Of a stretch of DNA of 38,542 nt, positions 1 to 38,542 are shown in pieces. Location: the NCBI GenBank assembly GCA_027491935.1, contig JAOZGB010000014.1:1-38542 (forward strand), given 5' to 3'. The notes beneath the pieces are model-generated. The model was not told the DNA's origin and did no database searches. It was given only the letters and a program-made list of their open reading frames with translations. This DNA comes from Thermoproteota archaeon (GTDB lineage Archaea; Korarchaeota; Korarchaeia; Korarchaeales; JAOZGB01). A program made the position numbers and the translations under genes. Positions within the stretch are counted from its first letter, which is position 1. Each line of letters begins with the position of its first letter.

Positions 1-702
1 CAGTTCTCCGCCCCTGTCCCCGTCTACGAATGCAATGGTTACCTTCTTCTTTGAAAGCTCGATTATACTCTTGGGAACCTTGGCTCCACCAGTTGCAATA
101 GCGTTTCTCCATCCATACCTAAGTAGGTTGAGTACATCCGCCCGCCCTTCAACAATGATGATCTCGTCTGACTTTAAAAGGTCAGGCCCACACACAAGCC
201 TTTCAGGACCGTAGTAAGTCACCTCAGACGATGCAAGCATTTCGTTAAGCCTGTTTACCATCTCCTGAAAACTAACTTCCGACTTAACCTGCCACTGCTT
301 CAAGATATCCATAGCTCGTTGGACGATCCATTTTCTCCTCTCTTCCCTTAAGTCACGCATGTCTCTTAACTTTACTTCAGCATCATATGGTCCAATCTTA
401 ATCACAGTTTCAAATGCGGCGGCTAGTAAAGCGGTTTCAGCTTTGTTTAACCCGCTTTCAAACCTAATAATGCCTTGAACTCCATTCTTGCTTCTTTTAA
501 TGTCGACTTCGATTCTACCAATCTTTCCGGTTTTCTGAAGTTCTCTGAGCTCTAACTCTGGTCCAAGCAGACCTTCTAGCTGCCCAAATATAGCCCCTAT
601 TACATCGCTCCTCTCAACAACCCCAGAAACGAAAAGATCAAAAACACACTCATATTTCAATACCGTTGGCTTCGTAGTTTCATCCCTCTTAGAATTCATC
701 AT
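1..702 (-). CDS. dnaG: Archaeal DnaG-type primase (Toprim), partial; C-terminal part lies outside the window
   Basis: Reverse-strand translation reads [66 protein letters not shown]... and, at the window edge, [16 protein letters not shown] (Toprim DGDRGG). Confidence 0.9.
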   Translation of the reverse strand, partial: [234 protein letters not shown]

Positions 703-724
703 CGATCAACCTCCAATATTAAGA

Positions 725-831
725 GCGTCAGCCCTGTACCTCCTCCGACTAATCCGAGAGGGTCATAGATCAGCCCACGCTATCCTCTCTACCCTCCGGT
801 CATAACAGAGGAGGATAAACCGGGCTGACGC
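725..831. ncRNA. Candidate structured RNA / cis-element: 10-bp terminal stem enclosing two hairpins
   Basis: GCGTCAGCCC (725-734) pairs perfectly with GGGCTGACGC (822-831). Internal hairpins: TATCCTC-TCT (781-790) with AGA-g-GAGGATA (807-817), and CCTC-c-TC (739-745) with GAGAGG (756-761). It is intergenic and lies just upstream of dnaG. Confidence 0.45.
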
Positions 832-857
832 CAATAATCTAAGGTATCTCGCTATTA

Positions 858-1901
858 TTAAAGCTTTCTTTTAACCGATTTAAATGCTAACTCTTTAAGG
901 AAGTCTACAAATTCTTTAGTTAGCTCTGGAACGGTGTTTAAGACTTTAATCCCCTCTCGTACGTACATCTCTGCCTTGGCTTCTACGTAGTTTAATGCTC
1001 CAGTTTCTACCATTATGCTACGTATTCTCTTTACATCTTCAACCGAAATATTGTCTGAGCCAATCCTACTCTTAATAAACTTTTTTTCCGATGGCTGGGC
1101 AAGCTGGAGAGTTTTATAGAGGAGTAGAGTTTTCTTTCCCTCCCTAAGGTCATCTATGACGGACTTTCCCGTTATCTTCGGGTCCCCAAACACTCCTAGG
1201 ATATCATCTCTTATCTGAAATGCTATGCCAACGTTCTCTCCATATTTTCTAAGAACATTAAGAACACTGGATTTACATCCTCCTAATCTTGCACCCATTA
1301 GTAAAGAACAAATGAAAAGTGAAGAAGTTTTAAGTCTCATCATATTCACAATTTGCTCTTCGCTCATAAGAGAAATTGTAGGGTAAGACATATCAAGTGT
1401 CTGTCCCTCTATTAACCGTCTATAATAGTAAAGGTACATCGAAACTGCATCCATTTTAGCTTCAATTTCAAAATTGGATGATACTATGACCTCAAGTCCA
1501 AGCTCTAAAAGACTGTCCCCGCCAAGAATTCCTAAAGCCTCACCTAGAACTTGATTTCCACCACCGATCTCATCGGCGTACCTTACATGTAGCGCTGGCT
1601 TGCCTCTCCTTATAAGACTTTTATCCATAATGTCATCTTGAGCAAGAGAAGAGTTATGGAGAAACTCGATAGATATGCTTGTCTTAACAGCCTCTTCCTC
1701 CTCTCGCCCTCCAACCCCCCTGTAGGCCATCACAAAACTAATGGGCCTCCATCTCTTCCCTCCAGCTAGGATATAGTCTTTTATTACCATGTAATATCTT
1801 TTTACCAGTTCATCCCTCTGTTTTCTGATAATATCATCCAAGTATCTCTCTATCTCCTTGTTTATCCGTGGCAAATAACATGACACAACATCCTGAAGCA
1901 T
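858..1901 (-). CDS. Polyprenyl (geranylgeranyl/farnesyl) diphosphate synthase
   Basis: ORF with first Asp-rich motif region (LAQDDIMDKSLIRRGKPALH) and second motif (FQIRDDILGVFGD). Confidence 0.9.
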   Translation of the reverse strand: MLQDVVSCYLPRINKEIERYLDDIIRKQRDELVKRYYMVIKDYILAGGKRWRPISFVMAYRGVGGREEEEAVKTSISIEFLHNSSLAQDDIMDKSLIRRGKPALHVRYADEIGGGNQVLGEALGILGGDSLLELGLEVIVSSNFEIEAKMDAVSMYLYYYRRLIEGQTLDMSYPTISLMSEEQIVNMMRLKTSSLFICSLLMGARLGGCKSSVLNVLRKYGENVGIAFQIRDDILGVFGDPKITGKSVIDDLREGKKTLLLYKTLQLAQPSEKKFIKSRIGSDNISVEDVKRIRSIMVETGALNYVEAKAEMYVREGIKVLNTVPELTKEFVDFLKELAFKSVKRKL

Positions 1902-2021
1902 GTAACCTCTACATTAATATCGCTAAGATACTAATAACTCTTTAACACCTAGCAACGAATTAAAATTATATGAAAGGGATATATCTGTTCCAGCAGTTGA
2001 AGTAATGGTGATAACTTAAAG

Positions 2022-3539
2022 TTGGAAGGCGACATCAAGATTAGACTACATAGATTAGAGAGACTCATTCTTAAAGCGCTTTTAGAAATGGGGGACTCAA
2101 CAACTTTCGAAATAGCCCAAAAAATCGGAGTTAAAAAGGATGCCATTGAAGTAGCTTCATTGTGGGCTGCTGAGAAGGGACTGGTGACTATTCGCACAGA
2201 GACTCATATGTTGGCAGAACTTACCAAAGAAGGCTGGGATACGCTGAATGACGGCCTACCTGAGAGAAAACTTCAACGTATCTTAGAAAAAGGGCCCATT
2301 CAAATCTCTAAGTTAAAAAAGGGGTTAGAGAGATTCGATATAGCTATCGGGTGGGCTAGAAGGAGAGGTTGGATTAAAATAAAAGATGACAGTGTTCAGC
2401 TAACGGAGAAAGGTTTGAACGAGATTAGTATCGAACTTCCTGAAGAACAGATCATTAAAAACGCTGCAGCAGCCCCCGTGTCAGTAACAAAGGAGAATAA
2501 GCATGCAATAGATGAGCTTGTTAGAAGAAAAATTTTACGATTACATATCGAGAAAAAGAAGATTTTAAGCCTCACCGAGAAAGGTAGAGAGGTTGCCACA
2601 AGGGTAGGCGTATCAGCGGAAGTTTCAAAACTTACCCCCGAACTTATAGTAACCGGAAAATGGCGTGATGTCGTTTTAACCCCTTACGATATCAGCGTTA
2701 AACCACCCACCATCTATCCTGGGAAGAAACATTTCATGCGACAAGTCATTGACTATATTAGGAGGATCTGGCTTGAGATGGGATTCAAGGAAATGAAGGG
2801 ACCCATCCTTGACATCGCTTTCTGGGTCTTCGATGCTTTGTATCAACCTCAAGACCACCCTGCTAGAGACCTAGCTGATACGTTCTATGCTGAAACCCCA
2901 AGTCACGGGGAACTTCCAAGCCCTGAGATTGTCGAAGCTGTTAGGAGAACACATGAAGACGGGTGGACAACTGGATCGACGGGGTGGGGATACAAGTGGG
3001 ATGAAAATGAAGCGAGAAAGTGTGTACTTAGAACCCATACAACATCGCTCTCAGCTAGAACTCTTGCAAAACTACGTGACGACGTCAAAAATGGAAACAT
3101 TCCAGCCAAATATTTCTCTGTTGGAAGAGTTTTTAGGAATGAAACTCTAACGTGGAAGAACCTTGCTGAGTTCTACCAGACAGATGGTATAGTAGTGGGG
3201 AATGTCAACTTCAGACATCTCCTAGGTTATCTTAAAGAGTTTTACAACAAGCTCGGTATCAGAAAATGCCGATTCAGACCAGCCTACTTCCCTTACACAG
3301 AAATGTCGGTTGAGATAGAGGTCTTTGACGAAAGGAAGGGCGTATGGGTTGAATTAGGGGGGGCAGGTATTTTTAGACCAGAGGTTGTTAAACCATTGTT
3401 AGGAAAAGACATTCCAGTCCTTGCATGGGGGCCAGGACTTGAGAGAACTGTTATGAACAGGTATAATATCGAAGATATAAGAATCCTTTATATGAATGAT
3501 CTGGAGATTCTAAGATCTGCTAGATTATGGATCGGTTAG
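2022..3539 (+). CDS. pheS: Phenylalanyl-tRNA synthetase alpha subunit
   Basis: Class II motifs (HPARDLADTFY, LRTHTTSLSARTL, FSVGRVFRNETLT, GAGIFRPEV); TTG start. Confidence 0.95.
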   Translation: MEGDIKIRLHRLERLILKALLEMGDSTTFEIAQKIGVKKDAIEVASLWAAEKGLVTIRTETHMLAELTKEGWDTLNDGLPERKLQRILEKGPIQISKLKKGLERFDIAIGWARRRGWIKIKDDSVQLTEKGLNEISIELPEEQIIKNAAAAPVSVTKENKHAIDELVRRKILRLHIEKKKILSLTEKGREVATRVGVSAEVSKLTPELIVTGKWRDVVLTPYDISVKPPTIYPGKKHFMRQVIDYIRRIWLEMGFKEMKGPILDIAFWVFDALYQPQDHPARDLADTFYAETPSHGELPSPEIVEAVRRTHEDGWTTGSTGWGYKWDENEARKCVLRTHTTSLSARTLAKLRDDVKNGNIPAKYFSVGRVFRNETLTWKNLAEFYQTDGIVVGNVNFRHLLGYLKEFYNKLGIRKCRFRPAYFPYTEMSVEIEVFDERKGVWVELGGAGIFRPEVVKPLLGKDIPVLAWGPGLERTVMNRYNIEDIRILYMNDLEILRSARLWIG

Positions 3540-3551
3540 AGGTGACAGACC

Positions 3552-5228
3552 CTGCCTGTTATAAGTGTTAACCTACATGAATTCGTGAAATTTGTAGGAA
3601 CTGATTTATCCATCACAGAAATCGCAGAAGCTCTCCCAATGCTCGGGGTAGCATGGGAGGGATACCATGATGGGGAATTCTCAGTAGAGGTTTTTCCAAA
3701 TAGACCTGATATGCTTTCCGTTGAGGGCCTAGCACGAGCTTTCTCATCGTTTATAGGCATAAGGCTTGGTTTACGGAAATTCGAAGTTGAACCACCTGCG
3801 GATAAAGTGACAAGAGTAGAGAAGAAGATATCTCCCATAAGGCCGTACATTGGTATGGCTGTAATCTTAGACTTTCCGATGCAGGAAAATGCTCTGTTAT
3901 CTATGATGCAACTCCAAGAAAAACTACATATCACACATTGTAGGAGGAGAAGAAAAGCCTCCATAGGAATATATGATTTAGACACCATAGGTTTCCCCAT
4001 AACTTACACTACAAAGCCTGCGGATTTTAAGTTCAGGCCACTAGAATGGGATAGTAAAATCACGCTAAGAGATATCCTTCTTAAACATCCAAAGGGTATA
4101 GAGTATGCTCATATCCTTAAAGGGTTAGATCGTTACCCTATCTTGCTTGACAATAATGGAACAGTCCTATCAATGCCCCCTATAATTAACTCTGAAGATA
4201 CAAAGGTGACTTTAAACACCACAAACCTTTTAATCGACGTTACAGGAACCCATCTTAAAACGGTACTTGAAGTCCTAAACATAGTGACCAGTAACATAGC
4301 AGAAAGAGGAGGAAGAATAGGGGCTGTCAGGATTCTTTACCCTGATAAAGAACTTGTTACCCCTGATATGAACCCGAGGTCTCTTGCCCTAAACATAAGA
4401 TATGCAAGAAAACTTCTAGGAATAAACCTTACAGTAAAAGACATTGAGATGTACCTTAAGAAAATGGGATATGAAGTTAAAAGTAGCGGAAAGCGTGACG
4501 AAGTAGAAGTCTTAGTACCATGCTATCGGACAGATATAATGCACCAGATAGATCTGGTTGAAGATATCGCTATAGCATACGGATACAGTAACTTTGAACC
4601 TGAATTACCTTCTATATCTACTATTGGCGAGGAGGACGACATTGAGAAGTTTTCTCATGTACTTAGAGATTTAATGGTAGGATTTAATATGCAAGAGGTT
4701 ATTACATTCTATTTATCCAATGAGAAAAAGCTCTTCAGATGGATGGAGGTTCCAGTTGAACCATTAGTAAAAACGTCTAACCCGAAGACAGAGGAGTACA
4801 CAGTACTGAGGACATGGCTCCTGCCATCGCTTATGGAAGTTTTATCGAGAAACCAGCACAATGAATATCCGCAACGGATCTTTGAAGTAGACGATGTCGT
4901 CATACTCGACGAAAAAACGGATACTGGAGCTAGAACGGAAAGAAAGCTAGCAGCTGCCTTATGTCATGCAGAGACCGGATTCCATGAGATAAAAGGGCTT
5001 GTTGAAAGTTTCCTAAAGAATATCGGGATAAAAGGCTACAGGTTTGAAGAGTTAGAGAAGGGGTGCTTCATAACAGGAAGGGCGGCTAAAGTGCTTGTAG
5101 AACAAGATGAAATAGGATACTTCGGAGAGATTCACCCTAAAGTCCTAGAGAACTGGGGGCTAAAAATGCCGGTCTCAGCCATGGAATTCTCTGTCGACAA
5201 AATATACAAACATGTGAAGGAAATTTAA
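3552..5228 (+). CDS. pheT: Phenylalanyl-tRNA synthetase beta subunit (possible CTG start at 3552; ORF track start is 3585)
   Basis: PheT-like sequence (FPNRPDMLSVEGLARAF, ALNIRYARKLLGI). In-frame upstream residues PVISVNLHEF match the usual PheT N-terminus. Confidence 0.93.
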   Translation: MPVISVNLHEFVKFVGTDLSITEIAEALPMLGVAWEGYHDGEFSVEVFPNRPDMLSVEGLARAFSSFIGIRLGLRKFEVEPPADKVTRVEKKISPIRPYIGMAVILDFPMQENALLSMMQLQEKLHITHCRRRRKASIGIYDLDTIGFPITYTTKPADFKFRPLEWDSKITLRDILLKHPKGIEYAHILKGLDRYPILLDNNGTVLSMPPIINSEDTKVTLNTTNLLIDVTGTHLKTVLEVLNIVTSNIAERGGRIGAVRILYPDKELVTPDMNPRSLALNIRYARKLLGINLTVKDIEMYLKKMGYEVKSSGKRDEVEVLVPCYRTDIMHQIDLVEDIAIAYGYSNFEPELPSISTIGEEDDIEKFSHVLRDLMVGFNMQEVITFYLSNEKKLFRWMEVPVEPLVKTSNPKTEEYTVLRTWLLPSLMEVLSRNQHNEYPQRIFEVDDVVILDEKTDTGARTERKLAAALCHAETGFHEIKGLVESFLKNIGIKGYRFEELEKGCFITGRAAKVLVEQDEIGYFGEIHPKVLENWGLKMPVSAMEFSVDKIYKHVKEI

Positions 5229-5257
5229 ATTGACCCTAATGAAATTAAAGATTTGAG

Positions 5258-6370
5258 ATGCCAACAAACCTAACTGTTGAAGCACTAAAAAAGAAGGAGG
5301 AGGTCGAAAAAGCGAAAACCCAAGAAGAAAAACTCGTCAAGCTTAAAGAGTTCCTCTCTCTCATCCCAAAGCATAAAGGAACTGAAAAGCTCGTTAAACA
5401 AGTTAGGAGACAGATCGCTACTCTTGAAAAAGAACTCAAAAGAAAAGGAAAAACCAGAACAGGATTCTCATATTTAGTGGAGAAGACAGGTGATATCCAA
5501 GTAGCCTTGGTATCAACTGAATATCGCATCAAATCAGAACTTATGGAGCTGTTAACAGGAGTGAAGCCTAGTTACACTGAGATTACGCCATCGGGGAAGA
5601 TGTACGCTGGAATCTTTAAGTATAAGGGGATATACATACAGATTGTTAATATACCTGTATTAAACAAATGGCAGGATGAGAAAATCATTAGGAGAGGGAT
5701 GGCACAGATAAGAAATAGCGATATAGCGTTGATAGTTTTAAGTGGAAGAGATTATAAAGGGGATTTGGAAAAAATAGATGGCTTACTGTTTGTTCAAGGC
5801 AATATCTACCTTGCAACCCATCTACAAGTAGAGATTGAAAAGTTACCCCCTAGGTCAGGATTAAAAATTATTATAGAACCAAAACCTGATCAGAACACTA
5901 TAGGAGAAGTACTTGACAGTCTTAGAAATAGCGGTATAAGAGATCTCCTAGTAAACATAAGAGGAAAAGTCTCCATATCAGATATCGTGGACATAGTAAA
6001 ATGTAAGCCTACGATAAAACCTGCCATAGCGCTTTTGCCCGATATTAACGGTTTAGACAAGTACTATCCTAAAATAACAATGATAGAAAAGCCAAAAAAC
6101 ACAGACCAAATAGGAGAGGCTATAATAAAATCGCTAGGGTTAATTCGTGTATATACAAAAAAGATAGGAGTCGATGAGCCAAGCAAAATGCCATTGTTAC
6201 TAAGAGAAGGAGCCACGGTCATCGAAGCAGCGAAGATGATACATAAACGATTCGCTGAAAGATTCTCCTACGCCAAAATATGGTCTAAAAAGATTAGACC
6301 TAGCCCACAGCGTGTCGGGCCATTGTATACTCTTAATGATGAAGATATTATAGAAATTCACATAAAATAA
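5258..6370 (+). CDS. DRG/OBG-like protein with C-terminal TGS domain; GTPase motifs degenerate
   Basis: N-terminus MPTNLTVEA...SLIPKHKGTEKL and C-terminal TGS (GATVIEAAKMIHKRF...IIEIHIK); the G1 loop lacks GxxxxGK[ST]. Confidence 0.75.
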   Translation: MPTNLTVEALKKKEEVEKAKTQEEKLVKLKEFLSLIPKHKGTEKLVKQVRRQIATLEKELKRKGKTRTGFSYLVEKTGDIQVALVSTEYRIKSELMELLTGVKPSYTEITPSGKMYAGIFKYKGIYIQIVNIPVLNKWQDEKIIRRGMAQIRNSDIALIVLSGRDYKGDLEKIDGLLFVQGNIYLATHLQVEIEKLPPRSGLKIIIEPKPDQNTIGEVLDSLRNSGIRDLLVNIRGKVSISDIVDIVKCKPTIKPAIALLPDINGLDKYYPKITMIEKPKNTDQIGEAIIKSLGLIRVYTKKIGVDEPSKMPLLLREGATVIEAAKMIHKRFAERFSYAKIWSKKIRPSPQRVGPLYTLNDEDIIEIHIK

Positions 6371-6444
6371 TTTTAAAAAATTTAAATTACTTTAAGTATG
6401 TTATTGTAAACATAAACCGCTGGGCGTTTCTGTGGGAATGGTAG

Positions 6445-6720
6445 ATGAAGCATAATAGACATAATCAATTAGGACTAAAACCAAAAATATTTTATAGTAA
6501 ACCGTCCATTCCATGGTTGATGGAGCTACCCCTAGCACCCGTTGACAGGATACTTAGAAAGGCAGGTGCAAGAAGAGTTTCAGAAAGCGCAGTTAAGGCA
6601 CTAGCCCAGTTCATAGAAGACGAAGGCTTGAGAATCGCAAAAAGGGCTAACGAACTTGCAAGGCATGCTGGAAGAAAAACAGTAACGGAAGAGGATATAA
6701 GAGCCGCACTAAGAACATGA
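6445..6720 (+). CDS. Archaeal histone (likely real start at MELPLAPVDRIL near 6520)
   Basis: Histone-fold sequence MELPLAPVDRILRKAGARRVSESAVKALAQFIEDEGLRIAKRANELARHAGRKTVTEEDIRAAL. Confidence 0.93.
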   Translation: MKHNRHNQLGLKPKIFYSKPSIPWLMELPLAPVDRILRKAGARRVSESAVKALAQFIEDEGLRIAKRANELARHAGRKTVTEEDIRAALRT

Positions 6721-6804
6721 AACCCCCCTTTCTTTACACTCGAAAGAACAGTATCGTAAAACGGAGGTGACTGTCATAAACAGGATCCCTGTTTTCGAAG
6801 AGTA

Positions 6805-6905
<101 letters not shown>

Positions 6906-6977
6906 ACTCTATAGTACCAGGGTAAGTTTTAAAATGTAACTGCAAAAGTTAAGAATACTTTGAACCCATGTAATATG

Positions 6978-7051
6978 GGGGACGTGGTCTAGCTTGGCGG
7001 GATGCCGGCCTTGGGAGCCGGAGGTCAGGGGTTCAAATCCCCTCGTCCCCA
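6978..7051 (+). tRNA. tRNA-Pro(TGG)
   Basis: GGGGACG/CGTCCCC acceptor; CCGGC-CTTGGGA-GCCGG anticodon arm; GTTCAAAT T-loop. Confidence 0.93.
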
Positions 7052-7070
7052 CTAAGTTGTTAGCGTAGAA

Positions 7071-7156
7071 GCCCCGGTAGCTCAGCTGGCAGAGCGACAG
7101 ACGCGGTGTCGAGCCTTGTAAGCTGTTGGCCGAGGGTTCGAATCCCTCCCGGGGCT
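7071..7156 (+). tRNA. tRNA-Thr(TGT) with 13-nt non-canonical intron in the anticodon stem (29/30 or 30/31)
   Basis: GCCCCGG/CCGGGGC acceptor, U73. Removing GACGCGGTGTCGA gives ACAGC-CTTGTAA-GCTGT. Confidence 0.85.
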
Positions 7157-7209
7157 TTCTCAACTCTTTTACTATTATTCGCCATTCATGCTCTATTCTT
7201 GAAAAGAAG

Positions 7210-7295
7210 AGCCCCGGGCGGGATTTGAACCCGCGGCCTACGGCTTTCAGGAGAGTTTACCGGGCCGTCGCACTACCTGGCTGTGCTACCGGGGC
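7210..7295 (-). tRNA. tRNA-Thr(GGT), probable; 12-nt intron at 37/38 and C at position 33
   Basis: Same acceptor stem and U73 as the neighbouring Thr tRNA. ACGGC-CCGGTA[AACTCTCCTGAA]A-GCCGT. Confidence 0.72.
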
Positions 7296-7332
7296 TTCAT
7301 TAATAGTTAGTTTCAACACTTTTTGAATATTT

Positions 7333-9378
7333 CTATATTGAATGCTCCATAGCAAATCTTAGTATATATTTGTCTAGCTCATCCTCCCGTATTTTTTCGT
7401 TAAAGTACTCCTCTAAGTATTTTACTAGTCCTTCCTCAGGCGGTAGTCTCGTTTTAAAGTACATCTGATGGTCCTTAATCCAGCTTACAACCCTTGACCT
7501 AAGCTCATCGATGCTTTTGTCTACAGGTAGCATTAAAGGTTCCACATGTTGTGTTACGTGTTTCTGCTGCCTGAACCTTAAAAGCAGGGCTGTTAATGTT
7601 ATAGAAACTGTTAAAACTAATATTGAAGCGACTATTATTCTATATTTGTTTGGGTTTATAACTTCGATTGTAAATTGTTCTCCCGGCCTTAGGTCCCCGA
7701 TTCCCCAGCTTGCGAGTTCTCTCGTTAATAGTAGGTGTAACATTGGTTTATTAGCCTCAAGTTCTATGTAAGAAACTGTTGAAAGGTGAAGTCGTGATTC
7801 ATTGCCAATAACTATTTGAGAATCTAAGTTTGGCACTGGCACGGCTAGGTGAATTGAGGCTGTATTAGCTTTTATTACGACTTTGTACTTACGTTTGTAA
7901 CTTATGTTTTCAATGATGTAGGGCAGTTTTTCTTCGTTCTTTATCGCTAATAATGGATCACCTATTAGGATTAGTTTGGGGGCTCTCTTCCCCTGTGCTA
8001 TTTTAATATTGTTTATTATCCTAGTAACTTCGCCTAATGATAACCCTTGAATGAGGAGCATATGAACCATGTGCTCGGGGTAAGTGCTCCCATACTCTTC
8101 TGCCCCATATTCCAAACTTGTAGAGCCAATATAGGCCGCAGCACCGTTATCCATGAATCTGTAGGCTATGCTTTCATTTGGGTTACTTAGCTGTGAGAAC
8201 GCACAGGTTTCACATGAAAGTGTCAATACGATGGTTGGAAACATATATGGAATATCTGTGAAATCCAATAGCGGTTTCCCATGTTGCAACGGAGAGAACG
8301 CATAAATATTTCCGTGGAGATTTATATATGTTAGGAGCCCACCCTGGACTAACGTACCCAGAAACGTCTGATATGAGAGGTTTTTAGCGTCTTGACTATC
8401 GCTTAGATAGAAAGTCTTGAGGCCTACTCTTTTCATCTCGCGGATTATTTTCCAAGCAAGTGCGGATCCAGATTCCATGCTTACTACTAATCCCCTCTTA
8501 GTCCAGGTTCCCCGTAACTCTGGGAAAGCCAGTGATACAGCTATAAGTCTTGAGGTTGAGTAAATATTTGTAGATGTTAGCAACCCTATTTTTACGTCGA
8601 TGTATTTATCACTATCTATACTAGTAGAATAGTTATACAATTTTATTAGTTTATTATAGTTTTTACGTGTTACTGGAGGTGATACTACTGCAAGCCATTC
8701 AGGTTTAAACATGCGGATGGCTTCAGGATCATAGGAAACAAGAAATCCGCCTCGAACTCCTGCATAGTGTGCTGCAATAAGCACATAGGAAATATCATTT
8801 GTTAAAGTCATTATAAGATAATTTTTCATCCAAGCTTGCGTATACGCATAGTTTATGACGTCTCTAACCGTCTCTAACCTTAATACTGAACCAGTAGTTT
8901 CTACGCTGGCCCGACCATAGATTATTAATTTTTTTACACCTATCGACGAAAGTCGGGAAAGAACCTTATAGCTGGTGCTGGGGACCACTATGCTTCTTGT
9001 TAAAGTTGCGAGATAACAGATATATGGCATTACATCAGGCAAAAGAACGTCTTCGCCTATTATCGCTGAGTTAAAAGATATCCCGTATTCTAGGGCTATA
9101 TCGAGAAGTCTATTGACAGAAAGATTCCCGTTAAAATATTGAATCCTAAACGTAGATGAGAATGGAAGGTTACGTATCTCATCTTTACCACTAAGGACAA
9201 GTAGTCTAAGAGGGCTTGTATAAGAGGTTAGGGGAGATAATAGAAGATAATCTGTAAGGCTATTAGCAACGAAAATAACGTTAGATCTTAATTGAGCGGT
9301 TTGGGAATCTGATGTTATTGTTGTTATCGTGACCCCTACAAGTAATAAAGGAACCAGCCTTCTCAGAAATCCTATCAT
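7333..9378 (-). CDS. Secreted, membrane-anchored C25 (gingipain)/caspase-fold-like protein
   Basis: N-terminal signal-like segment, C-terminal TM (IIVASILVLTVSITLTALLL), ordered NLHG ... TLSCETC ... GDPLLAI motifs reminiscent of peptidase family C25. Confidence 0.6.
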   Translation of the reverse strand: MIGFLRRLVPLLLVGVTITTITSDSQTAQLRSNVIFVANSLTDYLLLSPLTSYTSPLRLLVLSGKDEIRNLPFSSTFRIQYFNGNLSVNRLLDIALEYGISFNSAIIGEDVLLPDVMPYICYLATLTRSIVVPSTSYKVLSRLSSIGVKKLIIYGRASVETTGSVLRLETVRDVINYAYTQAWMKNYLIMTLTNDISYVLIAAHYAGVRGGFLVSYDPEAIRMFKPEWLAVVSPPVTRKNYNKLIKLYNYSTSIDSDKYIDVKIGLLTSTNIYSTSRLIAVSLAFPELRGTWTKRGLVVSMESGSALAWKIIREMKRVGLKTFYLSDSQDAKNLSYQTFLGTLVQGGLLTYINLHGNIYAFSPLQHGKPLLDFTDIPYMFPTIVLTLSCETCAFSQLSNPNESIAYRFMDNGAAAYIGSTSLEYGAEEYGSTYPEHMVHMLLIQGLSLGEVTRIINNIKIAQGKRAPKLILIGDPLLAIKNEEKLPYIIENISYKRKYKVVIKANTASIHLAVPVPNLDSQIVIGNESRLHLSTVSYIELEANKPMLHLLLTRELASWGIGDLRPGEQFTIEVINPNKYRIIVASILVLTVSITLTALLLRFRQQKHVTQHVEPLMLPVDKSIDELRSRVVSWIKDHQMYFKTRLPPEEGLVKYLEEYFNEKIREDELDKYILRFAMEHSI

Positions 9379-9437
9379 ACGATAGTATTTAAGATGAAGG
9401 CTAACTATAAATTATACGAGCTTAGTATGAGGGGTTT

Positions 9438-9983
9438 ATGTTGATTTACAGGTCAAAAGCCTTAAGCAAGTACACAAAGTACAAATTCATCTTTATTAAT
9501 GGAATACACACCGAAAAACATCAATCTAGGCAAAGATTGATTGAGCTGACACGTGTAGTTGACGGAAAGCATGGTGTTTGCAGTTTACTTGTAGACGGCA
9601 AAATGGTTTTTTCTCCGTTACATGTGGTATCGGCTATCGAACATGCAGCTCGGGCATCGGTGGAAAGTAAGAGAGATTTAAAGGTTGAAATTAGCCTTTA
9701 TCTTCTTGCAACAACGCAAATATCCGAAGCTCTAGAAAAAGTCCTTCCTAAAGGTTCCCATGATTTTTGCGTATTAATTCTTGCTGAAGATGAGGATTCG
9801 GCTCATGCAGCATTTAGGGAGATTACTGAAATTTTGCAGGGGGCGGTAAATCCAGATCTTTTAGAAACACACACGAGAGATAAGTTAAGATGCCAAGAGG
9901 AAGCATTCGGCATAAGATTAGATGGGAAACGTAATGAGGTAGAAAAGATCTTACTTGAAATGATAGCTATTTCAAGGCTGTAG
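9438..9983 (+). CDS. cgi121: KEOPS complex subunit Cgi121-like
   Basis: FSPLHVVSAIEHAARAS...EISLYLLATTQISEALEKVLPKG pattern typical of Cgi121/TPRKB. Confidence 0.78.
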   Translation: MLIYRSKALSKYTKYKFIFINGIHTEKHQSRQRLIELTRVVDGKHGVCSLLVDGKMVFSPLHVVSAIEHAARASVESKRDLKVEISLYLLATTQISEALEKVLPKGSHDFCVLILAEDEDSAHAAFREITEILQGAVNPDLLETHTRDKLRCQEEAFGIRLDGKRNEVEKILLEMIAISRL

Positions 9984-9989
9984 TGGGAG

Positions 9990-10065
9990 CGGGCCCGGCG
10001 GGACTCGAACCCGCGACAACTGGCTTAGGAGGCCAGCGCTCTAATCCTAGCTGAGCTACGGGCCC
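9990..10065 (-). tRNA. tRNA-Arg(CCT)
   Basis: GGGCCCG/CGGGCCC acceptor; CTGGC-CTCCTAA-GCCAG anticodon arm; GTTCGAGT T-loop. Confidence 0.92.
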
Positions 10066-10217
10066 TCCTCCTTCTTGAATATTGTAAAGCCGCAATATCC
10101 GCATGTCCATCTGTTACTGTGTTCGGCCATGAATCTTCCGCATCTAGGACATTGTCTTTTTAGTCTTATTAGTTTTTCGTTTTCGATCTTGTAGTATTTA
10201 GCGATGGTATTGCTCAT
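10056..10217 (-). CDS. rps27ae: Ribosomal protein S27ae (53 aa; not in ORF track)
   Basis: MSNTIAKYYKIENEKLIRLKRQCPRCGRFMAEHSNRWTCGYCGFTIFKKEEGP*; CxxC...CxxC zinc ribbon. The TAG stop lies inside the downstream tRNA-Arg. Confidence 0.92.
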   Translation of the reverse strand: MSNTIAKYYKIENEKLIRLKRQCPRCGRFMAEHSNRWTCGYCGFTIFKKEEGP

Positions 10218-10218
10218 A

Positions 10219-10515
10219 TTATTCACCTCTCTGTTCAGATGGGGTATTTCTTTTAATTATATGTTTCGGCTCTATTCTCTTAGCGTACTCCATAGTATCG
10301 TATACCCTTGCTTTTACCTCGATGCCGCGTGTACCAGGTATGTATCTCATCTTTACAATCAATGTTTTGGACGGGTCTGTTTTTAGATGCTCTACGACTA
10401 TCCTTTTTGCATCAATCCTCTTTAATGGTGATTCGACGTTTTTTAAGAGTAATATGTATTGCGTCCTATGTAGTAGATCTTGTCTCTCACTCTTGACTAT
10501 TTCCAGATCCATCAA
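10219..10515 (-). CDS. rps24e: Ribosomal protein S24e
   Basis: NVESPLKRIDAKRIVVEHLKTDPSKTLIVKMRYIPGTRGIEVKARVYDT. Confidence 0.93.
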   Translation of the reverse strand: MMDLEIVKSERQDLLHRTQYILLLKNVESPLKRIDAKRIVVEHLKTDPSKTLIVKMRYIPGTRGIEVKARVYDTMEYAKRIEPKHIIKRNTPSEQRGE

Positions 10516-10544
10516 CCTTTATTCGCCTCCATTAGACTTAAATT

Positions 10545-10757
10545 TTATCTGACTTGGAGTGCGTAGACTCCTTCATCGTCAATATTGAGCAACTTCGCGG
10601 CTTTCGATTCTTTAGGATTAAGAATTATTATTATCCCCTTCCAGTTGGAGGTTAACTCCTTAGATCCGCATTTAGGGCATGTATCGTCAAAAGTCAAAGT
10701 TTTACATTTTCTACACGCTTTCAGCTTCACCTTCGGTCTCCTCCTTAATCCTTCCAA
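10545..10757 (-). CDS. spt4: Transcription elongation factor Spt4 (RpoE2)
   Basis: KACRKCKTLTFDDTCPKCGSKELTSNWKGIIIILNPKESKAAKLL. Confidence 0.92.
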   Translation of the reverse strand: MEGLRRRPKVKLKACRKCKTLTFDDTCPKCGSKELTSNWKGIIIILNPKESKAAKLLNIDDEGVYALQVR

Positions 10758-11307
10758 GCCCTGGCTGTCTGCACGTCAGTATAATTTTCATAAATGCTCT
10801 TTCCTCCTCCTCGGTTATCTCACCGACCTTCTCAGGAAAAATCTTCTGAGGTTTACTTACTGATATAACTCTAGCCCTTATCAGGTCATTTCTACGGAAG
10901 GTTATACCTGTCTTTCTGCCGGTAAGCATGCCATCACTATATGAAAAATAATCGTCCGCTAGTTGAGAGATATGAATCATTCCATCAAAGGGACCAACCC
11001 TTACAAAGACCCCATAGCTTTCAACATGAGTAATCGGGCCTTCCACTATCTCCTGTACCCTAGGGAGATATGCTAAAACATCAAACTCTACTTCTATGTG
11101 TAGACTCGAGGAGGTGGGGGGAATCCTAGCTATCCCCTGGCTTTTTACATTCAATATTTCCAGTACTAATCCCACATCAGGTATGTAAGTATCTATAAAT
11201 CTTGACCTAAGGTCTTCAAGAATTACTTCAGCTAGGTTATCTGAAATTTTGTAGGGAAGCACAACGGATACGTCTCTCAACCTCACCTTGTGAAACATTA
11301 ATAACAC
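10711..11307 (-). CDS. rpoE: RNA polymerase subunit Rpo7 / RpoE1
   Basis: S1-domain protein with GPITHVESYGVFVRVGPFDGMIHISQL; adjacent to spt4. Confidence 0.93.
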   Translation of the reverse strand: MLLMFHKVRLRDVSVVLPYKISDNLAEVILEDLRSRFIDTYIPDVGLVLEILNVKSQGIARIPPTSSSLHIEVEFDVLAYLPRVQEIVEGPITHVESYGVFVRVGPFDGMIHISQLADDYFSYSDGMLTGRKTGITFRRNDLIRARVISVSKPQKIFPEKVGEITEEEERAFMKIILTCRQPGLGRIKEETEGEAESV

Positions 11308-11703
11308 CTACCTCATACCTTCAACGATAAGCCGACCATTAGACCCCATGTAGACAACCGGAATGGATGCTTCTCTTAGTTTAACTACTAATTCATGGTC
11401 ACAGGTTCCTACAATAATATTTCTATTTTCTCTCGCAAAATCTATTATCGCCATGTCAGCTTTGCTCTCTACCCCACAGTATCTTAAAACTTTAATGCCC
11501 AACTTATCTAGAGATTCCAACGCCTTTTCAGCTAATTTGGATTTAAACCCCTTCCTACTATGCGCAATCGATTTAAGCTCATTTACACAAATGCTGAGTG
11601 TTACTATCTCAGATGCTTGAGCCACCTCCATGATCTTATCTATCGAGAATCCGGTTCTTTGAAATATCATGATCATGAAACTACTGTCAATAAGCAGCTT
11701 CAT
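11308..11703 (-). CDS. PIN-domain (Fcf1-like) protein; start trimmed to MKLLID because the upstream ORF extension covers a tRNA
   Basis: MKLLIDSSFMIMIF...IIDFARENRNIIVGTCDHELVVKLREASIPVVYM. Confidence 0.8.
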   Translation of the reverse strand: MKLLIDSSFMIMIFQRTGFSIDKIMEVAQASEIVTLSICVNELKSIAHSRKGFKSKLAEKALESLDKLGIKVLRYCGVESKADMAIIDFARENRNIIVGTCDHELVVKLREASIPVVYMGSNGRLIVEGMR

Positions 11704-11745
11704 TGTAGCTTTCACCATTTGAAATAGGGAAGTGCTGATGATAAA

Positions 11746-11832
11746 TGGGCCCGGTGGGATTCGAACCCACGACCTCTCGGTTATCAGCTTCACCCAAGGT
11801 CGAGCGCTCCAACCAGGCTAAGCTACGGGCCC
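11746..11832 (-). tRNA. tRNA-Ile(GAT) with 12-nt non-canonical intron (~11789-11800)
   Basis: GGGCCCG/CGGGCCC acceptor. Removing ACCTTGGGTGAA gives CTCGG-CTGATAA-CCGAG. Confidence 0.83.
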
Positions 11833-11835
11833 ATG

Positions 11836-11909
11836 TGGACCGAGAGGGATTCGAACCCTCGACCTCCGCCTTGCGAAGGCGGCGCGCTCCCAGGCTGCGC
11901 TATCGGCCC
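11836..11909 (-). tRNA. tRNA-Ala(CGC)
   Basis: GGGCCGA/TCGGTCC acceptor with the G3:U70 identity pair; CCGCC-TTCGCAA-GGCGG. Confidence 0.93.
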
Positions 11910-11953
11910 ACTAATATGTAGGGTAGATAGTGCTAATTAAAATTTTGGCATAG

Positions 11954-13222
11954 TTATTGTTCTTCAATTTTATACCTTAGTAATCCAACGATACCGCCAA
12001 AGGCTTCAACCTGTTTCCCCCACTCAGTCTCCGACGTTATTACTTCGATTTTCGTACCGTAATTTTCAGCTAACTCGCCCATGTACTCTACTATGTCCTT
12101 AGGGTCGCTTATCTCAAAAGTTGTACTACCACATTTGGGACACGGCTCTGACGATAGTTTTTCGACAAGTAGTTCTATGTCTACTGCTTTTACCCATTCG
12201 GTCTCGCTATACCCGCAGTTTAAACATTTTCTACCAACAAGGTAAAGGTTAAGATTGTCAAGTATTAGGATTTTTTCGACAGCACCCATCTTTAAGGCGT
12301 TTTCCACATTTTCTCTACCGTAAACAACAGCGTCAGGGTCATTAATTATAGCTCTCAAGAAATCCTCGACGATTTGCTTTTCTCTCGCAAGAATCGTATC
12401 GGATATTATGCTCGATGCTTTCCAGACAAGTTCCCTTACACCTGATTCACCAGTATATGACAGATTAACTAATGCCATTACTTTCTTCTTCAAGCTATAA
12501 TGAACATAATCCCCTTCTATAAATTCCCTTTTGGCATCTCCAGGTCCACCAACTATTATTCCTTTTAGGTCATGCAAGGGTAGGAATGCCTTATTCACAT
12601 GTTCCCCAAGTTTTTTGTAGAATTCCATCACTGATATTTCTCGTAACCTTTCAAACCTCCTCTGAGATTGCCCTCCAGCACTATGTTTAGGAGGAACTAG
12701 CGAAGCTACCTTATCTAGTATCCTATAGTTGGATCCCCTGATCAAAGCTATGTGCCCACCACCTCTATCCATAACTATTAGCCCGTATGACTCCTTTTCC
12801 TTAGTCATCTCCATAAGAGGTTCAAGGAAAAACTTTTGATCGCACCGGTAAATGAAAGACCTTATAGGCTCTGGAGGGATTACCTCGTATAGTTCTATTT
12901 TTTCAGTGCCACGAATCTTATTTCTAGGGATTGCACCACAAAATAGTGCTATTCCATTTTCAGGGGGAACTCTATATAATTTTAGGCGTTGAAGGAGCGA
13001 CTCTAGAGCAGCCTGAACGTTCTTCCTAGTAGACTTATCCTTTATGTTCCCTGCCTGATCGTACTCCTTCCTAAGATATCGCGTAACTTCGAAAATGTTT
13101 CTGTTTGGAGGGATATATAGGCTTATGAGTTCTGTCCCCCTTCCTTCTTTGCTCCTGAGAATTGATAGTTTCTTTTTGAATATGTAACGACTATATGAAT
13201 CTTCCTGCAAGTTTGACACCAC
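11954..13222 (-). CDS. prf1: Peptide chain release factor aRF1
   Basis: SAGGQSQRRFERLRE (GGQ), GGPGDAKREFIEGDYVHYSLKKKV, ENVENALKMGAVEKIL. Confidence 0.96.
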   Translation of the reverse strand: MVSNLQEDSYSRYIFKKKLSILRSKEGRGTELISLYIPPNRNIFEVTRYLRKEYDQAGNIKDKSTRKNVQAALESLLQRLKLYRVPPENGIALFCGAIPRNKIRGTEKIELYEVIPPEPIRSFIYRCDQKFFLEPLMEMTKEKESYGLIVMDRGGGHIALIRGSNYRILDKVASLVPPKHSAGGQSQRRFERLREISVMEFYKKLGEHVNKAFLPLHDLKGIIVGGPGDAKREFIEGDYVHYSLKKKVMALVNLSYTGESGVRELVWKASSIISDTILAREKQIVEDFLRAIINDPDAVVYGRENVENALKMGAVEKILILDNLNLYLVGRKCLNCGYSETEWVKAVDIELLVEKLSSEPCPKCGSTTFEISDPKDIVEYMGELAENYGTKIEVITSETEWGKQVEAFGGIVGLLRYKIEEQ

Positions 13223-13267
13223 AATGTTGCGATATATTTATAGTGTGAGCTAATATTTGAGTTTGCT

Positions 13268-14512
13268 GTGAAGCTCTGTATTTTCGAAGATTATAGATAT
13301 AGGTATTTTATACCGTTAACGTATACAAGACCGGTCTTTCAGCTTAGATACGGCTCGGTGACGATGCTCCAATACATCGCAAAGGCTTTAGAAATGAAGC
13401 CGGAAGTGGTTATTTGCAGAGAATTGGTTGCTAAGAAGGCGAGCTGGCTATATCCCGAGGTACAAGTTAACAGAGTAAACCTAAATGACGTAAGAGAATT
13501 CCTATTTGTAAATTGTAGGGTAATCCCCTCTAAGAGGGATCTGGACCAGATTTTAGACTTGAAACCAGGGGAGTTTCTCCAAGCAGAGGATACTATTTAT
13601 GCCTTCAGACCCAAAGATAAGGAAGAACTAGATAGAGTAAGGAAAAGCCTGTTTAAACCTTTAGAATGCGAACCTAACACAAATATGAGAGAGATCAAGT
13701 ACTACTGGGATTTAATCGCGGTTTTTGAATCCGCATTGAAGGAAACAGTTGAATGCAAGAAGTTAAATTTTAAGGAGGTAGGTGTTACCGTGGAAGGAAA
13801 TAGCGGCTTACATGTCGGTAAAGATGCAAAATTTTATGGTCGCATATTTATCGACTGCACAAAGGGGCCGGTTTTTATTGGACGCAATGTAAAACTGGGG
13901 CATGGCACAACAATTGAGGGTCCTGCATATATCGGAAATGATACATACGTTATGCCATCAAGCCGGTTGTCCACGTGTTACATAGGTAACGTATGTAGAG
14001 TTGGAGGAGAAGTTGAATGCTCAATCATAGAGGCTTATACTAACAAATATCATTATGGATTTTTAGGCCATAGCTATGTTGGTTCATGGGTTAACATAGG
14101 CGCCGGGACGACAACTTCAGATTTAAAGAACACTTATGGCACTATTAGAGTTTATTTAGACTCCAAAAGAGTAGAAACCGGCCTGATAAAGCTTGGAGCA
14201 TATATCGGAGATCATTGCAAAACGTCAATCGGGTGTTTAATATATTCAGGAGTATCTATAGGCACAGCATCACACGTTCATGGAATCGTTACGAGAAACG
14301 TACCGCCATTCACCATCTTTCTAGAAGGCATAGGAGCTAAGAATATCGAACTTAACCTTGAAAGCGCTGTACTAACCTACAGAAGAATGTGTAAGAGAAG
14401 AGATGTTGAACCGTCAACTATAGAAGAGGAGATCTTACGGAATATTTTTGAGGTAACCAGCACTGAAAGGAGAAAAATGGGCGTCATGGAGGGAAAGATA
14501 ACTTTGCCATAG
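13268..14512 (+). CDS. GlmU-like putative sugar nucleotidyltransferase with left-handed beta-helix acyltransferase domain
   Basis: FEDYRYRYFIPLTYTRPVFQLRYG N-terminus plus hexapeptide-repeat C-terminus (YVGSWVNIGAGTTTSDLKNTYGTI). Confidence 0.82.
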   Translation: MKLCIFEDYRYRYFIPLTYTRPVFQLRYGSVTMLQYIAKALEMKPEVVICRELVAKKASWLYPEVQVNRVNLNDVREFLFVNCRVIPSKRDLDQILDLKPGEFLQAEDTIYAFRPKDKEELDRVRKSLFKPLECEPNTNMREIKYYWDLIAVFESALKETVECKKLNFKEVGVTVEGNSGLHVGKDAKFYGRIFIDCTKGPVFIGRNVKLGHGTTIEGPAYIGNDTYVMPSSRLSTCYIGNVCRVGGEVECSIIEAYTNKYHYGFLGHSYVGSWVNIGAGTTTSDLKNTYGTIRVYLDSKRVETGLIKLGAYIGDHCKTSIGCLIYSGVSIGTASHVHGIVTRNVPPFTIFLEGIGAKNIELNLESAVLTYRRMCKRRDVEPSTIEEEILRNIFEVTSTERRKMGVMEGKITLP

Positions 14513-14570
14513 ATAGAGGCAAGAGCAACATTAATAAATAACTCATTAAGATGGTATATGTGGAGTGAAT

Positions 14571-14741
14571 ATGGATATCGTTTCAGTATCCGGATGGGTT
14601 TTAGCGGGTGTCCTTGCTACCGATAGGATCAGGCTAACTCTTAAACATAAACCGAGGTTAAACCAGAAAGACCTTGAATTAATGATCAATAATCTCCAAT
14701 CTGTGAAAATGGAGCTGAGAAGGCAGCTCGAGGAGATCTGA
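14571..14741 (+). CDS. Small protein (56 aa), short hydrophobic N-terminus and helical C-terminus; not in ORF track
   Basis: MDIVSVSGWVLAGVLATDRIRLTLKHKPRLNQKDLELMINNLQSVKMELRRQLEEI*; the TGA stop overlaps the ATG of the next gene. Confidence 0.6.
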   Translation: MDIVSVSGWVLAGVLATDRIRLTLKHKPRLNQKDLELMINNLQSVKMELRRQLEEI

Positions 14742-15490
14742 TGAAAGCAATAAGCTGGGTCTCAGGTAAGGGTGGAACCGGTAAAACAACAATAGTGGGA
14801 AACATAGGTTATATACTTTCAAAAAGCGGCTTTAAGACTATTTTAGTGGATGCCGACCACGGGCTTTCCTGCCTCACAAGACTATTCAAAATAAACGCTA
14901 GAGTCGACTTAATAGACCTGCTTAAGTCCAACTATGTCGACTTAAAGGACATAGTATACCCAACAGGCATAGAAAACTTATTTATCATACCGAGTAAGGA
15001 TAGGATAAAGGTATCTGAAGTAAGGGGGGTTAGCAGACTAAAAGGCATGTTTAACTCACTGGATAGCTTCGATTACATTCTCATAGACGCACCTGCCGGC
15101 CTCGGCGAAACAATTGTTAACTTAATGGCTGTTACAGGATACTATGTAATCGTAGCACAACCTACACCATGGAGTATCGATGCCGCACTTAAGCTCAAAC
15201 TGATAGGAGATAAAATAGGAGCAAAACCTGAAGGTTTTATATTAAATGATATAGAGGGCAAGATAAGCATGTTTAAGGAAGCAGTTCCTAAATTCGAGAG
15301 GTTGCTAGGCGTCAGGTGCATAGGACTAATTCCACACGACAAAAAGGTTAAGCTAAGCTCGATAAAGCTTGAAATAATAGCCGGGAACTCGACGAATAGG
15401 GCTGTTAGAGAGTTCTACAAGATTGCATCTGCCATAGCAGGATTGAAGTTCGAACCTCCTAAGAGAGGGCTATTACCATTTTTCGGGTAA
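14741..15490 (+). CDS. MinD/ParA-family ATPase
   Basis: Deviant Walker A SGKGGTGKTTIVGN; DADHGLSCL; FDYILIDAPAGLGETI. Confidence 0.92.
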   Translation: MKAISWVSGKGGTGKTTIVGNIGYILSKSGFKTILVDADHGLSCLTRLFKINARVDLIDLLKSNYVDLKDIVYPTGIENLFIIPSKDRIKVSEVRGVSRLKGMFNSLDSFDYILIDAPAGLGETIVNLMAVTGYYVIVAQPTPWSIDAALKLKLIGDKIGAKPEGFILNDIEGKISMFKEAVPKFERLLGVRCIGLIPHDKKVKLSSIKLEIIAGNSTNRAVREFYKIASAIAGLKFEPPKRGLLPFFG

Positions 15491-15495
15491 AGGAT

Positions 15496-16143
15496 TTGAG
15501 CTTAGAACTTGAGGGCAAAGTAAACTCTAGACAATTTTTATCAATGTTAGAGACGACGGTATGGAGTTCCAGACTAACAGGAATAGTAAACGTGGTATGT
15601 AGGGATGGAATAGGTAAGATATTTTTATCAGATGGTTACCCGATAACAGCATCGTACACGTCAGCTGGAAGGGCCTACCAGGGAGTGTCTGCCTTAAAAT
15701 TAATTCTAGAGCTGAAAGATGAAAAGTTAGCTTTTAGGGTGGAATCGTCTATAGATTACGTTTTAAATCACGTTAGAAAAATGATCGAAAATGTCTTAAA
15801 GAGCAAACGGCCAGGAATGAGGATAACATGGATTAAAAATGTCAGCTCATTTGTAGCAGATTTATCTGATAGGTTTGAGAATTTTATCATTAGAGGAGTT
15901 TCCGGGGACATACAGTCGATAGCGTTATTCAAAGAAAAGAAGCTACATACCGTCATAGTTCTATATCCAGATGGTATAAGAGTTTCCGGGCTTATTTTGG
16001 ACGGGATCTCACAAGAGCATGGTTTAGTAGACTATGAGGCTGTAGATTCTAGCGAAGTAGAGTTGTTTGTAGAATATAGAAGTGAAGGTATTAGGGAGTA
16101 CGTGCTAGAATCAATATATGGGAGTGGGCCGAGAGGGAGTTGA
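15496..16143 (+). CDS. Uncharacterised protein with PATAN/DUF4388-like N-terminal pattern
   Basis: TGIVNVVCRDGIGKIFLSDGYPITASYTSAGRAYQGVSAL; same operon as the MinD-like gene; stop codon inside the antisense of a tRNA. Confidence 0.55.
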   Translation: MSLELEGKVNSRQFLSMLETTVWSSRLTGIVNVVCRDGIGKIFLSDGYPITASYTSAGRAYQGVSALKLILELKDEKLAFRVESSIDYVLNHVRKMIENVLKSKRPGMRITWIKNVSSFVADLSDRFENFIIRGVSGDIQSIALFKEKKLHTVIVLYPDGIRVSGLILDGISQEHGLVDYEAVDSSEVELFVEYRSEGIREYVLESIYGSGPRGS

Positions 16144-16196
16144 ACCCTCGACCTCCGCCTCGTGAGGGCGGCGTCATGCCGCTAGACCATCGGCCC
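16125..16196 (-). tRNA. tRNA-Val(CAC)
   Basis: GGGCCGA/TCGGCCC acceptor; CCGCC-CTCACGA-GGCGG anticodon arm. Confidence 0.93.
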
Positions 16197-16225
16197 ACTT
16201 TACCTTCTACCCACTTTACCTTCTA
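16194..16225. repeat. Perfect 16-bp tandem duplication CCCACTTTACCTTCTA x2
   Basis: Direct reading: CCCACTTTACCTTCTA at 16194-16209 and 16210-16225. Confidence 0.95.
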
Positions 16226-16380
16226 GCAAGTTTAGTATGTTTCTTCCTTAAGTTTTTACTCTTACACCTGCGGCATCTAACGGCATTTATTGGATTCTTA
16301 GACCCACACTTTCTACAAATCTTGTAATTCAGCAGGGCTTCCCAAGCTATCCTCTTTTTCAATGGATCTGTGATAGGCAT
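16216..16380 (-). CDS. rpl40e: Ribosomal protein L40e (54 aa; not in ORF track)
   Basis: MPITDPLKKRIAWEALLNYKICRKCGSKNPINAVRCRRCKSKNLRKKHTKLARR*. Confidence 0.93.
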   Translation of the reverse strand: MPITDPLKKRIAWEALLNYKICRKCGSKNPINAVRCRRCKSKNLRKKHTKLARR

Positions 16381-16440
16381 CTTAATCCCTTCGGATGATA
16401 TGATAATCTGTACATGCTATAAAAGTTTATTTTCTTAAGA

Positions 16441-16698
16441 ATGATGAGAATAGTGAGGACGATGGACGCCCCCACTGAGACCCCAAACGATAAAGCTAAC
16501 AAAATACTCGAACTTATAAGAAAGAGAGGGACAGTACATCTTAGAAGGATTATCGTGGAGTCCGGCCTTCCTTTTAATGAAGCATTGCCTATCTTAAAGT
16601 CGCTTGAGGAGAAGGGGCTCATAGAGGAGTTTAAACATGGAGGATACACATATTATAAAATAACCGATGCAGGGAAAGATTTTATTGAAACAGAATAG
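16441..16698 (+). CDS. Winged-helix DNA-binding protein
   Basis: NKILELIRKRGTVHLRRIIVESGLPFNEALPILKSLEEKGLIEEF...YYKITDAGKDFI. Confidence 0.75.
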   Translation: MMRIVRTMDAPTETPNDKANKILELIRKRGTVHLRRIIVESGLPFNEALPILKSLEEKGLIEEFKHGGYTYYKITDAGKDFIETE

Positions 16699-16751
16699 AT
16701 AATAATTTGCCCTAAAATTAGAATTTCTACTTCACGGGGCAGACATGGAGA

Positions 16752-17258
16752 GTGATAACATTGAAAATTCCACTTTGTAGGATATGCCTTAAAACAGGGA
16801 CGTACTGTCAGAAGTGTGAATCGACAATCGCTGAAGGTTTGGTAAGCCCTCTCGACATTAAAGTTTTGAAGATTCTACTTGATAGCAAATTTGTCGAGAG
16901 CATAGATAAGAAGGTTGAGTATGTAAAGTCAATTAACATAGGAAAACGTATAGTGGTACTTATTAGGGGTAATCTAAATATGGAACAAACCGATAGAATG
17001 AAAAATTTACTCTCGAGACGCCTTAGAAGCAGGGTTCAGATTGTTATAGGATCCGATGACCCTGAACAGCTGGTGAGGGAACTTTATAAGCCTGTTAGGG
17101 TTCTAGCAGTAGGACGGGTACACCTCCCCGGCGATATGAAAGCTCTTAGGGTTACAATTGCAAGTAAAGACTACCGAAGGTGGAGACGAAAAATTGAAGA
17201 TATGACTGAGTTGGCAAGCCGGCTAACCGGATACTATATATATGTAAGCCGGATATGA
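16752..17258 (+). CDS. Zinc-binding/KH-type RNA-binding protein (archaeal NusA-like)
   Basis: CRICLKTGTYCQKCESTIAEGLVSPLDIKVLKILLD N-terminus followed by a KH-like region. Confidence 0.65.
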   Translation: MITLKIPLCRICLKTGTYCQKCESTIAEGLVSPLDIKVLKILLDSKFVESIDKKVEYVKSINIGKRIVVLIRGNLNMEQTDRMKNLLSRRLRSRVQIVIGSDDPEQLVRELYKPVRVLAVGRVHLPGDMKALRVTIASKDYRRWRRKIEDMTELASRLTGYYIYVSRI

Positions 17259-17314
17259 AAGTTCAAATTTTTAAGAAAGCAAATTTGACAACTATAAAAA
17301 GGTAGGGATTTAAA

Positions 17315-17485
17315 TTGGTCGAAAAAATAACATGTAGCTCGTGCGGGAGAGATATAACCTATGAAAGGGAAAAAACTAGTTTCTATTGTTTTAACTGTGG
17401 AAAGGCAAGAATTTATAGATGTAGATTATGTAGAATGTTTGGGAGGGATTACGTCTGTCCAAACTGTGGTTTTGAAGGTCCTTAG
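17315..17485 (+). CDS. Small zinc-ribbon protein (56 aa; not in ORF track)
   Basis: MVEKITCSSCGRDITYEREKTSFYCFNCGKARIYRCRLCRMFGRDYVCPNCGFEGP*; TTG start; immediately followed by the EF-1beta gene. Confidence 0.85.
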   Translation: MVEKITCSSCGRDITYEREKTSFYCFNCGKARIYRCRLCRMFGRDYVCPNCGFEGP

Positions 17486-17761
17486 GTGATAAATGTGTGT
17501 GGTAAAGTGTTGATGAATGTAAAATTGATGCCTGGTGAAAAGTTCAAAGCCGAAGACATACTTGAGGAGCTAAACAATCTAACGGATGAAAGGTTTAAGA
17601 TAGTAAAGACAAGCATAGAGCCTATAGCATTCGGAATTTCAGCGGTAAGGGCCGTTATTATTATTGAAGATCCAAAGGTTGGAGGCAGCATTGTAGAAAA
17701 GGAACTTGGCAAGATCAAAGGGGTTGGATCCGTTAACGTAGAGCAGGTCACTTTAATTTAA
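17486..17761 (+). CDS. Translation elongation factor aEF-1beta
   Basis: IEPIAFGISAVRAVIIIEDPKVGGSIVEKELGKIKGVGSVNVEQVTLI. Confidence 0.93.
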   Translation: MINVCGKVLMNVKLMPGEKFKAEDILEELNNLTDERFKIVKTSIEPIAFGISAVRAVIIIEDPKVGGSIVEKELGKIKGVGSVNVEQVTLI

Positions 17762-17912
17762 GCTTTCTGCTTTGAAGACGACTCCAATTGGATCCGCAGC
17801 TCTTACAAATCCCCATCTGAGGGATAAAACATGATAAACAATACTCCTTACCACACAGAATACACTTTCTTGTATGTTGAACCATTCTGCCGCATCTTGA
17901 GCAACGATTCAT
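17748..17912 (-). CDS. Small cysteine-rich zinc-binding protein (54 aa; not in ORF track)
   Basis: MNRCSRCGRMVQHTRKCILCGKEYCLSCFIPQMGICKSCGSNWSRLQSRKLKLK*; four CxxC pairs. Confidence 0.65.
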   Translation of the reverse strand: MNRCSRCGRMVQHTRKCILCGKEYCLSCFIPQMGICKSCGSNWSRLQSRKLKLK

Positions 17913-17968
17913 CCAGTTTAAATCTTGAAAGTGAATTATATAAGTTGCTATGGTTGCGGTGAATTGAA

Positions 17969-18220
17969 TTGACAGATATTGTGGTATTCGAGAAAATAAT
18001 TGGAGTGCTCCAAAGGTCTGAAAACAGAAGTATGACGCTAGATGAACTAAAAGAGCAGCTAAAACACTTAGGAGAGAATTTAGAAGGTAGGCAAATCCTG
18101 AAATTCCTCTTAAAACTGGAAGTTATGGGATTAATAATAGTAAGGGAGCTAAAAAGACGTGTTTATAAGATCATTCTTTCGAAGGGTACTGTAAGCCTTC
18201 CGACATTTGACGAGGAGTAA
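17969..18220 (+). CDS. Small winged-helix-like protein
   Basis: 83 aa, VFEKIIGVLQRSENRSMTLDELKEQLKHLGENLEGRQILKFLLKLEVMGLI. Confidence 0.5.
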   Translation: MTDIVVFEKIIGVLQRSENRSMTLDELKEQLKHLGENLEGRQILKFLLKLEVMGLIIVRELKRRVYKIILSKGTVSLPTFDEE

Positions 18221-19340
18221 GATGGTAAAGTTGAAGATAGCTTTCCTAGGCTCTTATCTCCCTAAAATAGCTGGCACTGAGATATATCTCTCTAAAATAG
18301 CACAAGGCGTATCCGAAAGTGGAATAGGCGTTTACATAATTACCTATAGTTATGGCAGACCAGTCGGCAAAGAATTAGTTAAGGCTCTACCCACGATTAA
18401 CCTAAAATATCTTAGAGGTATATCCTACGTTCTATTATCCTCATTGTATGCCAAATTAAAGGAAAAGGAGTTTGACATTTTCAACGCGCATTATGCTCTA
18501 ACTTCGGGCTTAGCTGCAACAATATCAAAATTGCAACCGAGAGTTGTAACTTGTCACGGAACTGACATATTTAATGGTTTTAGAAACATAGTGTATAGGA
18601 GAGTACTTAAATACGTTATTGAAACTTCCAACCACACCGTTTTTGTGAGCAAATACTTAAAGGATAAAGCGAAAGAGCTAGGGATTAATGTAAAATACTC
18701 CTCGATAATCCCTGGAGGTGTCCACAAGCCAACTCCACCTATACGTGGGAAAGTGTGGCTTAAGAGGTCCTTATTAAACCTGGATAAGAGCTATTATGTT
18801 GTGTCCTTTTTAGGGGGCTTATACATTCATAAGGGAGCCCATCTAACAGTAGATATTGTGTATATGGCACAAAAGATACTTAAAAGAGATATTTGTCTTT
18901 TGATAATTGGGGATGGACCACTAAGAAGTTGGATACGAAAACGTGCTGAGAAGCTTGGGCAGAAAGTCATAATAACAGGATATGTGAGACATAAATATGT
19001 AAGGAGATACCTTCAAGCTTCCGATATTTTAATTGTGCCGTCAATAGAGGAAGGCTTGGGGCTCTCATGTCTTGAGGGTCTAGCCGCTGGTATACCTGTA
19101 GTGGCTTTTAGAACCGGTGGGATTCCAGAAATAATTAAAAACATGAGTAATGGCATTCTAGTGGAGACTATTTCAATAAGAGAGATGGCTGAGAAAATCG
19201 CTTTTTTAATAGAAAATAAGGAATTAAGGTCAAAAATAGTAATCAAGGGTTACGAGACAGCTAAAAAGTATTCGTGGAAGAATTGCGTGGAAAAATACAT
19301 AAAACTATTTTATAAGTTAGCTAAAAATGGAAGGCGATAA
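18207..19340 (+). CDS. Family 4 glycosyltransferase
   Basis: GT-B fold signatures: GTEIYLSKIAQGVSESG, CHGTDIF, PSIEEGLGLSCLEGLAAGIPVVAFRTGGIPEII. Confidence 0.92.
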   Translation: MTRSKMVKLKIAFLGSYLPKIAGTEIYLSKIAQGVSESGIGVYIITYSYGRPVGKELVKALPTINLKYLRGISYVLLSSLYAKLKEKEFDIFNAHYALTSGLAATISKLQPRVVTCHGTDIFNGFRNIVYRRVLKYVIETSNHTVFVSKYLKDKAKELGINVKYSSIIPGGVHKPTPPIRGKVWLKRSLLNLDKSYYVVSFLGGLYIHKGAHLTVDIVYMAQKILKRDICLLIIGDGPLRSWIRKRAEKLGQKVIITGYVRHKYVRRYLQASDILIVPSIEEGLGLSCLEGLAAGIPVVAFRTGGIPEIIKNMSNGILVETISIREMAEKIAFLIENKELRSKIVIKGYETAKKYSWKNCVEKYIKLFYKLAKNGRR

Positions 19341-19698
19341 CCAAATGGAAATCAAACAAGTAATAGTCGTTAGAGGAGACTTAAAACTTAGCATTGGTAA
19401 GCTGGCGGTACAGGTTGCCCACGCATCTCTGGAGGCCTCAGAAATAGCAAAGAGAAAAGACCCTGGAATATGGCGTTTATGGAGGGGAAGTGGGAGTAAG
19501 AAAGTAGTCGTTAGATGCAAAGACCTGAACGAGTTAAACATCATCTATAAAAAGGCTCTACAGCTTTCACTCCCCGTTACACGCATACAGGATGCAGGTC
19601 TCACTGAAGTCCCGCCAGGGACAGTGACAGCTGTTGGTATAGGGCCGTATCATTCAAATCTAATAGATAAAGTTACAGGAAATTTACCCTTACTGTGA
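19327..19698 (+). CDS. pth2: Peptidyl-tRNA hydrolase, Pth2 family
   Basis: KQVIVVRGDLKLSIGKLAVQVAHASLEA...DAGLTEVPPGTVTAVGIGP. Confidence 0.95.
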   Translation: MEGDNQMEIKQVIVVRGDLKLSIGKLAVQVAHASLEASEIAKRKDPGIWRLWRGSGSKKVVVRCKDLNELNIIYKKALQLSLPVTRIQDAGLTEVPPGTVTAVGIGPYHSNLIDKVTGNLPLL

Positions 19699-19707
19699 GG
19701 TTTTTAC

Positions 19708-20868
19708 ATGCAGATAGACCTTGACTTCGGGATGACATGTTATGGAACTGACACTAGAGGCATAGGTGGAAGGGTTCGGGTTAGGAATACAGACTTTATC
19801 GTTGATGAAATCCTCGAACCTGGCATTACTGCTTCGGTTCTTTCTATGCTGTCATCTTATATCCCATTTCGGATGGTTAAGACTGGAATATTTATTTTAG
19901 AGAAGGACAACATAGATACAATCACTGCTATCGAGCTCCTAGCTAGGAAGTTACGTTTGAAACCAAGAAATATTGGGTATGCGGGATTAAAGGATAAAAG
20001 GAGTTATTCATTTCAACGTATATCTATTGAGAGAGCCGTACCTATAAATGTGGTAAGGGCTGTTATGAGGTTAAAGCGTGTTAGGATACATTATGTTGGA
20101 GAGGGAAGGCGAGTAGTTGTAGGTTCTAACCCGGGGAATTACTTTAAGATCATTATAAGAGATGTTAAGATTCCATGTATAGAACTTGTGAAAATCAAAG
20201 TTTTCCCTAACTATTATGGATATCAAAGATTTGGATATAACAGACCCTACAACCATGAGATTGGCAGGTTTTTAGTCATTAAAGATTTTAAAGCAGCTGT
20301 TGAAGCTATCGTAATAGGACGGGGAAGGGGATACGAAGAAAAAGTTAAAGAGTATATTTCGAGCAAACCAAGGGATTATGTAGGTGCTCTCAGGAGGATA
20401 CCTAAAAGAGTCTTACGACTTTATGTCCAATCATTCCAAAGTTACTTATTCAATTTGTACTTAAGTAGAAGGCTTGCGTATTCTAAAGATCTTTTAACCC
20501 CTATAGAGGGCGAATTAGAAGTTAAAATCAAAAATCTAGGTTTTGAGGGGGAATCCCTCCCGTCGAAAGCCCCGGCAGTCCGCCTTCCAGGCTATGGTTA
20601 TAAAGAAAGGGGAACAACAGCCGATAAAATTATGGAAGAGACTATGAAAAGTCAACAGGTTAAATACTTGGATTTTCTAATAAAGGAAATCCCAGAAGTG
20701 AGTATATACGGTGGAGTCAGAAAAATCGCTGCAGTACCTAGGATTATCGACGCAAAAGCGCATGAAAACGATGTAAGTATAGAGTTCTGTTTAGAAAGGG
20801 GAGAGTATGCCAGCGTCTTTCTAAGAGAGGTCATGAAGCCCGAAAACCCTGTATTAGCCGGTTTGTGA
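19708..20868 (+). CDS. truD: tRNA pseudouridine(13) synthase TruD
   Basis: RKLRLKPRNIGYAGLKDKRSYSFQRISI; FPNYYGYQRFGYNRPYNHEIGR. Confidence 0.94.
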   Translation: MQIDLDFGMTCYGTDTRGIGGRVRVRNTDFIVDEILEPGITASVLSMLSSYIPFRMVKTGIFILEKDNIDTITAIELLARKLRLKPRNIGYAGLKDKRSYSFQRISIERAVPINVVRAVMRLKRVRIHYVGEGRRVVVGSNPGNYFKIIIRDVKIPCIELVKIKVFPNYYGYQRFGYNRPYNHEIGRFLVIKDFKAAVEAIVIGRGRGYEEKVKEYISSKPRDYVGALRRIPKRVLRLYVQSFQSYLFNLYLSRRLAYSKDLLTPIEGELEVKIKNLGFEGESLPSKAPAVRLPGYGYKERGTTADKIMEETMKSQQVKYLDFLIKEIPEVSIYGGVRKIAAVPRIIDAKAHENDVSIEFCLERGEYASVFLREVMKPENPVLAGL

Positions 20869-21816
20869 CTAGCTAAATCTCTTAAGCTGCTTTGAGAGTC
20901 TCAATATGTATGTTTTCCCTTTTCTTTCCCTCTCAACTAACTTCCTCTCTAACATGTCTGCAACCAATCTGGAGATCTTAGCTCTTGAAAATCCGGTGAT
21001 ATCTACAAGCTTTTCCTGTTCTATTTTACCCCCTGCATCTATTATGCTTTTAATTATCGATCTTTCGTCAGACAGTAGGAAGTAGAGGCTACTCACACTA
21101 AGTTTTTTTGTGCGACGTGAGATAACCATGCCCACAGCTATACCAATGAATGCACAACCCACCATAAGTAGATAATTTAAAGGGATAAGCCTCTTTTTTT
21201 GAACCTTCTTAAAGGTACCACCTTGGGTAACTATAACATTGAAACCCATCGCCTTAATCTCTTCTACGACTGAAGACTCTATATCAGATCCGACTATGTA
21301 GACCTCTTTCACCATAGGCAGCCTTGCTGAGAGAGCTTCACGAAGTGAAAGGGAGATTTCATCTGTCCTAGTAAATATAACAGGTCCTCCTACCTCTCGA
21401 GAGATTTTAACAGCTTCCAGATAGTTTGTTTCGTTCCAGCCGTTTACTAAGACTACTTTTTCGGCATCGTTCCAGAAGTATACTGCTAGCTCAATGGAGG
21501 TTTCAACTCTGGTAACCCCCATGACACGCCTAACAGTTAAACCATGTGACGATAAGAACGAGTCTACTTCAAGAGGAAGCACACTCGGATCTCCTATAAT
21601 TAATACTTTCCTAGCGCCCATGCCGATGTATGTTAACAATAACTGTTCTGTTTCGGCATCTAGTTTGCTTATGCTAAGCACAGGTGCTCCTATTTTCCAA
21701 CCGTACGCCTGAGCAACAACCCAGTCGGCAAAAATATCCCCTCTCACAATTATAAGATCAAATCCATTTTGGGTTTGTATTGATAATAGGATTAGTATAA
21801 GCGTTAATTTACTCAT
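20869..21816 (-). CDS. Membrane protein: extracellular CWB2-like domain, TM helix, cytoplasmic winged-helix
   Basis: CWB2-like repeats (GMGARKVLIIGDPSVLPLEVDSFL; SARLPMVKEVYIVGSDIESSVVEEIK), TM (YLLMVGCAFIGIAVGMVIS), wHTH (IIKSIIDAGGKIEQEKLVDITGFSRAKISRLVADMLERKLVERERKGKTYILRL). Confidence 0.7.
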   Translation of the reverse strand: MSKLTLILILLSIQTQNGFDLIIVRGDIFADWVVAQAYGWKIGAPVLSISKLDAETEQLLLTYIGMGARKVLIIGDPSVLPLEVDSFLSSHGLTVRRVMGVTRVETSIELAVYFWNDAEKVVLVNGWNETNYLEAVKISREVGGPVIFTRTDEISLSLREALSARLPMVKEVYIVGSDIESSVVEEIKAMGFNVIVTQGGTFKKVQKKRLIPLNYLLMVGCAFIGIAVGMVISRRTKKLSVSSLYFLLSDERSIIKSIIDAGGKIEQEKLVDITGFSRAKISRLVADMLERKLVERERKGKTYILRLSKQLKRFS

Positions 21817-21837
21817 AATTGGTCCCTGTTAATTAAA

Positions 21838-21924
21838 CGGGCCCGGTGGGATTCGAACCCACGACCCCCGGGTATCTCCGGACTTTTAAGAGCCCGGTGC
21901 TCTACCATACTAAGCTACGGGCCC
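21838..21924 (-). tRNA. tRNA-Lys(CTT) with 13-nt canonical-position intron (21874-21886)
   Basis: CCGGG-CTCTTA[AAAGTCCGGAGAT]A-CCCGG; GGGCCCG/CGGGCCC acceptor. Confidence 0.9.
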
Positions 21925-21982
21925 TACTTTAGTGTATAGTATAAGGATGGTTAAATAAGTTTCCCTAAACCTTAGTAATAAG

Positions 21983-22701
21983 GTGACATGGTTGGAAGAT
22001 GAGAATCTACGTAGAAGAGAACTTTGTAAAAAACTTATCAAGAGCGGGATTATTAAATCTGAGAGACTGGCCAAGGTATGTGAAAGGGTTCCAAGACACA
22101 TTTTTGTTCCAAAAAGGCTCATTAGAGATGCTTACACAGATATTCCATTACCCATTGGTGAGGGACAGACTATTAGCGCGCCACACAGTCGCTGACCGCA
22201 GCGGCTGGGCGAAACATGGTGTTCATAATGAATGAGCTATTGGATTTAAAGCCTGGAATGTTGGTATTTGAAGTTGGAACAGGAAGTGGATATCATGCTG
22301 CAACTATTGCTGAAGCCGTAGCTCCATCAGATATTTCACCGGGGGGCTGGGGTCATGTTTATACCTTCGAAATTATACCGCATCTTGCTTTTAGAGCATA
22401 TAAGAACCTTAAAAAGGCCGGCTACTTAGATAGAGTAACTGTTATTTGCGGAGATGCTAGTAAGGCGTTTACTTTAAGGATAAAGGCGGACAGAATTGTT
22501 ATTACAGCCTCCTCACCAAAGATTCCAACATGGCTATGTAGTTTCTTAAAAGATAACGGGATTCTCCTTTCCCCGGTAGGACCACCGAGTTTCTTATATC
22601 CGCAGAAGCTTGTGAAACTCGTTAATAAAAAGGGGAAGGTTGATATAGAGGAGTATGGTTATGTATCGTTTGTCCCGTTAAGAGGGGAAGCTGGATGGTA
22701 A
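21983..22701 (+). CDS. pcm: Protein-L-isoaspartate O-methyltransferase, proposed spliced CDS: join(21983..22184,22214..22701), 229 aa
   Basis: Exon 1 ends ...[16 protein letters not shown], exon 2 continues [35 protein letters not shown]. 202 + 488 = 690 nt, which is divisible by 3. Confidence 0.85.
22185..22213 (+). other. Candidate 29-nt BHB pre-mRNA intron in pcm
   Basis: ACAGTCGCTGACCGCAGCGGCTGGGCGAA. Central helix CGCC(22179-22182)/GGCG(22208-22211); 3-nt bulges ACA (22183-22185) and AAA (22212-22214); inner 9-bp hairpin CAGTCGCTG-accg-CAGCGGCTG. Confidence 0.8.
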
Positions 22702-23345
22702 AAGAGTTAGATAGAATACTTCTAGCGAGTGTAGAACGTGAGATATTTCGAGGAGCGGAGGCAATAGTATACATCGGTAACTTATGGGGTTTGAAAGTAG
22801 TAGTAAAATATAGAACCCCAAAGAGATATAGGAACCCTGTTTTAGATGCTTCTTTAAGGCGTAAACGGATTAAAAGAGAGTGCAAAGCGATGGTTGAGGC
22901 TAGAAAAGCAGGTCTCCGCGTTCCTTTTATTTTAGACGTCTATGACTTCCAGATTACTACGGAATTTATTCCCGGAACAAAACTTCACACATATTTAATG
23001 GAAGGTGGATCTACCTCAATCTTAGAGGATATAGGCAAGTATGTAGGAAAACTACACAATGCAGGCCTCACACATGGAGACTTAACCGTACACAATATCA
23101 TAATCTCAGACGGCAAACCATATTTTATAGATTTTGGTTTGAGCGAATTTACGTATGATCTAGAAGACTTTGCCACAGATCTATTTGTTCTAAGGTGTTC
23201 TCTACGTGCAAGTATAGGATTGGAAGGGCTAAAATTATTTAATCTATTTTTGAAAGGATACTCTAATGAGGTGGGGAGGCTATTTAAACTTGTGAACCTA
23301 AAACTTACCGAGATCGAGTATAGGAGGCGCCACTATGGTGATTGA
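22695..23345 (+). CDS. bud32: KEOPS kinase Bud32
   Basis: FRGAEAIVYIGNLWGLKVVVKYRTPKRYRNPVLDASLRRKRIKRECKAM; HGDLTVHNIIISDGKPYFIDFGLS. Confidence 0.94.
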   Translation: MVKELDRILLASVEREIFRGAEAIVYIGNLWGLKVVVKYRTPKRYRNPVLDASLRRKRIKRECKAMVEARKAGLRVPFILDVYDFQITTEFIPGTKLHTYLMEGGSTSILEDIGKYVGKLHNAGLTHGDLTVHNIIISDGKPYFIDFGLSEFTYDLEDFATDLFVLRCSLRASIGLEGLKLFNLFLKGYSNEVGRLFKLVNLKLTEIEYRRRHYGD

Positions 23346-23895
23346 CAGTTTGTACTTTGTTACGAGTAACGTCCACAAGTTCATGGAAGTGAAAGAAATA
23401 GTGTCGCAGTACAACCTTAAAGTAAAGCATATTCGAGAAAGCTATCCGGAAGTTCAAGCTGATAGTATTGAGGATGTAATGAAATATGCTGCAAAATGGC
23501 TAGCAGAACGTTATAAGCTAAGGCCGTTGGTTGCCGAAGATGCCGGACTATTTATCAGATCGTTAAAGGGCTTCCCAGGGGTATATTCAGCATTTGTGTA
23601 CAGAACAATTGGTATAGAGGGAATCCTGCACTTAATGAACAAAATAAAAGACAGATACGCCTTATTTAAATCTGTGGTAGCATTAATAGGTGACAGTGAG
23701 GTAAGGTTGTTCGTGGGAAAGACAGAGGGGTACATCACAAGACGTCCAAAAGGTGCGGGTTGGGGATTTGACCCTATTTTTTCACCGAAAGGGTGGCCTA
23801 ATCATACATATGCTTCGTTAGGGAGGCTTAAGAATAGATTATCTCACCGTTACAAAAGCTTTAAAGACTTGGTTGAGTATATCATAGGAAGGTGA
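23335..23895 (+). CDS. XTP/dITP (non-canonical NTP) pyrophosphatase, HAM1/RdgB family
   Basis: FVTSNVHKFMEVKEI; VAEDAGLFIRSLKGFPGVYSAFV; GWGFDPIFSPKGWPNHTYA. Confidence 0.94.
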   Translation: MVIDSLYFVTSNVHKFMEVKEIVSQYNLKVKHIRESYPEVQADSIEDVMKYAAKWLAERYKLRPLVAEDAGLFIRSLKGFPGVYSAFVYRTIGIEGILHLMNKIKDRYALFKSVVALIGDSEVRLFVGKTEGYITRRPKGAGWGFDPIFSPKGWPNHTYASLGRLKNRLSHRYKSFKDLVEYIIGR

Positions 23896-24335
23896 TTAGG
23901 CTGGCTAGGATGCATAGCAGAAAAAAGGGCAAATCACATTCTAATAGACCACCTCACCCGGTGAAACCTAGCTGGGTTAAGATGAGCCCAAAAGAAGTAG
24001 AGGAATTGGTTGTAAATCTTGCTAGAAAGGGGGTGCCCCCAAGCAAGATAGGAGTCATACTTAGAGATACCTACGGTATTCCTTTAGTGAAGCTAGTTAC
24101 AGGAAAGAAGATCAATAAAATACTAGAGGACGCTGGAGCCCCAATGGACATCCCTGAAGACCTCAAAAACTTAATAAAGAAGGCAAAAATCATTAAAAGA
24201 CATTTAGAGACTCATAGAAAAGATTTCCATAGTAAGAGAGGTTTCTTGCTTACACTGTCTAAAATACATCGACTGGAGAAGTATTACAAAAGGATAGGAA
24301 GGCTCCCAAAGAATTGGAAGCTTGACTTAGGGTAG
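23892..24335 (+). CDS. rps15: Ribosomal protein S15 (uS15)
   Basis: MARMHSRKKGKSHSNRPPHP...VNLARKGVPPSKIGVILRDTYGIP-type sequence (ORF start MIRLARMHSRKKG). Confidence 0.95.
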   Translation: MIRLARMHSRKKGKSHSNRPPHPVKPSWVKMSPKEVEELVVNLARKGVPPSKIGVILRDTYGIPLVKLVTGKKINKILEDAGAPMDIPEDLKNLIKKAKIIKRHLETHRKDFHSKRGFLLTLSKIHRLEKYYKRIGRLPKNWKLDLG

Positions 24336-24340
24336 AACGC

Positions 24341-25744
24341 TTGGGTAAAATACGAAAAAGATTTGAAGACCAAGTTATTGCTGTAGCGAATGCTATTGCT
24401 AACTTCCCAAAGGATAGAAACCTGTTGGTAGCTTCGCATATAGATGCAGATGGCATTACATCGGCGGGGATTATCTCAACCGTTCTATCTGATTTACACG
24501 TTCCATTCCACCTGACTTTTTTCAAGCAAATATTAACGGGAGATGTTAAGTCTGTAGTTTCCAAAGGTTATGATTCAGTGTTACTTATGGATTTTGGAAC
24601 ATCACATATTGAATTCCTAGACAGGATAGCTGAAGAAGGTTTAGAAGTTTATATAATTGACCACCACCAACCAACGTTAGAGTACGAACCCGGACGCCTG
24701 CTTATTCTTAATCCATACTTTCACGGTCTCGACGGAAGCAGAGAAATAAGTACTTCCGGATTAGCTTATCTGATAGCTAAAAAGATGGGGGGCTACGAGC
24801 ACCTTCTTCCCATCGCTATAGCTGGTGCAATAGGGGATAGACAACACGAAGGCGGATTCCATGGACTAAATAGGAAACTCCTCAAATATGCCGTAGATTC
24901 TGGACTTGTTAGAGTAATAAATGAGGTTAATCTTTTTGGAGGCCCAAAACACCCGCTTCTTTTTGCTTTAGAAAGAACTGTGGATCCCTATATACCAGGA
25001 ATCACCTCAGATCAGTCTGCCTGTTTTGAGTTTTTAACAAATATCGGGATAGAGCCTATGAAACAAGGCGCATGGGTAACGCTGCGAGACTTAGATGAGC
25101 AGAAAAAAAGAATTCTCGTATCAGAACTAGTGAAGAGAATTGCTTCCGAGTCTGGAAAGGCCAGCGCAGCAAAGAAATTAATAGGTGAGATATATTATTG
25201 GAATTTTGAGGATGACTCTTCACCCATCAAAGACTTAAGAGATTTTAGCACTATCCTTAACGCATGTGGTAGGATGGGATACGGAGGTTTTGGAGTCGCT
25301 TTATGCATGGGATACAGAGGTTGGTACTTGGCACAAGCCCTGAAAGTTTATCAAGAATACAGGCAAAACATTTCTAGCGCAATCAAAAACATTCTGTCTA
25401 ACTTTAAGGAAAGGGTTTACGTACATAACGGATTGGCCTTTATATCAGGAGAGGATATAATCCAGGACACTATGATAGGAACAATTACCTCCATCCTACT
25501 GGGATTAAAGGAGTTTGAACAGGTTGAAATTGCAATAGGGTTCTCGAAAGTAAATGATAATTATTTAAAGGTTTCTGGTAGAGCTAAGGCAAATACAGGA
25601 TTAAATCTGGGAAAAGTAATGAGTGAAATATCGGTTAACCTAGAAGGGGAAGGTGGTGGACACAGGCTTGCTGCCGGATGTACCATACCAGTAAAATATA
25701 AAGACAAATTTATCAAAGAGTTGTCAGCCAGACTCTCCCCGTGA
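24341..25744 (+). CDS. RecJ-like/DHH-family single-strand nuclease (archaeal GAN/Cdc45-related)
   Basis: VASHIDADGITSAGII; VYIIDHHQP; GEGGGHRLAAGCTI (DHHA1-like). Confidence 0.9.
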   Translation: MGKIRKRFEDQVIAVANAIANFPKDRNLLVASHIDADGITSAGIISTVLSDLHVPFHLTFFKQILTGDVKSVVSKGYDSVLLMDFGTSHIEFLDRIAEEGLEVYIIDHHQPTLEYEPGRLLILNPYFHGLDGSREISTSGLAYLIAKKMGGYEHLLPIAIAGAIGDRQHEGGFHGLNRKLLKYAVDSGLVRVINEVNLFGGPKHPLLFALERTVDPYIPGITSDQSACFEFLTNIGIEPMKQGAWVTLRDLDEQKKRILVSELVKRIASESGKASAAKKLIGEIYYWNFEDDSSPIKDLRDFSTILNACGRMGYGGFGVALCMGYRGWYLAQALKVYQEYRQNISSAIKNILSNFKERVYVHNGLAFISGEDIIQDTMIGTITSILLGLKEFEQVEIAIGFSKVNDNYLKVSGRAKANTGLNLGKVMSEISVNLEGEGGGHRLAAGCTIPVKYKDKFIKELSARLSP

Positions 25745-26128
25745 TAACCCATATGCTGAGAGTATCTCCCTAATTTCAGAATCTATCCTCCTAACCTCTT
25801 TAAGGATTTCTTCAGCTTGTTTCTTCAACTTAGAGATGTTAAGCTTTAGGAACTCCTTTCTATCAAGAAGGTTTGCTTTTGCTTCGTCTTTGTTAACCTC
25901 AACCAGAATCAGTTCGAGATTTTCGTATATTCTCACGTCATCTGGTAATTTTTCCAGCCTTTGCAACGCGCGTTCTACACTTGCCTTCTCGGATTCCATA
26001 CTTCTAAGCTGAATTGTTGCACTCTCGTACTCTCGTATTTTAATTTCATACTCTTGGGATAATCGTGAAAGCTTAGATTTAACATCATCTGGCAGTTTAG
26101 CTAATACATCTCCAGTAGGGATTGCCAT
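25724..26128 (-). CDS. Prefoldin beta subunit
   Basis: Coiled-coil with LPDDVRIYENLELILVEVNKDEAKANLLDRKEFL; typical prefoldin-beta size. Confidence 0.85.
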   Translation of the reverse strand: MAIPTGDVLAKLPDDVKSKLSRLSQEYEIKIREYESATIQLRSMESEKASVERALQRLEKLPDDVRIYENLELILVEVNKDEAKANLLDRKEFLKLNISKLKKQAEEILKEVRRIDSEIREILSAYGLSRGESG

Positions 26129-26147
26129 TTAAGCACCTCGGTAAAGT

Positions 26148-26327
26148 TTAGGTACCTCTCATTCTCTGTTTAGCTGGCCTTCTATCCTGAACTACCTGTA
26201 TTATAAATTTTCCATCTGGCATTTTTACTGTCTTAACAAGTATTGGCATTTTGCATTCAGGGCAGAGATGGGTATACGGAGGGGATATATTTATCTTTGA
26301 ACCACACCATGGACACTTTACCTCCAA
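26148..26327 (-). CDS. Small zinc-ribbon protein (59 aa; not in ORF track)
   Basis: MEVKCPWCGSKINISPPYTHLCPECKMPILVKTVKMPDGKFIIQVVQDRRPAKQRMRGT*; TTG start. Confidence 0.7.
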   Translation of the reverse strand: MEVKCPWCGSKINISPPYTHLCPECKMPILVKTVKMPDGKFIIQVVQDRRPAKQRMRGT

Positions 26328-26383
26328 AATTCATCACCAAAGAATTTAAAGTTTTGAGATAACAAAAACTTTGTGCATCGGCC

Positions 26384-26566
26384 ATGAGGTTGGGAACTAT
26401 TAGAATTATATTATTATTTTTATTCGTTACACTTATGATCGTATTAGTATGGTATCAATATCAATATGTTAAAGTTTTAGGTGAACTAAAAACATTCTTT
26501 TTGATTATTGATATACTGTTGATTGTAGCTTTTGTTTTTCCTATACTGGTAAGGAAAGTACTGTAA
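26384..26566 (+). CDS. Small two-TM membrane protein
   Basis: 60 aa with two hydrophobic segments. Confidence 0.45.
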   Translation: MRLGTIRIILLFLFVTLMIVLVWYQYQYVKVLGELKTFFLIIDILLIVAFVFPILVRKVL

Positions 26567-26598
26567 ACTTTATTATTTAGTATAAGTAGATAGGCTTT

Positions 26599-26901
26599 GT
26601 GGCAAGATACTCGATTGGAAGGCTTGCTAGAAAACAAGTTATAACAGACAGAGGTCTTCCTATAGGAGAGTTGGTTGACATGGTCGTCGACGAAATTACG
26701 GGAAAGGCTTTAAGGCTGGCTTGTAGGCCATCTAAGGATGAGCTTGTTCAAGAACTTATTAGAACCCTGCCTCATGACAAGGGAGGTAATGTGCTGATAC
26801 CTTTTACGACAGTTAAGCATGTTAGAGACTATATAGTCTTAGATGAGAAGCTCGTAAGGATCTATTCCATGAGGTCTCGGATGAAGGTAAGGCGGTCATA
26901 G
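26599..26901 (+). CDS. PRC-barrel domain protein
   Basis: YSIGRLARKQVITDRGLPIGELVDMVVDEITGKAL...IPFTTVKHVRDYIVLDE. Confidence 0.82.
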   Translation: MARYSIGRLARKQVITDRGLPIGELVDMVVDEITGKALRLACRPSKDELVQELIRTLPHDKGGNVLIPFTTVKHVRDYIVLDEKLVRIYSMRSRMKVRRS

Positions 26902-26908
26902 AGTCTGA

Positions 26909-27253
26909 TTAGCGGTTTTCAACGTAATTTTCGATCATCTTGAAAAGTATCAGATCTATCTTCGGGATTATTGATATAGCTCTTCTCAACATCTGTTTAG
27001 CATTTATATCTTGATTGTTTTTCTCTAATTTTTTAATACATTCTCTCTTAATTAACCTAATTTTAGATCTTAGATATTGAAGAGATGGGTTTTCCGCTAT
27101 ATCCGTCGTATCTAAAATCATCGTTGTTGCTTGGTGTATCAATGTTACGGCTAGTTTACCGCCACCGTACTCTAAGGATTGCTCAGCCAGCCTTAGCATA
27201 CGCTTGTATTCGATTATTTTATTTCTTAGTAAAATTAATTTTTCCTTCCTCAA
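26909..27253 (-). CDS. Uncharacterised helical protein
   Basis: 114-aa ORF, amphipathic; no family recognised. Confidence 0.45.
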   Translation of the reverse strand: MRKEKLILLRNKIIEYKRMLRLAEQSLEYGGGKLAVTLIHQATTMILDTTDIAENPSLQYLRSKIRLIKRECIKKLEKNNQDINAKQMLRRAISIIPKIDLILFKMIENYVENR

Positions 27254-27290
27254 TATTACCCATCAATTCATCAAACTATGCTTTGGATAC

Positions 27291-27719
27291 TTAACCTCCT
27301 CTTTTCTCTTTAACAAAATCTTCAAACATTTTTTTCACACGCTCGTAGGCTGGGCCGCTTCCTTTAACGCCTTGCTCGGTAACACGTACTTGGTCGTGCA
27401 TTATGCTGATAACTTTATTCTCCTTATCATAGTGTACGAGATCCCCTTTAAAGACCTGTTTAAGTCTGTCTGCAAGCTCTTCTAAATTTAAGGGAGGTTC
27501 AAGCTGGTATATTTCAAGTACATTGTGCCCAGCTATTATCATTCTATGATATCTCGTACCATCAGAGGATTCAACATTAATTAAAGATAAACTCATGTTT
27601 TTAGAGTTATATCCCTTCAATATCCCCCTGTAAGTTTTATTGTCAGAAGATTTAACGATAACTTCTCTTCCTAACATACCTAACATTTCCTTTAAGAAGA
27701 GTCTATCTGGGCTCTCCAA
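27291..27719 (-). CDS. Sm-like (LSm) protein with C-terminal extension (SmAP3-like)
   Basis: LGREVIVKSSDNKTYRGILKGYNSKNMSLSLINVESSDGTRYHRMIIAGHNVLEI. Confidence 0.8.
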   Translation of the reverse strand: MESPDRLFLKEMLGMLGREVIVKSSDNKTYRGILKGYNSKNMSLSLINVESSDGTRYHRMIIAGHNVLEIYQLEPPLNLEELADRLKQVFKGDLVHYDKENKVISIMHDQVRVTEQGVKGSGPAYERVKKMFEDFVKEKRGG

Positions 27720-27862
27720 TAAGACACCACATCAACTACTTATTCTAAAATTCAAAAAAATTAGCAACTTTAAATCACCCCCTCCCTATAGCTATAAATA
27801 CTATTCTAATAGTTTATTTGTTCTTAAAGTAATTTATACTAGCATGTAAACATATCCTATGT

Positions 27863-28675
27863 ATGAGTGATAAACATAAATGTGGGAAATGTGGGGAGAA
27901 GTTAATAATAGATGGCTGGGATCTTGTTTGCCCCAACTGTGGTCTGGTGTATCCTCAGCCGTTCTTCGAAAAGGGACCACGGCGTGATGACCACAGTGGG
28001 ATACTTACAATAGGGATCCCAACAAACAGCTATACCCCATACGCCTTAAATTCATTTAAAGTACTCAAAACACTATGTGAACAGTTCAATCTGCCCAGGC
28101 CTGTAAGATTACATGCTGAGTATATCTTTAAATGTCTACTTGTAGATAAAAAGAAGCTTCATATAACGAATTACATATATCTAGCCGCAATATCCCTAAT
28201 ATTAGCTACAAGACAGTATAAGCCGATATCCCCAATACCTATAATGAAGGTTATAGAGAGTTTTCGAAAAATAGGATATAACCTGAGGAAAAAAACACTT
28301 ATGAAAAACATGGGCAGGGTTATGCTAACACCTAATGGTTTGAGATTTAAGAACATAGTAATGCCGAGGGAATACGTGAAAAGAATAATCGCAGAGCTAC
28401 AAGACGCATGGTACTTAGATGAGAATCTCAGAAATATAGTCGACTCCGGATTACTGGATAAAGTTAAAATAAAAGCTGAATTAATGCTAAAAAATATAAA
28501 GGAGAGGGGAGTTATAGGAAAAAACCCATACATATTGGCTATCTCAGCTGTATATCTTGCCGCCAGGGACACCGCTTTAAAAAAGGTAATTACAGAAAAA
28601 CTACTGGCAAAGAAATTCAAAATCCACGAAACCACAATAAGAGACTATAATAGAATTATAAGGGGAAACATATGA
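27863..28675 (+). CDS. Divergent TFB/TFIIB-like protein (zinc ribbon plus cyclin-like repeats)
   Basis: CGKCGEKLIIDGWDLVCPNCGLVY zinc ribbon; later IAAVYLAARDTALKK-type cyclin repeat and terminal HTH-like segment (KFKIHETTIRDYNRII). Confidence 0.75.
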   Translation: MSDKHKCGKCGEKLIIDGWDLVCPNCGLVYPQPFFEKGPRRDDHSGILTIGIPTNSYTPYALNSFKVLKTLCEQFNLPRPVRLHAEYIFKCLLVDKKKLHITNYIYLAAISLILATRQYKPISPIPIMKVIESFRKIGYNLRKKTLMKNMGRVMLTPNGLRFKNIVMPREYVKRIIAELQDAWYLDENLRNIVDSGLLDKVKIKAELMLKNIKERGVIGKNPYILAISAVYLAARDTALKKVITEKLLAKKFKIHETTIRDYNRIIRGNI

Positions 28676-28800
28676 AAAAGCATCGTAGAATAGAAGAAAT
28701 CGAATGGGAAATAGCAAGATTTACGGAAATGATCATAGAAATATATAGAAAGATAGAGCATATTGAAACGAGGCTAAAGAAAATTGAAGAAAGAGAGTAG
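28672..28800 (+). CDS. 42-aa coiled-coil microprotein (not in ORF track)
   Basis: MKKHRRIEEIEWEIARFTEMIIEIYRKIEHIETRLKKIEERE*; ATGA overlap with the upstream stop, 3' end overlaps the next ORF start. Confidence 0.65.
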   Translation: MKKHRRIEEIEWEIARFTEMIIEIYRKIEHIETRLKKIEERE

Positions 28801-30538
28801 GGAATTATTATTTTACTTATCATTATTTATTTTGGGACTACTGATAAGATTATATAAGACAATCAGTATAGAACTTGAAACTGCCGCAAGGATTATTAGA
28901 TATTTAGCCCCTATCACTATAATAAATCTAATCATATATCGAATAGTAAAAATGAAAAGAAATAAGCAAATACCTAGCAATTTCTCTTGTATTAAACTAG
29001 AGATTAACGAAAACATGATTGATGCTAAGGATGTAGGGGAGAGATGGGGGATTTTGATAAATAAAATTGTCAACATGATACCTAATTTTATGTTTATTTT
29101 AAAGGTTGGTAGAAGTAAATATGTAAACCGCGAAAGTATAGGATATGATTTGACCCTATGGCTATGGGGAGGAAAAGATAGTGAAAAAAAAGCTTATGAG
29201 ATAAAAGCTATCACAGAAGCGATAATCCCCAATTTTAACGCTAGAATTTTGGATAAGAAGCAATGCGTAGAGGAGCTTAGAAAAATCGTAATGTTCAAAC
29301 AACCGTCAAGTAAGGGTAAGATCCAATCCGTTGAGAAAGTGTTGAACCTACCTTTAGTAGCAGAAAGAAACACAGTTTTTTTAAGAGGGATAAAATTTTC
29401 CGCCCCAATGTCGCATGTTCAAGGCTTAAAAATAGGATATCTGTGGCCTGGAAACAAGAATCTACCTGTAAGGATAAAGTTAACAGATTTTTTAAGCCAT
29501 ATCGCCATATTTGGAAGAACAGGTAGTGGAAAATCTACAACTGCAAAAAGAATAGTTACGAACCTTTGGCTCAGAGGTGTCCCCTCGCTTATCTTAGACT
29601 ATCATAATGAGTACAGGGATGTTATTGTTCCACTTGGCGGTGAGGTTTTCACTCCAGGTGTTGAAATTTCTCCATTGACGATCAATCCGCTGAAAGTTCG
29701 CAGAGGGATTGATGTAGATGAACATATAGACTTTTTAATCGGAATATTTGAAGATACCTATTCCCTAACTCAACCGCAGTGCTACATGCTTTCTAAAGCA
29801 CTTAAAAACTTGTATACAATGTTTGATCCTGAAAAAACAGAACCCACACTTAACGATCTTGTTGACTGTATAAAAAACCTTAAGGAGCATTCCGTTTCAG
29901 AGTATGAAATCAAGAAAGCTATACTAAGAAGGATAGAGATGCTAACGAAAGGGCAACTAGGAAGAATACTCAACTCTGAAAGCGTTTGGGATTTAGAGAG
30001 GATACTAGATAGACCGGTTAGTATTGAGTTAGCCCACTTAAGAAACGATGAACATAGAAACTTCCTGAGCTATATAATTCTCAAGTTACTCTATGATTAC
30101 AGGGTAAAGAAAAAATCTGAGACATTAGTTCATGCAACCGTGATAGAAGAAGCTGAAAAAATCATACGAAAAAAACCTGAAGGCCAAATGAGCATCGGCG
30201 AGAGGGTAGTATCCGAGCTGAGAAAATTCGGCGAATCTTTCGTCATAATCTCACAGTCACCCTTGGATCTTCCTAGAAGCATAATCATAAATACAGCAAC
30301 TAAAGTAATCCATACAATAGGGGCTACAAGCGATGCTAGAGTATTACAAGGCCAGCTAAACCTGAATAAGGAGCAATGCTCGGTATTACTATCCCTACCA
30401 CATTCTTGCGCATTACTCAAATTAAAGGATCAGCCAGAGGCTTACCCTATAAAAATAGAACCTCCGAAAAGAACCCTCAAAATTAATGATTTATTACTGA
30501 GAAATCTAAGAAGAGAAATATGGGAATATACAAGTTAG
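28784..30538 (+). CDS. Membrane-anchored HerA/FtsK-like ATPase (DUF87-type)
   Basis: Two N-terminal TM segments; Walker A FGRTGSGKSTTAKRIV; VIEEAEKIIRKKPEG; FVIISQSPLDLPRSIIINTATKVIH. Confidence 0.85.
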   Translation: MKKESRELLFYLSLFILGLLIRLYKTISIELETAARIIRYLAPITIINLIIYRIVKMKRNKQIPSNFSCIKLEINENMIDAKDVGERWGILINKIVNMIPNFMFILKVGRSKYVNRESIGYDLTLWLWGGKDSEKKAYEIKAITEAIIPNFNARILDKKQCVEELRKIVMFKQPSSKGKIQSVEKVLNLPLVAERNTVFLRGIKFSAPMSHVQGLKIGYLWPGNKNLPVRIKLTDFLSHIAIFGRTGSGKSTTAKRIVTNLWLRGVPSLILDYHNEYRDVIVPLGGEVFTPGVEISPLTINPLKVRRGIDVDEHIDFLIGIFEDTYSLTQPQCYMLSKALKNLYTMFDPEKTEPTLNDLVDCIKNLKEHSVSEYEIKKAILRRIEMLTKGQLGRILNSESVWDLERILDRPVSIELAHLRNDEHRNFLSYIILKLLYDYRVKKKSETLVHATVIEEAEKIIRKKPEGQMSIGERVVSELRKFGESFVIISQSPLDLPRSIIINTATKVIHTIGATSDARVLQGQLNLNKEQCSVLLSLPHSCALLKLKDQPEAYPIKIEPPKRTLKINDLLLRNLRREIWEYTS

Positions 30539-31104
30539 TAGCTCTTACAGGGGTACCATGCGTCGGTAAAAGCACAATAGCTAATATCCTAGCCGGATAC
30601 AGGGATGTTGAAGTGGTGAACCTTAACAGGTTAATAATAGAGAAATTTAGCATTAAATCTGGAGGAGGCGTTAAAACAGCCGATATGGAAGCTTTGGAAA
30701 AATATGTGAGAAACCTTAAGTCTGAAAAAACAGTTATTCTTGAAGGCCACCTCTCCCATCTTTTACCGGTGGATATCGCAATAGTATTAAGATGCGAGCC
30801 CAAACTTTTGTACGAAAGGCTTCTTCTAAGATACGGTGTTAAAGGTAAACGTAAGATCATAGAAAACTTAGAAGCCGAAATAATAGGTGTAATAACGTGT
30901 GAGGCCCGTCTTAGAGGAGTCAAAACACTAGAAATAGATGTCTCAAAGAGAACACCCCAACAAGCTGCTAAGCTAATAATACAAATACTCCAAGGAAAAG
31001 ATGTTAATGACTGCGTAAACTGGTTGACAGAGGAAAATATAGAACTCCTACACAGCATTAGAGAAAAGCTCAAAGATTATAAATTTGGTAGTGATTATAC
31101 TTAA
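30520..31104 (+). CDS. Fap7-like adenylate kinase
   Basis: VALTGVPCVGKSTIANILA; VILEGHLSHLLPVDIAIVLRCEPKLLYERL. Confidence 0.88.
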   Translation: MGIYKLVALTGVPCVGKSTIANILAGYRDVEVVNLNRLIIEKFSIKSGGGVKTADMEALEKYVRNLKSEKTVILEGHLSHLLPVDIAIVLRCEPKLLYERLLLRYGVKGKRKIIENLEAEIIGVITCEARLRGVKTLEIDVSKRTPQQAAKLIIQILQGKDVNDCVNWLTEENIELLHSIREKLKDYKFGSDYT

Positions 31105-31106
31105 TT

Positions 31107-31193
31107 GCTCCGGTGGTGTAGCCCGGCCAACGTTGGCCGAAAGCATAACGGCCTCTCGAGCCGTAGACGCGGGTTCAAATCCCGCCCGGAGCA
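31107..31193 (+). tRNA. tRNA-Glu(CTC) with ~12-nt intron in the D-loop (~31129-31140)
   Basis: GCTCCGG/CCGGAGC acceptor; ACGGC-CTCTCGA-GCCGT. D-arm GTGT-AGCCCGGCC[AACGTTGGCCGA]AA-GCAT. Confidence 0.87.
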
Positions 31194-31198
31194 CTCTA

Positions 31199-31522
31199 TC
31201 ATCCAAAGAAGGTTGTTACCGGGTCAAACCCGAACCTTCTTGTTAGGAGGAGCCAGAAAATCATTAGAAAGAGTATCACACCCAACAGTTGGACAAACCG
31301 TCTATTGTATATTGGTACTACACAGAACAAGGCTGAAACTATTCCGATTACCATGTAGAAGTAACGATAAATCTTCTCAGGTTCTAACATCCACTGAAGG
31401 AAGACCCACACTCCGTACTCTCCGATCGCAAGTGATACGATAAAGACTATCACAGAATATATTAAGCCATATATGAGTTCGCTAACTATAAAGCCGGTTA
31501 ACGAAACCTCTCGCCACCGCAT
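31199..31522 (-). CDS. Small multi-pass membrane protein
   Basis: 107 aa with three or more hydrophobic segments; downstream of the UMP kinase gene. Confidence 0.5.
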   Translation of the reverse strand: MRWREVSLTGFIVSELIYGLIYSVIVFIVSLAIGEYGVWVFLQWMLEPEKIYRYFYMVIGIVSALFCVVPIYNRRFVQLLGVILFLMIFWLLLTRRFGFDPVTTFFG

Positions 31523-32232
31523 GCTTGACCACCTTTTAACCCACTTGAAAATATTAAAGTTCCTACCTCCTTACCTTCGATAGCGTACAAAACGTTTTCA
31601 ACATTTCGACCATCAACGATCCTACAGGGTATTCCGGATCTTTTAAGAATCTTAGCGGCAACAAGGTCGAATGCTTCATAGGTACCAGGGCTAAAGTTTT
31701 GTTTACTGAGAAGCCTGATTAACTCATCAACTGAAATATTATCTATCTTAACGGCGCTCTTATCTATACGTGGATCTGTAGAGTATAGACCGTCAACATC
31801 AGTAGCCTTGATTAAAATCTCTGCGCCTATGAGTTCGCTAAGGAGGGCTGCCACTGCATCCGTAGATTGCCCGGGAGAAAACCCACCCGTAACAACGATC
31901 CTACCGGATTCTATATGATGAATCACATCGTCTAACCTACTCAGATCTATATAAACAGCCTTTGGTTGAAGTATGTAGGTTAATATTGAAGCGTTCAGTA
32001 CTGTTACCATTATACCTATTTCATCTTTAATTGTTGGGCGTACGCCAAAGGAGTCTAAGAGTTTTATGGACTCCCTAGCTAGTGAACCTCCGCCTGTTAC
32101 AATACAAAATTTGTGTCTTCCTGAAAGTTTTAATATCAAATCCCTGTACCGCCTAAACAACTCTACCCTACTAGTGTATGGTTGATCAAACAGAAACCCG
32201 CCTATAAGTAAAACAAACCTCATTCTACACAA
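31498..32232 (-). CDS. pyrH: UMP kinase
   Basis: Amino-acid-kinase fold: FCIVTGGGSLARESIKL; VVTGGFSPGQSTDAVAALLSELIGAEILIKATDVDGLYSTDP. Confidence 0.9.
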   Translation of the reverse strand: MCRMRFVLLIGGFLFDQPYTSRVELFRRYRDLILKLSGRHKFCIVTGGGSLARESIKLLDSFGVRPTIKDEIGIMVTVLNASILTYILQPKAVYIDLSRLDDVIHHIESGRIVVTGGFSPGQSTDAVAALLSELIGAEILIKATDVDGLYSTDPRIDKSAVKIDNISVDELIRLLSKQNFSPGTYEAFDLVAAKILKRSGIPCRIVDGRNVENVLYAIEGKEVGTLIFSSGLKGGQACGGERFR

Positions 32233-32281
32233 TTACTCATTGGTTTAACTTTTAAAATGACTGTTGGCCAATAATGAATAA

Positions 32282-32357
32282 GAGCCCGTAGCTCAGCCAG
32301 GATTAGAGCGACGGCCTGCGGAGCCGTAGGTCGCGGGTTCGAGTCCCGCCGGGCTCG
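32282..32357 (+). tRNA. tRNA-Arg(GCG)
   Basis: GAGCCCG/CGGGCTC acceptor; ACGGC-CTGCGGA-GCCGT anticodon arm. Confidence 0.93.
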
Positions 32358-33030
32358 TACTAACCAAATATATTTTAACTAAGCTTCCATTTTTCAAGTT
32401 AAGCTTGTCTCTAAGTTTAAATTTAGATATTATCTCAATTACCGTGTCATCATGATGGCTTCTCTCAGGAAAGATAAGGTGCCCCTTAACTCTCCTATCA
32501 ATAAGAACCGGATAACACTTAACTCCGCCAAAAATTCTCCCATGAGCTTTAAAACTTTCAACGTATAAAGGCTCCTCTAAAGATAGAAATAACCTTAACC
32601 TACTGTAATCTTCAGATGAATTAAGTTTCAAATTAAGAGTTCCAGGATAGGGGTAATATCCAATCAATTCCTTCAGCCTATCCCGGTACTCTGGAATACT
32701 AAGATAGTACCTACCATCTCCGATGCCCTCCACTACAACTCCGCTGACCACCATGCTGTACTTTAGCCCCTCAAATCTAGATCTAAGAATCAAATATAAA
32801 CCTCTTACAGTAGACAAACCATCATCGCTTAGTGTAATTATAAGATTTCTTCCGTATCTCTTAGCATCAATGTAGCCTAGATTTGAAAGCTCTGAAATCC
32901 AGCGGGAAACAGTTTGTTTGGGAGATTTTAATACTGTAGATAGCTCTGACAATGTGGTACTCTTACCATTTGAGGAAAGGAAAATCTTGAGTAGAACATA
33001 GAGATGCCTAGGCTTTAATCCTTCTATCAT
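32293..33030 (-). CDS. ribK: CTP-dependent riboflavin kinase (RibK) with N-terminal winged helix
   Basis: wHTH (TLSELSTVLKSPKQTVSRWISEL) plus VVSGVVVEGIGDGRYYLSIPEYRDRLKELIGYYPYPGTLNLKL. Start trimmed to MIEGLKPRH; the stop lies inside the tRNA-Arg antisense. Confidence 0.9.
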   Translation of the reverse strand: MIEGLKPRHLYVLLKIFLSSNGKSTTLSELSTVLKSPKQTVSRWISELSNLGYIDAKRYGRNLIITLSDDGLSTVRGLYLILRSRFEGLKYSMVVSGVVVEGIGDGRYYLSIPEYRDRLKELIGYYPYPGTLNLKLNSSEDYSRLRLFLSLEEPLYVESFKAHGRIFGGVKCYPVLIDRRVKGHLIFPERSHHDDTVIEIISKFKLRDKLNLKNGSLVKIYLVSTSPAGLEPATYGSAGRRSNPG

Positions 33031-33052
33031 CCTATTTTTAATGTAGAACCCG

Positions 33053-33772
33053 ATGGTAATAAAGATGCGCTTCTTACATAACCATTGGGCTAGGTATAGT
33101 CTCCACATGAAGCAAATCTATCTCTCAAAAAAGATACGGTTGGAGGATGTGAAGACAGATATAAAATATATAGCAGGCTTAGATGCGTCTTACTTTAGAG
33201 ATATCGGAGCTTCCTGTGCTGTTTTATTTAACTTCAAATATCTTAAGCCTATTGAAGTTGCATATGCGACTGCAAGGGTTAAGAGATATATTCCAGGATA
33301 TTTCAGTCTGAGAGAGTATGGACTGTTATTAGAAGCATTTAAAGGACTCTTCACCAAACCTGATCTAATAATAGTTAATGCTTGCGGCATCAATCATCCA
33401 AGAAAGTGCGGTCTAGCATCGCAGATTGGGATTAGCACTAACACACCTGCTATCGGAGTAACAAAGAGCAGTCTTGCAGGAACAGTTGACAAGCTCCATG
33501 TAATAAGACGTGGGGAACTGAAGATCTATACCATCAAGTTGAAGAAAGCGATAGTAGGTTTTATGATAACTAGAGGAAATGAAAGGATAATAGTCTCGCC
33601 GGGCCACCTAGTAACATTGGACACAGCTCTAAAAATAACGCTAGAGCTTATTGACAAAAGATTAACTCCAAAGCCGTTATCGCTAGCCCACAAATTATCG
33701 AAAATAAGGTTAGAAGAGGATTTGCGAAATCTTGGCATATGCGAACAGGGAAATTGTAATAAGACAAATTAG
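33053..33772 (+). CDS. nfi: Endonuclease V family protein (altered active site)
   Basis: IAGLDASYF; RYIPGYFSLREYGLLLEA; IIVNACGINHPRKCGLASQIGI. Confidence 0.85.
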   Translation: MVIKMRFLHNHWARYSLHMKQIYLSKKIRLEDVKTDIKYIAGLDASYFRDIGASCAVLFNFKYLKPIEVAYATARVKRYIPGYFSLREYGLLLEAFKGLFTKPDLIIVNACGINHPRKCGLASQIGISTNTPAIGVTKSSLAGTVDKLHVIRRGELKIYTIKLKKAIVGFMITRGNERIIVSPGHLVTLDTALKITLELIDKRLTPKPLSLAHKLSKIRLEEDLRNLGICEQGNCNKTN

Positions 33773-34453
33773 AATGAACACTAGATCCAAAATTCCAATT
33801 TTAAACTGATACATAGAGGTTCGTTTGACTCCAGATCCGAATGCTCTGCTTTCAATAGCCTCTGCCAACTGCTGGCTTCTCTTAATCGAGTGCACAACGA
33901 GAGGTACCAAAATAGGCAGATATTTCCTAATCCTTTCTAAAAACGATCCCTTATCAAGTTCTAAACCTCGAGACCTTTGAGCATCCATAATTTGCCTTAT
34001 ATCATCGATGACAACAGGTATAAATCTGATCGATGTTGTGAAAACAAAGATTAACTCATATGGCATCCGAAGGAAAGTCATCAGATCAGATAATTCCGAT
34101 GGCAATACTGTAAGAAAGAATATTGAGAAGAACCCTGTTAAATTTATTAGCCTTAAGCCCATTGAAACGGAAAAGTATAAATCACGTGTGAAAATATAGT
34201 CCATACCTACAATTAATGCAAAGAGCAGGATGTTTCCCCTAAATAAACGATAGAGTTCCACCCATAGCCTACTTGAAGAAAAAAGTGAAATCATAACCAG
34301 AAATAGCAAAATCTGAGAGAGAACACCAGAGAAAATTATTGACAATGTGGAAAAGCCTATTAACATGGGAAGCTTTGATATTACATTTAACCTATGGAGA
34401 AATGTGTTTTTCTTCCTAAATTTAAAAGCCTCTAGATAATACAAATTTTTCAC
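33710..34453 (-). CDS. ECF/CbiQ-type transporter transmembrane subunit (EcfT)
   Basis: Multi-TM protein with IMDAQRSRGLELDKGSFLERIRKYLPILVPLVVHSIKRSQQLAEAIESRAFG. Confidence 0.9.
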   Translation of the reverse strand: MKNLYYLEAFKFRKKNTFLHRLNVISKLPMLIGFSTLSIIFSGVLSQILLFLVMISLFSSSRLWVELYRLFRGNILLFALIVGMDYIFTRDLYFSVSMGLRLINLTGFFSIFFLTVLPSELSDLMTFLRMPYELIFVFTTSIRFIPVVIDDIRQIMDAQRSRGLELDKGSFLERIRKYLPILVPLVVHSIKRSQQLAEAIESRAFGSGVKRTSMYQFKIGILDLVFILICLITISLFAYAKISQILF

Positions 34454-35258
34454 CTATCCTCTTCCGGATCTCTCGTGCGAGTTCTGTCACTGAGGGAGTG
34501 CTACTTTTTAATGGCAATTTAAGGCTATCACAAAGAGTGAGAAGAATAGGTCTAACGAGGTTGCACTTCTTTAACAGTTCAGTATCATTTAGAATCTCCC
34601 ATGGCGGCCCTTGAGCTACTATCCTTCCATGAGACATAAGTATTATCACATCGGGTTTTAAGTCATAGACCCATTCAATATCGTGAGTTGCGATGATTAC
34701 GCTCTTGCCCATCCCCTTAAACCTCCAGATTAATGCCTTAAGATTCTCCTTGCTAAACCGATCCTGACCTACAGTAGGCTCATCTAAAGCCAAATACTTA
34801 GGTTCCATAGAAAGAATAGAGGCAAGCGCTAACCTCCTCATCTCACCCCCACTTAGGCTCCATGGAACCCTCTCCTCGAAACCCGTCAGTCCAACAACTC
34901 TTAGCGCGTTTTCAACACGACTCTTAACCATGACGGAGTCTAGACCGAGATTCTCAGGGCCAAAAGCTACCTCTTTAAAAACCGTTTCGCAGAAAAACTG
35001 CAGCTCAGGATTCTGAAATACAAGACCTATCTTTCGACAAAGTTCTGCAACTGTAGCCTCCCTAGTATCAACCCCGTCTACTAGAACTCTTCCGGATTTT
35101 GGCTTCAATATCCCATTTAGATGCTTAAGTAAGGTAGACTTGCCAGCACCGTTTTCACCCATCAGTACATAAATATTGCCGTTTTTAAAAGAGACGGAAA
35201 CATCTACCAGAGCGCTATGGCCGTTATAATCGTAGTAAACGGATTCCACCTCAATCAT
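34422..35258 (-). CDS. ECF transporter ATPase subunit
   Basis: Walker A MGENGAGKSTLLKHLNG; signature WSLSGGEMRRLALASIL; YLALDEPTVGQD. Confidence 0.93.
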   Translation of the reverse strand: MIEVESVYYDYNGHSALVDVSVSFKNGNIYVLMGENGAGKSTLLKHLNGILKPKSGRVLVDGVDTREATVAELCRKIGLVFQNPELQFFCETVFKEVAFGPENLGLDSVMVKSRVENALRVVGLTGFEERVPWSLSGGEMRRLALASILSMEPKYLALDEPTVGQDRFSKENLKALIWRFKGMGKSVIIATHDIEWVYDLKPDVIILMSHGRIVAQGPPWEILNDTELLKKCNLVRPILLTLCDSLKLPLKSSTPSVTELAREIRKRIGEKFVLSRGF

Positions 35259-36087
35259 TTAGACCTAGCACCTCCAAGAATTCCTCAACGGTTAGTGCGG
35301 GCCTATCTATATCGACCCCAACTCTCCGCAACTCGTGGTATAATTCTACAAGTTTAGGGATGGCTGAGCCACTGTTATAGACCTTATCCATACTATAAAC
35401 TTTCCAAGGACTATCATAAGCTATTATTTCACCTTCCTCCAAGACAAGGACCCTGTTAACGATCGGAGCTATAAGATCTACTCTCTGCTCCACTATCACA
35501 ACGGTTAAGCCAAGCTTAAATGAGAGTTCATCTATCATGTTTATGAGTCTGATTGAATTAACAGGGTCAAGCTCAGCAGTCGGCTCGTCTAAGACTAAGA
35601 TTTTTGGCTTCATTGCCATTATAGCCGCGAGTACAACAAGCTGTTTTTCTCCACCGGAAAGTTCATGTATAAGACGTTCCCTAAGCCTTTCAATATTAAG
35701 TAGTCTCATAACCCAGTCTATTCGCCGTAGAATTTCTTCCCTCTTTATACCAAGATTCTCTAAGCCAAATGAAATTTCCCTCTCCACACTTAGAGCAACG
35801 AGCTGGTTTTCAGGATTTTGAAAAACAAGCCCGACATCTCTTGATAATCTAGCAACCCTAACATTTCTAGTGTCTAAACCACTTATCTCTACCACACCTT
35901 CGAACTCACCTTCGTAAAAATGGGGTATCAAGCCATTAATCATCCTACAGATAGTTGACTTTCCACTACCACTAGGACCCGAGATTAGAATCTTCTCCCC
36001 CGGCTCTATTCTAAACGATAAAGCTTTAACGGCCCATTTCTTGCTATTAGCATATCTAAAGCTAGCATCTTTGAATACGATGCTCAT
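35251..36087 (-). CDS. ECF transporter ATPase subunit (paralogue)
   Basis: GPSGSGKSTICRMINGLIPH; HELSGGEKQLVVLAAIMAMKPKILVLDEPTAELDP. Confidence 0.93.
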   Translation of the reverse strand: MSIVFKDASFRYANSKKWAVKALSFRIEPGEKILISGPSGSGKSTICRMINGLIPHFYEGEFEGVVEISGLDTRNVRVARLSRDVGLVFQNPENQLVALSVEREISFGLENLGIKREEILRRIDWVMRLLNIERLRERLIHELSGGEKQLVVLAAIMAMKPKILVLDEPTAELDPVNSIRLINMIDELSFKLGLTVVIVEQRVDLIAPIVNRVLVLEEGEIIAYDSPWKVYSMDKVYNSGSAIPKLVELYHELRRVGVDIDRPALTVEEFLEVLGLND

Positions 36088-36162
36088 CCCATCTTAACCT
36101 TTGATGTAAAAGTTAAAGAAATTTAAAAGCCCTTAGAGGGCTAAAGTGTAACGGGGTCAAAG

Positions 36163-36795
36163 TTGCCGAGACGAGTGAAAAAAGTTCCTAAGAAGATATA
36201 TGAGGTCATAGCGACAAACATCTTCAAGAATAGGGTTTTGGGAGAGACGTGGGCGAGTAAACCTGAGACACTTTTAGGTAGAAAGATAGAAATTTCCGTG
36301 GCTGACGCAACCGGGGATTTTACACATGAAAACTATAAAATGTGGTTTAAAATTCTATCCTACGATGAAAACAAAGCGTATGCCACCTTTGTCAAGGAAG
36401 CGCTTAGGGCGGACTATGTTAGAAGCATTATTCGCAGGAGGACAAGCCGAGTGGACGTATTCACCAGGGGTGAAACGTCTGATGGTCACCTAATACACTA
36501 CTTTAACCTTATCGTCACAGAGAGGAGGGTGAGAAAAAGCAAGGAGCAGGGAATCAGACGAATAGCTAACCAAATCATGGCTGACTTAATACCAAAGCTC
36601 ACGATAGATGAGCTTGTGATATCGGCGATTTTCTCTGAACCACATGATATAAGAGGAGCGATAATAAAGGAGGCTGGGAAGATAGCTAGGATACAGCTAG
36701 TTGAACCCCTAAAGATAGAGGTTATAAAGCTTCCAGCGAAAATAGCAGAGGGTGGAGGAAAGATAGTTGAAAGCATTGCTGTTAGCAGCGGGTAA
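36163..36795 (+). CDS. rps3ae: Ribosomal protein S3ae (eS1)
   Basis: LGETWASKPETLLGRKIEISVADATGDFTHENYKMWFKI; IIRRRTSRVDVFTRGETSDG. Confidence 0.94.
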   Translation: MPRRVKKVPKKIYEVIATNIFKNRVLGETWASKPETLLGRKIEISVADATGDFTHENYKMWFKILSYDENKAYATFVKEALRADYVRSIIRRRTSRVDVFTRGETSDGHLIHYFNLIVTERRVRKSKEQGIRRIANQIMADLIPKLTIDELVISAIFSEPHDIRGAIIKEAGKIARIQLVEPLKIEVIKLPAKIAEGGGKIVESIAVSSG

Positions 36796-37753
36796 AGGTA
36801 AAAGGCTTAGGCCAATAACCCATACTATTCCCAAATATTTAATCCCTCTTGGACCCACTACGCTTTTAGACCGACACATAGAGAACATATTGAAGCTGGG
36901 AATAGGTGAAGTAGGAATCGTAGTTCACCATCTTTCAGAGTTAGTGGTTAAACACATTAGACAAAAGTGGAGACAAATAAATTTTCGATTCCTAACTCAG
37001 GATTCCCCTTCGGGTACGGGCGATGCGGTGAGTGCAGGGAAAGAATTCATAGGAGATTCTGATTTTCTACTGATTTACGCAGATAACCTATTTTCTGAAA
37101 AAGCCTATGAAAAAATCATTACACATTACTCGAGGGAGGGAAAACCAATTATTGGGACAACCGAAGTTTCTGACCCTTGGAATTATGGGGTATGCCTGAC
37201 CGAGAAGAATAATTTAGTTAGTATAATAGAGAAACCGCCAAGCGAAAGGTATGGTAATAGAGTACTTACAGGAATATTTGTTTTCAATAAATTCATCTGG
37301 GACTATCTCAAAATGGTCAGGCTATCCCCTAGGGGGGAGTATGAGCTAACGGATGCTATAAATATTATGAGTAAGGAGCACAGGATCTTGTGCGTCGATG
37401 TCGGCCGCCCATGGATTGATGTTGGAAGACCAAACTCGCTACTTAAAGCCAACCGGATTATTTTAGAAGAGTTGGGAATAAAAGTCTACATCGCTAAATC
37501 TGCTAAACTTGCTACAGACGGGGTATGCAATGCAACTATATGTGAAAATGTTGAGGTTGGCGAGGATAGTACCATAGAAAACTCTATTATTATGGATTCA
37601 ACTAAGATCGGGAAAAAAGTATATATTAAGCATGCTATAATTGGTTGCAGATGCCTTTTAAGAGATAATAGTATGTTGATTGGCAGGATCGACGACCCAA
37701 TAGTTATCGGAGCTGATACGAAGCTTCCTGCTAATACAAGGATAGTTGCTTAA
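36767..37753 (+). CDS. Sugar-phosphate nucleotidyltransferase (archaeal GlmU/RmlA-like)
   Basis: MKALLLAAGKGKRLRPITHTIPKYLIPL; IYADNLF; GRPWIDVGRPNSLLKANR; C-terminal hexapeptide repeats. Confidence 0.92.
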   Translation: MKALLLAAGKGKRLRPITHTIPKYLIPLGPTTLLDRHIENILKLGIGEVGIVVHHLSELVVKHIRQKWRQINFRFLTQDSPSGTGDAVSAGKEFIGDSDFLLIYADNLFSEKAYEKIITHYSREGKPIIGTTEVSDPWNYGVCLTEKNNLVSIIEKPPSERYGNRVLTGIFVFNKFIWDYLKMVRLSPRGEYELTDAINIMSKEHRILCVDVGRPWIDVGRPNSLLKANRIILEELGIKVYIAKSAKLATDGVCNATICENVEVGEDSTIENSIIMDSTKIGKKVYIKHAIIGCRCLLRDNSMLIGRIDDPIVIGADTKLPANTRIVA

Positions 37754-38542
37754 GCTGCAGAAACCACTTTTACTATTTGTAAGTGCTTTAGAGGCTCATC
37801 CAGCCCTATTCTCATCTTAGTCTCTGCGTCTATACCGTATAGGGCCTTTTTACCGAGTTCTGTGTGAATCTTCATAGCTAAGTCCTTAACGGTAGAGTCT
37901 TTTTCCAGAAGAAAGACGTCAGGAAGTATGTTTCCCTCCTTGTCGGAATATTTAGTCTCATTCTCAACAGGAAAAACCGCTTTAAGATTAAGAATGTTAA
38001 AGGCTGCTGTTTCGAGACATTTCTGAACGCCGGTGCTTCCAAATATGGAGAGAAACTCCTTAACAATGGATAGAGCATTTTTCTGGGCGGTTGTAAGCTT
38101 GCTATTTTCTACGATTTTAAATGTTGAATCCCCCGGATAGTACTCTATAAGACCTGAAGCCGACGCTTTTCTTAAGATAAGCTCTGCTTCGGCTGAAACA
38201 GGTATTACTGGAAGGGGTTTAAGCTTCTCTACCAGTAGTTTGTAGTTTTTCCTTGCTTGGGGGATATCCATCTTATTAGCGGCGATTATTACGGGCTTCG
38301 ACGCCGACAACAAGGTTTTCGAAAACATTAACAGCTCTTTGATATCGGGTTTAGAGCTTAGGGACAACGACACCTCGGATAGAGCCTTAAGTATCTGCTG
38401 TTTACGAATCTTCATCCCAGCTAATATTTGATAAATAACATCTTCCACTTTTAAGCGGCGTACTCTTGCCCGGCCAGCTACCTTATCCCAGTGCCTATCA
38501 AGTATGGAGGCAAGCCATTGTGTAAACTCCTCAATAACTATT
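37750..38542 (-). CDS. OLA1/YchF-like GTPase/ATPase with TGS domain, partial at the window end
   Basis: IIAANKMDIPQARKNY; C-terminal TGS (VFLLEKDSTVKDLAMKIHTELGKKALYGIDAETKMRIGLDEPLKHLQIVKVVSAA). The frame stays open to 38542. Confidence 0.87.
   Translation of the reverse strand, partial: IVIEEFTQWLASILDRHWDKVAGRARVRRLKVEDVIYQILAGMKIRKQQILKALSEVSLSLSSKPDIKELLMFSKTLLSASKPVIIAANKMDIPQARKNYKLLVEKLKPLPVIPVSAEAELILRKASASGLIEYYPGDSTFKIVENSKLTTAQKNALSIVKEFLSIFGSTGVQKCLETAAFNILNLKAVFPVENETKYSDKEGNILPDVFLLEKDSTVKDLAMKIHTELGKKALYGIDAETKMRIGLDEPLKHLQIVKVVSAA

Follow-up and report, generated by a model that had tools for sequence, protein, structure and literature searches.

A candidate bulge-helix-bulge intron in the coding sequence of pcm recurs at the same codon in Bathyarchaeia, Asgard archaea and the host phylum

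The window, i.e. the whole 38,542-nucleotide stretch of DNA that was analysed, contains two open reading frames on the forward strand (21983-22195 and 22216-22701) that jointly code for protein-L-isoaspartate methyltransferase (Pcm). Each half alone matches Pcm protein models, with bit scores of 61.6 and 138 against NF010549, and the fusion of both reaches 215.4 and covers one Pcm model nearly end to end. The 229-amino-acid Pcm reading frame becomes whole again when the 29 nucleotides at 22185-22213 (ACAGTCGCTGACCGCAGCGGCTGGGCGAA) are excised, which joins GQTISAPH to MVFIMNELL. The first exon (21983..22184) begins at a presumed GTG start, as listed, and runs to the first base of the junction His codon. 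In the second exon (22214..22701), AC completes this codon and is followed by ATG GTG, with the stop codon at 22699-22701. The split and the boundaries of the 29-nucleotide insert had been given in a preliminary description of this DNA and proved correct to the base. The host assembly (456 kb, 67% complete) holds a single copy of pcm.

The insert and its flanks can be drawn as a bulge-helix-bulge (BHB) motif, with a 4-bp central helix and two 3-nt bulges on opposite strands. The exon arm CGCC (22179..22182) pairs with the intron arm GGCG (22208..22211), the 5' bulge ACA occupies 22183..22185 and the 3' bulge AAA occupies 22212..22214. Between the bulges lies an inner hairpin of 9 bp with an ACCG loop (22186..22207), formed by CAGTCGCTG (22186-22194) and CAGCGGCTG (22199-22207). 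RNA folding reproduced the central helix, the inner helix and the 5' bulge, with a minimum free energy of -25.2 kcal/mol and a z-score of -2.5. The tRNA-splicing endonuclease EndA cleaves after the second base of each 3-nt bulge, which predicts cuts after 22184 and after 22213, and this predicted boundary coincides exactly with the one that restores the frame. As AC is repeated at both ends of the insert, the registers 22185-22213, 22186-22214 and 22187-22215 yield an identical spliced sequence, and the first was chosen because the EndA rule picks it. A strict BHB scan, which for the host covered the window on both strands, returned 94 loose matches. Only one of these had at least three G-C central pairs and at least seven inner pairs, and only one restored a reading frame; in both cases it was 22185-22213. 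A stable outer helix is not found, since a single G-C pair is followed by mismatches beside the 3' bulge. This is a relaxed BHB form, as in the hBH and HBh' variants, and is compatible with membership of the class. The geometry, the predicted cleavage boundary and the weak outer helix are as the preliminary description had them. Group I and group II introns possess a catalytic RNA core of hundreds of nucleotides, for which the pcm introns, at 20-33 nt, are too short, and this identity was rejected.

The insert is no rarity of a single genome: at least 133 archaeal genomes from several phyla carry a pcm intron at the identical codon, with differing sequence and length. A protein search of 61 genomes, made without any assumption about structure, detected pcm split at the same codon in six relatives, whose inserts vary in sequence and length and all start after GCGCCAC and end before ACAT. 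A pattern search of the host phylum located the intron in 7 of 29 genomes, belonging to families f1, f2 (genera g3, g4 and g6) and f3; genera g2 and g5 and families f4 and f5 were without it. When 84,980 named species genomes were scanned with the pattern, 36 matches were obtained (20 archaeal and 16 bacterial). All 20 archaeal matches were pcm, interrupted at the same codon, in Bathyarchaeota, Baldrarchaeota, Njordarchaeum guaymaensis, Thermoproteota MAGs and unplaced archaea. Unrelated sequences without the hairpin made up the 16 bacterial matches, which served as a natural control, with a mean of 0.44 inner pairs versus 6.75 in the archaeal matches. In viral contigs, a pattern search gave two matches, neither of them in pcm. 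A covariance model built from 21 introns was then used to search Bathyarchaeia and Asgard genomes. The intron was found in 112 of 257 Bathyarchaeia genomes, alongside a further 19 intronless junctions of exactly 42 nt, and in 13 of 228 Asgard genomes; one unplaced archaeon also carries it at the identical codon. Approximately 209 of the 257 Bathyarchaeia genomes gave a convincing Pcm match and roughly half of these are intron-bearing, the query being an approximate Pcm-like sequence that served for counting homologues only. Intron-sized matches in a broader sample of 394 archaea were confined to the seven intron-bearing genomes of the host phylum and one Asgard genome.

Covariation was assessed on the 21 introns that had not been selected for structure, which are a less biased test than the larger set of 52 introns found with the structure model. 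The 21 introns gave a covariation score of 0.421 (0.134 +/- 0.021 when shuffled) and 144 contiguous inner pairs (13.9 +/- 4.8 in shuffles). Among them, 93% of cells pair and seven of the eight aligned inner pairs have changed on both sides; the pairing signal was lost when the partner strand was slid out of register. The central helix is 100% paired in the 52 aligned introns. Two Asgard genes show compensatory changes across the exon-intron boundary: a GCG-to-GCA change in the exon codon turns the exon arm into CACC, and the intron arm reads GGTG in place of GGCG. Predicted cleavage after the second bulge base restores full-length Pcm in all 52 cases (195-268 amino acids, one of them truncated at the edge of its contig), and translation without splicing always meets an early stop. 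Intron lengths of 20-33 nt leave a remainder of 2, 1 or 0 on division by three in 26, 19 and 7 cases, respectively. The spliced junction codon is invariably C|AC or C|AT, both encoding His, and in 12 of the 52 genes the unspliced junction codon is CAG, CTC, CTT or CGC, so that His arises only through splicing. Intronless pcm genes (L163-L181) display varied codons at this place, such as GCC CCC, GCT CCT and GCA CCC, and nearly all intron carriers have GCG CCA. The intronless genes look as if they had been released from the constraint of the central helix.

These data make it very probable that a BHB intron of the tRNA type, spliced by EndA and the ligase RtcB, interrupts the coding sequence of pcm and belongs to a same-site family present in at least 133 genomes. 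The BHB reading given in the preliminary description is strongly supported by the shared site, the covarying helices and the intron lengths in all three frames. Programmed translational bypassing, in which the ribosome would hop over the hairpin and the RNA would never be spliced, would also account for a short gap with a hairpin inside a coding sequence, and would free the gap length from the need to be a multiple of three. Such bypassing is known from T4 gene 60 and is expected to employ matching take-off and landing codons. The codon before the gap is variable (CAC in 25, CAT in 15, CAG in 6, CTC in 4, CTT in 1 and CGC in 1), the triplet before landing is NAC or NAT with all four first bases, and take-off and landing are therefore unmatched; moreover, His cannot be read before the gap in 12 of 52 genes. 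The invariant 4-bp helix, the 3-nt bulges and the compensatory changes between exon and intron are what EndA requires. Bypassing was rejected on the codon mismatch and the exon-intron covariation, and is considered very improbable. A similarly slight chance is given to two separately translated pieces that assemble into one enzyme, the second starting from its own ATG (22216) behind the weak ribosome-binding site GGGCGA. An ATG does follow the intron in nearly all cases, with a G-rich stretch just upstream, and two Asgard loci (L147 and L154) even have GGTGA, a good ribosome-binding site. However, the Met is conserved in intronless orthologues too, so the ATG has another reason, and one genome (G007) has ATT in its place. 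The break would also run through the conserved motif GQTISAPHM, and the split-gene reading was rejected because it leaves unexplained both the covariation of the exon arm CGCC/CACC with the intron and the placement of a hairpin at a fixed 3-nt bulge. Gene decay or assembly error, which could be suspected in an incomplete assembly and in view of sporadic rtcB frame errors in related MAGs, is the least credible explanation, being contradicted by the occurrence of different intron sequences at one shared site in 133 genomes that come from independent studies, by the continued conservation of both exons and by the single pcm copy of the host assembly.

According to the BHB intron model, the pre-mRNA would fold with exon CGCC paired to intron GGCG and flanked by the two 3-nt bulges, EndA would cleave each bulge after its second base, and RtcB would join the exons into the message for the 229-amino-acid Pcm with release of a 29-nt RNA. 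The window intron would be one member of a site-conserved family in Bathyarchaeia, Asgard archaea (including Baldr- and Njordarchaeota) and the host phylum, from which some lineages would have lost it precisely. We infer from the genomic comparisons that pcm RNA would be spliced in the cell, and by EndA and RtcB. EndA domains were detected in every genome tested except the host assembly (25 of 26), and 13 of 15 genomes yielded RtcB; neither was found in the host's own 456 kb (67% complete). The host phylum has EndA as one chain of approximately 360-409 amino acids with two EndA domains (seen in six sequences, L096, L097, L099, L100, L103 and L105). This chain apparently represents a fusion of the two subunits that Bathyarchaeia and Asgard archaea make separately, most intron carriers of these two groups having two EndA genes. 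Broad-specificity EndA types are the heteromeric (alpha-beta)2 and epsilon2 forms (PMC6379350). The rtcB gene contains a single in-frame TGA in G024 (L184), and in G025 (L185) it appears to be shifted in frame by 1 nt. An intron was considered for these two genes and rejected, as no BHB was seen, and the defects look like assembly errors. The window also encodes tRNA-Ala (7070-7157), tRNA-Thr (7209-7295), tRNA-Gln (11745-11833) and tRNA-Cys (31107-31194), whose length of 87-89 nt could accommodate short introns.

The history of the intron was traced on a tree of 113 Pcm proteins, on which its presence requires nine changes. Three groups have intron carriers in deep branches, and intronless genes fall within intron-bearing Bathyarchaeia, a pattern that precise loss would produce. 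This was a quick tree, and because its deep nodes are weak and the window sequence sits on a long branch, it does not separate ancient origin, transfer and repeated gain at the same site. That the intron predates the divergence of Pcm among Bathyarchaeia, Asgard archaea and the host phylum, and was kept and repeatedly lost, is a tentative reading that we lean slightly against. If it were ancient, EndA-dependent mRNA splicing would be an old and perhaps regulatory trait of the archaeal branch near the eukaryotes. Njordarchaeum guaymaensis GB_154 (G064) has two intron-bearing pcm copies in one MAG (L143 and L154). One of them groups with Asgard Pcm and the other with Bathyarchaeia, and the latter may reflect transfer or bin contamination.

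The preliminary description had also suggested a link between splicing and the KEOPS gene bud32, located downstream of pcm. The gene order pcm-bud32-ham1-rps15-recJ, part of the longer block pth2-truD-pcm-bud32-ham1-rps15-recJ, is conserved in the host phylum whether the intron is present or absent. A check around pcm in Bathyarchaeia and Asgard archaea, made on a set of loci of which some are short, found neither bud32 nor the other neighbours of this block. The coupling is unsupported and was rejected.

If these RNAs are spliced, the tRNA machinery also processes mRNA in Bathyarchaeia and Asgard archaea, and among the examined Bathyarchaeia that have pcm it does so in about half. Gene prediction programs will report such genes as two pieces, so that pcm may have been annotated as broken or absent in many of these genomes. 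Recurrent gain or loss at one fixed position allows tests of how introns are gained, lost and transferred in archaea, and of whether the EndA subunit type limits mRNA introns. The literature search, outside which most subscription journals and bioRxiv lay, found no paper on a BHB intron in pcm and leaves priority unproven; the preliminary description had named cbf5 as the known case and none for pcm. A study from 2020 describes a BHB site in the 5' UTR of HVO_1309 in Haloferax volcanii as an EndA substrate in mRNA, and lists cbf5 as the only other archaeal mRNA BHB intron reported (PMC7714728). The HVO_1309 site differs from the pcm intron, which lies within the coding sequence. Archaeal BHB tRNA introns share with the pcm intron the 4-bp helix, the two 3-nt bulges and presumed processing by EndA and RtcB, whereas the pcm intron resides in an mRNA without a tRNA body, has an exon arm constrained by codons and possesses a weak outer helix. 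The closest counterpart is the pre-mRNA intron of cbf5 in Crenarchaeota, known from Desulfurococcales and Sulfolobales (Watanabe 2002; Yokobori 2009, PMC2738675). Both are BHB or BHB-like introns in a coding sequence, with a conserved site, a variable interior, an exon-intron helix and lineage-specific losses. EndA cleavage has been demonstrated for cbf5 and is presumed for pcm. The pcm intron is located in another gene, and so outside the cbf5 family, and it occurs in Bathyarchaeia, Asgard lineages and the host phylum. As cbf5 is the only published coding-sequence BHB intron that was found, pcm would add a second gene.
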